A DNA stretch of 64,000 nt. Source: Metabacillus litoralis. GTDB lineage: Bacteria; Bacillota; Bacilli; Bacillales; Bacillaceae. The notes beneath the pieces are model-generated. The model had not been told where the DNA came from. It saw only the letters and a program-made list of their open reading frames with translations, and searched no databases. The first letter of the stretch is position 1; each line of letters begins with the position of its first letter. The stretch lies in the NCBI RefSeq assembly GCF_007994985.1, contig NZ_VOQF01000008.1, forward strand, positions 1 to 64,000, read 5' to 3'. Below are positions 1 to 64,000 of the stretch, in pieces. Both the position numbers and the translations under genes were made by a program.

Positions 1-81
1 GAACTCATTTTACCCAAGTTGCCTAAAGAAATAACCGTGTCTAACTTTAAGGGGTCACTTCATAGTGAGCTTTATGCGTAA
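1..81 (+). CDS. Possible 3' end of a truncated gene
   Basis: The plus-strand frame starting at base 1 is open for 26 codons and stops at TAA 79-81. It ends just before the end of the convergent crtM gene, as expected for the tail of a convergent neighbour. The peptide ends in HSELYA. I do not recognise it, and 26 codons is too short to be sure it is coding. The sequence left of the window would decide. Confidence 0.3.
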   Translation, partial: ELILPKLPKEITVSNFKGSLHSELYA

Positions 82-88
82 GGTTTTT

Positions 89-934
89 TCATCCTGATAT
101 CTTTGAAAGAATAATCGTTTTTTCTTCATTACTAACGTATTGCTTTTCATTAAATACTTTATATTGTTTCTTCCTAATCTTCGTTAATATTTCTCCATAC
201 AATAAAGCTGAAGCCTTAACAGGAGTGCGTGATGATAATGGATATTCATTCATTGTCTCGAGAGCTTTTTGATAGTATAGCTCAGCTTCATTCGCAAGAT
301 GTTCCCACATCTTAACGAATGATGAATTAACTAGGCCACTTCGCAGATCTTCTTCACTATATTGATAATAATCCATTAATTCCTTCGGTAAATAAATTCG
401 ATTTCGTCCTAAATCATCACCAATATCGCGTAAAATATTTGTTAATTGCATTCCAAGTCCAAGTGAAATAGCACCTTCACGTAGAGCTTCAATTTTTTGT
501 GGTGCCAATATAGGTAAAAGCATTAATCCAACTGAGCTTGCCACATGATAGGAATAAGTGAGAACTTCATCAGTTGTATTATAGCGTGTTTTCACAAGAT
601 CCATTCGCTGCCCAGTAATCATATCTAAAAATGCATCTTTTTGAAGATTATAATGGATAGACACATCATGCAATGCAAGCCACATAAAATGATATTCTCC
701 CTGTGGAATTGTACCGTTTAAAAATAAATGAAAATCTTCTTCAAAAAGTGCTAATTCCTTGTGAGGTGAAGAGTCTTCATCAACGATGTCATCAACAATT
801 CGGCAAAACGCATAAACAGCCCAAACCGCTTTCTTTTTCTTCTCTGGCAATAAGGAAAATGCCTTATAGAAAGTTTTAGAGTGATGTTTTATTACCTTTT
901 CACATTGCTTATAAGCATTTTCTATATCAACCAT
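89..934 (-). CDS. crtM: Squalene/phytoene synthase family protein, probable dehydrosqualene (4,4'-diapophytoene) synthase
   Basis: A 281-residue head-to-head isoprenyl synthase. The first Asp-rich motif DDIVD lies at residues 48-52 and the second, RDIGDD, at 169-174, so both Mg-diphosphate binding sites are intact. The family condenses two farnesyl (C30) or geranylgeranyl (C40) diphosphates. C30 is inferred from the two CrtN-type genes immediately upstream. The ATG has an AGGAGG ribosome binding site about 7 bases upstream, inside the preceding gene, which it overlaps by 13 bases, implying translational coupling. B. subtilis carries yisP, a member of the same family reported to act as a farnesyl diphosphate phosphatase, at the matching place near asnO. 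This is therefore the yisP-position gene, but in a carotenoid operon. Confidence 0.88.
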   Translation of the reverse strand: MVDIENAYKQCEKVIKHHSKTFYKAFSLLPEKKKKAVWAVYAFCRIVDDIVDEDSSPHKELALFEEDFHLFLNGTIPQGEYHFMWLALHDVSIHYNLQKDAFLDMITGQRMDLVKTRYNTTDEVLTYSYHVASSVGLMLLPILAPQKIEALREGAISLGLGMQLTNILRDIGDDLGRNRIYLPKELMDYYQYSEEDLRSGLVNSSFVKMWEHLANEAELYYQKALETMNEYPLSSRTPVKASALLYGEILTKIRKKQYKVFNEKQYVSNEEKTIILSKISG

Positions 935-2388
935 TTTTCCGCCTCCTGTTTATGATCATTTTGTACAGCATCAACCATTATTTTTGCTCCTTGCATGACA
1001 ATTGGAATTCCACCGCCGGGATGAACAGATGCACCTACTGCATATACATTTTTGTAAGAAGATGGTTTAGCTTGAGGACGAAAAACACCTGATTGAAATA
1101 ATATTGGTGCAATTCCAAAACTACCGCCTTGAAATAGTCCCTCTTTTTCAGCAATATTTGGGTTTTTAACCTTTTTCCAAACTATATGATTTCTTAAATT
1201 CGGATAGCCTCTTTCTTCTAACTCATCAATAATTCTCTCAATAAAGTCCTCTTGATTTGACCAGTTAATATGAGTACCCGATGGTACTGGGACGAGCGTA
1301 TATAATACTCCTTTTCCCTCCGGAGCAAGACTTGAATCAATAACAGATGGATGGAATGAGTAAAATGATGGATCTGTTGGCACCACTTTTTTCTCAAAAA
1401 CTTCCTTCATGTGCTTTGAAAAATCACCACTCATGAAAAATTGATGAACAGGAGTATTTTCATAGACTTTATCTAATCCAAAATAAAGCAATACACAGCT
1501 TGATGAAGGTGTATATTTATCTTCTGGTGGTTTCTTTGTATCTAGTAATTTAGACATAACAGGAAAATCCCCATTTAGAATAATCTGGTCGGCACTTACA
1601 TACTCGTCATTTACATAAAGGCCTGTTGCTTTGTCACCTTCAGTAGAAAGTGATGTTACTTTTGAATTTAACTGTACCTTAATACCTCTTCTATCAAGCT
1701 CTTTCTTTAACACATCAACTAAGTGAGCATATCCACCTTTTAGATAATAGATTCCATGTTTATGCTCACTATATGAAATCAGAGAATATAAAGCAGGTGA
1801 CTCATAGGGATTACCACCTATATAAAGAGATTGCAGTGAGTATGCTAAGCGCATATTTTCTTCTTGAAAATATGTTTTTAATGATTGATAGACTGTCCGA
1901 TATGCCTTAAGTTTTACTAATGTTTTAATATTTTTCTTAGTCCAAAAATCTTTTTTACTAGAAAAGGACCTTTTAATAAATGATGACATTCCCTGCTCAA
2001 AACGGATATCCATATCACTCATAAACTTAATAAACCCTTGCTTTTCATTAGGATAAATTCGCTCTAGCTCATTAAGCTGTTTCGAGCGATCAGTGTATTT
2101 TTCATATGTTGATCCATCTTTGAAATGGATTGAATATAAGGGATCAATTTGTATGAGCTCATACTTCTCAGGCGGTACACCTGCTTCTTCTAAAATACTT
2201 GTAAGCATGTGTGGTAATAGCACAATTGTTGGACCTTCATCAATTTTAAAACCATCTTGTTCTACATAAGAAAGTCGCCCACCTAATCGATCTCGTTGTT
2301 CTAATATTGTAACATCATAACCCTTTTTATTTAAAAGGAGAGCTGACACTAATCCACCAATACCTCCGCCCACAACAACTGATCTCAT
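922..2388 (-). CDS. CrtN/CrtP-type carotenoid desaturase or oxygenase (second of two paralogues)
   Basis: A 488-residue FAD-dependent amine-oxidase-fold enzyme. The N-terminal Rossmann dinucleotide motif is GGGIGGL (residues 7-13), followed by the acidic ribose-binding residue in ILEQRDRLGGR. The C-terminal FAD motif is GASVHPGGGIPIV. Members of this group desaturate 4,4'-diapophytoene (CrtN) or oxidise the terminal methyl of diapolycopene (CrtP/CrtNb). The start codon overlaps the stop of the preceding gene (ATGA), and a GAGGG sequence lies about 7 bases upstream. Its C-terminal part resembles S. aureus CrtN, so which paralogue desaturates and which oxygenates cannot be settled from sequence reading alone. 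Confidence 0.85.
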   Translation of the reverse strand: MRSVVVGGGIGGLVSALLLNKKGYDVTILEQRDRLGGRLSYVEQDGFKIDEGPTIVLLPHMLTSILEEAGVPPEKYELIQIDPLYSIHFKDGSTYEKYTDRSKQLNELERIYPNEKQGFIKFMSDMDIRFEQGMSSFIKRSFSSKKDFWTKKNIKTLVKLKAYRTVYQSLKTYFQEENMRLAYSLQSLYIGGNPYESPALYSLISYSEHKHGIYYLKGGYAHLVDVLKKELDRRGIKVQLNSKVTSLSTEGDKATGLYVNDEYVSADQIILNGDFPVMSKLLDTKKPPEDKYTPSSSCVLLYFGLDKVYENTPVHQFFMSGDFSKHMKEVFEKKVVPTDPSFYSFHPSVIDSSLAPEGKGVLYTLVPVPSGTHINWSNQEDFIERIIDELEERGYPNLRNHIVWKKVKNPNIAEKEGLFQGGSFGIAPILFQSGVFRPQAKPSSYKNVYAVGASVHPGGGIPIVMQGAKIMVDAVQNDHKQEAEKWLI

Positions 2389-3911
2389 TTCGCATCCCTC
2401 AAATCCACGTGCATATTCACATGCTTTATATTATTATGATTTGCTTGTTTTTCAATTGCATTTGTTGTGATTCGTGCTGATTCTAATATCGTAGGAAGAC
2501 CACTACCTGGATGTGTTCCGCCACCAACTAACCAACAGCGTTTTAGTTCTTCAAATTCATTATGTGGCCTTAGCACCATCATTTGTGTTAGCTGATGACC
2601 CAGGTTAAATGTAGCTCCTTCATAAACAAAAATATCTTCTTCCCAATTTCTTGGTGTAATTATTTTCTCTACTTTAATATGACTCTCAATATCTTTAAAC
2701 TCAGTTTTTTCTTGAATTGTTTTTAACACTAATTCTCTAAAACTGTCCTTATGCGCTTCCCAATCTATCTGACTTAAATTGCTAGGAACAGGAGCTAAAA
2801 TATATAAAGCTGAATGACCTTTTGGTGCTAGAGTTGGATCTGTTACACTGGCATTTTGAATATATACAGATGGATCTTTTGGCATCGTAAATGTTTTTGT
2901 TATTTCATCAACATTCTTTTTGTAGTCTTCTGCAAACACTATTGTGTGATGTGGTAGATCATATTGTTTATCTAAACCCAAATAAATCATAAAAGTGGAA
3001 CATGAATATTTTTTCTTCTTTAGCTTTTTTTTAGAGTATTTTCTTAATACACCATCATCAACAAGATTTGTCATAACATGTGCAAAATCGCCATTAATAA
3101 TTACCTCATCAGCTTCAATTTTTTCACCATTTTCAAGCTCGACACCAGTAACTGTTTTACCTTCAAGTAATAGCTTTTTCACACCTTTACTTAAATGAAT
3201 TTTTCCTCCAAGTTCTTCAAATGCTTTTGCCATTGCTTTAGATAGCTGATTCACTCCACCTTTAGGATGATAAATTCCATATTCATGCTCCATATAAGAG
3301 AGGATTGAAAATGCTCCTGGACATTCCCATGGTGACATTCCCAAGTATTTCGATTGAAATGTAAAAGCAAGCTTCATTCTTTCATCTTTAAAATATTTCG
3401 ATAACACTTCATACAAACTTTTCGAAATTGTTAATTGAGGTAATGCCTTAATAACTCTCCATCTTAAATAATCATAAAAATGATCCATTTTACTTTGTAA
3501 TATAGGAGTTAGGGCGTTCATTTTCTTTCTCGTATCATCCATAAACCGTTTATAGCCATCACCCTCACCTGGAGCTATACGATTTAATCTTTGTATCATC
3601 TCACGTTCATTTCTTGTCATATTAATGGTGGCATCATCAAATATCAGTTGGTACATCTCTTCAAGTTCAATAAGATCTACATAATCATGCAATTTCTTAC
3701 CTGTAGATTGGAAAATTTCTTCAGCGATATGAACCATACTTAAAAAAGTAGGACCCATATCAAATGTATAGCCCTGTTCTTCAATAGAAGCGTTGCGGCC
3801 ACCTATGTATGATTGTTTTTCAAAAAGATCTACATCGTAACCTTTACTAGCTAACATCATCGCAGCTGCTAACCCTCCAGGTCCAGCTCCAATCACAACC
3901 ATTTTTTTCAT
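2385..3911 (-). CDS. CrtN-type carotenoid desaturase (first of two paralogues)
   Basis: A 508-residue FAD-dependent phytoene-desaturase-family protein and the first gene of the crt operon. The FAD-binding Rossmann motif GAGPGGLAAA lies near residue 8, followed by LFEKQSYIGGR and the family's FDMGPT block. The C-terminal motif is GGGTHPGSGLPTI. The central YSCSTFMIYLGLDK block resembles S. aureus CrtN, while the C-terminal region is closer to general CrtI-type desaturases. ATG is preceded by GGAGG at a 9-base distance. Expected role: stepwise desaturation of 4,4'-diapophytoene to a coloured C30 carotenoid at the membrane. Pigment-finishing genes (aldehyde dehydrogenase, glycosyl- or acyltransferase) are not in the window. 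Confidence 0.85.
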   Translation of the reverse strand: MKKMVVIGAGPGGLAAAMMLASKGYDVDLFEKQSYIGGRNASIEEQGYTFDMGPTFLSMVHIAEEIFQSTGKKLHDYVDLIELEEMYQLIFDDATINMTRNEREMIQRLNRIAPGEGDGYKRFMDDTRKKMNALTPILQSKMDHFYDYLRWRVIKALPQLTISKSLYEVLSKYFKDERMKLAFTFQSKYLGMSPWECPGAFSILSYMEHEYGIYHPKGGVNQLSKAMAKAFEELGGKIHLSKGVKKLLLEGKTVTGVELENGEKIEADEVIINGDFAHVMTNLVDDGVLRKYSKKKLKKKKYSCSTFMIYLGLDKQYDLPHHTIVFAEDYKKNVDEITKTFTMPKDPSVYIQNASVTDPTLAPKGHSALYILAPVPSNLSQIDWEAHKDSFRELVLKTIQEKTEFKDIESHIKVEKIITPRNWEEDIFVYEGATFNLGHQLTQMMVLRPHNEFEELKRCWLVGGGTHPGSGLPTILESARITTNAIEKQANHNNIKHVNMHVDLRDAK

Positions 3912-3951
3912 GATGAATGCCCTCCATTAAGTGTACATATATTATACAAAC

Positions 3952-3980
3952 ATTATACACAGTTACTATACAAAACTCAA
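3952..3980 (-). promoter_or_regulatory. Sigma-A-type promoter of the crt operon
   Basis: On the minus strand, TTGAGT (3980-3975) is separated by 17 bases from TATAAT (3957-3952), about 40 bases upstream of the first crt start codon. A second TATAAT-like hexamer lies a few bases further downstream. Predicted by eye only. Confidence 0.5.
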
Positions 3981-4114
3981 ACATTAATAACCTGTTAATC
4001 TGCTAACCACTATTATCAATAATTTCACTTATGTCCTTATATGTAAGAAGTACAAGTTTTATGAATTCTTTAAGCCTGTATTTTAGATAATTCCCTCCAG
4101 TTCTTATGAAAGCA

Positions 4115-4148
4115 AAAAGAACCGCTCCTTTAAAGAGCAGTTCTTTTT
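4115..4148 (-). terminator. Rho-independent terminator of asnO
   Basis: A GAACTGCTC/GAGCGGTTC stem with one mismatch pair and a TTTAAAG loop is followed on the minus strand by TTTTTGCTTT. It lies just downstream of the asnO stop. Confidence 0.7.
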
Positions 4149-4158
4149 ATGATCTATT

Positions 4159-6009
4159 TTATCTTTCATCTAAATTAATAGAATAACTATCAAACCATAC
4201 ATGAATTTGTGCAAGATGAGCAAGTAACTGTGGTCCTGACATTAATTGGCCAAACCATGGTACTTGAAAAGCTTTACCTTCTGACTGGATAATGTCGTTT
4301 AACTTTTGTTCATTTAATAATACATGCAAAATAGAATCCTTTTTATTCACAAGTGATTGTAGCCATTCTTTTACTAGTCTTGTATACTCAGGATTATGTG
4401 TTTTAGGATACGGACTCTTCTTACGGTATAATACTTCGTCTGGTAATATACCTTCTAAGGCTTTTCTTAAGATTCCTTTTTCACGGTTTCCATGCATCTT
4501 CATATCCCATGGAATATTCCAAGCATATTCTACAAGACGATGATCAGCAAATGGTACACGAACCTCAAGACTTGCTCCCATACTCATTCGATCTTTTCGA
4601 TCAAGTAAATTAGTCATAAACCAATGCATATTTAAATAGAAAAGTTGACGTCTTTGCGTTTCTAATTTTGATTCACCTTCTAGAATTGGTGTCTCATTGA
4701 CTGTGTCTTGATAACGAGCTTGCACATATTCATTTAGCTTTAATTTATCTTGCCATTCAGGTTTTAACAAGCTATTTCTTTCATCCGTTGATCGCATCCA
4801 CGGAAATGCTTTGTTTGCAAGATCCTCTGGTCGATGGAACCATGGGTATCCTCCAAATATTTCATCAGCACACTCACCTGATAAACCAACAACAAACTCC
4901 TTTTTAATTTCTCTGCAAAACCACAGAAGAGAAGAATCAACATCTGCCATCCCTGGTAAATCTCGAACAGACGTTGCCTCAATTAAGTGATCAACAAGTT
5001 CTTGTTGCTTTATTACGCTACTATGATGAACAGTGTTAAATGTATCACTCATTTTTTTGATCCATGGACCATCAGAATTTGGTTGAAATTCATTCGCCTT
5101 AAAGAATTGCTCATTATCCTCATAATCTATTGAATAGGTATGAAGTCTTCCTTTACCCTCATTTTTATAATGCTCAGCAGCAATTGCAGTTATTGCACTT
5201 GAATCAACACCACCAGAAAGGAATGTACATAACGGAACATCTGATACTAGTTGACGCTTTACTGCATCCGTAAATAAATAACGAACCTTTTCTGCTGTTT
5301 CATCAACATTTTCTTCATGAGGCTTACTCTCTACATCCCAATATCTCCACTTCTTCAGTCCATCCTTTGTATAAATTAAAGCATGTGCTGGACGCAGTTC
5401 ATCAATTCCTTTAAACACGCCAACTCCAGGAGTTCGTGAAGGACCTACACCGAAGATTTCTGATAATCCATTTTTATCGATCACAGCCGAAACTGAAGGA
5501 TGCGCTAAAATTGCCTTTAACTCTGAACCAAAGATTAATGATCCATTTTCTTCTTTATAAAATAATGGTTTCACTCCTAAACGGTCTCTTCCAATAAACA
5601 ATTTCTCTTTGGTTGAATCCCAGACAGCAAATGCAAAAATACCATTCAAGTGATGAACACATTCCTCTTCCCATTCAATATAAGCTTGTAATAAAACCTC
5701 AGTATCAGAATGACCTTTAAATGTATATCCACGTGAAAGCAGCTCTTTACGAATATCTTCTGTATTATAAAGCTCTCCATTGTAGCAAATAGTATAAGTA
5801 TGACCTTCCTTTGAGCGAGTCATAGGCTGAACTCCACCAGAAGGATCTACAACTACTAGGCGTTTATGCCCAAACAATACATGATTCTCTCCCCAAATGT
5901 TTGTATCGTCAGGACCTCTTTTTGCTAAAGTTTCTGCCATTTTTTTGATTGTACTTTGTTCTTTGCTTAAATTTCCTTTAAAATTAATCCAACCTGTAAT
6001 TCCACACAT
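4159..6009 (-). CDS. asnO: Asparagine synthetase, glutamine-hydrolysing
   Basis: A 616-residue enzyme making asparagine from aspartate, glutamine and ATP. It begins MCGITGW, so Cys2 is the class II glutaminase nucleophile. The N-terminal glutaminase domain covers about 1-210. The synthetase domain carries the PP-loop FLSGGVDSS near residue 265. Length and neighbours (yisN-like gene divergent, crtM/yisP-type gene downstream) match B. subtilis asnO, whose product is linked to sporulation, rather than asnB or asnH. A GGGAG sequence lies about 12 bases before ATG. It is a single-gene unit with its own terminator. Confidence 0.93.
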   Translation of the reverse strand: MCGITGWINFKGNLSKEQSTIKKMAETLAKRGPDDTNIWGENHVLFGHKRLVVVDPSGGVQPMTRSKEGHTYTICYNGELYNTEDIRKELLSRGYTFKGHSDTEVLLQAYIEWEEECVHHLNGIFAFAVWDSTKEKLFIGRDRLGVKPLFYKEENGSLIFGSELKAILAHPSVSAVIDKNGLSEIFGVGPSRTPGVGVFKGIDELRPAHALIYTKDGLKKWRYWDVESKPHEENVDETAEKVRYLFTDAVKRQLVSDVPLCTFLSGGVDSSAITAIAAEHYKNEGKGRLHTYSIDYEDNEQFFKANEFQPNSDGPWIKKMSDTFNTVHHSSVIKQQELVDHLIEATSVRDLPGMADVDSSLLWFCREIKKEFVVGLSGECADEIFGGYPWFHRPEDLANKAFPWMRSTDERNSLLKPEWQDKLKLNEYVQARYQDTVNETPILEGESKLETQRRQLFYLNMHWFMTNLLDRKDRMSMGASLEVRVPFADHRLVEYAWNIPWDMKMHGNREKGILRKALEGILPDEVLYRKKSPYPKTHNPEYTRLVKEWLQSLVNKKDSILHVLLNEQKLNDIIQSEGKAFQVPWFGQLMSGPQLLAHLAQIHVWFDSYSINLDER

Positions 6010-6218
6010 TTAAGCATCATCTCCCTAGCATAAATTTCCTTCTATACTTACCTATCCGCCTATGTCCTTTAACAGATGTAGGTATCTTATGCCCACTTTC
6101 ACTCAATGTTGAATTGTCCAATATCATTTTTAATGCATATTTTTCTGTTGTTTTGTCTAAAACGGATGATAGCGCATTTTTTTACACATATTTTCACTTT
6201 CAACTGGAGGGTAATTGC

Positions 6219-6779
6219 ATGAGTCCATATAAACGAACAGATCTATTATTAAATCAAGAACGTTCGTACTTAACTGGACTGATTGAAGTAACGAACAATC
6301 AGTACGTCATTTATGATGATATGAGTGATGAGCTTCATTTATTAGAAGAAATTAAGGAGCCACATTTAGAAATACTTAGTCCGATTGGTTGGAAATCTTG
6401 TAAATGGTTAGGTTTAGGTAAGGTAAAAACGGAGGCAGGGGTTTTCTCAATAAGCTGTGGAGACACTGTTCGTATACAAAAAAGTCTTCCGTTTGCATTA
6501 GATGAAATGCTTAAGGAGCTTCAAGATGAAACATTTATAAAACTACTAAAACACCTTAATTCAAAAGGGTTTTCACCCTTCGACTGTATCTATTCTTACA
6601 ACCAGTTATTATTTTTAGATAATCAAGTACATAAAAAAGGTGTATCTTTTTATCAATTTGATAATGAAGAAGAAATTTGTGCCATTCAGCACCATTTTAA
6701 AAGAGGTGTTCATTCTTCCGATCGCTTTGAAATCACCACAAGCTTAGGCAAAAGAAGTATAATTAGTGGATTATTTTGA
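6219..6779 (+). CDS. yisN: YisN-like protein of unknown function (DUF2777-type)
   Basis: A 186-residue protein starting MSPYKRTDLL. The frame is open upstream to 6114, but the ATG at 6219 is preceded by GGAGG at 6206-6210 and is the likely start. No signal peptide, membrane span or catalytic motif is visible. It is acidic, with a repeated aromatic/leucine pattern. The assignment rests on its position divergent from asnO, as in B. subtilis, plus my recollection that YisN belongs to DUF2777. A profile search would confirm. Function unknown. Confidence 0.65.
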   Translation: MSPYKRTDLLLNQERSYLTGLIEVTNNQYVIYDDMSDELHLLEEIKEPHLEILSPIGWKSCKWLGLGKVKTEAGVFSISCGDTVRIQKSLPFALDEMLKELQDETFIKLLKHLNSKGFSPFDCIYSYNQLLFLDNQVHKKGVSFYQFDNEEEICAIQHHFKRGVHSSDRFEITTSLGKRSIISGLF

Positions 6780-6781
6780 TT

Positions 6782-6842
6782 TAGCCATGAACGTTTCTGG
6801 CTAACATTTTAAACTTTCTGCTTCCTTAAATTCATGGCTATT
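6782..6842. repeat. Inverted repeat downstream of yisN-like gene
   Basis: TAGCCATGAA (6783-) and TTCATGGCTA (ending about 6839) form a perfect 10-bp inverted repeat separated by roughly 37 bases. A second TGGCTA lies between them. It may act as a weak terminator for the yisN-like gene, but there is no clean T-run. Confidence 0.4.
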
Positions 6843-6860
6843 TACCAAGTGTGCTGCATC

Positions 6861-6985
6861 GTTGAATTCCGCTTCAGTTGCTCGCTTTCCGTGGGGCGTG
6901 AGGTGAGCCTCCTCGGCGCAAACGCCTGTGGGGTCTCACCTTCCCGCTGCTCCCACAGGAGTCTCGCACTTCCGCTCCATTCAAC
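6861..6985. repeat. Dispersed repeat with GC-rich core (copy A)
   Basis: A 125-bp element bounded by GTTGAAT and ATTCAAC. Inside is the GC-rich block GCCTCCTCGGCGCAA followed by CGCCTGTGGGGTCTC, then CCCACAGGAGTC and CTTCCGCTCCATTC. The same block recurs at 15.6, 34.5 and 43.7 kb, in both orientations. The rest of 6986-7299 is AT-rich and holds nothing I can identify. Confidence 0.85.
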
Positions 6986-7299
6986 CTAAAGTAGTTTCCT
7001 TTCAAAATATCTTTAAATCAACACGATACACGATATTCTAAAGGAGAATTATATGATCTTTTAATCACCTTTCTTGGCCCTTAAAGTTGAATCTTATCTT
7101 AATGATTATTGTATTTAACATAATTATTTGGAAGAAACTCTATTTTTATCTAATAAAAAGTACTTTATCAGAAGAAGATATCATAATGCTTAGCAGCATG
7201 GTGATTCATTAAAGTTACTTATCAACAATTTACTGTCCAAATAAAAAAATGCCTTCTCTAAATAGCTAGAGCAGGCATTATTGTTAACTAGCAATATCT

Positions 7300-7656
7300 T
7301 TAGAAATGGAAAATCCCTAATGGAAGTCTCATTCCTAATAGGATTGTTAGTACAAGAACGACAACAAATTGAATCCAATAAATTCTTGTTGGCTTCCCTT
7401 TTTTCGATTTGACTAAGACCATTTCCATAGTAGCAATTGTCCATATTCCTAAAATAATTTTAGCAATATACTCACCATCCAATGAATAGACACCTAAAAC
7501 GATAACAATTCCCGTAATAAGGATCAATACATAGAATAATCGTAAAACCATGTGGATAATTTTAAATGGCTTTTCTTTCCCAGACTTAAAGAATGAGAAT
7601 GCTACAAAGAACAGTATAATTCCTAGTACCCATGTAGTAATATGTGCATGTATCAA
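7300..7656 (-). CDS. yisL: YisL, UPF0344 family small membrane protein
   Basis: A 118-residue protein with four predicted membrane segments. The start is TTG at 7656, read as LIHAHITTW, preceded by AGGAGG at 7670-7665 with an 8-base spacer. The frame is open further upstream to an ATG at 7686, but only the TTG start has a good ribosome binding site. It gives the 118-residue length and the HITTWVL opening typical of B. subtilis YisL. The fingerprint HMVLRLFYVLILITG is conserved in the family. Function unknown. Confidence 0.88.
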   Translation of the reverse strand: MIHAHITTWVLGIILFFVAFSFFKSGKEKPFKIIHMVLRLFYVLILITGIVIVLGVYSLDGEYIAKIILGIWTIATMEMVLVKSKKGKPTRIYWIQFVVVLVLTILLGMRLPLGIFHF

Positions 7657-7885
7657 ATTTTCTTCCTCCTTCATTCTCTTAACCAACCCTATTTTAGCAT
7701 GATTTTATAATAAATTTAAAGAAAGTGTAATAAAATGCTTTGTTGTTGTGTCTATTTTGTTGAAGTTTCAATAAGATTAGCTACCCTTCATTTAAAAAAG
7801 GAATACTCAGACTAAAAGCACTAGTATTATAACAATGGATACAACATTCCTAAATAGACTATTTAAAGCGCATTTTTGGTTGATA

Positions 7886-9244
7886 TCACTTCTCGTAATT
7901 CATTTTCCATAAAGATACGAAAAGAAAAACAAAACCAAATCCAAACAAAACGAGACCATCAAGTATGACATCCTTAAATCCTAAACCTCTTACTAAAATA
8001 TCCTGATACCCCGTTAATGCCCATGCATGAGGTGTGATTAATGCGATATTCTGCATAATATCAGGCATGATAAATAAAGGAACCATTGTCCCACCTAATG
8101 CTGCTAGGGTTAGAGCAAGTAAGACGGACCAACCAGATATTTGAGAATCTGTTTTAAATATCGCAGCAATTAACATTCCTAAGCAGGAGCTTGCCCATAC
8201 AAGAGCTAATGTTATCAAAATCAACCCTGAAAATGATGAACCTAGTGACATACCAAACACAAAGTGTCCAAACGCAAAAAGCACGACAACTTGAAGTATT
8301 CCAATAAAATAGTTTGGTATCATTTTCCCAATAAATAGTTGCCAATGATCTACAGGCGCTGATAAAACTCTTCTAAAAGTGCCATCATTTCTTTCATTTA
8401 AAAAAGATCGTCCAGCATACATAATAATGAAAAAAGCATACATAACTGTATAGCCTGGTACATTTTGTTGAAAAGCGTCTGGGCGTTCCACTACATCTCC
8501 TTCTGAAGCAGAGTATGTTCCAATTGTAACTTTTGGATCATTCAAAGAAAGCTTTGCAGTGTTAACTAACTCATCTTTTAAAAGAGTTAGATCAGGTTCT
8601 TCACCTTGCTGTGCATCTACTTCAATTGATACAGGTTCAAATTGATTGTTTGTAAGAGAGTTTAGTTGATTGGTAAGGTTAGCTATATATTTCTTATATC
8701 CATCTTCTACTTTACTAATTTCATTTGTTACATTTTCTTTAATGTTTGTTACTTGATTTTCAACCATTCGAGTGACAATGTATTCAACTTCAAAGGCTTG
8801 TGCAACACCTTCAATTGCTCTTCCTATAATAGAAGTCATATTTGCTTGAGCAGGATCTTCATAGGATATCAACTCAATTTTTTCTCCATCTTTAATTTTC
8901 TCTCCAAATTCTTTTGGAATAACTAAAGCAAATGGATACTCTCCATCACTAACCAATTTTCTAATTTGTTTTTCTGTAAAATCTTCCTCATTATTTTCTG
9001 TTTCAAGCTTGATGCCATCTGTATCTTTTAATAAATTGATAAACTTTATAGAATCCTTTGTTTGATCTTGATCAACAATTGGTAAAGCTATTGCTTCGTC
9101 ACCACCACCACCTTGAAAAACTGGCATTAAAGCAAAGCTCATAATTGTAATTAGCATTAAGGGTAGCATAAACAAAACAACAATTGCACCTGGATCCTTT
9201 AACATGATCCTTATATCTTTTTTAGCGATTGCCCACCATTGCAT
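7886..9244 (-). CDS. ABC-2 type transporter permease
   Basis: A 452-residue ABC-2 family exporter permease. One membrane anchor lies near residues 20-40, then a long extracytoplasmic domain of about 200 residues containing a GGGG stretch, then about five membrane segments in the C-terminal half. This is the layout of Pfam ABC2_membrane_3 exporters. ATG is preceded by AAAGGAG. It is encoded 39 bases downstream of its ATPase gene, so the two form one exporter. The substrate (lipid, antibiotic, peptide or Na+) cannot be told. B. subtilis relatives include drug and lipid exporters. No regulator gene is adjacent. Confidence 0.85.
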   Translation of the reverse strand: MQWWAIAKKDIRIMLKDPGAIVVLFMLPLMLITIMSFALMPVFQGGGGDEAIALPIVDQDQTKDSIKFINLLKDTDGIKLETENNEEDFTEKQIRKLVSDGEYPFALVIPKEFGEKIKDGEKIELISYEDPAQANMTSIIGRAIEGVAQAFEVEYIVTRMVENQVTNIKENVTNEISKVEDGYKKYIANLTNQLNSLTNNQFEPVSIEVDAQQGEEPDLTLLKDELVNTAKLSLNDPKVTIGTYSASEGDVVERPDAFQQNVPGYTVMYAFFIIMYAGRSFLNERNDGTFRRVLSAPVDHWQLFIGKMIPNYFIGILQVVVLFAFGHFVFGMSLGSSFSGLILITLALVWASSCLGMLIAAIFKTDSQISGWSVLLALTLAALGGTMVPLFIMPDIMQNIALITPHAWALTGYQDILVRGLGFKDVILDGLVLFGFGFVFLFVSLWKMNYEK

Positions 9245-9283
9245 AGTAGAAAAATCTCCTTTTTCTATAATTTAACTAAGTTA

Positions 9284-10222
9284 TTAGTCTCTTAGCTTTT
9301 TGCCTGTTTTATATAAAAACAATGTCTCTAAGGAAGGATGCATCATATTAATAATCTTTAAATTGCTGTCATTCTGATTAAGAGCTTCAAGCATTTCCGC
9401 AACATTCTTATTTATGTCTTCCACAACCATTTCAATCTTACTACCTGATAATCTAATATCTTTTGTAAAGGACTCTTGTTGAAATAGATCAACAAATTTT
9501 CTAACTTCTTCTTGATTATCTCCTGATAATTCAACAACTCCACCATAAACATCTGAAACAAGCTCTTCGACTGTTCCTAAGGCAATAATACTTCCATCAT
9601 CTATTATAGCTACTCGATCACATAGTGCTGTTGCTTCTTCCATGTAATGTGTTGTATAAACAATCGTAATTCCTTGGCTTTTAAGAAGTTTAATTAAATC
9701 AAAAATCTGGTTTCTTGATTGCGGATCTATACCTACTGTCGGTTCATCCATAAACACAACTAATGGCTGATGTATTAATGCAGCTGCGATATTAATTCTT
9801 CTTTTCATACCACCAGAATAGTTTTTTATTGGTTCCTTGGCTCGATCTGCCAGACCTACTAAAGAAAGTAATTCATTTACCCTATCCTTTAGTATTTGCC
9901 CCTTGATCCCATATAGCTCACCGAAAAATTTTAAATTATCAATAGCATTCAACATTGGATAAAGAGCAATATCCTGCGGAACAATTCCAACAATCTTTTT
10001 GATTTCTTTTCTTTTTGTTATACCATCCAAATCATTGATTTTAATTGTTCCGTTACTCGGTAATATTTGTGAGGTCATCATTGAGATTGATGTTGTTTTC
10101 CCAGCTCCGTTTGGACCTAATAATCCAAAAATTTCTCCTTTGTTTATCGTCAAATCCAAATCATTTACTACATGATTGTTTTCATAGTGTTTATTCACTT
10201 TGTCACATAAAATCATAGCCAT
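9284..10222 (-). CDS. ABC transporter ATP-binding protein (exporter type)
   Basis: A 312-residue ATPase partner of the permease encoded downstream. Walker A is GPNGAGKTTS (near residue 36), the signature is YSGGMKRR, Walker B is VVFMDEPTVGID, and the switch histidine is in YTTHYMEEA. About 90 residues follow the nucleotide-binding domain, as in CcmA/NatA/DrrA-type exporters. A GGAGG sequence lies about 12 bases upstream of the first ATG. A second ATG two codons later is an alternative start. Confidence 0.9.
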   Translation of the reverse strand: MAMILCDKVNKHYENNHVVNDLDLTINKGEIFGLLGPNGAGKTTSISMMTSQILPSNGTIKINDLDGITKRKEIKKIVGIVPQDIALYPMLNAIDNLKFFGELYGIKGQILKDRVNELLSLVGLADRAKEPIKNYSGGMKRRINIAAALIHQPLVVFMDEPTVGIDPQSRNQIFDLIKLLKSQGITIVYTTHYMEEATALCDRVAIIDDGSIIALGTVEELVSDVYGGVVELSGDNQEEVRKFVDLFQQESFTKDIRLSGSKIEMVVEDINKNVAEMLEALNQNDSNLKIINMMHPSLETLFLYKTGKKLRD

Positions 10223-10608
10223 ATATTTTTACTTCCTCCGTTTTATTCATTTTCATTCCTTAACTTTAAGATTTTTGCAAATATTCATTTTAAAAGATTT
10301 ATTACTAGTATATGAATTTATCCTTAGGAGCTTCTCATAAGTTAAAGCTGTTTTTTAAAAACCACTGCAAGCAGCTCTTATTATTAGATGATGTGCATAT
10401 GAATTCTTTCTAGGAGCTTTTGTTCAAGTGATGGTCTGTGAGGTAGAATTTTATGAAGAAGTAGGTAAGTATCACAATAGTTTTTTCCAATTACCACCAT
10501 ATTAAAAACTAACACAATTATTTTTCTTCGTAAAGAATATTTAGTGAATTTAGACATTAATTAGGTTTTAGTTTATTTTCCTCAAATCCTTTAGTTTAAA
10601 TAGAGCTA
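10223..10608. other. Intergenic region with an imperfect direct repeat
   Basis: No gene is supported here. Two segments, about 10310-10335 and 10395-10420, share TATGAATT followed by TCTAGGAGCTT-like sequence about 85 bases apart. Neither forms a convincing hairpin. The region lies upstream of the ABC exporter pair, so it should hold that operon's promoter, but I cannot pick one with confidence. Confidence 0.4.
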
Positions 10609-10638
10609 ATAAAAAAGGACCAAAAAAATCAGTCCTTC
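10609..10638 (-). terminator. Terminator of yisK
   Basis: Stem AAGGAC (10615-10620) with GTCCTT (10632-10637), followed on the minus strand by TTTTTTATTAG, directly downstream of yisK. Confidence 0.65.
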
Positions 10639-10641
10639 TTC

Positions 10642-11541
10642 TTAAACCATTATTTTATTTTTCAAAATACCAATTTCCTCAATCTCAATTTCCACTATAT
10701 CTCCAGGGGTTAGAAACTTCGGTGGATTAAAGCCTTTTCCAACTCCAGATGGTGTACCTGTTGCAATAATATCACCAGGCTCTAAAGTTGTTCCCTGTGA
10801 TATTGTCGAAATAATATGTTCAATAGAAAATATCATATCCTTCGTGTTACCATTTTGTCTTAATTCATCATTTACCTTCGTTTTAATTGAAAGCTGATAT
10901 GGATTTTTGATCGTAGATTTATGAACAAGATATGGACCCATCGGACAAGAAGTATCTAAGCTTTTCCCTAATAAAAATTGCTTGTGCTGTGCTTGTAAAT
11001 TCCTTGCTGTCACGTCATTAACAATTGTATATCCAAAAACATAATCCATTGCATCTTCTTCATTAATACGCTTCCCTTTCTTGCCTATTACAACAGCAAG
11101 CTCTCCTTCATAATCAAGTTCATTTGTTATATGTAGATGTGGATCAATTTCCTCATCATGACCAATGATGGTTGTAGGTGATTTTGAGAACAACATAACA
11201 TGTTTAGGGATATCCTCCACACTCCCCATTTCAATGGCATGTTCTCGATAGTTTTTTCCTACACAGTATATGTTCTTTGTAGGCTTTGTTATTGGCGCAT
11301 TAATTTTTATATCCTGCAATGGATAAAGATAACCCTCTGATCCATCTTCTTTAATTTTATCAACTATTTGCTGAACATCCTGGATAAATTTATCGCCTAA
11401 TGCAACACACTCAAAAAGTGTCTCAGGAAAAGATGTTATTTCAAATATATCTTTTTCGGCTTTGTGTAAATCAATGACCTTATTTTCATATAGCAAGCCA
11501 ATAAATGGCTCATTATGAATTGTTGCTGATACAAATTTCAT
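10642..11541 (-). CDS. yisK: YisK, fumarylacetoacetate hydrolase (FAH) family protein
   Basis: A 299-residue FAH-fold enzyme, close to the length of B. subtilis YisK. Metal-binding and family motifs are visible: FSKSPTTIIG, the E-x-E pattern in LDYEGELAVVIGK, DVTARNLQ, and near the C-terminus GDIIATGTPSGVGKG. A short N-terminal domain of about 75 residues precedes the catalytic domain. B. subtilis YisK has been described as an oxaloacetate decarboxylase connected with the Mbl cell-shape protein. The same activity here is inference. ATG is preceded by AAGGAGG. Confidence 0.88.
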   Translation of the reverse strand: MKFVSATIHNEPFIGLLYENKVIDLHKAEKDIFEITSFPETLFECVALGDKFIQDVQQIVDKIKEDGSEGYLYPLQDIKINAPITKPTKNIYCVGKNYREHAIEMGSVEDIPKHVMLFSKSPTTIIGHDEEIDPHLHITNELDYEGELAVVIGKKGKRINEEDAMDYVFGYTIVNDVTARNLQAQHKQFLLGKSLDTSCPMGPYLVHKSTIKNPYQLSIKTKVNDELRQNGNTKDMIFSIEHIISTISQGTTLEPGDIIATGTPSGVGKGFNPPKFLTPGDIVEIEIEEIGILKNKIMV

Positions 11542-11640
11542 ATGAGACCCTCCTTAATTTTTGGTTCAGTAATAATGCTCTAACATAGCCAATTATTTAA
11601 AAAGAGAAGGTAACACTTTTAAATATGAATAGTTAGATAG

Positions 11641-12420
11641 CTAGCTCTTATTTATGTACAGCTGTTCAGTATTTTCTAGGATCTTTTTCCTTAATCCTTC
11701 TCTTGGGGTAGATAGTATATTCGATAAACAGGTTAAGATATCCTCTAAAAACAATGGAGTTGTTTCCCTCCCCATGAACATTTCATTAAACTGCCAAGGT
11801 CCATCTGTTTCTATTAGGAGCTGATCCACAGGAATTAATTGAACCAATTTTTGATCACGCTTCCGGTAGCAAACCTCAGGTGTAACAGAAACATAATATC
11901 CACAGCAAATGATTTCATTTGCTGTCTCTTGTGATGTTTTCAACCAATGAAAATGAGCTTTTCTTATATAATGCTTTTTTAGAAGATTAAGCACCTTTTC
12001 AGACTCTTCATGAACAGCATGCAAAGAAACTGGTAGAGCTTCTGTTTTTGCAACCTGTATAAACTGCTCTATTGTTTCTACAAATACCTCTTCATGATAA
12101 AGTTCATACAACTCTTTTTTATTATATGTAGGTAATCCAATCTCACCTATTGCTGATATTAAATGCTTTTCCTTCTTTATTAGATTCAGCAATTCATGTA
12201 GTTCTCTTTGCAAAGGTGGAGCATCTTCTGGATGATGTCCAATAGCTGCCCGAATAAATGTTGGATACTTTTGCTTTAGCTTTAAAGTTTTGTAGCTAGA
12301 TTTGAGGTTTGTTGAAACAGCTACAACACTTTGTACCCCACTTTCTATCCAAGTTTGGATGTATCTTTCTACAAGTTCTTCTGAATATTGATCAAGATGA
12401 ATATGAGCATCAATCGTCAT
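11641..12420 (-). CDS. TatD family metal-dependent hydrolase
   Basis: A 259-residue TIM-barrel hydrolase. Metal-ligand motifs are DAHIHLD (residues 4-10), GHHPEDAP, the catalytic glutamate in AIGEIGL, HAVHE, and LIETDGPW near the C-terminus. TatD proteins are nucleases or amidohydrolases acting on DNA ends or unknown substrates. This is not the canonical yabD-locus copy but an extra paralogue next to yisK. The ribosome binding site is weak (GGGG about 10 bases upstream). Substrate unknown. Confidence 0.8.
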   Translation of the reverse strand: MTIDAHIHLDQYSEELVERYIQTWIESGVQSVVAVSTNLKSSYKTLKLKQKYPTFIRAAIGHHPEDAPPLQRELHELLNLIKKEKHLISAIGEIGLPTYNKKELYELYHEEVFVETIEQFIQVAKTEALPVSLHAVHEESEKVLNLLKKHYIRKAHFHWLKTSQETANEIICCGYYVSVTPEVCYRKRDQKLVQLIPVDQLLIETDGPWQFNEMFMGRETTPLFLEDILTCLSNILSTPREGLRKKILENTEQLYINKS

Positions 12421-12990
12421 GTTTCTCTACCCCACAAATTGAAGTATATAAATACCATTTCCATTATTTATATTTATTATTTATTTTTCCAATCTTGCTC
12501 ATCATTTCTCAAAAATGGATATTATTTAAATAGACAATATCCACCTTATCTCAAAGGATACTATCGTATTCCTGTCAAGCATGTCAATCGTCTTCCCGCT
12601 ACATTTCACTAGTGTTTTAAATGGCAATATTCTCGATGAAACACATTGAATTTTGTAGAATTTTGTTATTATTTTTGTTATTTTAGCGAATGTAAGTTTT
12701 TGTTTAAATTCCATTGTATAATAGGCTTGTTTACTTTGATTTGGACATATCTATTTTTATAGATTTATATAAATTAACTTTTTATATTGTACCTCAAGTA
12801 AAGCATCATTCTTGGAAAACTTCCTCGACGATGAATGAAATGTGCAATAAAAATCAACATGTGAAATCATTTTAAACAATTTAAAAACTGAATATTAAAA
12901 CTTTTTAAAATTTAAGTAAAAGGCAGTAGCAAATTGATTAGGTTCCATATTCCAAGTTAGCTAATTTTAAAAATTGAGAGAAGGATTGCG
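12421..12990. other. AT-rich intergenic region, no gene recognised
   Basis: About 570 bases between the TatD-type gene and the Spo0E-like gene. Open frames are short, overlap in AT-rich DNA and lack ribosome binding sites. It must hold the promoter of the Spo0E-like gene, but I see no convincing hexamer pair. Confidence 0.4.
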
Positions 12991-13140
12991 ATGATTGTCA
13001 ATGAAATTGAACAAAAACGAAAAACACTATTAAGAATGGCAAAAAGATATGGACTTAACTCAAAGGAAACTGTTCGCTGTAGTCAAGAGCTAGATGTTTT
13101 ACTACTCAAACAAATTAAACAAATAAACGCTAAAAAATGA
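12991..13140 (+). CDS. yisI: Spo0E/YisI-type aspartyl phosphatase (Spo0A-P phosphatase)
   Basis: A 49-residue protein starting MIVNEIEQKR. It carries the family hallmark SQELD at residues 31-35, followed by hydrophobic LLL, in the usual two-helix hairpin arrangement: helix about 2-20, turn, helix from about 27. Spo0E-family proteins dephosphorylate Spo0A-P and delay sporulation. In B. subtilis yisI lies beside the gerP operon, as here. A GAGAGAAGG sequence lies just upstream of ATG. Confidence 0.88.
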   Translation: MIVNEIEQKRKTLLRMAKRYGLNSKETVRCSQELDVLLLKQIKQINAKK

Positions 13141-13267
13141 CATGATGATTAATCATTTAGCTCTACTATAAGGCAATAGCCATTTCCTACTCTCTCAGCA
13201 TGCATTTTTAATCACTTAATTTTACTATTAACTTCAATAAACCACTCCAACTTTCAGCGATTATCAC

Positions 13268-13294
13268 ACAATTTCACTTTAATTTCATAAAATA
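13268..13294 (+). promoter_or_regulatory. Sigma-K-like promoter of the gerP operon
   Basis: AC (13268-13269), 16 bases, then CATAAAATA (13286-13294). This matches the sigma-K pattern of a -35 AC and a -10 CATANNNTA, 42 bases before the gerPA start codon. The B. subtilis gerP operon is known to be expressed late in the mother cell. Read by eye, not tested. Confidence 0.6.
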
Positions 13295-13335
13295 CAATAA
13301 AGTGCTTTAAATCCAAAAACAAAAGGATGTTTTAC

Positions 13336-13557
13336 ATGCCAGCTATCGTCGGTGCTTTTAAGGTTAATTCTGTCGGAACAAGTAGCATTGTTCATGTTGG
13401 AGATGTTATTACAATATCACCTTACAGTGAAGTTAAAACATTCGCAGGTGCAGGTTCTTTTAACACTGGAGACGGTCTAAACATATATAATCAAAATTCT
13501 GTAACAAATACGTATGATAATGATGTTGTTGATCAACCTATGGCAGGCAATTTATAA
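13336..13557 (+). CDS. gerPA: Spore germination protein GerPA
   Basis: A 73-residue protein starting MPAIVGAF. An ATG three codons upstream exists, but the AAAAGG site touches it, so the ATG at 13336 with a 9-base spacer is preferred and gives the usual length. It contains the GerPA/GerPF family signature: N-S-V-G with HVGD, then [19 protein letters not shown], and a VVDQP end. GerP proteins sit in the spore coat and let germinants reach the inner-membrane receptors. First gene of the six-gene operon. Confidence 0.93.
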
Positions 13558-13688
13558 CCTATTTATTGCTAAATCTTTTACCTAGGGTACATTTTAAGCA
13601 AAAAAATCGCACATGAGTTTTTGCAGTGCTATTTATCTAGCTTGTTTCGACCATTAACCCTTTTAATGGATTAAGGGAGTGTTATTTA

Positions 13689-13922
13689 ATGAATTTCTAT
13701 ATTAATCAATCAATCTGTATTAACTATTTAAGAGTGGGCTCAGTTAATAACTCTTCTGTTTTACAAATTGGCAGTGCAGGCATGATAAAACCACTATCAA
13801 ATTTGTATAATACGGGCGGCTTTATTCAAGCAGCCCCACAAATTGAATCAGAAACACCAACAGGCGTAGTCACTGAAGGCACCGAAGACCCACTAGTGCC
13901 TCTTGCTGCCCCGACTGCTTAA
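13689..13922 (+). CDS. gerPB: Spore germination protein GerPB
   Basis: A 77-residue protein with the conserved opening MNFYINQ, INYLRVGSVNNSSVLQIGSAG, and a low-complexity tail rich in P, T and E that ends LAAPTA. Length equals that of B. subtilis GerPB. An AAGGGA ribosome binding site lies about 10 bases before ATG. The 131-base gap after gerPA contains a small ATTAA/TTAAT inverted repeat but no clear terminator. Confidence 0.9.
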   Translation: MNFYINQSICINYLRVGSVNNSSVLQIGSAGMIKPLSNLYNTGGFIQAAPQIESETPTGVVTEGTEDPLVPLAAPTA

Positions 13923-14003
13923 GTCTTGGGCATTCACCCATCTATTTCTTCTGCATATTATGAAATAAAGTACTTTGAGCGAGGAATAAAGGTGGGTGAA
14001 TAT

Positions 14004-14609
14004 ATGTATTATAATGCTGACACTATGCAATATATCCAACAACTTCATCAATATGTTCAACATCAGGATAAAAAAATTCAACAATTAACGAATATCATAC
14101 AAGAGTTACGTACAGATGTTGAGCGGATTAAAAATAAACCCGTCACTAATATTGAACGAATTGAATATAAATTTGATCAATTAAAAGTCGAACAGCTGGA
14201 TGGAACATTAAATATAGGTTTAAATCCAACAGATCCAGAACAAATTGATAACTTTGATGTTCAGCAAAAAGGAATAAATGTTAATGGAGTTCAACAACAA
14301 TTAAGAGATCAACTATTCAAGCAATGTAGCCAGGATGTTAATCAATTCTTGAATCAAGAATGTGCTGGATTTATTCAACAAGCGGAAAAACATTATGGTT
14401 TAAGCTTAGATGATCCACATCGTAAACATATTATTGAGGATATTAGAAAACAGATTGATAGTCGTATCCAATATTACATTAATGGTCAACCACTTACAGA
14501 ACAAGATTCGTTACTAGAGAAAAAACAGGAAATTCTTTCTAAAGTAAAACAAGATGTTGAAAATTCGATTCAACACTTTTTGCAACACTTTCCTAAGGAT
14601 ACGAAATAA
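14004..14609 (+). CDS. gerPC: Spore germination protein GerPC
   Basis: A 201-residue protein starting MYYNADTMQYIQQLHQYV. The N-terminal 50 residues form a heptad-rich coiled coil (QDKKIQQLTNIIQELRTD), typical of GerPC. The frame is open further upstream to about 13926, but the AAAGGTGG site 8 bases before 14004 and the family's short N-terminus favour this ATG. The C-terminal half is Gln/Asp-rich and helical. It is thought to help place the small GerP proteins in the coat. Confidence 0.9.
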   Translation: MYYNADTMQYIQQLHQYVQHQDKKIQQLTNIIQELRTDVERIKNKPVTNIERIEYKFDQLKVEQLDGTLNIGLNPTDPEQIDNFDVQQKGINVNGVQQQLRDQLFKQCSQDVNQFLNQECAGFIQQAEKHYGLSLDDPHRKHIIEDIRKQIDSRIQYYINGQPLTEQDSLLEKKQEILSKVKQDVENSIQHFLQHFPKDTK

Positions 14610-14632
14610 AACTTTCCACAAGGGTGATATAC

Positions 14633-14809
14633 GTGAATTTCACAGTTGTAAATAAGGACATTCAAGTAGGTGCTATTCGAGTTACTGGGGTATCTAGTTC
14701 ATCGGTTTTTTTAATTGGTGATACAAATACAATTTCGCTTTCCTCTGTATTTGATACACCACCTGAATCCCTAATCATTGGTCCTTTAGTACCGCTGGCT
14801 TCTCAATGA
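14633..14809 (+). CDS. gerPD: Spore germination protein GerPD
   Basis: A 58-residue protein starting at GTG 14633 (MNFTVVNKD). AAGGG at 14620-14624 gives a normal 8-base spacer to this GTG but overlaps the other in-frame GTG at 14624. Conserved family blocks are VGAIRVTGVSSSSVFLIGD and FDTPPESLIIGPLVPL. The stop overlaps the gerPE start. Confidence 0.9.
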   Translation: MNFTVVNKDIQVGAIRVTGVSSSSVFLIGDTNTISLSSVFDTPPESLIIGPLVPLASQ

Positions 14810-15171
14810 TCAGTCGATACTCACAAGTAACATCTGCATATGTCAATACGATCGGAATTAGTTCTGTTTTTAATATCGGGGATTCACAGCAGATTACTCC
14901 AACTGCAAAGGTTTTAGCCATACAACGTGAGGAAGAACGCTTTTTGGGAGACGAAGGAGATCTTTCTGAGTATCCTATATTTGAAGAGGAAATTCCACAA
15001 CCTCAATTCTATGAAGAAGTTGTAACGAACTTTTTTCATGAAAATCCACGAATAAGGGTTTCTAATGTAAAGGTTATCGCCATATCGAGTTCCTCTGTTT
15101 TTCAAATTGGGTCAACAAAGGATATTATTTGTGAAACTCGTGTAAAAAATATACGTCAGCTAAAAAAGTAG
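14806..15171 (+). CDS. gerPE: Spore germination protein GerPE
   Basis: A 121-residue protein. Two copies of the gerP-type motif are visible: NTIGISSVFNIGDS near residue 14 and IAISSSSVFQIGST near residue 92, separated by an acidic linker of about 50 residues. The start ATGA overlaps the gerPD stop, implying translational coupling. Confidence 0.9.
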   Translation: MISRYSQVTSAYVNTIGISSVFNIGDSQQITPTAKVLAIQREEERFLGDEGDLSEYPIFEEEIPQPQFYEEVVTNFFHENPRIRVSNVKVIAISSSSVFQIGSTKDIICETRVKNIRQLKK

Positions 15172-15220
15172 TAATACTAATGAAATTTATATGGATTGTC
15201 TATTTTCCTATAAATGACGA

Positions 15221-15248
15221 ACAATCGTAAATTCCTTCGCATAAAGTA
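15221..15248 (+). promoter_or_regulatory. Sigma-K-like promoter inside the operon, before gerPF
   Basis: AC (15221-15222), 17 bases, then CATAAAGTA (15240-15248), 32 bases upstream of the gerPF start, in the 108-base gap after gerPE. It has the same architecture as the predicted gerPA promoter. It would allow extra or separate gerPF transcription. Confidence 0.5.
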
Positions 15249-15279
15249 AAGTACTAGAGAATTAAAAAGGATGTTTTTT

Positions 15280-15498
15280 ATGCCAGCTATTGTAGGTCCA
15301 ATAAAAATTAACAGTGTAGGTGGAGGCGTCGTTAATTTTGGAGATACCTTTTATTTATCTCCGAAAAGTCAATCAAAAAGTGCCTCAGGCTCTGGTGGTG
15401 GAAGCACAGGAGACTTCCATATTATTAACAACGGTGTTAGTGCAACAAATTTGATCGATCCTGATGTAACAGATCAAAATATGATTGGAAATAATTAA
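15280..15498 (+). CDS. gerPF: Spore germination protein GerPF
   Basis: A 72-residue protein starting MPAIVGPIKI, a paralogue of GerPA with the same block order (NSVGGGVVNFGD, SPKSQSKSASGSG, DVTDQN, ending GNN). As at gerPA, an ATG three codons upstream (15271) touches the AAAAAGG site, so the ATG at 15280 is preferred. Last gene of the operon. An inverted-repeat element follows within 10 bases. Confidence 0.92.
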   Translation: MPAIVGPIKINSVGGGVVNFGDTFYLSPKSQSKSASGSGGGSTGDFHIINNGVSATNLIDPDVTDQNMIGNN

Positions 15499-15504
15499 AA
15501 CAGT

Positions 15505-15860
15505 AACAAGGGGCTGGGACATATAAAGATGTCATACAAAAAGGCGAATAAATCTAAATTCAGTTAAGTTGAAAAAAATAAGTTCGTTCCATTGCGCTGC
15601 AGACATTTGCTTTCCGCGGGGAGGAAGCTAAGCCTCCTCGGCGCAAGCGCCTGTGGGGTCTCAGCCTTTCCTCTGCACCCGCAGGAGTCAAATGTCTTCC
15701 GCTCCATTCCACTAGTTCTTAAAAAAAGTATGCAAAATCAAAAAATCTATTGAAGACAGCAAATAAAAAACCGAGATATTAGGCGAATGTTTAATTGACA
15801 TATCACCTAATAACTCGGGTTTATCTTTAGCTTAAATACTTATGTCCCAGCCTCTTGTTT
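15505..15860. repeat. Composite element with terminal inverted repeats (copy B, most complete)
   Basis: A 356-bp element. Left end AACAAGGGGCTGGGACATA and right end TATGTCCCAGCCTCTTGTTT form nearly perfect 19-20-bp terminal inverted repeats. Inside, in order: a GTTCGTTCCATTGCGCTGC block, the GC-rich core GCCTCCTCGGCGCAA / CGCCTGTGGGGTCTC, CTTCCGCTCCATTCCACTAG, and a hairpin CCGAGATATTAGG...CCTAATAACTCGG. No coding sequence is present, which resembles a MITE. Related copies lie at 30.1 kb (complete), 36.2 kb (left end lost) and 59.3 kb (left end only). The remaining 15861-16056 is AT-rich without a recognisable feature. Confidence 0.85.
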
Positions 15861-16056
15861 TTCTTTTTAGTTAGTTCAAAACCATTCCATATTATTCTCT
15901 ATTCACAAAATTCATCAAGCAAGATAACCTATGATCTGATTTTTAGTCAATTCCTAATGCGCTCATAGGCGTTAAGTGTCTTGTTCTACACTATAATCAT
16001 AAACAGCACTCATAATGAATCACACTAAAATTTTTTACACATATCAAAAGATCATT

Positions 16057-16362
16057 TTATCGACCTCTTTGTTTTCGTTCTTTAGATTTCCTTATTTGAA
16101 CCAATTTACTTGAGGGCTGCTTGCGAATCCATTTCACGAAGCTTTTAAGTTTTTCATCTTGTTTTAACTCATGAATTGTGGACAGTCTTGCAGCTAATTC
16201 ATCATTCATATATAGAGCATGAATTTGTTTATGACAAGGAATACATAGCTTGGCAGTTGGTAAAAATGCCCCACCCATTTCTTTTGGTGTTAGGTGATGA
16301 ATTGTTGTTTCAACTTCCTCTCTTCCACAAAGCTCACAGCTACCGATTTGTTTTTTTGACAT
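16057..16362 (-). CDS. yisB: HNH endonuclease family protein YisB
   Basis: A 101-residue protein. Zinc-binding CELCG and CIPCH pairs flank the HNH core (TTIHHLTPKEMGG, then KLCIPCHKQIHAL). The C-terminal 25 residues are strongly basic (SKERKQRGR). It lies between sbcC and gerPA as in B. subtilis. Likely DNA-binding or nicking, but the substrate is unknown. GAGGA lies 8 bases before ATG. Confidence 0.87.
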   Translation of the reverse strand: MSKKQIGSCELCGREEVETTIHHLTPKEMGGAFLPTAKLCIPCHKQIHALYMNDELAARLSTIHELKQDEKLKSFVKWIRKQPSSKLVQIRKSKERKQRGR

Positions 16363-16448
16363 TGTGACAATCCTCTAGTTTGTTATATAGTACCTTACAG
16401 GTTTCTTTTTAAGTGTTTTTGTTACTTAACTCTTCAGGAATCATACTA

Positions 16449-19400
16449 TTACAAGGATTCTAAGTAAACAGATGATCCTTTTCCAGATGGCTCAGCTGGT
16501 TCAACAATTAATTTTCTTTGTAATCTTGCTCTTAATTCTTGAACATGACTGATGATTCCTACAGATAGATTTTGTGCCTGAAGTTTCTCAAGAGCAGTGA
16601 TCACTGTGTCCAACAGTTCTACATCCAATGTTCCAAAACCTTCGTCTAAGAAGAAAAATTGAAGTGGATACTCGCCGCGAAGTTGGATTTGTGTTGATAA
16701 AGACAATGCTAATGCAAGTGATGTTAAAAATGTCTCTCCACCTGACAATGAAGAAACAGGTCTTCTAACTCCTCCGTTTGCATCATCTCTCATAATAAAT
16801 CCACCCTGTGAGTCAACTTCTATCGCATATCTTCCTCTTGTTAACAAGCTTAATCGTTCTGAAGCATCTCTGCTCACTTGCTGCAATTGTTCTTCTGCTA
16901 CATATTCAACAAAACTATTACCTTTAAAGACCGTTGTTAATTTTTCTAATTTTTGCAGCATATCATCTAATTCTTTTTGTGCTGTTTCAATCGCAGTGAA
17001 GCGTTCATGCTTGTCTAACAGCTCTTGTAATGCGTTAGTAGCAGCACCTTTATTTGCAACAGCTTCCTCAACCATTGTTTTAGATTCAGACTTAACTTGC
17101 TGAATTGTATTCCAATCTTCTAATGTGACTTCTTTATTAGAAAGCTTTTCAATTATACGATTTAAGTCTGTGTTAAGCTGCTTCATTTTATCCAGATATG
17201 ATTCAATCTCAGCCTTCATTTGTTGCCTATTAGTTTCTGTTAAAAGAGAGGTTAATGTTTCTTCAATCGTATTAAAAGATGTTTTTGCACAGAATGTTGT
17301 CCACTTTTGTTCAGCTTCTAGAGTCTTACTAGTTGCTCGTTCATATGTTTTTTCATTTGTTGCAAGCTCACTTTGAACATGATGTAGCATATTAGTGATC
17401 TTCTGCATTTCCTGATACAGATTATTTTCACTATCTGTTAAGTTTTTAATCTTTGTATTTATAGACTCAATTAGCGTAGATATTGAGGTGTTAGCATTAT
17501 CTGTTATAAATTCTTTAAGCTTTTCATGTTTTTCGTTTATTAAAAGCTTCCGATTATCAATCGTTGTTTTTAACCCGATTTGTTCTTCTGAAAGCTGCTG
17601 ACCCGATTTTTCTTGAGCTTTAACCATTGCTTGTTGCTCTTCAATAAACGCAAAGCTTTTTTGAATTCGTTCATTTAATTGTTCAAATTCTTCATCTTTC
17701 GTTGTGATTTCCTTTTGGTACTTCTCAAGGTTATCAATAGGAATTGAAGAAAAATGATCTTCATAGTACGTCTTGAATTGTTCATATTTTTGTTTATTAT
17801 GTTTTTGTTTATCAGTCCACTCGTTAACATCAACACTAGCTGTAGAAATAAAATTACTGACTTTTAACTCTTCCTGTTTTAACTCTCTTAACTGCTTAAC
17901 AACTCTTTCAATAGCTACTTTAATTTCAAGAAAGTCTTGAGTCAAAGCTTTAAATTCAGACTTAAATATCTGATAGATCCCAATTATTGTGGAATCATTT
18001 TCATTTGACACAAGCTCTTTAACATGAATTTCCTCTTGCTGTATGTTCTCTACAAAAGTAAAGTCAGATACAAGCTGCTGTGATAAGCTTTCTGCCTTCA
18101 ATTGAATTGTTTGTGTTTCATTACTCATGCTTTGTAGTTGTTCTAGTTGTTGTTTAAGTTGTGAAGCTGTTACTTCATTAGTATTCTGCTCTTGTTCATC
18201 AAAATGAATTGGACTAGGGTGATTGCATGATCCACACACTGGACATGGTGCCCCATCCTCTAGCTGCTTCACAAGCTCAAAAGCAAGTTTTTTACTTTTT
18301 TCAATTTCTTCTTTTTCTACAGCTTCTTCAATTTGTTTTTTTGCAAAAGAAATATATTGCTTATACTGTTTTTCATATTCTGCTACTTGAAAGTAAAGAT
18401 TATTTAGCCTTTTATATTCAATTTTGAGCTGATTTTGGCTTTTTATTAGTTCAGCTTCAATATGCTGTTTTTTATGTTTTTCGTTATCCAATGTTTTTGA
18501 TTTTGAGTGTAAAAATTCTGTTGTTTCATTATATTGTTGTTTACTTTGAAGTACATTTTGCTTCGCTTCAATTGCAGCACGTAATTGTTCACGTTCTTTT
18601 GCTGTTACAAGCTTTGTTTTTTGTTCTTCTTGTAGAAGCTGCTGCTTGCTTACTGCTTTTTCAACGAACTGCTGTGCCTTCTTTAACAAAGATTGACTTT
18701 CTTCACGCTTTTTTTGTAGTTGGTAATGTTTATTTTGAAGCTCCTCTAGCAGCTTCTGATCATTTTGTAAGTCAATTTCCACCTTTTGCAATGAAACAAG
18801 CTTCTCACGCTTCGCTACTAAATTTGGCTCTTGCTCTGCTTTATCTTTCCGTATCTTTTCATAATCTTGGCTTATTTGATCATATTGCTGTTTTATTTCA
18901 CTATATTTCTTCTTTACTACCTCAAGATTAACCTCAGCTTCTTGTTTTTCTTTTCTAAGCTCTTGTAATGCTTCAGCGTAAGGTCGTAATGTTTCTGCTT
19001 CATCTGCCTTTTTTAGCTGCTTTTGCAAATCTTCAATTCTATCTTCTTCTTTTATTAAATTCACTTTTTCCTTTTTAAATTCTACCTTCTGCTGTTGGAG
19101 GTCCCATAACACTTTTTTATCTTCGAATTCCTTTATTACACTCTCAAATTCTTTATTACGTTTTTGTAATAACAATTCTGCAACTTCTAATTGTTTCTTT
19201 GCTTCCTCTACGGCTGTAGAAGATGCATTTCCTAAACCCGTTTTCTCAGCTTCAAGCTCATTACGTGCAATTCTTGTTGCTGTAACTCGCTTCTTTAATT
19301 TTTTCATAAGCTGATCACCGTATTGCTCTAAATGAAATAACCGCTGAAGCATTTGTCTTCTTTCTGCACCTTTTAATGATAGAAACTCAGCAAATTTACC

Positions 19401-19856
19401 TTGTGGAAGCACTACAGCACGTGTAAAATCATCAATTGTCAAACCAAGAAGTCCGTATACCTTTTCATTAACATCAACAGCCTTATCCGCTAATACGACA
19501 TGTTCTTCTCCAGCTTCTATTAACCTACATATCGCAGTTTTCACACGTACATCATCTGTCCTTTTGAACACACGTTCAACAACATATCTTTTTTTAGCTG
19601 AAGCATTTTCAAGTTCAAATGAAAATGAAACGGTAAGCTGGTCTTCTGCATGATTTAAAATGCCATGTGTATTATTCATTGCTCGCTCCACTTTTCCATA
19701 TAAAGCAAGAGTCATAGCATCTAAAATTGATGACTTTCCACTTCCAGTAGGTCCAAAGATCCCAAAAATTCCACCATCACAAAGAGAGTCAAAATCGATT
19801 GTCTGTTTCTCTCTAAAGCTATGCAAACCAGATACAGTTAATTGGATTGGCTTCAT
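16449..19856 (-). CDS. sbcC: Exonuclease subunit SbcC (Rad50-like SMC ATPase)
   Basis: A 1135-residue protein. Walker A GPTGSGKSS lies near residue 36, two long coiled-coil arms span about 190-540 and 560-950, and the zinc hook CPVC is at about 540. The ABC signature SSLSGGETFL is near 1038, with Walker B FFFLDEGFGTLD near 1072. With SbcD it forms the Mre11-Rad50-type complex that opens hairpins and processes blocked DNA ends. ATGA overlap with sbcD gives translational coupling. Confidence 0.95.
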   Translation of the reverse strand: MKPIQLTVSGLHSFREKQTIDFDSLCDGGIFGIFGPTGSGKSSILDAMTLALYGKVERAMNNTHGILNHAEDQLTVSFSFELENASAKKRYVVERVFKRTDDVRVKTAICRLIEAGEEHVVLADKAVDVNEKVYGLLGLTIDDFTRAVVLPQGKFAEFLSLKGAERRQMLQRLFHLEQYGDQLMKKLKKRVTATRIARNELEAEKTGLGNASSTAVEEAKKQLEVAELLLQKRNKEFESVIKEFEDKKVLWDLQQQKVEFKKEKVNLIKEEDRIEDLQKQLKKADEAETLRPYAEALQELRKEKQEAEVNLEVVKKKYSEIKQQYDQISQDYEKIRKDKAEQEPNLVAKREKLVSLQKVEIDLQNDQKLLEELQNKHYQLQKKREESQSLLKKAQQFVEKAVSKQQLLQEEQKTKLVTAKEREQLRAAIEAKQNVLQSKQQYNETTEFLHSKSKTLDNEKHKKQHIEAELIKSQNQLKIEYKRLNNLYFQVAEYEKQYKQYISFAKKQIEEAVEKEEIEKSKKLAFELVKQLEDGAPCPVCGSCNHPSPIHFDEQEQNTNEVTASQLKQQLEQLQSMSNETQTIQLKAESLSQQLVSDFTFVENIQQEEIHVKELVSNENDSTIIGIYQIFKSEFKALTQDFLEIKVAIERVVKQLRELKQEELKVSNFISTASVDVNEWTDKQKHNKQKYEQFKTYYEDHFSSIPIDNLEKYQKEITTKDEEFEQLNERIQKSFAFIEEQQAMVKAQEKSGQQLSEEQIGLKTTIDNRKLLINEKHEKLKEFITDNANTSISTLIESINTKIKNLTDSENNLYQEMQKITNMLHHVQSELATNEKTYERATSKTLEAEQKWTTFCAKTSFNTIEETLTSLLTETNRQQMKAEIESYLDKMKQLNTDLNRIIEKLSNKEVTLEDWNTIQQVKSESKTMVEEAVANKGAATNALQELLDKHERFTAIETAQKELDDMLQKLEKLTTVFKGNSFVEYVAEEQLQQVSRDASERLSLLTRGRYAIEVDSQGGFIMRDDANGGVRRPVSSLSGGETFLTSLALALSLSTQIQLRGEYPLQFFFLDEGFGTLDVELLDTVITALEKLQAQNLSVGIISHVQELRARLQRKLIVEPAEPSGKGSSVYLESL

Positions 19857-21034
19857 ACGTCATCACCTTCCTCTGAATCTTCATCCTGTTGAATAAGCTC
19901 CAAAAATAATTTCACTAACTCATCTTCAGGCTTTGCTCCACCTGTTTGCTTTTCATAAAATTGCGAGAATAATTGATCAATAGGTAAATTTGCTTGTCGT
20001 GTAGCAGCTACCTCTAACTCTTTTTGAAAAACAGGACGAATGTGAATAAACCCTGAATGCCATTTACGTAAGCGATGAATTTCCTCAATTGACAGTGTTG
20101 ATGTTAAATGAATTTCTAAGTCAATCCATGCAGAAGCATCTCTTCCTTCATCAAGCCAGCTATGAACTTGACTTATCCCTTCTGTTGCCTTCCATTTCAC
20201 AAGTGGTCTTCCAGATGATAACGATATTTCTTTCATTTCAACAGGCTTATTTGGCTCAGCGTCAATAATTGTCACTGACTTTGCATAACCTATCTCTGAG
20301 AAACTATAGGCAAGAGGTGATCCAGAATATCGTGTTAGGGTTTTCGCTCGGTTAATATTTTGTGGTCGATGTAAATGACCTAATGCTACATATTGTGCAG
20401 CTTCTGGCATACTTGTTGCTGCAACTGTATATGCACCACCTACTTCAATAGGTCTTTCTGAATCTGTTGAGCTGCCTCCTGCCACATGAATATGACTCAT
20501 TGCAATATTTACAGTGTCAGACCTGAATTGCTTACTCATCATCGCAAAAAGCTCTCGAATTTTTTCATCATATTTGTTTCTTAATAAGATCTCATCATGT
20601 TCTTCTGATAAAACTTGTTCAAGCCTCGCTTCTGAAGGATAAGCAAGTGCGGCTACCTTCATTTGTTGTCCAAGTCTTGGGATATCCACTTTTATCGTAT
20701 CAATTATTGGGTAACCAATTAAATGGATAGAATGATTGCCAGCTAAAGGCGATGCTGCGGAAAGACGATCTGGATTATCATGGTTTCCAGCAATCACAAT
20801 AATAGGGCGTTTTCCATGATCAGATAACCGTGAAAGACCTTCATAAAATAATTGTTCAGCGGCAGCAGGTGGATTCACCGTATCAAACGCATCTCCAGCC
20901 ATTAAGATTGCATCAACTTTTTCTTCTTCTACTATTTTAACAAGTTCATCTATAAATTGAGCTTGTTCGGCTAAACGACTACGTCCCTCTAGAGATCTAC
21001 CGAGGTGCCAATCAGCTGTATGCAATATTCGCAT
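19853..21034 (-). CDS. sbcD: Exonuclease subunit SbcD (Mre11-like nuclease)
   Basis: A 393-residue metallophosphoesterase-type nuclease. Metal-binding motifs in order are HTADWHLG (residues 5-12), AGDAFD, AGNHDNPD, SHIHVAG and LGHLHRPQ. The C-terminus is acidic (EEGDDV). Nuclease partner of SbcC. GAAAGGAAG lies upstream of ATG. It is encoded downstream of addAB with a separate terminator between. Confidence 0.95.
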   Translation of the reverse strand: MRILHTADWHLGRSLEGRSRLAEQAQFIDELVKIVEEEKVDAILMAGDAFDTVNPPAAAEQLFYEGLSRLSDHGKRPIIVIAGNHDNPDRLSAASPLAGNHSIHLIGYPIIDTIKVDIPRLGQQMKVAALAYPSEARLEQVLSEEHDEILLRNKYDEKIRELFAMMSKQFRSDTVNIAMSHIHVAGGSSTDSERPIEVGGAYTVAATSMPEAAQYVALGHLHRPQNINRAKTLTRYSGSPLAYSFSEIGYAKSVTIIDAEPNKPVEMKEISLSSGRPLVKWKATEGISQVHSWLDEGRDASAWIDLEIHLTSTLSIEEIHRLRKWHSGFIHIRPVFQKELEVAATRQANLPIDQLFSQFYEKQTGGAKPEDELVKLFLELIQQDEDSEEGDDV

Positions 21035-21145
21035 GTTATCGACTTCCTTTCAAACTGAATCTTTGTTTTGTACACATTATATTTTAATAAGCGTTCTTAA
21101 ACTTAGTAGTTGCTTTTGCGTTACTGGCATGGAACCTTTAATAAA

Positions 21146-21315
21146 GGTTGTTTTCGTAAACTTTGTTGTCTTTATAATTATGATAGAAACACCTCTGTAT
21201 CAAGTCTAGTGGCATCTTTTCTTCTGAAAATTGCACCTTTTATGAGATAACACACTGATCACTGATTACAACAGATAATGACGTCTATTAGCAACAATCT
21301 TTCAGAAAAGAGTCT
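21146..21315. repeat. Inverted-repeat element, family 2 (copy 1)
   Basis: A ~170-bp segment that, as reverse complement, matches 57881-58043 over almost its whole length. Shared blocks include CTCTTTTCTGAAAGATTGTT, TAATAGACGTCATTATCT, AGTGTGTTATC, AGAAGAAAAGATGCC and CAACAAAGTTTACGAAAACA. Its ends are inverted copies of each other with the pattern GG(C/T)TnTTTTCnnAAAnnTTGTT. Non-coding and MITE-like. It fills most of the 348-base gap between addA and sbcD. Confidence 0.85.
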
Positions 21316-21324
21316 TAATAAAAT

Positions 21325-21370
21325 AAGGGAAGCTCACAAACATAGTGTCTATGTCTTGCTCACTTCCCTT
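21325..21370 (-). terminator. Hairpin terminator after addA
   Basis: Outer stem AAGGGAAG/CTTCCCTT with an inner ACATAG/CTATGT helix, 13 bases from the addA stop. On the minus strand the A-rich flank (TTATTTTATTAAG) gives a T-rich tail. Confidence 0.6.
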
Positions 21371-21382
21371 GAATCTTTCTTT

Positions 21383-24300
21383 CTACATTTCCACTAAATG
21401 ACCACCATCAAAGAAAAATAAGTATTTCTCATGCAGTGGTTTTTGAATAATATCCTCTATCGCTTTACTATATAAATCAATTTGAACTCTATAGCGATTT
21501 TTTAAAGTGTTTTCTGCTTCTGCAAAGTTAGCAAATTTGCCTTTAATAGTATCTGTTTTATAATCTAGCAACACAATACCTAAGTCATCTTCAAATAGAA
21601 GGTCAATAACACCTTGTACTAATATTGGCTCATCATTGAATTTATCATTACTTTGTTCATCATAAGCATAACTAAATGGTACTTCACGATACACATTTTC
21701 AGCTTTTAACAATCTTTCTCCAAGAGGGGTAGCAAAAAAGTTAATAATTTGCTCAATATTTATTACGTCTGCCAGTTCTGCTGATAAAATTTCTTTTTTA
21801 ACAAGCTCGTCTATTAAGCTTTTTACACTAGTTTCTGTTAGAGAATTTTCTAAATCAATATGCTGCATAACCGTATGCATGGCCGTTCCACGCTCAGCAG
21901 CAGTAACAGACTTACTTTGCATAAAGCTCGGACGATTATATAAGAAGGATTGTGATAATTGTTGTTTTATCAGCTGTTGATCACTGTATTCATCTTGAAT
22001 CTCCCGCTGACGTTTAAGCTCTGTCACCGATTGTTTTGAACGTTTTTTTGTTTCATCCATAAATGGATACATCCATGAAAGATGCTCAAGAACAGATTGC
22101 TTTTGTTCACTTTCAATTGAAACAGCTTCACCAGAACTAATAGATGCAAGAAGGTCAGCATTTAATTCCTGTTCTTCCTTAAATGGCTCTACAAGTTCTT
22201 CACCTTTTACTTTTTCGATGATCCACCTTGATGGATGCTGGGCAATTTCTTCTTGGTGAGAAATCTGACCTTCTGTTAAAATTGTGCAATCTTGATGACG
22301 AATTAATGCTGGTCCAACCCAATCTAAATAGCTTTTCGCCTTAGCACGTTCAAAGTCTGGTAAAAGCCAGTCAGTATGTGTAAGGTGATTTTTCCAATCT
22401 GTTATCGTTTTTTCCGCATCCTTTAATGTTCCGATAAGATATAGCTTTTCTTTTGCACGTGTTAGGGCTACATATAACACACGCATTTCTTCAGCAAGAA
22501 GCTCCATTCTCATTTTTTTCTTTAAAGCAATATATGGTAATGTTGGATAGCTTACTCGTAAGTTAGGATTAATAAGCTTTGTACCAAATCCTAATTCCTT
22601 ATCAAGTAAGTATTTTTTATTAAGATCCATCATATTAAATTGTTTAGAAAGTCCTGCTACAAAAACAACTGGAAATTCTAATCCTTTACTACTATGAATT
22701 GTCATTAATCTGACAACATCCTCTTGCTCTCCCAATGCACGTGCTGCACCTAAATCATCTCCACGATCCTGCATTCGTTCAATAAAGCGTAGAAAACGGA
22801 ATAATCCTCTAAAAGATGTTGCTTCATATTGACGTGCTCTGTCATATAGTGCTCTAAGATTGGCTTGTCTTTGCTTGCCACCTGGCATACCTCCAACAAA
22901 GTCAAAAAACTTTGTATCTCGATAAAGCTGCCAAATTAAATCTGAAACAGATCCCTGTCTTGCAAGATCACGCCATTGTTGTAAAACGATCACAAATGGT
23001 TCAAGTTTTTTGTATAACTCTTGATGATTTTCATTAGTAGACATAAATGCTTTTACTGCATCGTAAAATGTTCCTTTACGATCAAACGTACGAATTAAAG
23101 CAAGTTCATTTTCATTTAATCCAACTATCGGTGATCGAAGTACAGCCGCTAATGGTATATCCTGAAACGGATTATCGATAATCCTGAGCAACGACATCAT
23201 AATCGCTACCTCTGTTGCTTCAAAATATCCATTTGATAAATTGGCATAAACAGGTATTCCTGCCTGTTTAAATTCCTCCATAATTTGTGGAGCCCAAGGC
23301 ATAGAGCGTAGGAGGATAACAACATCACGATACGTAATTGACCGAGTATCATCAATACCTCTGTCATATATTTGAAACTGCTGATCGATTAATGCTTTTA
23401 TCTTTTTCGCCATTAATCTAGCTTCTAATTGAACAGTTTCTAGCTCCTGCTCATCAAAAACACCTTCTGGCTCTGCTTCACCATAATCAGATTCTTGATC
23501 CTTCCCTCCGCGTTCAACTAATAAAAGCTCAGTTTTCATTAGTTCACTGTTCGGATAAGTTGCACCAAGCTTTAATTCTGCATCATGATCATACTCAATT
23601 TCTCCAACCTTTTCCCCCATAATTTGCTTAAACAAATAGTTTGTTCCGTCTAATACCTCTGAACGACTTCTGAAGTTTTTGGATAAATCAATTCGCATTC
23701 CAGTTTGATCTGCTGTTTGGTTAAATCGTTTATATTTACTTAGGAAAAGAAATGGCTCTGCTAATCTGAAACGATAAATCGATTGCTTTACATCACCAAC
23801 CATAAACAAATTACCAGCTGCTTCATTGTCCTTTGTGACAAGTTTTAAAATCGATTCCTGAACAAGGTTCGTATCCTGATATTCATCAACAAGTACTTCA
23901 ACAAACTGTTGTTTATAATAAGAAGCTGCTTCACTAGGTTCTTGATTTTCTGTACTAAGGATTTGTAAACAATAATGTTCTAAATCAGCAAAATCAACAA
24001 TTCCCTTTTCCTTTTTCATTTCTTCATATCGTTTCGCAAATTGCTTTACTAAATCAACAAGCTTTGAAACAACTGGATTTAAATGGGTAAAATCCTGCAA
24101 ATAATTGTCCAAGGAACGGGAAAATAACTCATCCCTAAGCTGCTCAACTTGTTTCTTAGCTGTATTACGTAATGCTGTAACTTGATCAGTTAAAGCTTTA
24201 TCATACTGGTCACCTTTAACAATCTTCGCTCTAGTTAGTTTAAATTTTTTAAGTTGCTCTCCTAAGAGATCCCATGAATGCTTACTTGCAATAATTTCTG

Positions 24301-25102
24301 ACATTTGTTTTAAATCATCATCCAAATTTTCAGCTCTTGGGGCAGGACCCGCTGGAAGCTTTGTAAGCTCCATAGCCTGTAAAAGCTGATCTCTAGCACC
24401 CAACAGCTGCATCTCAATATCTTGAAGAAGAAAGGAAACAAAGGGTAGGGAGTCGATATCTTTTCCTTCATGATTTAAATACATCGATACTAACTCATCA
24501 AGCCAAACTGTTGGTGTTGGGTGTGATCTTGAAAAGAAATACAACTCACGAATTAACGTTTGAAGCTCCAAATCACTTCGATCAGATGTATAGCGATCAA
24601 CTAAATCAAAAAACTCTTCATTATTTTCGAGACTATATTCCTCTTCAAACATGTCATCTAATACTTCATCAATTAATAACTGCCCTTCAGTTTGATCAGC
24701 AATTCTAAAGCTAGGGTCAATATTGATTAAATAATAATATTTTCTTACAACCTGAAGACAAAATGAATGTAAAGTTGAAATTGATGCTTTGTTGAGTAAT
24801 GTAAGCTGTCTACGCAAATGCAGGGAAGAAGGATTTTCCTTTAACGCCTTTTCAAGCGCCTCTCCAACACGACTTCTCATCTCTGCAGCTGAAGCATTTG
24901 TAAATGTCACAACAAGTAATGAATCAACATCAACTGGATTTTCCCGCGAAAGAATTTTTCTAATGATTCGCTCAACAAGTACAGCCGTTTTTCCTGAACC
25001 AGCAGCAGCCGCTACTAAAATGTCTTGTCCACTTGCAACAATTGCTTTCCACTGATCATCAGTCCACTGACTATTCTCTGGCTTAGCGATTATTTCACTC
25101 AT
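21383..25102 (-). CDS. addA: ATP-dependent helicase/nuclease subunit A
   Basis: A 1239-residue UvrD-type superfamily 1 helicase with a C-terminal RecB-type nuclease domain. Walker A is AAAGSGKTAVL (about 33-43). Helicase motif II DEYQDTN and motif VI VALTRAKEKLYL are present, and the nuclease motif ends in LLDYKTD near residue 1180. With AddB it forms the RecBCD-equivalent that resects double-strand breaks and responds to Chi. The start overlaps the addB stop by 8 bases. Confidence 0.95.
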   Translation of the reverse strand: MSEIIAKPENSQWTDDQWKAIVASGQDILVAAAAGSGKTAVLVERIIRKILSRENPVDVDSLLVVTFTNASAAEMRSRVGEALEKALKENPSSLHLRRQLTLLNKASISTLHSFCLQVVRKYYYLINIDPSFRIADQTEGQLLIDEVLDDMFEEEYSLENNEEFFDLVDRYTSDRSDLELQTLIRELYFFSRSHPTPTVWLDELVSMYLNHEGKDIDSLPFVSFLLQDIEMQLLGARDQLLQAMELTKLPAGPAPRAENLDDDLKQMSEIIASKHSWDLLGEQLKKFKLTRAKIVKGDQYDKALTDQVTALRNTAKKQVEQLRDELFSRSLDNYLQDFTHLNPVVSKLVDLVKQFAKRYEEMKKEKGIVDFADLEHYCLQILSTENQEPSEAASYYKQQFVEVLVDEYQDTNLVQESILKLVTKDNEAAGNLFMVGDVKQSIYRFRLAEPFLFLSKYKRFNQTADQTGMRIDLSKNFRSRSEVLDGTNYLFKQIMGEKVGEIEYDHDAELKLGATYPNSELMKTELLLVERGGKDQESDYGEAEPEGVFDEQELETVQLEARLMAKKIKALIDQQFQIYDRGIDDTRSITYRDVVILLRSMPWAPQIMEEFKQAGIPVYANLSNGYFEATEVAIMMSLLRIIDNPFQDIPLAAVLRSPIVGLNENELALIRTFDRKGTFYDAVKAFMSTNENHQELYKKLEPFVIVLQQWRDLARQGSVSDLIWQLYRDTKFFDFVGGMPGGKQRQANLRALYDRARQYEATSFRGLFRFLRFIERMQDRGDDLGAARALGEQEDVVRLMTIHSSKGLEFPVVFVAGLSKQFNMMDLNKKYLLDKELGFGTKLINPNLRVSYPTLPYIALKKKMRMELLAEEMRVLYVALTRAKEKLYLIGTLKDAEKTITDWKNHLTHTDWLLPDFERAKAKSYLDWVGPALIRHQDCTILTEGQISHQEEIAQHPSRWIIEKVKGEELVEPFKEEQELNADLLASISSGEAVSIESEQKQSVLEHLSWMYPFMDETKKRSKQSVTELKRQREIQDEYSDQQLIKQQLSQSFLYNRPSFMQSKSVTAAERGTAMHTVMQHIDLENSLTETSVKSLIDELVKKEILSAELADVINIEQIINFFATPLGERLLKAENVYREVPFSYAYDEQSNDKFNDEPILVQGVIDLLFEDDLGIVLLDYKTDTIKGKFANFAEAENTLKNRYRVQIDLYSKAIEDIIQKPLHEKYLFFFDGGHLVEM

Positions 25103-28100
25103 ATCCTTTTCCCTCCTCTCTCATTCGTTTTAACACAGCATCATTTTTTTCGCTTTTTAACACACGATAATTATTTTCTTCTAAAGAATCATCAAATTGA
25201 CAAACTGATTTATATGCACAATATGTGCAAGGCATTTTATCTTTAAGCTTATAAGGACTAATATCGATAACACCATCAGTAATATTTGTCCCGATTTGCT
25301 CAAAGGTAGTACGAACATGATTTCTTAACAGCTGAAATTCTTCTTCACTTGCAATTGATGATGTAGAACGGAAGCCACCTTCTTTTTTCAATCCGGCTGC
25401 AATAATATTTGAGGAGCTACCTTCTGTTAAGGAATTGTCCATTAAACGAACGGCTTCTTCATCTCCAAGTAATAAGCCCTTCATTTTAAATTTCTTAAAA
25501 ATCTCATCATCTAATTTATCTTCTGGCAACATAGTTGATGCTTGAATCATTGGGTCATGTACATGGAAATATAAAACACCAGCTGGAGTTGCTTGTACAC
25601 CTAACCACTTAGTAGAATTTGAGATAATAACATCTAGATAAGTGAGCATTTGTAAAGCTAAACCATAATAAACCTCTGATAACTGCACATTTTTCTCACT
25701 AGATTTATAGTCGACAATTCTGAGCAACACACCATTTTTCCCGGTAGCTTTATCAACTCGATCAATTCGACCTGCAACCTCCATCGTACAGCCATTAGGC
25801 AATGTAAAACGAATGGGTGGCAGCTCCCCACCTTTACCAAATCCAAGCTCCAAACCAATTGGTGCAAATCCACTTGCCTTCGCATGCTCACTTAAAATGG
25901 AAGAAGCACGTGTAAGGATTTTCTGTAGCTTTCGCTTTATATAATGATAGCGGTTCGAGCTTAGTAAGATCTCTTTTTGTAACCGTGGTGCTAGCTTTTC
26001 AACAGCATCATTTGATAATCGTTCACACTGATCTTTCGTTAGCTCCTGCCAATCCATGTTCAACTGCTGTAGTCGATCTGAAATTAACTTAAGTGCTGAA
26101 TGAAACATTTGTCCAATATCAGGTGCTTCAAGCTTAAAGAATTGTCGTTCTTTTAATTTCAATCCATGTGAAGCAAAATGTGAAAATGGACAGCTATTAA
26201 ATTGCTCCATTCGAGACACACTTCCCTGAATATGATCACTATATAACTCTCGACTCACTGCTGTATCAAGCTTTTTCGGTTTATTTTCATAAGTTAAGCT
26301 GCTTAAGACTCTTTGAGTAATGTTTTTCTCAGTTGCTATGAAATGATTATAGGCATCCCACCATATCGGCTGAATTGGGTAGCCTCTTTTCCAAGCCTGG
26401 AGCTGTGATGTAATATAAGCTAATGTAACATTTTGATTAACCATAAAGCTTAGCTGTTCTTCTAGAGCTAACTGTTCTGGTTCGTTCATTAAACGTCGCT
26501 TACTAACAAGCGGAAACATCTCCTCAATTCTCTTCAAAATAACAGAAGGAAGCAATGCTTTTCCCTCTTCATCAGCCATTGGATATGATAAATACAACTT
26601 ATCTGATGGACTTGACAACGACATATAGATAATAAAGTTCTCATCCAGTAGCTGCTGTCTAGCTGTTGCCGCTAAATCAATTCCGTGATAATGCAGAGCC
26701 TCTCTTTCATCCTCTGTTAGTATTCCTTCTTCTTTAGGTCTTGCTGGGATAATCCCATCATTTACTCCTACGATAAAAGAACATTTCACATTAAAAAATC
26801 TCGACTTTTCAAGGTCTGCAATTAAAACCTGATCAATAGCTGGGGGTACAAGAGAAAATTTCATCGATTCTAATCCTGTTTCAAGCATCTCTGAAAATAG
26901 CTTTAAGGAAATATCTTCAGCTGATAGCATTTCTACAAATTCATCTAATAAGTTGATTACAGCCTGCCAAACTTGAGCATGCTCTCTTGCTTCTAATAGC
27001 TGTCCTTTTTCTTCTGCTTCAATACGTAGCTTTTCTATTTTCTCAGGAATGTGCAGTTCGTCTAAATACATATACAAAGCTTCAGCAAGTGCTCTTCCTG
27101 TTTTACTTCGCTTAAATCTTTTCTGCAGATTTAAAATCGGTTCTGTGACAATAGCACGAAGGGAATTTAGCTTTTCCTCTATTTGCTTTTCCTCGTCTGT
27201 TACAACAAATTCATCATCTAATGAATAAAAGCGGCGATATTTCCAGCGCTGATCCTTTGTCCATCGTGATCCTTGAATACCATATGAAAGGACATAGTTT
27301 TCTAATAAGTCCATATCCTCGCGCATTACACGTTTATCCATATCAACAGGAAATAGCATTTCTGTTTTTATTCCTCTAAAAACAGCTTCATATCTCCAGT
27401 AACCATTAATCATCTCTAATGTTGAACGAATTAATTCCACTAAAGGATGGTTTAACATCGAACGTTTTTGATCGATAAAAAACGGAATTTCATAATCTCT
27501 AAAAACTTGCTGTATCACATCACGATATTCATTAGCATTTCTAATAAGCAAAGCCATATCACGATAACGATACTGTGAATTTCTGACAAGATCCTGAATT
27601 TCTCTTGCAATTCCTTCTATTTCAGAGCGTCGATTCGATGCTTGAAACAATGTTATATTTGTTTTTTTATCATACACACTAGTTGGTCGTGCATCATAAT
27701 TTGCTTCCAAGTGACTTAAAGAGGGACTTCTGGCAAATCGATGCTGTTCATTGAGCAGGATTGGCTGCTCCAATTCTTTGCCCATCTCACCGGCAAGCTG
27801 AAGAATTTTATGATACGTTCTTCCTGTCATTTGATAAAGATGTAGTTCATGAGGAAGATGTTCTTCATATGCCTTATCAGCAGTAAGAGCAATTTTCACA
27901 TTTTTAGTATGTTTCATTAATGATGCTATCACTTCATACTCCTGTGGTGTGAAGCTATGAAATCCATCAATATAAATATCTGCTGATTGTAAAAAACTCG
28001 ATTCTTCTACCTTTTCAGCTAATAATTTTAAATAATCCTCTGAATCTACATATTTATGACTTAAGTGAATTTCAAGCTGTTTATAAAGAATCGCCATATC

Positions 28101-28583
28101 ATGCAATTTATCTGTTAACGTTTTTTTATCATGCTCTGTAGTAGCTTTTGCTAAATAATCCTCAAGCTCTTGTGGAGACAAACAATAGCGTTTAAATTCA
28201 GTAAGCATTGCTTCGAGCTGTTCAATAAACCCGTTTTTATCACTTGCTTTAGCAAAAACCTTGAATTCTTGTTTATATTGCTCAACTAATTTTCTTAGCA
28301 TCATCTGAATGCCCGTACTTGAAAGATGATGACGCGTCATACCACCTGTTTCCTGTAATACACGCCACGCTAAGCGACTAAAGCTGAACGTTTGAGCTCG
28401 AATCATTCCTCCTAAATTCGGGGTGCGAATAAGCTCATACTCAGCACCAAACGTCATTTGATCAGGAACAAGATAAATAATTGGTTTGCCAATAGGCTCC
28501 TGTTTAAGTCTATTTCTAATTTCATTTAATATCGTCTCAGTTTTACCACTGCCTGAGCGACCTAGAATAAATTGAATGCTCAT
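25095..28583 (-). CDS. addB: ATP-dependent helicase/deoxyribonuclease subunit B
   Basis: A 1162-residue protein. Walker A GRSGSGKTE is near residue 8, with a degenerate helicase region and a C-terminal nuclease domain. Four cysteines of the AddB iron-sulphur cluster are visible: one in FNSCPFSHFA (about 797) and three in PCTYCAYKSVCQF (about 1119-1128). The nuclease motif DYKSSEK lies between. Length matches B. subtilis AddB. First gene of the addBA unit. Confidence 0.95.
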   Translation of the reverse strand: MSIQFILGRSGSGKTETILNEIRNRLKQEPIGKPIIYLVPDQMTFGAEYELIRTPNLGGMIRAQTFSFSRLAWRVLQETGGMTRHHLSSTGIQMMLRKLVEQYKQEFKVFAKASDKNGFIEQLEAMLTEFKRYCLSPQELEDYLAKATTEHDKKTLTDKLHDMAILYKQLEIHLSHKYVDSEDYLKLLAEKVEESSFLQSADIYIDGFHSFTPQEYEVIASLMKHTKNVKIALTADKAYEEHLPHELHLYQMTGRTYHKILQLAGEMGKELEQPILLNEQHRFARSPSLSHLEANYDARPTSVYDKKTNITLFQASNRRSEIEGIAREIQDLVRNSQYRYRDMALLIRNANEYRDVIQQVFRDYEIPFFIDQKRSMLNHPLVELIRSTLEMINGYWRYEAVFRGIKTEMLFPVDMDKRVMREDMDLLENYVLSYGIQGSRWTKDQRWKYRRFYSLDDEFVVTDEEKQIEEKLNSLRAIVTEPILNLQKRFKRSKTGRALAEALYMYLDELHIPEKIEKLRIEAEEKGQLLEAREHAQVWQAVINLLDEFVEMLSAEDISLKLFSEMLETGLESMKFSLVPPAIDQVLIADLEKSRFFNVKCSFIVGVNDGIIPARPKEEGILTEDEREALHYHGIDLAATARQQLLDENFIIYMSLSSPSDKLYLSYPMADEEGKALLPSVILKRIEEMFPLVSKRRLMNEPEQLALEEQLSFMVNQNVTLAYITSQLQAWKRGYPIQPIWWDAYNHFIATEKNITQRVLSSLTYENKPKKLDTAVSRELYSDHIQGSVSRMEQFNSCPFSHFASHGLKLKERQFFKLEAPDIGQMFHSALKLISDRLQQLNMDWQELTKDQCERLSNDAVEKLAPRLQKEILLSSNRYHYIKRKLQKILTRASSILSEHAKASGFAPIGLELGFGKGGELPPIRFTLPNGCTMEVAGRIDRVDKATGKNGVLLRIVDYKSSEKNVQLSEVYYGLALQMLTYLDVIISNSTKWLGVQATPAGVLYFHVHDPMIQASTMLPEDKLDDEIFKKFKMKGLLLGDEEAVRLMDNSLTEGSSSNIIAAGLKKEGGFRSTSSIASEEEFQLLRNHVRTTFEQIGTNITDGVIDISPYKLKDKMPCTYCAYKSVCQFDDSLEENNYRVLKSEKNDAVLKRMREEGKGYE

Positions 28584-28950
28584 GTTTATTCCTCACTATC
28601 GTTAAGGTTTTTCATCCTTTTAAATGAATGTATCTCTTAATCTATAAAAAAATAGTGCTTGTTTGCTTATAAAGGCTCCCGATCCTCTGTGGATTGCAAT
28701 ATCCACACACGAAAAATCATTATGCGAGCCAAAAATAAATACCACTCTACAATAGCGTGGTAATAAAATCATATCATGATATTTTAAAAAGAAAGTTGCA
28801 TATTGTCGTTATATGAATCTCTCTCTATTTTACTTTACTTTACAAGCAAATTCCATTTTTCATCACTACCAACTTTACCCTTGAATTTCTGCTAACTATA
28901 CATCACAGATGGATTAGAAATTTCATAATTATAAATAAGGGGGTGAAAAG
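28584..28950. other. Divergent intergenic region with two short palindromes
   Basis: The region lies between addB (minus) and the MFS gene (plus). TGTGGAT/ATCCACA (28688-28707, 6-base loop) and TACCAC/GTGGTA (28740-28762) are perfect inverted repeats. Either could be a regulator site or a degenerate repeat. No gene and no clear promoter pair were found. Confidence 0.4.
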
Positions 28951-30105
28951 ATGAGGGAGCATATTATTGCCGTTTTTATGTGGATTACTGCCGTTTGTGT
29001 TGCGAGTAATATTTATTTACTTATTCCCATTTACTCTGCACTTGCTGATGGATTATCGATTACATATGATGATGCTGTATTTTCCAGTACAATATTTATT
29101 TTTTGCTACGCCTTAGGACTTTTAAGCTTTGGACCAATTTCAGAGAAATTCAACAAGAAGTATGTATTAGTTTTCGGTATGGTCCTTTCTTGCCTCGTTA
29201 CACTATGTCTCTCCTTTTCTTCATCGTTAATAAGCTTTTACACGTTACGAGGTTTACAAGGATTTGTTTTAGGTAGCTTTGCACCTGTAGCATATGCTTA
29301 TTGCTTTGAGGGGTTTTTGCCAAGAATGCGCACCTTTATAATTGCTGTAATTAATACAGGATTTCTAATGGCAGGAATTATTGGACAATTACTCAGCTCT
29401 TCACTTGTATCAATATATAATTGGAAATCAGTTTTTTATTTCTTTGGTGCTATGTACTTTCTGCTTTCACTTTTTTCTCTGTTTGCTCTTCCTAATGTAC
29501 CTAAAAATAGAATGAAGTCTCCACGTCAACTTGCAACACACACTAAGAACCTCCTACAACCACAAATAATAATTGGTTTATTTCTTACCTTTTTCACATT
29601 AATGTCGTTTGTTGCGTTTTACGAGGAGCTTGCTCAGCATTTCGTTAATCAAGAGACAGTGCTTTTTTATAGCCGATGTATTGGCTTAATTGGAACACCT
29701 CTCTCACTTTTCAGTGGAAAGTGGTTAAAAAAACATCCTCCTTTAAATATCATCCTATTGTGTTTGTTCCTTATGATTTGCTCTTTCGCTTTGATGCTTT
29801 TTTCAAAACAGCTTTTTTTCATTACCTGTTTATCTATTTTATTTGTATCAGCCATAGCCGTATTGATACCAAGCCTGATCACTTTTATTGGTGAAGCAGC
29901 TAGCGAAAAGCGAGCAACAGCTATCTCATTATATTCTTTCACTTTGTTAACTGGTGCAAGTGTGGGACCGATCTTTGCAAGCCTTTTACCCTTTCAAGGT
30001 ATTCTTTATCTATTCATCACAATCTTCTTGGTATGCTTTTCTTTACTTATTTTTCAAAAAAGAGGCTGGGACATAATTAAAGAAGTCATACAAAAAGAAG
30101 AATAA
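28951..30105 (+). CDS. Major facilitator superfamily transporter
   Basis: A 384-residue protein with about twelve hydrophobic segments, resembling bacterial MFS drug or arabinose-type exporters (similar in place to yhjO of B. subtilis). The loop 2-3 motif reads GPISEKFNKK, a form of the MFS G-x-x-x-D/E-R-x-G-R-R motif. A GGGGG ribosome binding site precedes ATG. Oddly, the last codons (from the R of KRGWDIIKEV to the stop) are encoded by the left end of an inverted-repeat element beginning at 30062, so the native C-terminus was replaced or extended by the insertion. Substrate unknown. Confidence 0.82.
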   Translation: MREHIIAVFMWITAVCVASNIYLLIPIYSALADGLSITYDDAVFSSTIFIFCYALGLLSFGPISEKFNKKYVLVFGMVLSCLVTLCLSFSSSLISFYTLRGLQGFVLGSFAPVAYAYCFEGFLPRMRTFIIAVINTGFLMAGIIGQLLSSSLVSIYNWKSVFYFFGAMYFLLSLFSLFALPNVPKNRMKSPRQLATHTKNLLQPQIIIGLFLTFFTLMSFVAFYEELAQHFVNQETVLFYSRCIGLIGTPLSLFSGKWLKKHPPLNIILLCLFLMICSFALMLFSKQLFFITCLSILFVSAIAVLIPSLITFIGEAASEKRATAISLYSFTLLTGASVGPIFASLLPFQGILYLFITIFLVCFSLLIFQKRGWDIIKEVIQKEE

Positions 30106-30377
30106 ATCTAAATTCAGTTAAGCTGAAAGAAACAAGTTCGTTCCATTGCGCTGCAAACACTCGGCTTTCCACCGGAAGGAAGCTGAGCCTCCTCAATTCC
30201 CGTAGGTGCCCGAGTGTCTTCCGCTCCATTCCACTAGTTCTTAAAAATAGAATTCAAAATCAAAAAATCTAATTGAAGACAGCAAATAAAAACCCGAAAT
30301 ATTAGGCGAATAATTAATTGAAATATCTCCTAATATTTCGGGTTTATCATTAGCTTAATTACTTATGTCCCAACCTC
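30062..30377. repeat. Composite element with terminal inverted repeats (copy C)
   Basis: A 316-bp element. GAGGCTGGGACATAA at the left and TTATGTCCCAACCTC at the right are inverted copies with one difference. Internal order is as in copy B: GTTCGTTCCATTGCGCTGC, a shortened GC core, CTTCCGCTCCATTCCACTAG, then a hairpin CCCGAAATATTAGG/CCTAATATTTCGGG. Its left end lies inside the MFS coding region. Confidence 0.85.
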
Positions 30378-30392
30378 ATATTTATAGTATGA

Positions 30393-31562
30393 TTACATTT
30401 CTAAAAATAAAGCTACACCAATACCTCCACCAACACACAATGTTGCTAAACCTTTACTAGCATTTTTCCGTTTCATTTCATGTAAAAGACTAACAACAAT
30501 ACGTGAACCTGTACAGCCTATTGGGTGACCTAAACTTATGCCACTTCCATTAACGTTCACCTTATCTCGATTTAACTCAAGTTGTTTTTCAACGGCTAAA
30601 TATTGTGCTGCAAAAGCCTCGTTAATCTCAACAACATCTATATCGTTTATCGACCAATTCAAAGCAGCTAACCCCTTTTTCACTGCTGGAACTGGTCCTA
30701 TCCCCATCACCAATGGATTTACACCGGCAACTGAATAATGAGATATTTTTGCCAAAATAGGTAAGCCCCTCTGTTCCGCTTCTTCTCTTGACATCAATAC
30801 TAGTGCAGCTGCGCCATCATTTAATGATGAGGCATTGCCCGCTGTTACTGATCCATCTTCTCTAAAAATCGGTGCTAATGAAGCTAACTTTTCACTTGTA
30901 ACCTGTCTTGGTCCTTCATCTTGAGATACGGTTGTTTCTCCCTTTCTTGTTACTATGTTTATTGGAATAATTTCTTCAGAAAACTTTCCACTCTCAATTG
31001 CAGCTAAAGCGCGAGTATGACTTGATAGGGCAAGCTCATCTTGTTCTTCACGTGATATATTATATTCTTGTGCAACATTCTCCGCTGTTTCCCCCATCAT
31101 AATATGATGAATCGGATCCTCCAATATCTCCCAAACACTATCTGTTACCTGACTGTGCTGAAGACGACTCCCCCAGCGATGCTGCTTAAGTAAGTAAGGA
31201 CTTGAACTCATGGTCTCAACTCCACCAGCAATAACGATGTTAGAGTGACCTGTTTGAATTTGCATAGCAGCAGATATGATTGCCTGCATTCCCGACGCAC
31301 ATTGTCTTTGAATTGTATAACCAGTTGTTGCATCAGGAAAACCAGCAATTAACGCAGATGTCCTCGCTGTATTTGGTTCATCTGTTCTTTGAATACAGTG
31401 GCCTAGAATTACTTCTTCTACATCTTGTTTTTCTAACTTACTTCTTTTCACAACCTCATTCAACACAGGTACGGCTAGCTCTGTAGGCAAAAGATTCTTG
31501 AAAGCGCCTCCAAAAGATCCGATAGGTGTCCTTACAGCAGCTGTGATAACAACCTCACGCAT
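30393..31562 (-). CDS. Acetyl-CoA C-acetyltransferase (thiolase)
   Basis: A 389-residue thiolase. The acyl-accepting Cys88 lies in QRQCASGMQA. The remaining catalytic motifs are NEAFAAQ, GHPIGCTGSR and CVGGGIG near the C-terminus. It condenses two acetyl-CoA to acetoacetyl-CoA or cleaves 3-ketoacyl-CoA. B. subtilis yhfS, in the same broad region, encodes a similar enzyme, so it may be its counterpart. AAGGGGG lies 8 bases before ATG. No second beta-oxidation gene adjoins it. Confidence 0.9.
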   Translation of the reverse strand: MREVVITAAVRTPIGSFGGAFKNLLPTELAVPVLNEVVKRSKLEKQDVEEVILGHCIQRTDEPNTARTSALIAGFPDATTGYTIQRQCASGMQAIISAAMQIQTGHSNIVIAGGVETMSSSPYLLKQHRWGSRLQHSQVTDSVWEILEDPIHHIMMGETAENVAQEYNISREEQDELALSSHTRALAAIESGKFSEEIIPINIVTRKGETTVSQDEGPRQVTSEKLASLAPIFREDGSVTAGNASSLNDGAAALVLMSREEAEQRGLPILAKISHYSVAGVNPLVMGIGPVPAVKKGLAALNWSINDIDVVEINEAFAAQYLAVEKQLELNRDKVNVNGSGISLGHPIGCTGSRIVVSLLHEMKRKNASKGLATLCVGGGIGVALFLEM

Positions 31563-31606
31563 TTCCCATCCCCCTTAGTTAGTAAACTCGTAAAATAGTC
31601 ATTTAT

Positions 31607-31620
31607 TGGGTATATACCCA
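31607..31620. promoter_or_regulatory. Perfect 14-bp palindrome upstream of the thiolase gene
   Basis: TGGGTATATACCCA, a perfect palindrome, lies 45 bases upstream of the thiolase start codon and just downstream of a minus-strand TATAAT-like hexamer. The position suits a repressor operator. The regulator is unknown. Confidence 0.5.
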
Positions 31621-31910
31621 TGTATTATTATAATATAGATTTTTACCATTTTATAAAACTTTCTTGATTTTGTTTGGAACCTTTGACTGAGGCCTTGGCT
31701 CGATTATGGGCTTCATTCGCCTGTTGACTGTATATGTCAAGCTAGCGATGTACAATTTTGATCGTTTATTAATGTACATCTTCTTTTTCTAAGTGATCTT
31801 TAATTTGAAAGGAGACCCAACAATATTCACGACTGTTGCGTTGTGTAGAACACAATCTAATATTGCATTTCCTAATTTAGTTGCCAGGAACACAGCATCT
31901 CTTTACTTAG

Positions 31911-32160
31911 GTCCTTCATCAGCTCTATGACGGACTTTTTCTCGAGCTTGCCTCTTGCTTATGTCCTTCATTAGCTCTATGACGGACTTTTTCTCGGGCT
32001 TGCCTCTTGCTTATGTCCTTCTTTGGCTCAATGACGGACTTTTTCTCGGGCTTGCCTCTTGCTTATGTCCTTCTTTGGCTCAATGACGACCTTTTTGCTT
32101 GGGGATACCGTCAATTTTGTCCTTCATTCACCTATTGACGACCTTTTGACAGGACCTCCG
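31911..32160. repeat. Tandem repeat array, 52-bp unit
   Basis: Units start at 31911, 31963, 32015 and 32067 (exact 52-base period), followed by a diverged partial unit near 32124. The unit reads GTCCTTCATTAGCTC, TATGACGGACTTTTTCTCGG, then GCTTGCCTCTTGCTTAT. The last units change GACGGAC to GACGACC. A related array lies at 63213-63385. Non-coding, in the 734-base gap between the signal peptidase and thiolase genes. The rest of the gap (31621-31910 and 32161-32296) shows no gene. Confidence 0.9.
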
Positions 32161-32296
32161 ATTCTGATCATGACATTCAAATAACCTTTTATCATCATTT
32201 ACATGAAAACAAACCTTTCCTATCTCCCCGCCTTGTATATTCAAAAATAAAAAAATGCCAACTCTTCAAGGAATCTTTACACCCAGAGAGTTAGCA

Positions 32297-32800
32297 CTAT
32301 TCTTTGTTTTTCACCGTTCCAATAACATCTACAATTTTAACAAGTCCAAAATGACGACTATCACGACTTTGAATACGATTGTCTCCAATGACAAAAATAT
32401 GCCCTTTTGGAATTCTTGTTTTATTTGTAATTTCTTCTAATGTGAAATTACCCGTTTGCTTGTTCACCTTATCTTTTTCATCATCTAAAAATGGTTCATT
32501 AACCTTTTTGCCATTTATAAATAATTGATCATCTTGATAGTGAATCTCATCACCTGGTAATCCAATGACCCTTTTCACATATATTTCTTCCGTACCTGAT
32601 AATTGAAAGAGTACAACATCAAATCTTTTGAGTGAATCAAAATACATTCCTAATTTGTTAATTGAAAGCAGCCGTCCCTCTTCATAAGTAGGTTGCATAG
32701 AAACTCCTTCTACTTTGTACTCAACAAAAATATAAGATTTAACAAATATAGTAACAAAGCAAATACCAACTGCTGAAAAAGCAATTCCTCTTTTTTTCAT
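32297..32800 (-). CDS. sipV: Signal peptidase I
   Basis: A 167-residue type I signal peptidase. One N-terminal membrane anchor spans about 5-25. The catalytic Ser34 is in VEGVSMQPT and the Lys76 general base is in YVKRVIGLPGD. The C-terminal box reads VIGDNRIQSRDSRHFG. It cleaves secreted preproteins on the outer face of the membrane. ATG at 32800 has AGGTG 6 bases upstream. An in-frame TTG at 32818 overlaps the upstream gene's stop and is less likely. In B. subtilis, yhjE is followed by sipV, the same pairing. Confidence 0.88.
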   Translation of the reverse strand: MKKRGIAFSAVGICFVTIFVKSYIFVEYKVEGVSMQPTYEEGRLLSINKLGMYFDSLKRFDVVLFQLSGTEEIYVKRVIGLPGDEIHYQDDQLFINGKKVNEPFLDDEKDKVNKQTGNFTLEEITNKTRIPKGHIFVIGDNRIQSRDSRHFGLVKIVDVIGTVKNKE

Positions 32801-32814
32801 ACAACACACCTGCC

Positions 32815-33432
32815 TCAATGGTCTCTGTTTTTAACAGTTACCGTCCTATTTAAGCGATGTTCAACCTTTTTACCAATATACCATAACAAAAAGATAACTA
32901 CCCCTGCTATGATTGAGCGGATAGGCTGAGTAATAAGTGCCTGAAGATCCTGTCCCACAAAGCTTACCATAAAAATCATCACAAACTTACCGGAAAGTAC
33001 TGCTAAGATAAATTGCCAGTAACTTATTCGCGAAAGTCCTGCAACAACATTTATTGCCGCAGAAGGCGTAAATGGAAAACACAGTATAAGAAAAAGTGGA
33101 CTAAATCCTCTACGTTCAATCCAGGTAAGTAATTTTCTAATTCCCTTTTTCTCCCGAAGCTTTTTAAAGATCGTAAATTGACCAAGCTTTCTCATAATAA
33201 AAAATACAAGAATACTTCCTAAAGAAGCTCCAATCCATGATAGGAAAAACCCCATCCATAACCCAAAGGAATTTACATTTGCAACAATAAGAACAACAAG
33301 AGGTAAAAAAGGTAAAAAAGCTTCTAATAATGGCAATAATATAGCAAAAAAGGGACCAAATGAACGATATGTTTCAAATAGCTCCATTAATTGATCGATT
33401 GTGAATAGTTCCTGTAATGTCTCCAAATTCAT
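32815..33432 (-). CDS. yhjE: TVP38/TMEM64 (VTT/DedA-like) membrane protein
   Basis: A 205-residue protein with about five to six hydrophobic segments. It contains the VTT-domain pattern FFLSWIGASLGSILVFFIMR and the proline-rich re-entrant CFPFTPSAAINVVAGLSRI. The family includes lipid scramblase and undecaprenyl- or phospholipid-handling proteins, but the specific role here is unknown. It forms a unit with the signal peptidase gene downstream. GAGGAG lies upstream of ATG. Confidence 0.82.
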   Translation of the reverse strand: MNLETLQELFTIDQLMELFETYRSFGPFFAILLPLLEAFLPFLPLVVLIVANVNSFGLWMGFFLSWIGASLGSILVFFIMRKLGQFTIFKKLREKKGIRKLLTWIERRGFSPLFLILCFPFTPSAAINVVAGLSRISYWQFILAVLSGKFVMIFMVSFVGQDLQALITQPIRSIIAGVVIFLLWYIGKKVEHRLNRTVTVKNRDH

Positions 33433-33588
33433 CTTATGCTCCTCAAAATAGTACCTTTATTATCTATTTTACACATTAGTATCAAAACTTTAAAGAAAAC
33501 AATACGTAATAATTTTGCTTGCTTAGCTGAAAGCATTCATTTATAATTAAATAAGAACAAGTGTTCTGTTTCGAAAGGGGCATTTATC

Positions 33589-33948
33589 ATGACTAGGATT
33601 CCAAACGATATCCGTGACATCATTGAACAATCTATTTATATACCCATGGCTGTGGCCATCTTCAACCGTGACTTAACAGTTATTGAGAATAGTCCGTTTA
33701 AGCTTCATCGTCCATATCTTACAGTAGTAGAAGAAGCATTAAAGCTCGCACAAAAGGACTTAGCTGATGTAAAACGCCACTTGCAAAAACATAAAATTAA
33801 AGTACATCAAGTCGAACGAGATGAAGCTTTTACTCTCTATTCTTTTATTTATAATGGATATGAAGAAAAACACAACTACTTTAATCCGAGAATTCGTAAT
33901 AAAGTTGCAGAGCTTATGGAAATGTATCTTTTTAAATTAAGAAAATAG
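33589..33948 (+). CDS. yhjD: YhjD-like protein of unknown function
   Basis: A 119-residue soluble protein with AAAGGGG 8 bases before ATG. Conserved-looking blocks are YIPMAVAIFNRDL and VEEALKLAQKDLADVKRHLQKHKIKV. There is no signal peptide and no known catalytic motif. It is divergent from the yhjE-sipV unit, as in B. subtilis, and has the same length as YhjD. Function unknown. Confidence 0.72.
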   Translation: MTRIPNDIRDIIEQSIYIPMAVAIFNRDLTVIENSPFKLHRPYLTVVEEALKLAQKDLADVKRHLQKHKIKVHQVERDEAFTLYSFIYNGYEEKHNYFNPRIRNKVAELMEMYLFKLRK

Positions 33949-34023
33949 ACAAATATAACTTTATACTTATAAGATCGGTTTATAGCGACATTTCTTTAGG
34001 ACATTTTTTCGTGCAAATAAAAT

Positions 34024-34194
34024 TCATGTCCAATCAAAGATCCTCACTAAGAACCTTAATAAATACCACATTAATCTAAATGGCAAGAAGATCAATTCAG
34101 GAATGTACACGGCAATATCAATAACACCGTCTATAAATGTATAACGATCTTGATTGGTCTTTCTAAACTTTTTTCTTCTTTTATTTATCATCAT
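34024..34194 (-). CDS. Small conserved-looking membrane-associated protein, 56 residues
   Basis: Starts MMINKRRKKFRKTNQD and ends in DWT. A highly basic N-terminal third is followed by a hydrophobic, aromatic C-terminal helix pair (IYVP-type: VYIPELIFLPFRLMWYLL). AAGGAG lies 8 bases before the first ATG. It is convergent with yhjD. The strong ribosome binding site and the basic-then-amphipathic layout favour a real small membrane protein. I do not recognise a family. Confidence 0.6.
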   Translation of the reverse strand: MMINKRRKKFRKTNQDRYTFIDGVIDIAVYIPELIFLPFRLMWYLLRFLVRIFDWT

Positions 34195-34410
34195 AGCTCA
34201 TGCTCCTTATCCATTTTTAAAAGATGTAAGCAATCCTTAATTAGATATTACGATTTCATTTTAGTAAAGTTTCAATCCTTTCTTAATCTTTCCATAGGTA
34301 AGGATAAAATTTAAATTCTAGCTAAGTAAGTCATATTCCAAATTAACCTTTGCTTAGGAGCATCATTGTATTCCAAATACATAGATGAACTATAAACCCT
34401 TATTAAAAAG

Positions 34411-34667
34411 ACTATGTTAGAGCTTAATGCTGATTTTTAGCACTTTGTTGATTAGAGGTGAATATATGAGACTCCTGCTTAGAGAAGCGTGTCAAAGAGA
34501 GACCCCACAGGTGCTTGCGCCGAGGAGGCTCCCAGACCTAGGAAGAATAATGAAAAAGTCGGTAGTTGGGCTTTTTCATTATTCTTCCCTAGAAAAAAAT
34601 GAACTGGATTTTCCCCTGGGAAAGCGAATGCCTGTAACGGAAATCAACAGCAAAGTTTAACATAGCC
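34411..34667. repeat. Inverted-repeat element with GC core (copy D)
   Basis: The left end ACTATGTTAGAG...TGCTGATTT and right end GGAAATCAACAGCAAAG...AACATAG are inverted copies. The GC core (CCCCACAGGTGCTTGCGCCG, then AGGAGGCTCCC) is in the opposite orientation to copies A and B and matches copy F at 43.6 kb. Relative to F, about 75 bases containing a long palindrome are inserted after the core. An open frame running through it is repeat-derived and not a gene. Confidence 0.85.
34541..34588. repeat. Perfect 18-bp inverted repeat nested in copy D
   Basis: GGAAGAATAATGAAAAAG (34541-34558) and its exact complement CTTTTTCATTATTCTTCC (34571-34588) with a 12-base loop. Flanking CTAGG/CCTAG extends the stem with one bulged base. 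Absent from the sister copy at 43.6 kb. Confidence 0.85.
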
Positions 34668-34801
34668 ATTAAAAAAAGAATGTCAATAAGAGCACTCCAC
34701 AAACGTACCTGAAACAAAGGAGCACCCATATTGACTACCTAAAATAATTCAAATCTGATTCAAAATCATTTTGTAAGTTTAGTAGTATCTGAATGTAAGC
34801 A

Positions 34802-35374
34802 TTAATTATAGCGGTTTAATTCCCTAATTATCTGCTCATAAAATGTATTAACTTCTCCCTGACCTTTTGGAAATAATAGCATGTTCATCTTTTTTTGTTC
34901 CTGTTCAATTCTAGAAGACATAATTGTTCGAAGCTGTGCTGTTCGGAAAAGCTGATTTTCAAATGACCCAATCGAAATACAAAGAATAACTTCCTTATCG
35001 TTTGTAAATGTCACTTTTGTATTATCATGTTCTGCTTCTGAATAGCTCTTTACATAGCTATGTGATAGCCATGCACATTGCGGCCTTGTTGAGGATGTCG
35101 TGGGGAAAAAATATAAGGAGTTCGTTGGGTCAATAGCAATCGGTGGCTTATGTGTTACACCCATCACGTCCCTTGTCCCGTCCTTCCTACCCATATAACT
35201 ACTACCATAGTATGAGCAGCTGCCACTGATTAGTTCCATTGGCCGTTTTTCTACTACAAGATTCTCCTCAATCTCGAGTACTTCTGAGAACATCTTATTT
35301 GAGCTATCTGGCAAAACCGCCATTGTAAAACGATTAATAGTATAATCTTCTACCCTGTTTATTTTTTTACTCAC
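34802..35374 (-). CDS. comK: Competence transcription factor ComK
   Basis: A 190-residue protein starting at GTG 35374 (MSKKINRVEDY), with AGAGG 9 bases upstream. An ATG at 35428 lacks a ribosome binding site. Family blocks clearly match B. subtilis ComK: SYYGSSYMGRKDGT, THKPPIAIDP, LYFFPTTSSTRPQCAWLSH, VTFTND and SFENQLFRTAQLRT. ComK binds AT-rich boxes as a tetramer and switches on DNA-uptake genes. It is normally controlled by MecA/ClpCP, Rok and CodY. A paired AAAA-N5-TTTT box could not be placed with confidence upstream. Confidence 0.93.
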   Translation of the reverse strand: MSKKINRVEDYTINRFTMAVLPDSSNKMFSEVLEIEENLVVEKRPMELISGSCSYYGSSYMGRKDGTRDVMGVTHKPPIAIDPTNSLYFFPTTSSTRPQCAWLSHSYVKSYSEAEHDNTKVTFTNDKEVILCISIGSFENQLFRTAQLRTIMSSRIEQEQKKMNMLLFPKGQGEVNTFYEQIIRELNRYN

Positions 35375-35472
35375 TCCACTACACCTCTCACTTTTTTTAG
35401 GTAATAACTCCCATAAACAATCTAGCATGTAAAAGCTTAAATTTCTATATATTTACAAAAAAACAACAAAAA

Positions 35473-35508
35473 AGTGACTTCTTTTACAATTAAGTAAAAG
35501 AAGTCACT
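35473..35508 (-). terminator. 15-bp perfect hairpin terminator upstream of comK
   Basis: AGTGACTTCTTTTAC (35473-35487) pairs perfectly with GTAAAAGAAGTCACT (35494-35508) around AATTAA. On the minus strand it is followed by TTTTTTGTTGTTTTTTT. It overlaps the stop of the 40-codon gene upstream and insulates comK from it. Confidence 0.85.
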
Positions 35509-35626
35509 CGTCATCAATTTCTTTTTCGCCTTCTTCATTTATAAAATTTGGTTTCTCATTAATTTCCAACCCAACTAGAGGATTTAAAGCTGTCGGAGAA
35601 ATTTCAATTTCCCTTTCCTTTGCCAT
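35504..35626 (-). CDS. Small acidic protein of 40 residues, between yhzC and comK
   Basis: Starts MAKEREIEISPTALNPLVG and ends in EKEIDDE. About a third of the residues are acidic, and no membrane segment is present. AAAGGATG lies about 11 bases before ATG, and a strong terminator overlaps its stop, consistent with a separate transcription unit. Function and family unknown to me. Confidence 0.6.
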   Translation of the reverse strand: MAKEREIEISPTALNPLVGLEINEKPNFINEEGEKEIDDE

Positions 35627-35781
35627 TATCATTCACATCCTTTGCACTAGCTTTTCCAACCACTCCTATTTCATACAGCTTAAAAATATTCCTGTTAAAT
35701 TTTTTAAAAATTTTTAATATTTAGTTGATTTTCACGCTCGAATTCCATACAATATAAAAAAGGCATCAGGGGTGATCTTTC

Positions 35782-36018
35782 ATGAAAAATAAAAAGTCGT
35801 CTTACACTGAGATCATGAAGTCCCGTAACACAATGAAAAACGTTCCATCAGAACATCCTGTATTAGACATGTATATTCAAATGGTTGTTGATGAAGCTTT
35901 GTTTATCCGAAAAAAAGCATTGCTAGAAGAACGTATTAATGATGCACTTGACACAAAAAACAAAACAGTATTTATGACATTATCTAAAGAATACAGCGTA
36001 TTGCGTAAGTTAGGATAA
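35782..36018 (+). CDS. yhzC: IDEAL domain protein YhzC
   Basis: A 78-residue basic protein. The C-terminal half carries the short IDEAL-type helix (VVDEALFIRKKALLEERINDA). Length and position next to comK match B. subtilis YhzC. GGGGTGATC lies just upstream of ATG. The IDEAL domain is common in Bacillaceae and of unknown function. It also occurs in ComK-related regulators' neighbourhoods, which is suggestive only. Confidence 0.75.
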   Translation: MKNKKSSYTEIMKSRNTMKNVPSEHPVLDMYIQMVVDEALFIRKKALLEERINDALDTKNKTVFMTLSKEYSVLRKLG

Positions 36019-36030
36019 GTAGATTTATCT

Positions 36031-36115
36031 AAAAAGATCCAGTATCCTCGGATGAAGTATGAAGGTCGTTAGCATTTCGATCTTTATCTTTAAAAGAGGT
36101 TAGTGGATCTTTTTT
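36031..36115 (+). terminator. Possible branched terminator after yhzC
   Basis: AAAAAGATCC (36031-36040) pairs with GGATCTTTTTT (about 36105-36115) over a 64-base interior, giving a T-run for the plus strand. The large interior makes this uncertain. Confidence 0.4.
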
Positions 36116-36158
36116 GTATTCTAAGCTAAAGAAAAAACATACTAACATTTAAAGAAAT

Positions 36159-36415
36159 GTTCGTTCCATTGCGCTGCAAACATAGAATTCCCGGGGGGTG
36201 AAGCTGAGACTCCTCGCTCGGCTACGCCTGCTTATGTGTCAGCACTTCTCCCATAGGAGTTAAGTGTCTTCCGCTGTATTCCACTCGTTCTTAAAAATAG
36301 TATGCAATATTAAAAGTCCACAGTAAAAAGACCCAAACTATCAGGCGAAAGATCAATTGAACGATCACCTAATAATTCGGGTTTATTATTAGCTTAAATA
36401 CTTATGTCCCAGCCA
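36159..36415. repeat. Inverted-repeat element (copy E, left end missing)
   Basis: Contains GTTCGTTCCATTGCGCTGC, a diverged core, CTTCCGCTGTATTCCACT, an ATTAGGCGAAAGATCAATTG-type hairpin arm with CACCTAATAATTCGGG, and the right terminus CTTATGTCCCAGCC. The left GGCTGGGACATA end seen in copies B and C is absent. It lies between yhzC and aceA. Confidence 0.75.
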
Positions 36416-36448
36416 CTTTTCACCTTAATAAGAGCTTCTACCTCTTCT

Positions 36449-37729
36449 TTAAGCTTTTGTAAATTGCTCTGCTTCAGTTGAGCCCCTCAATGCTGTTGTT
36501 GATGATGTTCCACTAGAAATTGTTTGAGCAACTTCATCGAAGTACCCTGTTCCAACCTCCCGCTGGTGTCTAGTAGCTGTATAGCCATGTACCTCACTAC
36601 CAAATTCTGCTTGTTGTAGCTCAGAATATGCCGCCATCCCACGATCACGGTAGCCTCGTGCAAGCTCAAACATACTATGATTAAGTGCGTGGAAGCCAGC
36701 TAGTGTAACAAATTGGAATTTGTAGCCCATTTTTGCAATTTCTTTTTGGAAATTAGCGATTGTCTCATCATCAAGTTTCTTTTTCCAATTGAATGAAGGT
36801 GAACAATTGTACGCTAATAATTTTCCTGGAAACTTCTCATGAATTGCATCAGCAAATTTTTGCGCTTGCTCTAAATTTGGCTCAGATGTTTCACACCAAA
36901 TTAAGTCAGCATATGGTGCATACGAAAGACCTCTACTTATTGCTTGATCTATACCAGAACGAGTACGGAAAAACCCTTCAACTGTACGTTCCCCTGTAAT
37001 AAATTCGTGATCAGCAGGATCAATATCACTTGTGATTAAATCTGCTGCATCTGCATCAGTTCGAGCAATGATAATTGTAGGCGTGCCCATTACATCTGCA
37101 GCTAAGCGAGCAGAAATAAGATTTTTCACAGCTGTCTGTGTTGGTAATAAAACTTTTCCACCAAGATGACCACATTTTTTTTCAGAAGATAATTGATCCT
37201 CAAAATGAACACCTGATGCACCTGATTCGATCATCGATTTCATAAGCTCAAAAACATTTAATTGTCCTCCAAAGCCTGCTTCTGCATCTGCCACAATTGG
37301 AGCAAACCAATCGATATCACCCTCATCCTCAAGATGCTGAATTTGATCTGCTCGCTGAAGAGCTTGATTTATACGTTTTACTACATTCGGTACACTGTTT
37401 GCAGGATACAAGCTTTGATCAGGATACATGTTTCCTGAAAGATTAGCATCTGCCGCTACCTGCCAGCCACTTAAGTAGATTGCCTTTAATCCAGCTTTAA
37501 CTTGTTGAACAGCTTGATTGCCTGTTAGTGCGCCTAAAGCATGAATATAATCTTCTGTTTGAAGGTAATTCCACAGCTTTTCTGCTCCTCTTCTTGCAAG
37601 CGTGTGTTCAATATCAATTGAACCTCTTAAACGAATAACTTCTTCAGCACTATAAGGACGAGTAATGCCTTCCCAGCGTTTATCTAAGTTCCAGCTATTT
37701 TGTAGTGACTCAATTCTTTGATTATTCAT
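36449..37729 (-). CDS. aceA: Isocitrate lyase
   Basis: A 426-residue enzyme starting [15 protein letters not shown] lies about 9 bases before this ATG; an ATG five codons upstream sits within the ribosome binding site. It splits isocitrate into glyoxylate and succinate, the first step of the glyoxylate shunt. The catalytic [10 protein letters not shown] motif is near residue 186, with the metal-site block ADAEAGFGG and CSPSFNWKK further along. It is in one unit with aceB, which is transcribed first. B. subtilis 168 lacks this shunt. Confidence 0.95.
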
Positions 37730-37828
37730 TTCCCATTCCCCCATTTTGTTGTGTTATATTTAACTATTCACATAAGAAAAATCAGGTTTATATTTATAGA
37801 TCTCCTGTATGAAATCTATAATTGCAAA

Positions 37829-39418
37829 CTATAGTTTTTCATAACTCGGAATTGTAAGAAACTCAGTAAAATCATCCTGCTTTACAAGTTCATCAAATAC
37901 TGAAATTGCTTCTTCAAAATACCCCTTTTTAAATGCAATTTCACCAATTGTTTCTTTAATGTTACTAATCTCTTCATCTCTTAATTGGTCATAAAGTTCG
38001 AAAGTCAGCTTTCTTCCATCCTCTAAAATTCCACGTGGATGACGAATCCATTGCCATACTTGCGCTCTAGAAATTTCAGCTGTTGCAGCATCCTCCATTA
38101 AATTGTGTATTGGAGCCGCACCTCTTCCACTAAGCCAAGAAGCTAGGTACCTTATTCCTACATCAATATTTGTTCTTACCCCCTCTTCTGTGATCGTTCC
38201 ATCAGGTACCTCTAGAAGATCCTTAGCAGTTACAGCTACATCCACTCGCTTTCGATGAATTTGGTTCGGAGTTTTCATATGCTGATTAAAAACTTCTTTT
38301 GCCACCTGTACGAGTGCTGGATGTGCTACCCATGTTCCATCATGACCATCAGTTGCTTCTCTTTCTTTATCAGCACGTACCTTATTAAATGCTTTCTCAT
38401 TTTCTTCAGGGTTATTTTTTATAGGAATTTGTGCAGCCATTCCGCCCATCGCATGTGCATTTCGCTTATGACATGTTTTGATGGCAAGCAGCGAATATGA
38501 TCTCATAAAATGAACAGTCATTGTTACTTGAGCACGATCTGGAAGAATAACAGATTCACAATGTCTAAGTTTCTTTAGATAGCTAAATATATAATCCCAT
38601 CTTCCACAGTTTAAGCCAGCTGAATGTTCTTTTAACTCATACAAAATTTCATCCATTTCAAATGCAGCCATTATCGTTTCAATTAGAACTGTTGCCTTTA
38701 TTGTACCCCTAGCAATATTTAACTCTTCCTGAGCAAAGATAAATACATCATTCCAAAGTCTTGCCTCAAGATGATTTTCTATTTTTGGTAAGTAAAAATA
38801 TGGACCACTTCCTCTTTTAACAAGCTCATGGGCGTTGTGATAAAAGAATAGTCCGAAGTCTACCAAACTTGCAGACATCCGCTTACCATCTAGTTCGATA
38901 TGCTTTTCCTCAAGATGCCAGCCTCTTGGCCTTACCTTCAACGTCGCTATATTATCATTCAACTGGTATACTTTACCGCTTTCATTTTGAAATGAAATAG
39001 ATCTACGAACAGCATCCCGAAGGTTGATTTGACCATTCATTGCATTTTCAAAGCTAGGAGATGTTGCATCTTCAAAGTCTGCCATAAATACTTTTGCACC
39101 TGAATTTAAAGCATTAATAACCATTTTTCGATCAACAGGACCTGTAATTTCAACACGGCGATCCATCAGATCTTCTGGAATTGGAGCAACAGTCCAATTT
39201 CCATTTCTAATATCCTCTGTTTCCTTCAAAAAGTCAGGAAGCTTACCTGAATCAAGCTCTTGTTGTACTTTCTTTCTTTGCTGCATTAGCTCTTGTCTTC
39301 GATTACCAAACTTTCTTTCCAGCTTTTCAAGAAAATATAATGCCTCTTGTGTAAGTACTTGATGAAATGGTTCTTGCATCTCTCCAACAACTTTACATCC
39401 TGTCATTTGGGTTGCCAT
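37829..39418 (-). CDS. aceB: Malate synthase (isoform A type)
   Basis: A 529-residue TIM-barrel enzyme condensing glyoxylate and acetyl-CoA to malate. Family motifs are VFMADFEDATSP, TIKATVLIETIMAAFEMDEI, the catalytic region LNCGRWDYIFSYLKK, and GGMAAQIPIK. It is the size of the A isoform. GAGGTG lies about 11 bases before ATG. With aceA 100 bases downstream it supports growth on acetate or fatty acids, which fits the lcfB and thiolase genes elsewhere in the window. Confidence 0.95.
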   Translation of the reverse strand: MATQMTGCKVVGEMQEPFHQVLTQEALYFLEKLERKFGNRRQELMQQRKKVQQELDSGKLPDFLKETEDIRNGNWTVAPIPEDLMDRRVEITGPVDRKMVINALNSGAKVFMADFEDATSPSFENAMNGQINLRDAVRRSISFQNESGKVYQLNDNIATLKVRPRGWHLEEKHIELDGKRMSASLVDFGLFFYHNAHELVKRGSGPYFYLPKIENHLEARLWNDVFIFAQEELNIARGTIKATVLIETIMAAFEMDEILYELKEHSAGLNCGRWDYIFSYLKKLRHCESVILPDRAQVTMTVHFMRSYSLLAIKTCHKRNAHAMGGMAAQIPIKNNPEENEKAFNKVRADKEREATDGHDGTWVAHPALVQVAKEVFNQHMKTPNQIHRKRVDVAVTAKDLLEVPDGTITEEGVRTNIDVGIRYLASWLSGRGAAPIHNLMEDAATAEISRAQVWQWIRHPRGILEDGRKLTFELYDQLRDEEISNIKETIGEIAFKKGYFEEAISVFDELVKQDDFTEFLTIPSYEKL

Positions 39419-39578
39419 CGTAGAAAGAACACCTCACTTTTTATTGTTATAATACAGTTTGTTGTAACTAAAACTAATATATAACAGTTTGAGTAAAAAT
39501 GGAACAATTTTCTTAAAAAAAAGTAAAAAAAATCAAAATAGGCTAATTGGGACTGTATTTAGCTTCCTATATAGCCAT

Positions 39579-39608
39579 AAAAAATACCTAGTGCGAAATA
39601 CACTAGGT
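39579..39608 (-). terminator. Terminator downstream of the M48 protease gene
   Basis: ACCTAGTG (39586-39593) pairs with CACTAGGT (39601-39608). On the minus strand it is followed by ATTTTTTATG. Confidence 0.65.
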
Positions 39609-39700
39609 CTAGAGAATCTGTTATAACACAGGTTAAACATTAATGGAAAATGTAAGATAAACTTTTGAAACTAAAAATCAATATCTACTTCTTATGCTTA

Positions 39701-40969
39701 TTATTTCTCCACATTTCCTTTTCCATGCTCCTCAAGGTAGATAATACGTTCAAGCATGGTTGGATGTGTATAACGGAAAATTTTTATTAATGTTGGTGGA
39801 TTTACCTGACTTAAGCCAGCTTTTGATAGTTCCTGAAAAGAGCTTATTGCTGCTTCATGGTTGTTTGTCATCTCAATCGCATACATGTCAGCTGATTTTT
39901 CCTGATATCTGGCAACCGTGTTGGACAAAGGATTTGAAGCAAATGTTAAAATTCCTAACAACAGTAAAAACAATGGAAAAGCTGTTAACTCCTTCATTGA
40001 ATGAATTTTAAGCAATGAGCCAAAACGATTGATACAGAATTTCATGAGCAAATGTATAAAAAATAGACCGAACAAACTTAACAGTAAATACCCTGCAATT
40101 CCAACATAAATATGTTTCTTAACATAATGAGCCATTTCATGAGCCATGATGAATAAGATTTCATCATCATTTAGTCTGTTTAATGTTGTATCCCATAAAA
40201 CGATCCTTGAATTCGACCCTATTCCTGTGACATAAGCATTTAGTGCATTTGTTTTTTCAGACATATTGACTTCATATACATGCTCAGCCGGAATGTCTGC
40301 TTTATCAGCTAGCTCTAAGATCTTCGTCTCTAACTCTTTGTTTTTTAAAGGTGTAAAATCATTGTATAAAGGATCAATTAAAACTGGTTGTACAAACATT
40401 AAAAACATTGAAAATGGTATAGATAAAAACCATGCATAAAGCCACCACTTTTTCTCAAACCGCCTAATTAACCAAAATACTACAATGATAATCGTAGCCA
40501 TTAGCAAATAATTAACCCAAAAATCGATAAGCTGATCCTTCATCCATGCAGGAAAGGATTGGGTTGTAATATGATAGGTTGTAGAAATTTTATAACCAAT
40601 TAAATTTACTGGTAATGACAAGAATGAGATAAATAACGATAACCAAAAGAAATAAACAGCTGATTGTAAGAAAGAAAATCTTGAAGTGGCTTGTGACCAC
40701 TCTTGTGTTTTTCTTGACAAACCTGTAATCAAAAAGACAAACAATAAAAACCATTCAAATGGGACTGTAACTAAATAAAGAAAGTTTCGTATTGTTGAAT
40801 ATTCCTGTGATAACAGCTGTTCTCTTCCTGTCATAAAGGTCTCTGGATCTGCCTGAGTTCCTATGTAAGGAGCTGGTATTCCAGTATCAGAAAACACAAA
40901 CAGATACCAATAAACGAGTAACCCATAAATAAAATAAGCAAATATCGATCGCGTTAGCCATTTTCTCAA
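39701..40969 (-). CDS. yhfN: M48 family membrane metalloprotease (CAAX-type, YhfN-like)
   Basis: A 422-residue protein starting at TTG 40969, with GAGGGGG at a 9-base distance. About six hydrophobic segments flank a zinc-protease core. The HExxH motif HEMAHYVKKH is near residue 277, and the downstream glutamate ligand lies in YQEKSADMYA. The family (Ste24/HtpX-like) cleaves membrane proteins or prenylated peptides. Role in this organism unknown. Length matches B. subtilis YhfN. Confidence 0.85.
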   Translation of the reverse strand: MRKWLTRSIFAYFIYGLLVYWYLFVFSDTGIPAPYIGTQADPETFMTGREQLLSQEYSTIRNFLYLVTVPFEWFLLFVFLITGLSRKTQEWSQATSRFSFLQSAVYFFWLSLFISFLSLPVNLIGYKISTTYHITTQSFPAWMKDQLIDFWVNYLLMATIIIVVFWLIRRFEKKWWLYAWFLSIPFSMFLMFVQPVLIDPLYNDFTPLKNKELETKILELADKADIPAEHVYEVNMSEKTNALNAYVTGIGSNSRIVLWDTTLNRLNDDEILFIMAHEMAHYVKKHIYVGIAGYLLLSLFGLFFIHLLMKFCINRFGSLLKIHSMKELTAFPLFLLLLGILTFASNPLSNTVARYQEKSADMYAIEMTNNHEAAISSFQELSKAGLSQVNPPTLIKIFRYTHPTMLERIIYLEEHGKGNVEK

Positions 40970-41062
40970 GTAGTCATTCCCCCTCGAACAAGCTCTTATT
41001 ATAGTTTAGTAAGTACTGAATTACTTTAGAACTTGAAAAAGGTCTATAATTGTTATCGTAAC

Positions 41063-41368
41063 CTACAAGAACATACTATACAAAACCAGTGTCCCTATTG
41101 ACCCCATAACAACAACAATCACATTAGCACCCGTAAAGGCAATTAGTGTTGCAGCAAGTGCACCAATAATCCCAAACACTATATCATCACTTATAAGAAA
41201 TATACCCGGCACGATTAATGCACCTAATGTAGCATATGGTACATTCTTTAATACATTTTGGACAAATAATGGTAATTTTAACGAACTTAATGCAACAAGT
41301 GGAATCATTCTTGGAATATATGTGACAATTCCCATTCCAATAATCATCATAAGGATTGTGTTATCCAT
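41063..41368 (-). CDS. azlD: AzlD family branched-chain amino acid exporter subunit
   Basis: A 101-residue protein with about three to four membrane segments and the motif TYIPRMIPLVALSS near the N-terminus. It is the small partner of AzlC; together they export branched-chain amino acids or analogues such as azaleucine. The start overlaps the azlC stop by 8 bases. Confidence 0.85.
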   Translation of the reverse strand: MDNTILMMIIGMGIVTYIPRMIPLVALSSLKLPLFVQNVLKNVPYATLGALIVPGIFLISDDIVFGIIGALAATLIAFTGANVIVVVMGSIGTLVLYSMFL

Positions 41369-42092
41369 TGTGATTCACCTCTTTACTTTCAACCTTAAGA
41401 TAAAAAAGCTCAACAAGAACAGCAGAAACAATCGTTGATAAAACAATTGCCCAGCCCGTTGAGATTGCTTGTGAAGCATAGCATAACGAGTTTAAGATTG
41501 CCGCTAGAACTGCTAAGAAAAGGACTTTACGATGCTTTTTTAAAGATGGAATGAGTAAGCCAATAAACATAGCATAAAGAGCAATTCCCATACTTTCTTG
41601 AACAGTTGTCGGAAGACTTGCTCCTATTACATAACCAATTCCTGAATTTACAACCCAGCTAGCATAAGAAATAAGCATTAACCCAAATAAATAACTCGCA
41701 TTTACAGTTCCCTCCTTTGTAGAAGCCACTGTAAATGTTTCATCTGTTAATCCGAATGAATAAAGAGCTTTTTTCCATAAGGGATCATCTTCCACTTTTT
41801 CACTTAAAGATGCTGACATTAAGAAATGACGGATATTCACAATAAATGTTGTGAATATAATTTCAATTACTCCCGTTCCAACAGCAATTAAACTTAGAGA
41901 TATGTATTGTGAAGCACCAGCAAAAACAATTAAACTCATCATGACTGTTTCAGAGAGAGATAATCCAGTTGATTTTGCTAGAAGACCAAATGTTATAGCA
42001 ACCGGTAAATATCCAATCGCAATACTTAAACCTCCTTGTGTACCTTGTAGGAAGCTAGATTGTTTCTTTCCTAATGAAGTGATTGTTGTCAT
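41361..42092 (-). CDS. azlC: AzlC family branched-chain amino acid exporter
   Basis: A 243-residue protein with multiple membrane segments. It carries the AzlC-family pattern PVAITFGLLAKSTGLS, then FAGASQYISLSL and NIRHFLMSASLS. AAAGGAG lies 9 bases before ATG. It is followed by azlD with overlap and preceded 52 bases upstream by an XRE-cupin regulator gene on the same strand. Confidence 0.88.
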   Translation of the reverse strand: MTTITSLGKKQSSFLQGTQGGLSIAIGYLPVAITFGLLAKSTGLSLSETVMMSLIVFAGASQYISLSLIAVGTGVIEIIFTTFIVNIRHFLMSASLSEKVEDDPLWKKALYSFGLTDETFTVASTKEGTVNASYLFGLMLISYASWVVNSGIGYVIGASLPTTVQESMGIALYAMFIGLLIPSLKKHRKVLFLAVLAAILNSLCYASQAISTGWAIVLSTIVSAVLVELFYLKVESKEVNHNG

Positions 42093-42143
42093 CTTCGTTA
42101 ACTCCTTTTCTAGAAAACTGATATAACTATTGATATAAACAAC

Positions 42144-42695
42144 TCAAGCATAATAAATTAATAAATAACAACTTGTTTTTCTATCTGTAAAATTAGCATA
42201 TGTATGGGTTTGAGTTGCCTCAAATCTCATTGAGTCTCCCTTTTTCATAACATATTCCACTTCTTGAATGACCACAGTTGCTTCTCCGTCACAAACTAAA
42301 ACATACTCCTCAACACTTCCATGATGACGATCAGATGTATGAACACAGCCAGGCATAATCTCCATAAAATAGATTTCAAACTTTTTTGAGGAATCAAAAG
42401 GGAAATAAGGATATACTTGTAACAATTCATTATTTTCTGTTACAGCTGTTTTTTCTGACAGTCTTACAACCGAAACAGTTGGTTCTTTTTCTTCGACTAA
42501 TGATGAAAAAGACACCTGCAATCCATTTGCTATTTTCCATAATGTATTAACAGTTGGACTTGATTCTCCTTTTTCAATTTGCGAAAGCATTCCTTTGCTT
42601 ACACCTGTTATCTGTGCGAGTTGATCATAGCTATAACCTCTAAGCTTCCGAATATTTTTTAAGTTTTCTGCAATTTGTGATTGAATTGAATTCAT
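42144..42695 (-). CDS. XRE family transcriptional regulator with C-terminal cupin domain
   Basis: A 183-residue protein starting MNSIQSQIAENL, with GGGAG 5 bases upstream. An HTH_3 domain spans about 10-65 (YDQLAQITGVSKGMLSQIEKG) and a cupin barrel about 105-180 (HHGSVEEYVLVCDGEA, then KKGDSMRFEA). Such regulators bind a small ligand in the cupin. Placement before azlCD suggests it controls amino acid export, in place of the Lrp-type AzlB of B. subtilis. The promoter carries a perfect 16-bp palindrome, suggesting autoregulation. Confidence 0.87.
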   Translation of the reverse strand: MNSIQSQIAENLKNIRKLRGYSYDQLAQITGVSKGMLSQIEKGESSPTVNTLWKIANGLQVSFSSLVEEKEPTVSVVRLSEKTAVTENNELLQVYPYFPFDSSKKFEIYFMEIMPGCVHTSDRHHGSVEEYVLVCDGEATVVIQEVEYVMKKGDSMRFEATQTHTYANFTDRKTSCYLLIYYA

Positions 42696-42718
42696 ATAAT
42701 CTCCCATAATTTGTTATT

Positions 42719-42756
42719 GTATAATATATTATACGTTTGTATTTTATAATAAACAA
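42719..42756 (-). promoter_or_regulatory. Sigma-A promoter and palindromic operator of the XRE-cupin/azlCD unit
   Basis: Minus strand: TTGTTT (42756-42751), 17 bases, TATAAT (42733-42728). The -10 lies inside a perfect 16-bp palindrome, GTATAATATATTATAC (42719-42734). A protein bound there would block RNA polymerase. Confidence 0.6.
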
Positions 42757-42845
42757 CAATTACTAAAAAATTAGTTTCTAAATCTTACTTATTTCCTACA
42801 AATCTATATTCAAGCTATCTACTAACTATTTTGAAGGTGATGACA

Positions 42846-43598
42846 ATGCTAACAGCTTACTTTGAAGAGATACAACAAAAATTAAAGTTCGTGCTGAAAC
42901 ATGAAAAAGAGAAAATGGAATTTGTTGCAGATAAAGTAGTTGAAACGATTCAAAATGATGGAATTATCCAGCTTTTCGGATGTGGTCACTCTCATATCCT
43001 TACTGAGGAGGTTTTTTATCGCGCAGGAGGGCTAGCCCCAATTAAACCTATTTTAATTGAGCCCTTAATGCTACATGAAGGTGCTATTAAATCCTCGCAA
43101 TTAGAAAGACAAAACGACTATGCAGAAGAATTCATAAAAAAACAAGACATTCAAAAACATGATCTAGTCATTGTTATTTCTACATCAGGGCTTAATCCAG
43201 TGCCAATTGATGTTGCAATTCACGCCAAGAAAACTGGTGCATATATTGTTGGTTTGAGTTCGTTTGAGTATCATAAAAGTCAATCATCTCGACATAAAAG
43301 TGGACAATATCTTGCTGATGTTGTTGACCTACCACTCAACAATCATTCAAAACTTGGTGATGGTGCATTACATTATAAGGACTTTGAAGTAGCCTTTGGG
43401 CCTACATCTACAGTCATAGGTGCAGCAATATTAAACGGAATATTAGCTGAGGCAATAAAGCTTATGATTAATAGTGGAATGAAACCTCCTGTTTTTATCA
43501 GTGGTAATGTCGCTGGAGCTGATGATCATAATAAAACACTACTAAGCAAATATAGCCATCGCATCGATTTACTAAGGTTTAACAACAAAATTCTTTAA
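42846..43598 (+). CDS. SIS-domain phosphosugar-binding protein (UPF0309 family)
   Basis: A 250-residue protein starting at ATG 42846 (MLTAYFEEIQ), with AAGGTG 6 bases before. Start codons slightly upstream overlap the ribosome binding site. The SIS domain has the phosphosugar-binding patterns FGCGHSHILTEEVFYRAGG and VIVISTSGLNPVPIDVA. The family is annotated as a sugar isomerase-like UPF0309 protein without a proven reaction. Position beside nagR, the PTS permease and nagAB suggests action on an amino-sugar phosphate. Confidence 0.82.
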   Translation: MLTAYFEEIQQKLKFVLKHEKEKMEFVADKVVETIQNDGIIQLFGCGHSHILTEEVFYRAGGLAPIKPILIEPLMLHEGAIKSSQLERQNDYAEEFIKKQDIQKHDLVIVISTSGLNPVPIDVAIHAKKTGAYIVGLSSFEYHKSQSSRHKSGQYLADVVDLPLNNHSKLGDGALHYKDFEVAFGPTSTVIGAAILNGILAEAIKLMINSGMKPPVFISGNVAGADDHNKTLLSKYSHRIDLLRFNNKIL

Positions 43599-43604
43599 TA
43601 TATA

Positions 43605-43787
43605 GGCTATGTTAAAGGTTAATGTTGATTTTTAACACATTGTTGATTGGAGTGAAAGGCATGAGACTCCTGCGGGAGAAGCGTGTCAAAGGGAGACCCC
43701 ACAGGCGCTTGCGCCGAGGAGGCTCCCGGACCGCCCGCGGAAAGCGAATGCCTGTAACGGAAATCAACAACAAAGTTTAACAGAGCC
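43605..43787. repeat. Inverted-repeat element with GC core (copy F)
   Basis: A 183-bp element. GGCTATGTTAAAGG...TGTTGATTT and AAATCAACAACAAAG...TAACAGAGCC are terminal inverted copies. The centre holds GACCCCACAGGCGCTTGCGC, CGAGGAGGCTCCCGGACC and CCCGCGGAAAGCGAATGCC. Sister of copy D at 34.4 kb. The frame read through it is not a gene. Confidence 0.88.
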
Positions 43788-43800
43788 AATATATAAATCA

Positions 43801-43850
43801 TCCCCTTTCAAGTAGATCTAAGCATGGCTACTTGAAAGGGGATTATTTTT
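43801..43850 (+). terminator. Strong terminator after the SIS gene
   Basis: CCCCTTTCAAGTAG pairs perfectly with CTACTTGAAAGGGG (14 bp), followed by ATTATTTTTATT. It may also stop transcription of nagR from the other side. Confidence 0.8.
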
Positions 43851-43874
43851 ATTATGCAAGGATAAAACACCGTA

Positions 43875-44600
43875 TCATTTCCGCTCAATCCCTATTTTAA
43901 ACTTATATCGATCTGCACGATAAGAAGACTTTACTATTTCTAATGGCGTTCCATTTTCTAAGTAGGTTTCCCTCTGTATGAGTAAAATTGGAACTCCTTT
44001 ATTGACCTTTAAATGCTTACTATCTTCTTCATTCACAATGGCTGCCTCAACAGTTTGTGTTGCGTGCCCAATACTTAAATGTAGGTTGTTTTCGATATAT
44101 TTGTATAAAGATTTCTCAAGGATATCAGGGGTTACACCAGGTACAAGCTTTACAGGGAGGTAACTAGTTTCAATTGCAATTGGTTCCTCATTAGCTAGTC
44201 GTAGCCTTTTGATTTTATAAATAAGTTCATCATCCTGTAGATTCAAACTCTCTTTAATGTCTTCGTCAGCGGGATATATTTCAAAATGCAGTAATTTACT
44301 ACCTGGCTTTAAGTTCCGTGCCAGCATATCTTCTGTAAAGCTAGTAAGGCCTTGTAAACTTTGTTCAAATTTTTGACTTGATACAAAGGTTCCTTTTCCT
44401 TTCTCTCTGAACAGGTAGCCTTTATTCACTAGGTTTGTTATCGCCTGCCTAACTGTCATACGGCTTATTTGATAATTCTCTGAAAGCTCACGTTCTGATG
44501 GCAAAGCATCTCCTGGAACTAACTCTTTAGATTCTATCGTTTTTTTTATTTGCTCTTCTAACTGAAAATACAAAGGAAGAGGAGAATGTTTGTCAATCAC
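43875..44600 (-). CDS. nagR: GntR/HutC family repressor of N-acetylglucosamine genes
   Basis: A 241-residue protein starting at GTG 44600 (MIDKHSPLPLYFQL), with AAAGGAG 8 bases before. The winged HTH spans about 10-75 (PSERELSENYQISRMTVRQA) and the UTRA ligand domain about 90-235. It resembles B. subtilis NagR/YvoA, which binds GlcNAc-6-P or GlcN-6-P and releases its operators. Two matching operator-like sites lie between the PTS gene and nagA. Unlike B. subtilis, it is not in the nagAB operon and no operator is evident at its own promoter. Confidence 0.88.
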   Translation of the reverse strand: MIDKHSPLPLYFQLEEQIKKTIESKELVPGDALPSERELSENYQISRMTVRQAITNLVNKGYLFREKGKGTFVSSQKFEQSLQGLTSFTEDMLARNLKPGSKLLHFEIYPADEDIKESLNLQDDELIYKIKRLRLANEEPIAIETSYLPVKLVPGVTPDILEKSLYKYIENNLHLSIGHATQTVEAAIVNEEDSKHLKVNKGVPILLIQRETYLENGTPLEIVKSSYRADRYKFKIGIERK

Positions 44601-44779
44601 ATAAAAATCTCCTTTCAACATCACTATTCATTATTATATTAATACTAGTAGCATTTTACAATTATAAAGAAAGGATATATTCACACATATGATAACCTTT
44701 ACATTACTATTCATTCAGGTTCATTACTGTTAAACATAGAAGCTATGATACCATTCAAAAGCATAATATTTCTAAAAAC

Positions 44780-44810
44780 AAAAAACTACCTGCATACATT
44801 CACAGGTAGT
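44780..44810 (-). terminator. Terminator of the PTS permease gene
   Basis: ACTACCTG (44785-44792) pairs with CAGGTAGT (44803-44810). On the minus strand it is followed by TTTTTG. Confidence 0.7.
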
Positions 44811-44823
44811 CTAGCTAGTCTGT

Positions 44824-46275
44824 CTATTTTCTTAATTTTTCAATCTCATCAGCAACAAATTGTACCTGTGTTCCGACAATAACTTGGATACTTTGTTGAC
44901 CCACAATATTTATTCCAGGTATTCCTGTTGATTTGATTTTGTTTTGATCAACAGCATCCATGTTTTTCACTTCAATTCTTAAGCGAGTTACGCAATTATC
45001 AACAGATGAAACATTTTCATCTCCGCCTAATCCTTCATAAATTGTTTTCGCCATATTCTCAAACTTATTTTCAGAAGTCGATGTGTTATCTTGAACTTCT
45101 TCAACAGTTTCTTCATTATCTGCTTCTCTACCTGGAGTAGCTAAATTGAATTTTGTAATTAAGAAACGGAATAGAATATAGTAGATTACTGCGAAAAATA
45201 AACCTTGTATTAATAACATATATGGTTGATTTGCCAATGGTAATCTTGAACTTAAGACAAAGTCTACAAAGCCTGCACTAAAACCAAATCCTGCTGTCCA
45301 ATTAAATAATGAAGCAATTGCCAATGACAATCCTGTTAATGCTGCATGAACAACATATAAAGCAGGAGCTAAAAACATAAATGAAAATTCAAGTGGCTCT
45401 GTTACCCCTGTGAAAAATGATGCAAACCCTGCAGCTATCATTAGTGAAGCAGCTTGTTTCTTCCTTTTTGTTTTCGCAGTATGATACATAGCTAATGCAG
45501 CTGCTGGTAAGCCAAACATCATAATTGGGAAGAAGCCAGCTTGATACATTCCTGTTACACCTTTTGTTCCAGTACCTGCCCAGAAGTTACCAATATCATT
45601 TATACCTGCAACATCAAACCAAAATACTGAATTTAGAGCATGATGTAAGCCTGTTGGAATAAGTAATCGATTGAAGAAACCGTATAAACCAGCCCCAATA
45701 AAATCTAACTTACTAATAGCTGTACCAAAAGATACTAAACCAGTGAAAATAACAGGCCATGCAAAGAACAATACTAATGATGCAATCAACATCGAAACAG
45801 CAGTCATTATTGGAACTAGACGCTTTCCACTAAAAAATGCTAGTGCAGCTGGTAATTGAACTTCACTAAAACGATTGTACATAATCGCAGCAACAATTCC
45901 TGATAAAATACCTACAAATTGGTTTCCTATTTTAGCGAACGCTGGATTAACTGCTTCTGGATCAATTCCTTGAAGCATTGCTACTGAATTAGTTGACAGT
46001 AAAGTTGTTATAACTAGATAAGCAACTAACCCACTTAATGCAGCAGATCCATCTTTATTTTTCGACATCCCTAATGCAACACCGACTGCGAATAAAATCG
46101 ACATATTGTCAATAATTGAAGATCCTGCTTTAATCAAAAAAGCTGCAATCGGACTTCCAGCACCCCAGCCAGCAGGATCAATCCAGTAGCCTATCCCCAT
46201 TAAGATCGCGGCTGCTGGTAAAACTGCTACTGGTAACATTAGAGACCGACCAATCTTTTGTAAATAATTCATCAT
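44824..46275 (-). CDS. nagE: PTS permease EIICB, N-acetylglucosamine specific type
   Basis: A 483-residue protein. The EIIC membrane domain spans about 1-370, with the glucose-superfamily signatures GVTEPLEFSFMFLAP and GLHHALNSVFWF. The EIIB domain spans about 405-483, with the phosphocysteine in DNCVTRLRI. No EIIA domain is present, so phosphate must come from another EIIA. It imports and phosphorylates GlcNAc. AGGAGG lies before ATG. It is divergent from nagA with shared operators, which supports GlcNAc rather than glucose as the substrate. Confidence 0.9.
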   Translation of the reverse strand: MMNYLQKIGRSLMLPVAVLPAAAILMGIGYWIDPAGWGAGSPIAAFLIKAGSSIIDNMSILFAVGVALGMSKNKDGSAALSGLVAYLVITTLLSTNSVAMLQGIDPEAVNPAFAKIGNQFVGILSGIVAAIMYNRFSEVQLPAALAFFSGKRLVPIMTAVSMLIASLVLFFAWPVIFTGLVSFGTAISKLDFIGAGLYGFFNRLLIPTGLHHALNSVFWFDVAGINDIGNFWAGTGTKGVTGMYQAGFFPIMMFGLPAAALAMYHTAKTKRKKQAASLMIAAGFASFFTGVTEPLEFSFMFLAPALYVVHAALTGLSLAIASLFNWTAGFGFSAGFVDFVLSSRLPLANQPYMLLIQGLFFAVIYYILFRFLITKFNLATPGREADNEETVEEVQDNTSTSENKFENMAKTIYEGLGGDENVSSVDNCVTRLRIEVKNMDAVDQNKIKSTGIPGINIVGQQSIQVIVGTQVQFVADEIEKLRK

Positions 46276-46383
46276 AGAATTCTCCTCCTATCAGATAAAA
46301 AAGGTAAAAAAGGTAAAAAATTAAATAACAATAAATAGTTCTGTTATCCCGTAATAATACTCACTAACATCTAATTGTATAGA

Positions 46384-46397
46384 TGAAAGCGTTTTAC
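46384..46397. promoter_or_regulatory. cre-like site (CcpA) between nagE and nagA
   Basis: TGAAAGCGTTTTAC resembles the catabolite-response consensus TGWAARCGYTWNCW with a weak right end. It lies 109 bases upstream of nagE. Glucose repression of this locus is an inference. Confidence 0.5.
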
Positions 46398-46423
46398 AAA
46401 ACTATATTAACACCTATTAATCT

Positions 46424-46439
46424 AGATGTCTATACCAAT
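46424..46439 (-). promoter_or_regulatory. NagR operator-like (dre) site 1
   Basis: On the minus strand it reads ATTGGTATAGACATCT, sharing TGGTATAGAC with site 2 and resembling the known B. subtilis NagR/YvoA operators. It is placed for control of nagE. Confidence 0.7.
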
Positions 46440-46499
46440 TTTATATAATTAATAGAGTTATTTGTCATTATTTTTGTTATATAATCATACATAATTTTA

Positions 46500-46515
46500 A
46501 CTGGTATAGACAACT
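46500..46515 (+). promoter_or_regulatory. NagR operator-like (dre) site 2
   Basis: ACTGGTATAGACAACT, 57 bases before the nagA start. Shares the TGGTATAGAC core with site 1 in the opposite orientation. Confidence 0.7.
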
Positions 46516-46571
46516 AAAAATTGAAATGTTATTCTAAATACAAGAATATGTAAAACAAAGGAGTAAACCCA

Positions 46572-47780
46572 ATGCACTCTTATCCATCAAAAATAATAGT
46601 TAAAAATGGAACAATTTACTCTGAAGATAAAGTTATAGATAATGGATTTCTTATGATAGATGATGACAAAATCAGTTCTATAGGCACTATTGATAAGCTT
46701 CCGAAATCAGAAGATTATCATGTGATTAATTTACCTAGTAATTACAGAATAATCCCGGGTATGATCGATATTCATATTCACGGAGCTAATGGTGCAGATA
46801 CTATGGATGCTACAAAAGAGAGCCTTGATGTTATAGCTTCAACACTTCCGAAAGAAGGAACAACAAGTTTTTTGGCTACGACAATAACAGAAGACTCAAT
46901 TGCTATTGAAAAGGCATTACACAATACGGGGACATATATCCAAAACTCTCAGACTCAAGGCTTTGCAGAGGTGTTAGGTATTCATTTAGAAGGTCCGTTT
47001 ATTCATGAAAATAAAGCTGGCGCTCAGCCTGTTAAACATATATTACCTCCTAACATCTCAACATTTAAACGATGGCAAGAAATATCTAGCAATCAAATTA
47101 AACTTGTTTCACTTGCACCTGAGCTTACTGGTGGAATAGATTTAATAAAATATTTAAAACAACAGAATGTTATATCTTCTATCGCACACTCACAAGCAAC
47201 ATATGATGAAGTCGTTCATGCAATACAACATGGTACATCACATGTTACCCACTTATTTAATCAAATGACAGGCCTTCATCATCGTGAGCCTGGAATTGTT
47301 GGGGCTGCATTTTTAAGAGATGAATTAATGGTCGAGTTAATTTCAGATGGAATTCATATTCGTCCAGAAATTGTTAAGCTTGCTTACAAACAACTATCAG
47401 ATGACAGAATGATCTTAATAACAGATTCTATGAGAGCCAAATGGCTTGAGAATGGAAAATATGATTTAGGTGGTCAATTAGTAACAGTAACAGATGGAAA
47501 AGCGTTATTAGAAGAAGATACATTAGCAGGTAGTGTTTTAAAAATGATTGATGCCTTTAAAAATATACAACTCTACACCGGATGTTCAATTATAAGTGCG
47601 ATTAAAATGACTTCAGAAAATCCAGCAAAACAATTAAATATGTTTGATCGTAAAGGAAGTATTTCAACAGGTAAAGATGCTGATCTTGTTATCCTTGATG
47701 AGAAGATGGATGTTTTTATGACAATTTGTAAAGGAAAGATTGCTTATACAAAACAAGAGGAAAATGAATACACTCTATAA
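46572..47780 (+). CDS. nagA: N-acetylglucosamine-6-phosphate deacetylase
   Basis: A 402-residue amidohydrolase. Motifs: metal-binding IDIHIHG, HLEGPFIHENKAGAQP, IAHSQATYDE, THLFNQMTGLHHREPG, and the catalytic Asp in ILITDSMRA. It removes acetate from GlcNAc-6-P made by the PTS. A GGAG ribosome binding site precedes ATG. It is followed 59 bases later by nagB in one operon. AGGCGA-type riboswitch elements were not seen; control appears to be by NagR. Confidence 0.93.
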   Translation: MHSYPSKIIVKNGTIYSEDKVIDNGFLMIDDDKISSIGTIDKLPKSEDYHVINLPSNYRIIPGMIDIHIHGANGADTMDATKESLDVIASTLPKEGTTSFLATTITEDSIAIEKALHNTGTYIQNSQTQGFAEVLGIHLEGPFIHENKAGAQPVKHILPPNISTFKRWQEISSNQIKLVSLAPELTGGIDLIKYLKQQNVISSIAHSQATYDEVVHAIQHGTSHVTHLFNQMTGLHHREPGIVGAAFLRDELMVELISDGIHIRPEIVKLAYKQLSDDRMILITDSMRAKWLENGKYDLGGQLVTVTDGKALLEEDTLAGSVLKMIDAFKNIQLYTGCSIISAIKMTSENPAKQLNMFDRKGSISTGKDADLVILDEKMDVFMTICKGKIAYTKQEENEYTL

Positions 47781-47839
47781 GCAAATTAATACTTGCCATG
47801 ACTAATTATGTGAATGGTATCTTAAGGAGATGATGATAT

Positions 47840-48586
47840 TTGAAAATCATTGAAGTAAAAAATTATCATGAAATGAGCCGAAGAGCTGCTGATTTTATCA
47901 TAAATAAAATAAAAATAAAGCCTAACCTAAATCTTGGTTTAGCAACGGGTGGAACTCCTAAAGGTGTATACAAAAACATCATAGAAGATCACAAGCAGAA
48001 TCATACATCCTACGAACATGTGAAAACCTTTAACTTGGACGAATATATTGGACTTAAACAAGATGATTCAAATAGCTATTATCAGTATATGTATGAAAAT
48101 TTATTTAAGCATATAAATATCTCTTTAAAACAAACTCATATTCCTTCAGGTTTAAATGAAAACAATCAAGCTGAATGCACTCAATACGAAAGGAAAATTG
48201 TTGACGCAGGAGGAATTGATTTACAGCTTCTAGGTATAGGAAGCAATGGTCATATTGGCTTCAACGAACCAGGTACACCCTTTAAAACGAAAACACATGT
48301 CGTTGATCTAGCTTCTTCAACTAAGAAAGCAAATGCACGATTTTTTAATAATATGAATGAAGTTCCGTCACAAGCAATCACAATGGGAATTCAAACAATT
48401 ATGGAAAGCAAAGAAATTCTTCTTATTGTTTCAGGAAAAGCTAAACAAGATGCAATGGTTAAACTACTAAGCGGTGTTGTGACAGAAGACTTTCCAGCGT
48501 CCATTTTAAATCAGCACCATAATGCAACAGTCATTGCTGACGAAGAAGCAATGGAACTTGTTAAAAATATGAATTATGTACGCTAA
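47840..48586 (+). CDS. nagB: Glucosamine-6-phosphate deaminase
   Basis: A 248-residue isomerase/deaminase that converts GlcN-6-P to fructose-6-P and ammonia. Motifs: LGLATGGTPKGVY, FNLDEYIGL, GIGSNGHIGFNEPG and ITMGIQTIM. The start is TTG at 47840 with AAGGAGA 9 bases upstream; the encoded N-terminus (KIIEVKNYHEMS) is the normal family start. Confidence 0.93.
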   Translation: MKIIEVKNYHEMSRRAADFIINKIKIKPNLNLGLATGGTPKGVYKNIIEDHKQNHTSYEHVKTFNLDEYIGLKQDDSNSYYQYMYENLFKHINISLKQTHIPSGLNENNQAECTQYERKIVDAGGIDLQLLGIGSNGHIGFNEPGTPFKTKTHVVDLASSTKKANARFFNNMNEVPSQAITMGIQTIMESKEILLIVSGKAKQDAMVKLLSGVVTEDFPASILNQHHNATVIADEEAMELVKNMNYVR

Positions 48587-48730
48587 TTGAAAGATGCAAA
48601 CTGATGTTTCACAGTTAAGTTACGTTACGTTAAAATTCAGGCTGTTTCTGTTTTCATCAATTAATGTTACTGTTAGTAACTTGAAGCAAACAGCAATGAT
48701 ATAAGGTTATTAGCTACCTTTCTTATTAGA

Positions 48731-48776
48731 CTATTACCTATTATACCTAAAAATACACCAGGTATAAGGTAATAGG
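48731..48776. repeat. Imperfect hairpin downstream of nagB
   Basis: CTATTACCTATTATACCT pairs with AGGTATAAGGTAATAG with one extra base, around a 12-base loop. No T-run follows, so it may be a repeat remnant rather than a terminator. Confidence 0.5.
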
Positions 48777-48855
48777 TACTAAGGCCAAAACAACAATCTT
48801 GCTGAAGAAAAACTCTCATAAAGATCGTAGTTTTAAAATTACTTTTATAGCATTT

Positions 48856-48937
48856 TAGTGGAATGGAGCGGAAGACACTTGACTCCTGCGGGTGCAGAGG
48901 AAAGCAAGTGTCTGCAGCGAAATGCAACGAACTAGTT
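48856..48937. repeat. Shrunken GC-core element (copy G)
   Basis: TAGTGGAATGGAGCGGAAG, ACACTTGACTCCTGCGGGTG, CAGAGGAAAGCAAGTGTCTG and AACGAACTAG. The ends and CTCCTGCGGG motif match the other core elements, but the middle (CCTCGGCGCAAGCGCC) is lost. AAGTGTC occurs inverted as GACACTT. Confidence 0.7.
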
Positions 48938-49009
48938 ACAAGTTTAGAACTTATTTAAAACACAAAGTATGCTCATCTGTAAAACAGCCTCTAGCCCAAG
49001 AACTCAAAT

Positions 49010-49055
49010 AAAAAGGTACATGTCCCTCAACCAATGTGGGACATGTACCTTTTTA
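49010..49055 (-). terminator. Strong terminator of the TrpXYZ-like ABC operon
   Basis: AAAAAGGTACATGTCCC pairs perfectly with GGGACATGTACCTTTTT around an 11-base loop. It ends at the ATPase stop. Confidence 0.85.
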
Positions 49056-49847
49056 AATTAGTAATGCTTTATCAGATAATGAACTATCTGATTTAATTTT
49101 GGAGAACTCCTCCAGTAATGAACTTACTGTTAAGCCCTCTTTCTGTTTTCCTTCAGCTTGGAAAACAATATTACCACTATCCATCATAATCAATCGGTTT
49201 CCTAAATCAACAGCTTGTTGCATATTATGTGTAATCATCAAAGTCGTCAGATTACCTTTTTCAACAAGTTTTTTTGTTAAATTAGTTATCAACTCTGCTC
49301 GAGATGGATCAAGTGCTGCAGTATGCTCATCTAGCAGCAAAATATCAGGCTTTGTGAATGTTGCCATCAATAGCGACAATGCTTGACGTTCTCCTCCAGA
49401 TAGTAAGCCTACTTTAGCAGATAATCTGTTTTCTAAGCCTAATCCTAGCATTTCTAGCTGTTCTTTAAAATACAATCTGCGTTTTGAAGTTACACCAGGC
49501 TTTAACGTCCGTTTATGAACACGAGAATATGCAATAGCAAGATTTTCTTCAATCGTTAACGTTGGAGATGTACCAGCCATTGGATCCTGAAACACTCGAC
49601 CAATATAGCGCGAACGTTTATACTCTTGAACATCAATCATTGATTTTTCTTTAATAAGCACATCACCGTCATCAGGAGTGATTCGTCCTGCTATTACATT
49701 TAGTAATGTCGATTTCCCAGCACCATTACTTCCGATAACTGTAACAAAATCACCTTCATTTAAAGACAAATTCAGGGAATTTAACGCTATTTTTTCATCA
49801 ACAGAGCCCTCATTAAATACTTTATATATTTGATTTAATTGTAGCAT
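49053..49847 (-). CDS. ABC transporter ATP-binding protein (TrpZ-like importer)
   Basis: A 264-residue ATPase. Walker A is GSNGAGKST, signature LSGGERQAL, Walker B ILLLDEHTAALD, switch His in ITHNMQQA. The start overlaps the permease gene by 26 bases, with GAGGTG upstream inside it. It serves the ABC_sub_bind-type importer encoded by the two genes before it. Confidence 0.9.
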   Translation of the reverse strand: MLQLNQIYKVFNEGSVDEKIALNSLNLSLNEGDFVTVIGSNGAGKSTLLNVIAGRITPDDGDVLIKEKSMIDVQEYKRSRYIGRVFQDPMAGTSPTLTIEENLAIAYSRVHKRTLKPGVTSKRRLYFKEQLEMLGLGLENRLSAKVGLLSGGERQALSLLMATFTKPDILLLDEHTAALDPSRAELITNLTKKLVEKGNLTTLMITHNMQQAVDLGNRLIMMDSGNIVFQAEGKQKEGLTVSSLLEEFSKIKSDSSLSDKALLI

Positions 49848-50817
49848 CGCCTACACCTCGCTTTCTGCGTAAGCCTTTTTTCCGCTTATCCTTTTGCTTA
49901 TCAATAATTTGTGGAATAACAAGTGCCCCAATAACAATACATGCAGTAATAAGCTTCATATCACCAGTTTCAAAGAAGTTTACTCTTAATGCCATAGCAA
50001 CAATAATACGATATAATATTGCACCGATAATAACAGCAATTGTTGCTTTTACAATCGTTTTTGTTCCAACTATTGCTTCTCCAATAATAACAGATGCCAA
50101 GCCAATAATGATCATTCCGATCCCCATACCGACATCACTAAATCCATTGTATTGAGCAATAAATGCTCCAGAGAATGCTACAAGAGCATTTGATAATCCT
50201 AAGCCTACAATTTTAAGCATATCAGTATTAGCAGAGAAGCTTGTAATCATATTTTGATTATCACCAACAGCTCTAATTGCAAGTCCCAGCTCAGTTTTCA
50301 AGAAATAATCTAAGACATATTTTATAACAAAAATCAAAATAAGCATGATAATAACAACAGACCATGTTTTAGGAACAAACCCTTCAAGTCCAATTGAAAT
50401 GAAAAGCTGTTGGAGGGCAGCGTCAATTCCAAGCTTATTCCATCCCTCCAAAAGCTGAGTAAACACGGTTTCTTCTTGTAATAATGGTACGTTTGATTTT
50501 CCCATAATTCTAAGGTTAATAGAATATAGTGCAATCATCATCAAAATTCCCGATAGAAGTGGATTGATGTTTCCTTTTGTATGCAGCACCCCAGTGATAC
50601 AGCCTGCTAAAAAGCCTACGATTAATGCGACAAAAGTGGCAAGGAAAGGATTAACACCATTAACAATTAAAACAGCACTTACTGCTGCACCAGTAACAAA
50701 GCTACCGTCAACTGTTAAATCTGGGAAGTCTAATATTCGAAATGATAGGTATACTCCAAGAGCCATAATCGCATAAATTAATCCTGACTCTACTGATCCA
50801 AATAGGGCTGTAAACAT
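49822..50817 (-). CDS. ABC transporter permease (TrpY-like, LivH/BPD_transp_2 type)
   Basis: A 331-residue protein with eight or nine hydrophobic segments. The N-terminus SGLIYAIMALGVYLSFRILD FPDLTVDGS-type pattern (LGVYLSFRILDFPDLTVDG) is typical of permeases paired with ABC_sub_bind lipoproteins. A lysine/arginine-rich tail (KQKDKRKKGLRRKRG) lies in the cytoplasm and is encoded where the ATPase gene begins. Confidence 0.88.
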   Translation of the reverse strand: MFTALFGSVESGLIYAIMALGVYLSFRILDFPDLTVDGSFVTGAAVSAVLIVNGVNPFLATFVALIVGFLAGCITGVLHTKGNINPLLSGILMMIALYSINLRIMGKSNVPLLQEETVFTQLLEGWNKLGIDAALQQLFISIGLEGFVPKTWSVVIIMLILIFVIKYVLDYFLKTELGLAIRAVGDNQNMITSFSANTDMLKIVGLGLSNALVAFSGAFIAQYNGFSDVGMGIGMIIIGLASVIIGEAIVGTKTIVKATIAVIIGAILYRIIVAMALRVNFFETGDMKLITACIVIGALVIPQIIDKQKDKRKKGLRRKRGVGDATIKSNI

Positions 50818-50829
50818 CTTTCATCACCT

Positions 50830-51840
50830 TTATTCTAAAATTTCTGCTTCTTCTTTCCATTCTTCTTTTATTTCAATTCCCATATCCTCTGCAGCTTTTG
50901 CATTAATTTGTAGCTTAAGCTTTTGTGGATATTGAACAGGAATTTCACTTGCTGTCTTCTCACCATCTAAAATACTAACAGCCATCTCACCAGCTTCAAA
51001 ACCGATATCATAGTAATCAAAACCGTAAGCAGCAAATCCACCGCGTTCAACTGAATCCAATTCTCCAACAAATAATGGGATATCAGAATCACTGGCTACT
51101 CCAATAACACTTTCAAGAGCTGAAACAACTGTGTTGTCAGTAATTACGTATAAAGAATCAACTTTTCCTATTAAAGATTCTGTCGCTTGCTTTACTTCTG
51201 CAGATGTTGATACTGATGCTTCAACAACCTCTAAGTCTGTACCTTCCATTGCTTTTTTCACTAATTCGATTTGAGCTACAGAGTTTTGTTCACCAGAATT
51301 ATAAATCATTCCGACTTTATTTCCATCTATATTTTCATCAATGAATTTCACAGTATTAGGTATCGCATCTGGATGTGTGTCAGTTGTGCCTGTAATATTT
51401 GCACCTGGCTCTTCAAAGCTAGTTACCAATCCGCCACCAATAGGATCTGTTACAGATGTAAAAATGATTGGTATATCAGTTGTTGCATTTAAAGCACTTT
51501 GTGCACTAGGTGTTGAGTTTGCAAATATTAAATCTACTTTATCACCAACGAAATTATTAGCAATCGTTTGGCTATTATTTTGATCTCCTTGAGCAATTTG
51601 CACATCATACTCTACTTCTAAGCCCTTTTCCTCTAAAGCAGCTTTAAATCCTTCTAATGCCGCATCAAGTGAAGGATGCTCAACAATTTGGTTAACACCA
51701 ATTGTGTATGTTTTTGCTCCTTCTGCAGAGCCACTTCCTTCATTATTACTTTCAGATGATGATTCACTTGAACCACAGCCTGCTAATGCTAAAAAACTAG
51801 CTAACATAAGACCTGAACCAATTTTCCAACCTTTATTCAT
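50830..51840 (-). CDS. ABC transporter substrate-binding lipoprotein (ABC_sub_bind, TrpX-like)
   Basis: A 336-residue lipoprotein. Signal peptide residues 1-21 end in the lipobox LAGC (Cys22), followed by a Ser/Glu-rich linker and a periplasmic-binding fold from about residue 44 (YTIGVNQIVEHPSLD). Relatives import tryptophan or tyrosine in streptococci or purine-like ligands elsewhere, so the ligand here is open. AAGGGGAG lies before ATG. No T-box leader was visible upstream. Confidence 0.88.
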   Translation of the reverse strand: MNKGWKIGSGLMLASFLALAGCGSSESSSESNNEGSGSAEGAKTYTIGVNQIVEHPSLDAALEGFKAALEEKGLEVEYDVQIAQGDQNNSQTIANNFVGDKVDLIFANSTPSAQSALNATTDIPIIFTSVTDPIGGGLVTSFEEPGANITGTTDTHPDAIPNTVKFIDENIDGNKVGMIYNSGEQNSVAQIELVKKAMEGTDLEVVEASVSTSAEVKQATESLIGKVDSLYVITDNTVVSALESVIGVASDSDIPLFVGELDSVERGGFAAYGFDYYDIGFEAGEMAVSILDGEKTASEIPVQYPQKLKLQINAKAAEDMGIEIKEEWKEEAEILE

Positions 51841-51912
51841 GTTAAACTCCCCTTTTTTACGTTTCTATTTTTTAAATAATCCCTTTTACGCTTTTATGCT
51901 TTCATTGATTAA

Positions 51913-51940
51913 ATTATACAGAAAAAGAGAAATAGTTCAA
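51913..51940 (-). promoter_or_regulatory. Sigma-A promoter of the TrpXYZ-like operon
   Basis: Minus strand: TTGAAC (51940-51935), 16 bases, TATAAT (51918-51913), about 73 bases upstream of the lipoprotein start. Confidence 0.55.
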
Positions 51941-52070
51941 TATTTTTTGAATATTTTCATAAATTTTCTTTCGTTTTCAAAGATTATTAGCAGAATCTAT
52001 TATAAAAGTAGTCAATAAAATGTTATCCGGAGAAAGCTTTAGGATTTTACTCATTAGTCATTCATATACA

Positions 52071-52102
52071 AAAAAACACAAATATCTGCACGATATTTGT
52101 GT
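52071..52102 (-). terminator. Terminator of lcfB
   Basis: ACACAAATATC (52076-52086) pairs perfectly with GATATTTGTGT (52092-52102). On the minus strand it is followed by TTTTTTG. Confidence 0.8.
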
Positions 52103-52136
52103 CTAGCATCTTACTTTATTGTATTCTTCTAAAGTA

Positions 52137-53693
52137 TCATTTTTGAAGAACTTGATCTTTTAATGCTCTTCTCAAAATCTTCCCTGTTGTATTCTTAGGT
52201 AATTCTTCTAAGAATTCAATAGAATTTGGAACTTTATATTTAGCAATATGCTCTTTACAATAATCAAGAAGTATCTCTTCAGTTATTTGTTTATTTTTTA
52301 CGACAACAAAGCATTTCACTGCTTCACCAAAATTCGGATCTGGAATTCCTAAAACAGCCACTTCGATCACATCTTCATGATTATATAGAACTTCTTCGAC
52401 TTCACGTGGATAAACATTATAGCCGCCTACAATAATCATATCTTTTTTTCGATCTACAATATAAAAATAACCATCCTCATCTTTTTTTGCTAAATCACCA
52501 GTATAAAGCCAACCATCTCGGATCGTAGCTGCCGTTTCTTCTGGCATTTTGTAATAGCCCTTCATTACATTAGGTCCTTTAACGATTAATTCCCCAACTT
52601 GATTAGGTGGTAACTCTTCACCTAATTCGTTTACGACTTTATTCTCTACATTTACAATGCTTGTTCCGATTGAACCAGCCTTTCTTGGGCGATCAAGAGG
52701 ATTAAAGCACGTAACAGGTGAAGCCTCTGAAAGACCATATCCTTCTGAGACCATCACATCAAACTTTTGCTCAAATCCATTTAAAAGCGCAACAGGCATT
52801 GATGCTCCACCAGAAATACAAATTCTTAAAGACTTTAAGTCAGCTTTGTTCGCTTGGTCAAATTGAAGTAAAAAATTATACATAGTCGGTACTCCAGCAA
52901 AAACAGTTGCTTCATATTTCTTTACTAAATTGAATATAATCTCAGGACTAAATCGAGGTACAACAAGTAATGTCGCTCCATTCATTAATGGTGCATTTAA
53001 AGAAACTGTTAAACAAAACACATGAAACATAGGTAATGTCGTCACAACAATATCACTGTTAGTTATCTCTAAATAATTTGCTGTGTCAATTGCATTACTA
53101 TAAAGATTTTGATGTGTGAGCATGGCCCCCTTAGGCTTACCAGTTGTGCCAGATGTATATAAAATAACTGCGACATCATCATCATTCAGCACAGGACCTT
53201 CAAATTGGGCTTTGCCAACAGAGAGCATTTTTGTAAACGATTTCAATTTTGTGAAGATATTTAGCTTCGTAATATCAAGATCTGCTTTGTTTTCATTTGG
53301 TGGAGTTTCACAAATTATTATATGACCTACTGTAGGTAATACCGCCTCCATTTTTTCAAATAACGGAAGTAGTAAATCCAGTGTAATGACAGCCTTAACA
53401 TCTCCATTGTTAATAATATAAGCGATCTCATCTGGAGTATAAATGGGATTAATCGGAATAACGGTTGCTCCTGCACGAATAGCCCCGTAAAGAGAGATAA
53501 TGAAGTATGGTGAGTTTCCTAATACAACTGCAACATGATCTCCTTTGGAAATTCCTAATTCATTTAAACTACTCGCAAATTTATTGATTGCCCCTTCAAG
53601 TTGTAAATAGGATGTTTCAGTGCCTTCAAAAATAATTGCTGGTTTATTACTATATTCCTTTACTGTTAGTGATAACTGTGAAGATAAATTCAT
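52137..53693 (-). CDS. lcfB: Long-chain fatty-acid-CoA ligase
   Basis: A 518-residue AMP-forming acyl-CoA synthetase starting [11 protein letters not shown] at 53693. GGGAG directly precedes this ATG; codons further upstream in the frame lack a site. Motifs: P-loop [38 protein letters not shown], the hinge [11 protein letters not shown], and catalytic Lys in [11 protein letters not shown]. Similar to B. subtilis YhfL/LcfB in size and locus. A FadR-like box 25 bases upstream suggests induction by long-chain acyl-CoA. Confidence 0.9.
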
Positions 53694-53717
53694 TCTCCCA
53701 CCCCTTAGTAGTAAAAA

Positions 53718-53735
53718 TGAATGAATAACCATTCA
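53718..53735. promoter_or_regulatory. FadR (YsiA)-like operator upstream of lcfB
   Basis: TGAATGAATAACCATTCA, with 6-bp inverted arms TGAATG/CATTCA. It matches the B. subtilis FadR box pattern TGAATGA-n-TA-n-TCATTCA as I recall it, with two central differences. Confidence 0.6.
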
Positions 53736-54288
53736 TTTTTTAGTCATAAAAAAATTACGTAACAGTTTTCTTAGATGAACTTCTACTTCTAATAGAATAA
53801 CACAACTTAACGTAGCTCTTACCCCTTAGCTATTCTTCCATTATTCATTGCTTTAAATATATACTGCGTTAAGCATAAAAAATATTCTACCTTTATTATA
53901 TTGAAAGAATTCATAATATTCAATGACCTGGAATTGATTCCACATGTAAAAGTTTGAAAAAATATATGTGAAAAGTTTCCCCCTAAGTAGCTATAGAAAG
54001 CAGGCTCTAATCTCATTGTAGCTATCATTTAGAATTAAACTAGTATTAATCAGTAGCTATTCTCTGCCTTATTATCAATATCTTAATTCCTTCATTCTGC
54101 TTGATATCTTATTATCTACTTGGTTATAAGTGTTTGGTTTGTTATATACAAAAATTTTAATTGATTACTATCTGACATTAATAAAATAGAGCACACCAAA
54201 CCATTGTGAGATTTAGTATGCTTATCTTTATTTCATATAACAAGAAGTTAACTTTACATTCTAAAAGATAATCTTTTAAGGAAATTAA
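53736..54288. other. Intergenic region, no gene supported
   Basis: About 550 AT-rich bases between lcfB and lplJ. A minus-strand frame of 69 codons (53819-54028) has no ribosome binding site and an unusual aromatic/Ser-rich composition, so I do not call it. A weak interrupted inverted repeat around 54190-54222 may terminate lplJ. Confidence 0.4.
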
Positions 54289-55281
54289 TTAATAAATCAA
54301 ATTGATAAATTCTTCTTTATCAATATTTCCAAAATATTTTTTCACATCAATTTCACTCAAAGCTGTTTCAATAGCTGCTCGTTCATATTTTATGCCAGTT
54401 AAAGAATGTTCAACTTCTTCCACATCACCTACTCCAAAAAAGTCACCGTAGATTTTACAATTCTCGATGATTCCCTTTTGAACCTCAAAACGAACATCAA
54501 TTGACCCAACAGGAAAACGGTGAGAATGCTGATAATTAAATTTTGGTGATTTACCATAATTCCAATTCCAATTTTGATAACGATTTTGAGAAATTTCGTT
54601 TATTTTCTTCCAATCATCTTCTGTTAGTTCATATTGTGGGATCGTATCATAATCACTAAAAATTTGGTGAAGCAACAGCTCTTTAAACTGCTTTATTGAC
54701 ACTTTCTCATCCAAATATTCACTTATATTTGCAACCCTACTTCTAATAGATTTTATCCCTTTAGATTCAATTTTATCTTTTTTAACCTTCAGTGCTGATA
54801 CGACATTTTCAATTTCAGAATCAAATAATAATGTACCATGTGAAAACATTCTTCCCTTTGTTGAAAACTGAGCATTTCCAGAGATCTTTCGTCCATCATT
54901 AGCGATAATATCATTTCTACCGCTTAGCTCTGCTTTTACACCCATTTTCCCTAAAGCTTGTACCACAGGCTCTGTAAACTTTTTGAAATTGTGAAAGCTT
55001 TCACCATCATCTTTAGTAATAAAACTAAAGTTCAAATTTCCTTCATCATGGTAAACAGCACCTCCACCAGAAAGTCTTCTAACAACATGGATAGAATGAT
55101 CTTCTACATAATTGGTATTAATTTCTTCAATTGTGTTTTGATTTTTACCAATTATGATTGATGGCTCATTTATGTAAAATAATAAATAGGATTCTTTAGG
55201 ATCTAAATGTTTAACCGCGTATTCTTCTATTGCTAAATTAATTTTTGGATCTGTAATTCCTTGATTATCAATAAATAACAT
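54289..55281 (-). CDS. lplJ: Lipoate-protein ligase LplJ
   Basis: A 330-residue ligase that attaches free lipoate to E2/GcvH proteins via lipoyl-AMP. The family block RRLSGGGAVYHDEGNLNFS is present, followed by GRNDIIANDGRKISGNAQ (lipoate/ATP site with the catalytic lysine), and a C-terminal accessory domain from about 250. AAAGGAGG lies 7 bases before ATG. It is co-transcribed behind yhfI with a 13-base gap. Same length as B. subtilis LplJ (YhfJ). Confidence 0.93.
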   Translation of the reverse strand: MLFIDNQGITDPKINLAIEEYAVKHLDPKESYLLFYINEPSIIIGKNQNTIEEINTNYVEDHSIHVVRRLSGGGAVYHDEGNLNFSFITKDDGESFHNFKKFTEPVVQALGKMGVKAELSGRNDIIANDGRKISGNAQFSTKGRMFSHGTLLFDSEIENVVSALKVKKDKIESKGIKSIRSRVANISEYLDEKVSIKQFKELLLHQIFSDYDTIPQYELTEDDWKKINEISQNRYQNWNWNYGKSPKFNYQHSHRFPVGSIDVRFEVQKGIIENCKIYGDFFGVGDVEEVEHSLTGIKYERAAIETALSEIDVKKYFGNIDKEEFINLIY

Positions 55282-55294
55282 TCATTTTCCTCCT

Positions 55295-56032
55295 TTAATT
55301 GCTACTCCAAGTAAATCCAGTTGTTGCAAGAGAAATTTCACCTGTATATTCATTTTTAGCTTCTTTAATAAGATCTTGATGATCACCAAAATGAGGTAAA
55401 TGTGTTAATAAGAGATTCTTAACATTTGCTAATTTGGCTATTCTACCAACCTCTGTACTGTTCATATGACCAGCTGCTGTTCCATCCTGATTTCCATATA
55501 AGCTACATTCTGCGATAAGCAAATCAGCCGAAGATGAAAATGATATAAATTCGTCTTGATAGCTTGAATCAGCAGTATATACCAGGCTTGAGTTTCCATC
55601 AGATATTTTCATAGCAAAGCAAGGTGCAGGATGGATCGTTGGTAAAAAAAATATAGTAAAAGGACCAACTACTAGTTGTTTTGTATGATCATATTCAATT
55701 CCTTTAGTTGCTTGTTTATAAGTTAATTTTTTATAAGCTTCCTGATCTAAAGCATGTGCATAAATTGGTAATGTTTTTTCTTTATTATGGATGAGAGATG
55801 TGACATAACATGCATATTGCAATGGTCCTATATCTGCAATGTGATCATGATGATAATGAGACAATACAACAGCATCTAATTGATCAATTGAAATACTTTC
55901 TTGGAGCTTAGATAATACTGCACTGCCACAATCGATTAATAAGTTAAAACCATTTGATTCAATTAAATATCCAGAGGTTGCTTCATTTGCTTCTGGATAT
56001 CCACCCCAATAGCCAATAACCTTTAATTTCAC
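55295..56032 (-). CDS. yhfI: Metallo-beta-lactamase fold hydrolase YhfI
   Basis: A 245-residue MBL-fold protein. The metal-binding motif SHYHHDHIAD lies near residues 56-65. The later ligands lie in TIHPAPCFAM, the Asp in YTADSSY, and the final His in LLTHLPHFGDH. The N-terminal LIDCGSAVLSKL is typical of RNase Z-like MBL enzymes such as AtsA/ElaC relatives. Substrate unknown. First gene of yhfI-lplJ. Confidence 0.87.
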   Translation of the reverse strand: MKLKVIGYWGGYPEANEATSGYLIESNGFNLLIDCGSAVLSKLQESISIDQLDAVVLSHYHHDHIADIGPLQYACYVTSLIHNKEKTLPIYAHALDQEAYKKLTYKQATKGIEYDHTKQLVVGPFTIFFLPTIHPAPCFAMKISDGNSSLVYTADSSYQDEFISFSSSADLLIAECSLYGNQDGTAAGHMNSTEVGRIAKLANVKNLLLTHLPHFGDHQDLIKEAKNEYTGEISLATTGFTWSSN

Positions 56033-56187
56033 GAAACATCATCCTCCTATTTCTTCCCTATCATTATACAAGCTTGTTATCTATTCTTCACGTATTCCCC
56101 ATTATGAGTCAATAATCAAAAAAATATCTGGTTAATAGCCTTTTTTTCAACGAACTATCCTTGATATATCAATATTTAGCACAATCC

Positions 56188-56247
56188 GTAACAAGTTGTT
56201 ACAAAACAGTTGTTGACACTTCGTTAACTGTTATAATACAATGACAG
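56188..56247. promoter_or_regulatory. Promoter and palindrome between yhfI and yhfH
   Basis: GTAACAAGTTGTTAC (56188-56202) is a palindrome except for its centre base. A plus-strand promoter reads TTGTTG (56211-56216), 16 bases, then TATAAT (56233-56238). GTAACA recurs at 56246, beyond the -10. The arrangement looks like an operator at the yhfH promoter. Confidence 0.5.
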
Positions 56248-56273
56248 TAACAAATGACATGGAGGGGTTATAA

Positions 56274-56408
56274 ATGATGATTAAATTAACTGAATTTTTC
56301 AGAAACTTACCAAAAAAACAATGCAAGGAATGTGGAAATGAAATTGAGGAACAGCATGAATGTTATGGTAATACATGTAATGAGTGTCTTCATGTAAGCG
56401 ATTTATAG
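56274..56408 (+). CDS. yhfH: Small zinc-ribbon-like protein YhfH
   Basis: A 44-residue protein starting MMIKLTEFFRNLPKKQ. Paired cysteines CKECG and CNECL with EIEEQHECYGNT between them suggest a small zinc-binding knuckle. The sequence strongly recalls B. subtilis YhfH, also beside yhfI. GGAGGGG lies upstream of ATG. Function unknown. Confidence 0.85.
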   Translation: MMIKLTEFFRNLPKKQCKECGNEIEEQHECYGNTCNECLHVSDL

Positions 56409-56610
56409 TTCCAAAGTTTATGTTTTATAAAATCTCATATCAATGAAGCATCGATCTTATTTCTTCAAATAAAATACTGTTAATATAATTATTGCCCCTA
56501 GTCTCACTAAATAAGCCAATTGAATTCTCAGCGTCTTTACTGCTAGAAACAGTACAATCTAGAAGATAAGTATTCTCTTAAAATTTCTATAGGTAATGAA
56601 ATTTAAAACA

Positions 56611-56649
56611 AGAAAAGGATGCGATTGTATTTAATCGGCATCCTTTTCT
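56611..56649 (-). terminator. Terminator of the LacI-family gene
   Basis: AGAAAAGGATGC pairs with GCATCCTTTTCT, 1 base from the gene's stop. The minus-strand tail is TTTTCTTGTTTTA. Confidence 0.75.
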
Positions 56650-57669
56650 TTATGATGTCGCAACTAGATTTCTACGAAACATTGTGGAATCTCGTAAAGC
56701 TAGTTTTGAGGCAAACTCATGTTTTTCGAAAGAACGAAATTGTTTTTTATGTATTTTTTCATAAATTACATCCATAGCTTTCGATGCCATTTCTTCAACT
56801 GGCAATATAACTGTTGTAACCATAGGCTCGATAATTTCGGTTAATTCCATATTGTCATAACCTACAATTGCTAAATCATCTGGTAAACTCCATCCAGCCT
56901 TCTTCGCCTCAGAAATGATTCCAGCTGCAACAGCATCACTTCCAGTGAAAATAGCAGTTGGACATATGTTCAAATTCTCCATTTCTCTAAATATGTGTTT
57001 TCCATCATTAACTGTGGAAACCCTTTCAAAATGAAGTTTACTTTGAAAATGAATACCTGCCTCAGCTAGAGCTTTTATAAAGCCTTCTTTTCTAGCAGTC
57101 ATTCCCTCACTTATATAACCATTTGAACAATAAGCTATATGTTTATGTCCTCTTTCAAGTAGATGCTTTGCTATCATATATCCACTTTTTGTTTGATTAA
57201 TAAACACCATCGGAATCTCAGCTTGCTCTACAACCTCATTACAAAGAACAATTGGACCATAATTCAAATAAGAATCAATGATTGACCAATCGTTTTCAAT
57301 TGATGTCATGATAACCCCATCAACCTGTTTCGTTTTGAGAAGGTTTAAATAACTTCTCTCTTTTTGTTTTGAGAATTGTGTTTGACAAATAATTAATTGG
57401 TAACCCTTTGCAGAAGCTGCCATTTCTAATATTTCTATGAGCTGACTAAAAAAAGGTGTTGATATTTTTGGAATCAATACAGCAATAATCTGAGACTTTT
57501 GATTTCTTAAGCTTCTTGCAGCCGAATTCGGAACATACCCCAAATGTTCCATTGCCTGCTGAACAAGCTTTTTCTTTTCATCAGAAACATATGGATGGTC
57601 ATTTAATACTCTTGATACTGTTGTTCTCGATAAACCGGCTAACCTTGCGACATCTTCAATGGTAGACAA
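56650..57669 (-). CDS. LacI family transcriptional regulator
   Basis: A 339-residue regulator starting at TTG 57669 (MSTIEDVARLAGLSRTTVSR). GGAGG lies 8 bases upstream, and this is the normal LacI N-terminus; an ATG 21 codons upstream has none. HTH about 3-22, hinge RSLRNQKS, periplasmic-binding core about 60-335 with GSDAVAAGI and VGYDNMELTEI. Target unknown: no sugar genes adjoin it. A cre-like palindrome lies at 57718-57731, which may be its own operator. Confidence 0.87.
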   Translation of the reverse strand: MSTIEDVARLAGLSRTTVSRVLNDHPYVSDEKKKLVQQAMEHLGYVPNSAARSLRNQKSQIIAVLIPKISTPFFSQLIEILEMAASAKGYQLIICQTQFSKQKERSYLNLLKTKQVDGVIMTSIENDWSIIDSYLNYGPIVLCNEVVEQAEIPMVFINQTKSGYMIAKHLLERGHKHIAYCSNGYISEGMTARKEGFIKALAEAGIHFQSKLHFERVSTVNDGKHIFREMENLNICPTAIFTGSDAVAAGIISEAKKAGWSLPDDLAIVGYDNMELTEIIEPMVTTVILPVEEMASKAMDVIYEKIHKKQFRSFEKHEFASKLALRDSTMFRRNLVATS

Positions 57670-57717
57670 AATTTCTCCCTCCCCATAGGCTCTATGTTGC
57701 CCACCTTGCTTGACACT

Positions 57718-57731
57718 TGGAAACGTTTTCA
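57718..57731. promoter_or_regulatory. cre/LacI-type operator upstream of the LacI-family gene
   Basis: On the minus strand it reads TGAAAACGTTTCCA, a full match to TGWAARCGYTWNCW, about 50 bases before the TTG start. It could bind CcpA or the gene's own product. Confidence 0.6.
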
Positions 57732-57880
57732 TACTTCATTATATGAAAATATCATTTTAATTTCAATGGTTTTTTACATCAAATGTTAATTTATTGTAAA
57801 GCTTATTTTAGAAATAACTATTCTCACTGCAATATTACATACAAAAGAAACACCTCTTGATAAAAAAACAAATAAAAAAG

Positions 57881-58043
57881 GCTCTTTTCTGAAAGATTGT
57901 TACTAATAGACGTCATTATCTCTTGCAACCAGTGTGTTATCGATTAAAAGGTGAGATTTGTAGAAGAAAAGATGCCTCTAGACTTTATACAGAGTTGTTT
58001 CCACCATGATTCTAAAAACCAACAAAGTTTACGAAAACAGCCA
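57881..58043. repeat. Inverted-repeat element, family 2 (copy 2)
   Basis: A 163-bp element that starts GGCTCTTTTCTGAAAGATTG and ends CAAAGTTTACGAAAACAGCC. The two ends are inverted copies (GGCTnTTTTCnnAAAnnTTGTT). The whole matches the reverse complement of 21146-21315. Non-coding. Confidence 0.87.
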
Positions 58044-58044
58044 T

Positions 58045-58098
58045 AAAAAAAGATGAACATATTGTCACTTTAATGACAGCATGCTCATCTTTTTTTAA
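58045..58098 (-). terminator. Terminator of guaC
   Basis: AAAAAAAGATGA and TCATCTTTTTTT form the outer stem, with an inner TGTCA/TGACA helix. It lies 27 bases after the guaC stop. Confidence 0.75.
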
Positions 58099-58124
58099 TT
58101 TGATCAATTAGCACAAAAGGCTGT

Positions 58125-59108
58125 TTAATAAACTTTATCACCATTAAAAATTGAGTTTTTAACAACAACATAATCAACATGACGAATGGCATCTAAATGT
58201 GTTCCACCTGCATATGAAATTGAAGATTGTAAGTCCTGTTCCATTTCAGTTAATGTGTCCTGCAAGGAGCCCTTATGCTCAACAAACATTTTTTTACCTT
58301 CTACATTTTTCTTTTCACCTTTTTGGAACTCTGAAGCAGAGCCGAAATATTCTTTATATAGCTTGCCATCTTTTTCAGTTGTTTGACCTGGAGATTCCTC
58401 ATGTCCAGCAAATAAAGAACCAATCATGACCATTGAGGCACCAAAACGAATAGATTTAGCAATATCGCCATGTGTACGAATTCCACCATCTGCAATAATA
58501 GGTTTGCTTGCTGCTTTTGCACACCAGCGAAGTGCTGCAAGCTGCCAGCCACCAGTTCCAAAACCAGTTTTTATTTTTGTAATGCAAACCTTTCCTGGTC
58601 CAATTCCAACCTTTGTTGCATCAGCACCAGCATGTTCCAGTTCTCTTACCGCTTCAGGCGTTCCTACATTTCCTGCTATTACAAAACTCTGCGGTAAGTG
58701 CTTTTTGATATGTTGAATCATTTCGATAACTGCTTTGGAATGTCCATGTGCAATATCTATTGTAATAAATTCAGGTGTAAGTTGTTTCTCTGATAATTGC
58801 TCGACAAATCTATATTCTTCTTCTTTAACACCAACACTTATTGAAGCGATTAAACCTCGAGCATTCATATCTTTAATAAATTCTTCTCTTTTTTCAGGTT
58901 CAAAACGATGCATTACATAGAAATAACCATTTTCCGCTAAGTAAATGGCGATCTTCTCATCTATTATAGTCTGCATATTAGCAGGCACTACTGGTAGTTT
59001 AAATTGATGTCCACCAAGAGTAATACTTGTATCACATTCTGATCGACTGTTCACAACACATTTTGCCGGAATTAATTGAATATCTTCATAATCAAATACA
59101 TTTTCCAT
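58125..59108 (-). CDS. guaC: GMP reductase
   Basis: A 327-residue TIM-barrel enzyme reducing GMP to IMP with NADPH. It starts [16 protein letters not shown] at 59108, with AGGAG 8 bases before; a GTG three codons earlier is less likely. The catalytic Cys is in [11 protein letters not shown]. No CBS domains are present, which separates it from IMP dehydrogenase. The size matches B. subtilis GuaC. A CGAAC motif upstream may be a PurR half-site (see rejected items). Confidence 0.92.
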
Positions 59109-59117
59109 ATCTAGCAC

Positions 59118-59330
59118 TCCTAAAAACGAATATTTAAAAGGTTATTATTATATATTGTTCGTACATTAGGTAATTTACATTAATTTTTCCCTTATGTCAA
59201 AGGTTTTACATATTTTTTGGTTAAAGCTTATGAGATTCTTATTTAATCATCATTACACTTAAACAATCTGATCTTGATATTATTTCTTTTATAGTTATAA
59301 ATCATTCTTTTTCTATAAAACTAAAAAAGA
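59118..59330. other. Upstream region of guaC, little recognisable
   Basis: AT-rich. On the minus strand ACGAACAATATATAATAA combines a CGAAC motif with a TATAAT-like hexamer about 35 bases before guaC. No other element is convincing. Confidence 0.35.
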
Positions 59331-59386
59331 TGAGGTTGGGACATAATTAAAGAAAATATCCATAAAGACGAATAAATCTAATATAT
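59331..59386. repeat. Left-end fragment of the composite element (copy H)
   Basis: GAGGTTGGGACATAATTAAA, then AAGACGAATAAATCTAA, matches the first ~55 bases of copy C. The core and right end are missing. Confidence 0.75.
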
Positions 59387-59435
59387 TCAATAAATAAAAC
59401 TGTTTTCATTTTCAGTGCCCTCGCAACTGGCAACT

Positions 59436-59462
59436 TGGTGCAACTGGGGGTCAGACCCCAAG
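59436..59462. repeat. Compact palindrome CAACTGGGGGTC/GACCCCAAGTTG
   Basis: 12-bp arms with one mismatch and a single central base. A related GGGACAGACCCCC lies near 59772. No gene is linked to it. Confidence 0.6.
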
Positions 59463-59622
59463 TTGTTCTTCTTTCTAACAAAATAATACAAATCTCCGTT
59501 GTTTTTATGAAAAATGTAGAAATGGAGGTGAAAATTTTGATTCATACACTAAGAGACTACTAAAATAGCTAACTTTTATTTAAATTTGTACACGATGTTA
59601 GTGAATTTTTCTCCATTGTTTA

Positions 59623-59722
59623 ATTTATCGTCGATTTTTTAAATTTATCATCGATTCCGGCTATTTATCTTCGATTTTTAAGATTTATCTTCGATTATGC
59701 GGATTTATCTTCCATTCTTCAA
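59623..59722. repeat. Five-unit tandem repeat with exact 20-bp period
   Basis: Units start at 59623, 59643, 59663, 59683 and 59703. Each has the core ATTTATCnTCGATT (last unit TCCATT) followed by six variable bases (TTTTAA, CCGGCT, TTTAAG, ATGCGG, CTTCAA). Non-coding, about 100 bases downstream of the Amt-chemoreceptor gene's end. Confidence 0.9.
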
Positions 59723-59797
59723 AATTCGACAAATCAGCACTGCACTATACAATAGTCCTTTAGCACGCTGAGGGACAGACCCCCACAGCATAAAACT

Positions 59798-59834
59798 AAA
59801 AAAGATACTTTCGATTTTGAAAGTATCTTTTTTA
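59798..59834 (-). terminator. Terminator of the Amt-chemoreceptor gene
   Basis: AAAAAAGATACTTTC pairs perfectly with GAAAGTATCTTTTTT around GATTTT. Confidence 0.88.
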
Positions 59835-59847
59835 AGTCTATATAATT

Positions 59848-62145
59848 TTACGATGACATCGATTCAGCTGTTCTAAATTTGATAACAGATTGATTTAATT
59901 TTTCATTTTGCTTCTTCATCGTATTTATTTTTTCTACCATTTCAAACGTTGATTCAAGATTTATTTTCATATTTTGATACACTTGATTCATTCTACCTGA
60001 CATCTCTTTAAAGCTATCTTGTTGTTCATATCTTTTTTCTTGAATTGTCGCTGTATCTTTATTTACTCTTTCTAATGTAACTAGGAATTCCTTCATAAAT
60101 GTAGTAACAGTATATACTTTTTCATCAATTAACTTAAATCTCTTTGGCATTTTAATTAATTCATTACTTAATAGCTCAATTTTACCTGATAACTCAATAA
60201 CCTCTGCAAACCCCTGTGTTGTTTCTTCTGTTGTTGATGTAATCATTTCACGAATGTCTTCTGTTGCAAGTTTAGATTTTAGTGCTAGTTTTTTAATTTC
60301 ATTAGCTACAATTGTAAATCCTCTTCCAGATTCACCCGCTCTTGCTGCTTCAATACTTGCATTCAGTGATAATAAATTAATTTGTTCCGATACCTCTGAA
60401 ATAATATCAACCATTTGTTTACTCTCATTTGCATCACTTGTGATTTTTTCGATGTTTTTATTGAAGTTATTCATTTTGAAATTTACTTCTTGATTTATAT
60501 CACCCACTTCATGGACAAATGTGGAAATATTGGTCATTTCCTCCTGAATCCAACTTAGTTGCTTCCCTATTTGTTCAATTGAAGAAAATGCTTGTTGAAT
60601 TTCAGCTATTACTTGATTTTCAACTTCAATCTCTTTTTCTAGCCATTTTTCAGATTCCTCTACAAACGAATAAGTTTCTTCTATTTCTATCATTTGCAGA
60701 CTTGCATTCTCCTTTGATTTCTCACTTAGTGATAACACAGAAGATGTTGTATTAAGAACTGAGGATGTTTGGGTTTTCACCTTATGAACAAGCTCATTTA
60801 ATGTACCTAAGACTGTATTGAAGGCTTCATTTAACTCTGCCATATCTTCTCCAGGTTCATACTTAATTTTCTTAGTCAAATCACCTTTTGCAGCAGCAAT
60901 TTCATTCATGGCAACAATAGTATCTAAAACTGAAATAGATGCACCATGTTCACTAACGTTTAAACCAATTTCCTCATCTTCTTTCCCCACTCTTATGTTC
61001 ATTAAAAATTTCATTACTCCATAGATCAGAAGTCCCATCCCAAAAGCCCATACAAATGCTGTTCCTATCCCAAGAAGCTGTACACCAATCTGTTCCAGTC
61101 TTGTAGCTCGAACAAGATTTTCCAAAGGAGCAAATAACGCCAATGAGAGTGTACCCCATGCTCCACAAACACCATGTACAGCAATTGATCCAATTGCATC
61201 ATCAATCTTAAACACTGAATCTATCGTTCTTATAGAAAAGACAACAATGATTCCACCCATCGCTCCAATTATTAAAGCAAACTCCGGCGTGAGAATATTT
61301 GCTCCAGCTGTTACCGATACTAAGCCTGCTAAAATACCATTAAGTATATCCTCAACCTGAGGTCTTTTATCTAACATCCAACTAATCATTAATGCTGCTA
61401 ATCCACCACTTACAGCACCAAAATGTGTATTTAATGAAATGAGTGCAATATTTATATCTGCCACACCTGTTGAGCCTGCATTAAATCCGAACCAGCCAAG
61501 CCATAAAATAAATACTCCTGTTACAGCCAAAACAGCGTTAGACATTGCAAATTTTCGACTTTTACCATCAGATGTGTATTTACCAATTCTCGGACCAACA
61601 ATAATTGCTGCTGCTAAAGCGACCCACCCACCAATTGAATGTACAACTGTAGAGCCAGCAAAATCGATGAAACCTAAATTCTCTAACCAGCCTTTACTTT
61701 CTCCGTTCCATAAACTGCCCCAAGCCCAATGACCAAATACAGGGTATATTAGACCACTTATCATAATTGTACCTACTATGTATGCACTAAACTTTACTCG
61801 CTCAGCTATGGCCCCCGAAACAATTGTTGCAGCAGTTCCAGCAAAAACAATTTGAAATAAAAGAAAGGCCCAATTGTATGGATCATCCTCTAAACCACGT
61901 AACAAAAACCCTTCTGTTCCAAACCAACCTGATAACGAATCACCAAACATAAGGGCAAAGCCTACTAAAGCAAATACAACTGTGGTGATTAATAAATCAA
62001 TCACATTCTTTAAAGCCACATTAATTGAGTTTTTAGCCCGGACAAGTCCTGCTTCAAGTAAAGTAAATCCTGCCTGCATAAAAAACACTAAAAAAGTAGC
62101 AATAACAATCCATAAAACATTTACATTAAGTATGATAGTCTCCAT
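59848..62145 (-). CDS. Ammonium transporter fused to a HAMP-like linker and chemoreceptor signalling domain
   Basis: A 765-residue fusion. Residues 1-400 are a complete Amt protein of about eleven membrane segments. The pore-lining twin histidines are conserved: His169 in [10 protein letters not shown] and His324 in [13 protein letters not shown]. The [12 protein letters not shown] gate region is at 97-108, Asp161 is present, and the usual Amt tail GLNVSEHG is at 394-401. Residues 403-455 look like a HAMP-type linker ([17 protein letters not shown]). Residues 460-760 are a cytoplasmic helical hairpin with the chemoreceptor tip [20 protein letters not shown] at 590-609. ATG has GGAGGG 5 bases upstream. 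The gene is monocistronic with its own terminator and has no glnK neighbour. Likely an ammonium sensor feeding CheA/CheW; transport may be retained. Confidence 0.9.
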
Positions 62146-62300
62146 TTTTCCCTCCTGATGATAAGTAATATTACCTATAATGTTATATAATATACCATCT
62201 AGTGTGAATAAGGGGAATTTTCTGACAAAAAATTATTTTTTTTTACATTTTTTTATGAAAACCCTACTTAATTAATTAATAATGAACAATTTATTAAATC

Positions 62301-62340
62301 AAAAAAAGCTGTTCCTTATGTCAACTCAAGGAACAGCTAA
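62301..62340 (-). terminator. Terminator of the DeoR-family gene
   Basis: AAGCTGTTCCTT pairs with AAGGAACAGCTT-type sequence around ATGTCAACTC. The minus-strand tail is TTTTTTTGATTT. Confidence 0.75.
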
Positions 62341-62349
62341 GCGAAAGAT

Positions 62350-63099
62350 TTAATTTACAAGAATAATCTCAGTTTTTTCTTCATATTTGTTTAATTGAGT
62401 CGCAGGTTCACTATTTGTGATTATTTTCACCTCATCTAATTTCGCAAATTTAGAAAATGACACTTCCCCAAATTTGCTACTATCAGCAAGAATAAAGGCT
62501 TCTCGTGATAATGATATAGCCCTTTCTTTTATTTGAGCTTCTTCAGGATCTGGAGTTGTTAAACCAAGATCATGATGAACTGCGTTTGTTCCCATAAAAC
62601 ACTTATCAAAACGGTAATTCTTAATACTTGTGTATGCATCACGTCCGATTGTTGCTTTCGTTACTTTTTTCACATAACCACCGATAATATAAGTCACAAT
62701 ATCTTTTTCGAGTAACGCTTCTAGATGGTCAACACCGTTCGTTACAACAACAATATCTTTTTGATTCAAATAGGTAATCAATTTATAAGTAGTTGTTCCT
62801 GCATCCAAATAAATACAATCTCCATCTTGAATTAAATTTGCCGCATATTTAGCAATCATTCCTTTCTCATCAAAGTTTTTAGTAGTTCTTTCATTAACGC
62901 TTGGTTCTTCTCGTTTACTTTGAATTAAAGAAGCTCCTCCATGAACTCTTTTTAAATAATTTTGTTTCTCTAATTGATCAAGATCACGTCTTAACGTTGA
63001 TTCAGATGTATTCGTTAAATCCACTAGTTCCTGGAGCTTGACGTTTTTTTTCTCTTTTAATAGGTTTAATATAATTTGATGCCTTTCAGTTATAAGCAT
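62350..63099 (-). CDS. DeoR family transcriptional regulator
   Basis: A 249-residue regulator. The N-terminal winged HTH (LQELVDLTNTSESTLRRDL, about 20-38) is followed by HGGAS, the usual linker. The C-terminal DeoR sensor domain has DAGTTTYKL, VVTNG and GTNAV, a sugar-phosphate pocket pattern. GGAGGTT lies before ATG. No sugar operon adjoins it in the window, so the target is unknown. Confidence 0.88.
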   Translation of the reverse strand: MLITERHQIILNLLKEKKNVKLQELVDLTNTSESTLRRDLDQLEKQNYLKRVHGGASLIQSKREEPSVNERTTKNFDEKGMIAKYAANLIQDGDCIYLDAGTTTYKLITYLNQKDIVVVTNGVDHLEALLEKDIVTYIIGGYVKKVTKATIGRDAYTSIKNYRFDKCFMGTNAVHHDLGLTTPDPEEAQIKERAISLSREAFILADSSKFGEVSFSKFAKLDEVKIITNSEPATQLNKYEEKTEIILVN

Positions 63100-63212
63100 A
63101 ATCTAACCTCCAAAACACAATGTATGACTTATGTAGTTCTAATCTTCATTCTAATAGTATATGTGAGAAAATACACAGTAAGTTTTGTAATTAATGGCTC
63201 TTTCTTGGGTTT

Positions 63213-63385
63213 AGGTCTTTATCTCCTTTATGACGACCTTTACCTCAGCTTTCCCACTGCCTTTTGATCTTCATTCATTCCCTTGATAACGACCTTTACC
63301 TGTTTTTCCTCTATCTTTGGTCCTCATCACCTTTACGTCGACCTCTATCTCAAATTTCCATCCGGCTTAAATCTTCATTTAATCA
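63213..63385. repeat. Degenerate tandem repeat array, ~53-bp unit
   Basis: Units start near 63213, 63266, 63319 and 63369. The shared pattern is GGTCYTCAT, a short spacer, TTnATGACGACCTTTACCTC and TTTCC. It is related to the 52-bp array at 31.9 kb. Most of the 344-base gap between the DeoR and amidase genes is made of it. Confidence 0.75.
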
Positions 63386-63443
63386 TCCATACGAAAAACA
63401 GATCACCCTAATTAAAAGATGACCAGCTTTTAAAATCTTTATC

Positions 63444-64000
63444 CTATAATTTTGGCGCTACTCTATGTTTTGTTCCTTGCTCATAGGAATAAGCTATCTC
63501 AATCAAGGTTGGCTCACTATAAGCTAGACCTGAAAACGTTATTCCTACTGGCTCTCCCTCGTTCGTGTAGCCAGCAGGTACAGTTATCGACGGATATCCC
63601 GCTACTGCAGGTAGAAGTGCACCTATGTTATTTGGAAAGACAATAGCGTCTAAGTGATGTTGGTTCATGACAGCATCAATACCCTGCTTTCTAGCCAAAT
63701 AATAATCCTTTTCTAGACTATTTAGGTAAGTTGGATCTGTTAAACTTCCACTTGTTTTGTTTGAATCAAGAAAGAGCTTTTGACCATATTTCAATGCTTT
63801 CTCACCAATTTGTTCATTCCTTTGTATCACATCTGAAAGTGTACGAACTCCTATGGAAGAATCTACATTTTTTAAATACGCCTCTATATCTGCTTTAAAC
63901 TCATATAAAAGAACATTTATATCCCACTCTTCATTTGTTGAAGGAATAACAATTGGATCAATAACCTCTGCTCCAAGCTCTGTGAGTTTATCAATTGCTG
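63444..64000 (-). CDS. Amidase signature family protein (3' part only)
   Basis: The frame stays open from the stop at 63444 to the window edge, giving the last ~185 residues. It starts within AIDKLTELGAEVIDP and ends HRVAPKL. The region matches the C-terminal half of amidase-signature hydrolases (AIVFPNN, AVAGYPSITVPAGY, GEPVGITFSG, SEPTLIEIAYSYEQ). The catalytic Ser-Ser-Lys part would lie beyond the window. The substrate is unknown; it could be a peptide- or carboxamide-cleaving enzyme rather than GatA. Confidence 0.85.
   Translation of the reverse strand, partial: AIDKLTELGAEVIDPIVIPSTNEEWDINVLLYEFKADIEAYLKNVDSSIGVRTLSDVIQRNEQIGEKALKYGQKLFLDSNKTSGSLTDPTYLNSLEKDYYLARKQGIDAVMNQHHLDAIVFPNNIGALLPAVAGYPSITVPAGYTNEGEPVGITFSGLAYSEPTLIEIAYSYEQGTKHRVAPKL

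Follow-up and report, generated by a model that had tools for sequence, protein, structure and literature searches.

Among the closest described counterparts of the array studied here are the REP and BIME elements. These are dispersed, high-copy intergenic sequences, found for the most part behind coding regions in the gaps that separate convergent or co-directional genes, and roles in supercoiling and termination have been proposed for them (PMC3733652). REPs are palindromes of 20-40 bp with GTAG or CGTC tags, whereas the arrays described below consist of direct repeats that are not palindromic, keep a phase of two helical turns and are closed by a fixed end module.

Several other systems resemble the arrays in part. 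The BOX elements of Streptococcus are modular intergenic repeats (boxA-boxBn-boxC), with variable central direct repeats and fixed end modules. The modular build is alike, but the central BOX units, compared here by description only, are about 45 bp long and fold, while the array units are 20-21 bp, in fixed phase and without a fold. In eukaryotic rDNA the Sal-boxes, bound by TTF-I, are several direct copies of a protein site, all oriented alike just beyond the transcription unit's 3' end, and act as a protein roadblock. Here the likeness is in the possible action; the domain of life, the spacing and the protein differ, and for the arrays a roadblock is putative. Plasmid iterons are direct repeats of about 20 bp, or two helical turns, that cluster beside a rep gene at a single replication origin. 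The arrays are also two-turn direct repeats but stand behind about 30 unrelated genes. Tn7-like transposon ends consist of repeated sites of about 20 bp closed by a TGT... terminus; for the arrays no inverted second end and no target duplication was found in the aligned loci, where closely related empty sites are lacking, and the cores are conserved in place. STRR and MIRU-type repeats are short tandem repeats scattered in intergenic DNA, and are not known to combine a fixed end module, a fixed unit number, per-base constraint on the core and free spacers. Finally, CRISPR spacers are unique, about 25-40 bp long and derived from invaders, while the spacers of the arrays are 6-7 bp and are common to species at orthologous loci.

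A literature search among open-access papers found no description of the array family, which is apparently undescribed. We place it among the dispersed intergenic repeats, where it stands out by how clearly it bears the marks of a functional DNA site.

An array of five units and its cassette

The window is the whole stretch of DNA that was analysed, 64,000 nucleotides from Metabacillus litoralis. The initial annotation had noted five units in perfect 20-bp register within an intergenic gap of 730 bp, and both statements are confirmed (Table 1). Four of the five cores match ATTTATCNTCGATT exactly, and the fifth has one mismatch. The gap extends from an IMPDH/GMP-reductase gene to an Amt-MCP fusion gene, both on the minus strand. 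The array was also recovered independently by Tandem Repeats Finder.

Table 1. Positions in the window of the array, of the elements around it and of the two flanking genes.
Feature	Position	Strand	Remarks
IMPDH/GMP-reductase (guaC-type) gene	58125..59117	-	PF00478; other side of the gap
Cassette holding the array	59443..59785		343 bp; sister copy at G000:C6 (L093), 87% identical over 345 aligned columns
Left REP-like palindrome GGGGTCAGACCCC	59447..59459		Cassette start
Unit 1 core ATTTATCGTCGATT	59623..59636	+	Spacer TTTTAA to 59642
Unit 2 core ATTTATCATCGATT	59643..59656	+	Spacer CCGGCT to 59662
Unit 3 core ATTTATCTTCGATT	59663..59676	+	Spacer TTTAAG to 59682
Unit 4 core ATTTATCTTCGATT	59683..59696	+	Spacer ATGCGG to 59702
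Unit 5 core ATTTATCTTCCATT	59703..59716	+	One mismatch; CTTCAA after the core
End module CTTCAA-AATT-CGACAAA	59717..59733	+	CGACA at exactly +10 nt from the last core
Right REP-like palindrome GGGACAGACCC	59772..59782		Cassette end, GGGACAGACCC(CC)
Amt-MCP intrinsic terminator	59797..59828	-	Hairpin 59803-59828, T run 59797-59802; between gene and array
Amt-MCP fusion gene	59848..62145	-	PF00909 + PF00015; 3' end toward the CGACA end of the array

Judged from its sequence, the window copy was probably brought to this place inside the cassette bracketed by REP-like palindromes. The right palindrome lies within 120 bp of 4 of the 35 arrays found in this genome, all of them with the last spacer CTTCAA, and within 120 bp of none of the 26 AGAC-type arrays. 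The orthologous amt-guaC gap of M. litoralis SaN21-6 (G003, L170) does not contain the window copy. The window copy is a case of how REP-like palindromes may bring an array to a new place.

Other small repeats are found in the same DNA. The string GGGACATAA/TTATGTCCC recurs in the window at 59338-59346, at 30068, 30363, 15840 and 36402, and in locus L160. In L160, an orthologous gap without an array, a short stretch has GAGGCTGGGACATAA at one end and its reverse complement at the other, in the manner of a MITE-like element. Further, positions 31906-32147 of the window hold about 4.6 copies of a 52-bp tandem unit with 86-94% matches, unrelated to the 20-bp arrays.

A family of arrays in one genome

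The genome of the window (G000; 4.88 Mb in 75 contigs) contains 127 (52 + 75) places where two cores lie at 20-bp spacing with up to three mismatches, compared with 0 for a reversed control pattern. Single cores with at most one mismatch number 157, and the control pattern gives 15. In all, no fewer than 35 arrays were identified, at 24 loci and in the window; this set comprises the places with a listed core pair of at most one mismatch, so that weaker arrays of the genome are missed. The initial annotation had taken an array that was unique and absent from sister strains as the mark of slippage, and had proposed a search of the genome and of related species. That search, now run, recovered instead a family, with orthologous arrays in sister species.

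In this lineage the core is an asymmetric 14-bp site, ATTTATC NN CGATT, present as direct copies in arrays of about five units (2 to 19). Among the 35 arrays of this genome, 24 have five units, while two, three, four and six units are found in 2, 3, 2 and 4 arrays, respectively. At the end of the array a CGACA-like motif follows exactly 10 nt past the last core in 32 of the 35. The usual end module is AGACWA-N4-CGACAAA: the last spacer is usually AGACWA and begins with AGAC in 26 arrays. The window array belongs to a smaller class, in which the last spacer is CTTCAA.

Some loci carry additional repeats. One array (L096 4279-5868, G000:C15) is interrupted by an insertion between GGCCCCCTTATATCGGACACG and an inverse-like end, with an rve-type transposase gene inside. 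The left flanks of L090, L092, L098, L110 and L111 have about 155 bp in common, although the loci are unrelated; this module, another small repeat, is also present in L158, where there is no array.

Spacing and helical phase

The spacing was measured in chosen array-holding loci from 12 genomes of the genus, with no register assumed. Neighbouring cores no more than 26 bp apart form 366 pairs, of which 361 are separated by 20 or 21 bp, i.e. by two helical turns. In detail, the steps between neighbouring near-perfect cores are 20 bp (313 times), 21 bp (48), 19 bp (1) and 26 bp (4). Between 8 and 38 bp there is no other step; a further 23 pairs are 39-42 bp apart. In G015 and G001, whose arrays reach 19 units, steps of 20 and 21 bp alternate, so that two units span 41 bp; the 19-unit array (L178, G015:C1:1188140-1188499) is built of such 41-bp higher-order repeats.

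Position relative to genes, terminators and replication

Gene neighbours were assigned with a crude longest-ORF caller. On the CGACA side, the neighbouring gene is directed toward the array for 27 of the 35 arrays, and for 22 of 30 loci when tandem copies are merged (p = 0.016); on that side 8 of the 35 have no facing gene end. The orientation of the gene on the other side is even, 15 and 15 among the 30 loci (hand count). By lying downstream of coding sequence in these 27 cases, the arrays share the habitat of REP and BIME elements. A strong intrinsic terminator stands between gene and array in 22 of 35 arrays, while on the opposite strand this is found in 8; the terminator scan detected none on the CGACA side in 13.

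The neighbouring genes are functionally unrelated, and include those for enolase, ClpP, PheT, HisIE, RF2 (prfB), BofC, CtpB, PTS components and transporters. A regulon was rejected because the neighbours have no common pathway. Sites for CcpA (cre) were also considered; a cre-like string can be seen by eye in some left flanks, but the pattern occurs within 200 bp on the left in only 3 of 35 arrays.

With respect to replication, the ATTTATC strand runs against the fork in 30 of 40 arrays of three genomes, by a hand count that assumes the terminus to be opposite dnaA. Such a proportion is about the usual bias of genes between the strands, so the polarity is not informative.

Cores change slowly and spacers drift

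In a comparison between species, 23 of the 35 arrays have an aligned orthologue among 26 arrays of M. crassostreae DSM 24486 (G011), or, in the case of two pairs of copies, share their closest match. Per-position counts are from the 10 gap-free orthologous pairs (45 units), the 13 pairs with gaps being left out. At the 12 fixed positions of the core 14 of 540 comparisons differ (2.6%), whereas at spacer positions 15 and 17-20 the number is 52 of 175 (30%; Fisher p about 1e-22 for core versus spacer). Spacer position 16 differs in 1 of 35 comparisons and the dinucleotide at positions 8-9 of the core in 34 of 90. At fourfold sites of the neighbouring genes 498 of 2848 differ (17.5%). These values inflate the constraint, since only arrays recognisable in both species are counted and orthologues that are decayed or missing exist (L156, L157 and part of L162); arrays decayed in one species fall outside the 23 pairs.

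The number of units in orthologous arrays changes by whole 20-bp units. At the same time the spacers are recognisably shared between the species, locus by locus, which argues that the cores are not renewed by copying of whole units. Selection on the core would be the simplest reading of slow change in the core beside drifting spacers.

A separate observation concerns core position 9. In all 16 T/G changes between the two species, the window's genome has T where the sister species has G; the reverse never occurs. It is as if the preferred site had drifted genome-wide.

Distribution in the genus and the order

The relaxed two-core pattern, with at most one mismatch, is found in 14 of 21 genomes of the genus, in 5 of 6 genomes of genus g2, where the cores read ATATATCGRC, and in single genomes of g5 and g6; the control gave 0. 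No array was detected by this pattern in 7 of the 21, among them G014, which has a drifted array at eno. An order-wide search matched 10 of 198 other genomes, counts that are soft as some matches are doubtful. At least one match, that in G201 (L207), was rejected as an array; read from its sequence it is a cluster of DnaA boxes instead. In another family an array of ATTTATCTGCCATT ends with CGACAAAA at +10 (L205), and in L215 the array adjoins a terminator. A similar array lies between convergent genes on a plasmid of Peribacillus asahii. An origin from phages or plasmids was rejected, as this is the one plasmid match and neither a viral contig nor a phage matched.

Two loci can be followed through the genus. 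On the 3' side of eno, arrays with good cores are present in 9 of 21 genomes (G000, G003, G011, G001, G005, G008, G012, G014 and G015). Decayed arrays are seen in G002, G004 and G019. G006 has a relic of one unit, and the arrays of G010, G018 and G020 are weak or doubtful; four genomes have none and G013 has another core. At the 3' end of pheT arrays are present in 7 of 19 examined genomes (G000, G011 and five others, with G003 outside this count) and absent from the other 12. That arrays are missing from 7 of 21 genomes in the pattern search, and from 12 of 19 pheT ends, indicates that their function is dispensable.

The same layout with other cores

The core is AATCGNNGATAAAT in most Metabacillus, AGTTGCAAGATT in G013 and AATCGCGGATAG in G014. 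The contrast between array types is that of ATTTATC with GTTGCAAGAT. G013 has no array past pheT. Past its eno gene there is CCGTCGAAATTTGTC, which closely resembles the end module found in its relatives, and then five AGTTGCAAGATT units at 21 bp. Clusters of five AGTTGCAAGATT cores at 20-21 bp occur at four further loci of G013 and at one of G008, where the count for one G013 cluster includes a distant degenerate first unit. These loci (L253, L254, L256, L257 and L258 in G013; L252 in G008) make up a second array family, mostly of five units at 21 bp, and most of the clusters lie past a terminator hairpin visible by eye. In G014 seven units of a 21-bp repeat, AATCGCGGATAG, follow eno. As other cores thus occur in the same arrangement in G013, G008 and G014, the layout outlives the core sequence.

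G013 also contains a 12-unit array of ATATATCTYSGATT (L173 5905-6160), whose near-constant spacer, CCGCTG, makes it more like a plain satellite.

A possible protein-bound boundary

Observed directly are the family itself and, in its arrays, the spacing, the end module, the place, the biased orientation, the constraint on the core and the lack of an RNA fold. From these we infer a protein, cooperative binding and a role as a boundary. As a whole, our best reading is that of a family of directional sites in double-stranded DNA where proteins would bind side by side and form a boundary where a transcription unit ends, and to this we give a probability of roughly 0.5. Its parts differ in strength. 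From the sequence comparisons it is likely that the array is under selection as a putative protein-binding array that acts as DNA, while the role as a boundary is tentative.

In such a mechanism a candidate sequence-specific protein would bind each 14-bp site from one face of the helix. Neighbouring bound proteins would help each other, and five sites would give a short one-faced filament, to which the end module, on the side of the gene, would give its polarity. Lying beyond a terminator, the filament might stop polymerases that read through; it might also stop antisense transcription that comes into the gene from the opposite side, or pin supercoils as a topological or nucleoid anchor. The roadblock may be redundant, as the terminators already stop most transcription before the array. 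No binding protein for the arrays was found.

The initial annotation had read the 20-bp period as helical phasing, as in a protein-binding array or iterons. The first part is supported by the two-turn spacing of 361 of 366 steps, the constrained core, the drifting spacers and the absence of RNA structure. Iterons are not borne out: the arrays are dispersed behind unrelated housekeeping genes, with no single origin or rep gene. In general, iterons, transposon ends, RNA elements and bare slippage all fit worse than a DNA platform.

Alternative readings

The alternative that survives best, though we regard it as unlikely, is the end of a mobile element: a Tn7/TnsB-like transposase-binding end with a TGTCG terminus, left by small non-autonomous transposons past terminators. 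The 5'-TGTCG terminus, the sites of about 20 bp and the fixed orientation past terminators resemble such ends, some arrays share the longer left flank of about 155 bp, and array copies differ between species. However, no second, inverted end was found, and the outward-facing pair that is complete in L099 encloses host genes (prfB side to M23/ctpB side). Pairs with and without the array, for which empty sites were sought in M. crassostreae and M. litoralis, have no clean target duplication, in intergenic regions too rearranged to give a clean junction. The window copy and three others do have the REP-like palindrome, and the cassette has its 87% copy elsewhere, but the 26 AGAC-ended arrays of the 35 have no palindrome within 120 bp. 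Further, most arrays are inherited at fixed loci with conserved cores, which dead insertions would not be.

It is improbable that the array acts in the transcript, as part of a 3' UTR or as a small RNA whose five 20-nt repeats are bound. Such an element would explain the fixed orientation relative to the upstream gene, and the constraint on the core could be at the RNA level, but in 22 of 35 cases a terminator separates gene and array. A structured RNA element is recognised by a conserved structure or an Rfam match, and neither is present here: four arrays folded on both strands (eight foldings, z from -1.9 to +1.1) gave no stable fold, and no Rfam match was obtained for the window or for 10 array loci. 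A strict step of 20 or 21 bp, without any of 22-25, is also what phasing on DNA would lead one to expect.

Equally little probability is given to the arrays being REPs of an unusual family that a Y1 (RAYT) transposase mobilises. In its favour, the habitat downstream of genes is that of REPs (PMC3733652), Y1 genes are present in 17 of 21 genomes of the genus, and the window array lies between two REP-like palindromes. But a REP has a palindromic unit, while the array core ATTTATCNNCGATT is asymmetric and the array neither is palindromic nor folds. REPs also flank their RAYT gene; of the 23 Y1 genes examined, only 1 has a clean-core array within 1.2 kb, so there is no general link to RAYTs, and G007, G014 and G018 have Y1 genes with no array by the relaxed two-core pattern.

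It is the palindromes, not the array, that flank a clade of Y1 genes. Two or more palindrome matches lie within 900 bp of the Y1 domain in 4 of 23 loci (L152, L185, L189 and L193). In three of these, L152 (G011), L189 (G008) and L193 (G012), palindromes like the two in Table 1 are found on both sides of the Y1 gene, as for a REP; in L185 (G000) an exact palindrome is on one side and a degenerate pair on the other. The single Y1 gene with an array beside it is that of L152 (G011:C11), which adjoins both array and REP palindromes. As a general mover of the arrays RAYT was rejected on the 1 of 23, and is retained solely in connection with the palindromes on either side of the window copy.

Replication slippage, giving a homogeneous and functionless tandem repeat, is very improbable, for although it would account for unit numbers that change by whole units and for the 41-bp higher-order repeats of up to 19 units in G015, it can explain neither the one core shared by about 30 loci whose spacers are unrelated nor the persistence of the cores while the spacers hold separate orthologous identity, and the contrast of core and spacer between orthologues rules out slippage alone.

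Implications

Read as a boundary, and with the cores of G013 and G014 included, the arrays would be a bacterial counterpart of the terminator-protein arrays of rDNA. It is a more doubtful extension that some Bacillales mark the ends of many unrelated transcription units by a nucleoprotein boundary, the specificity of which would change by lineage while the layout of five units, two turns apart and past a terminator, stays.

Should selection be what maintains dozens of identical arrays behind unrelated operons, there would be a fairly general DNA-binding activity at these places, and protein roadblocks, topological insulation and nucleoid anchoring are candidate roles for it at the ends of transcription units. 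The arrays themselves are a ready bait for the protein, and they form a natural series, with 2 to 19 units, intact and decayed orthologues and arrays of other cores.
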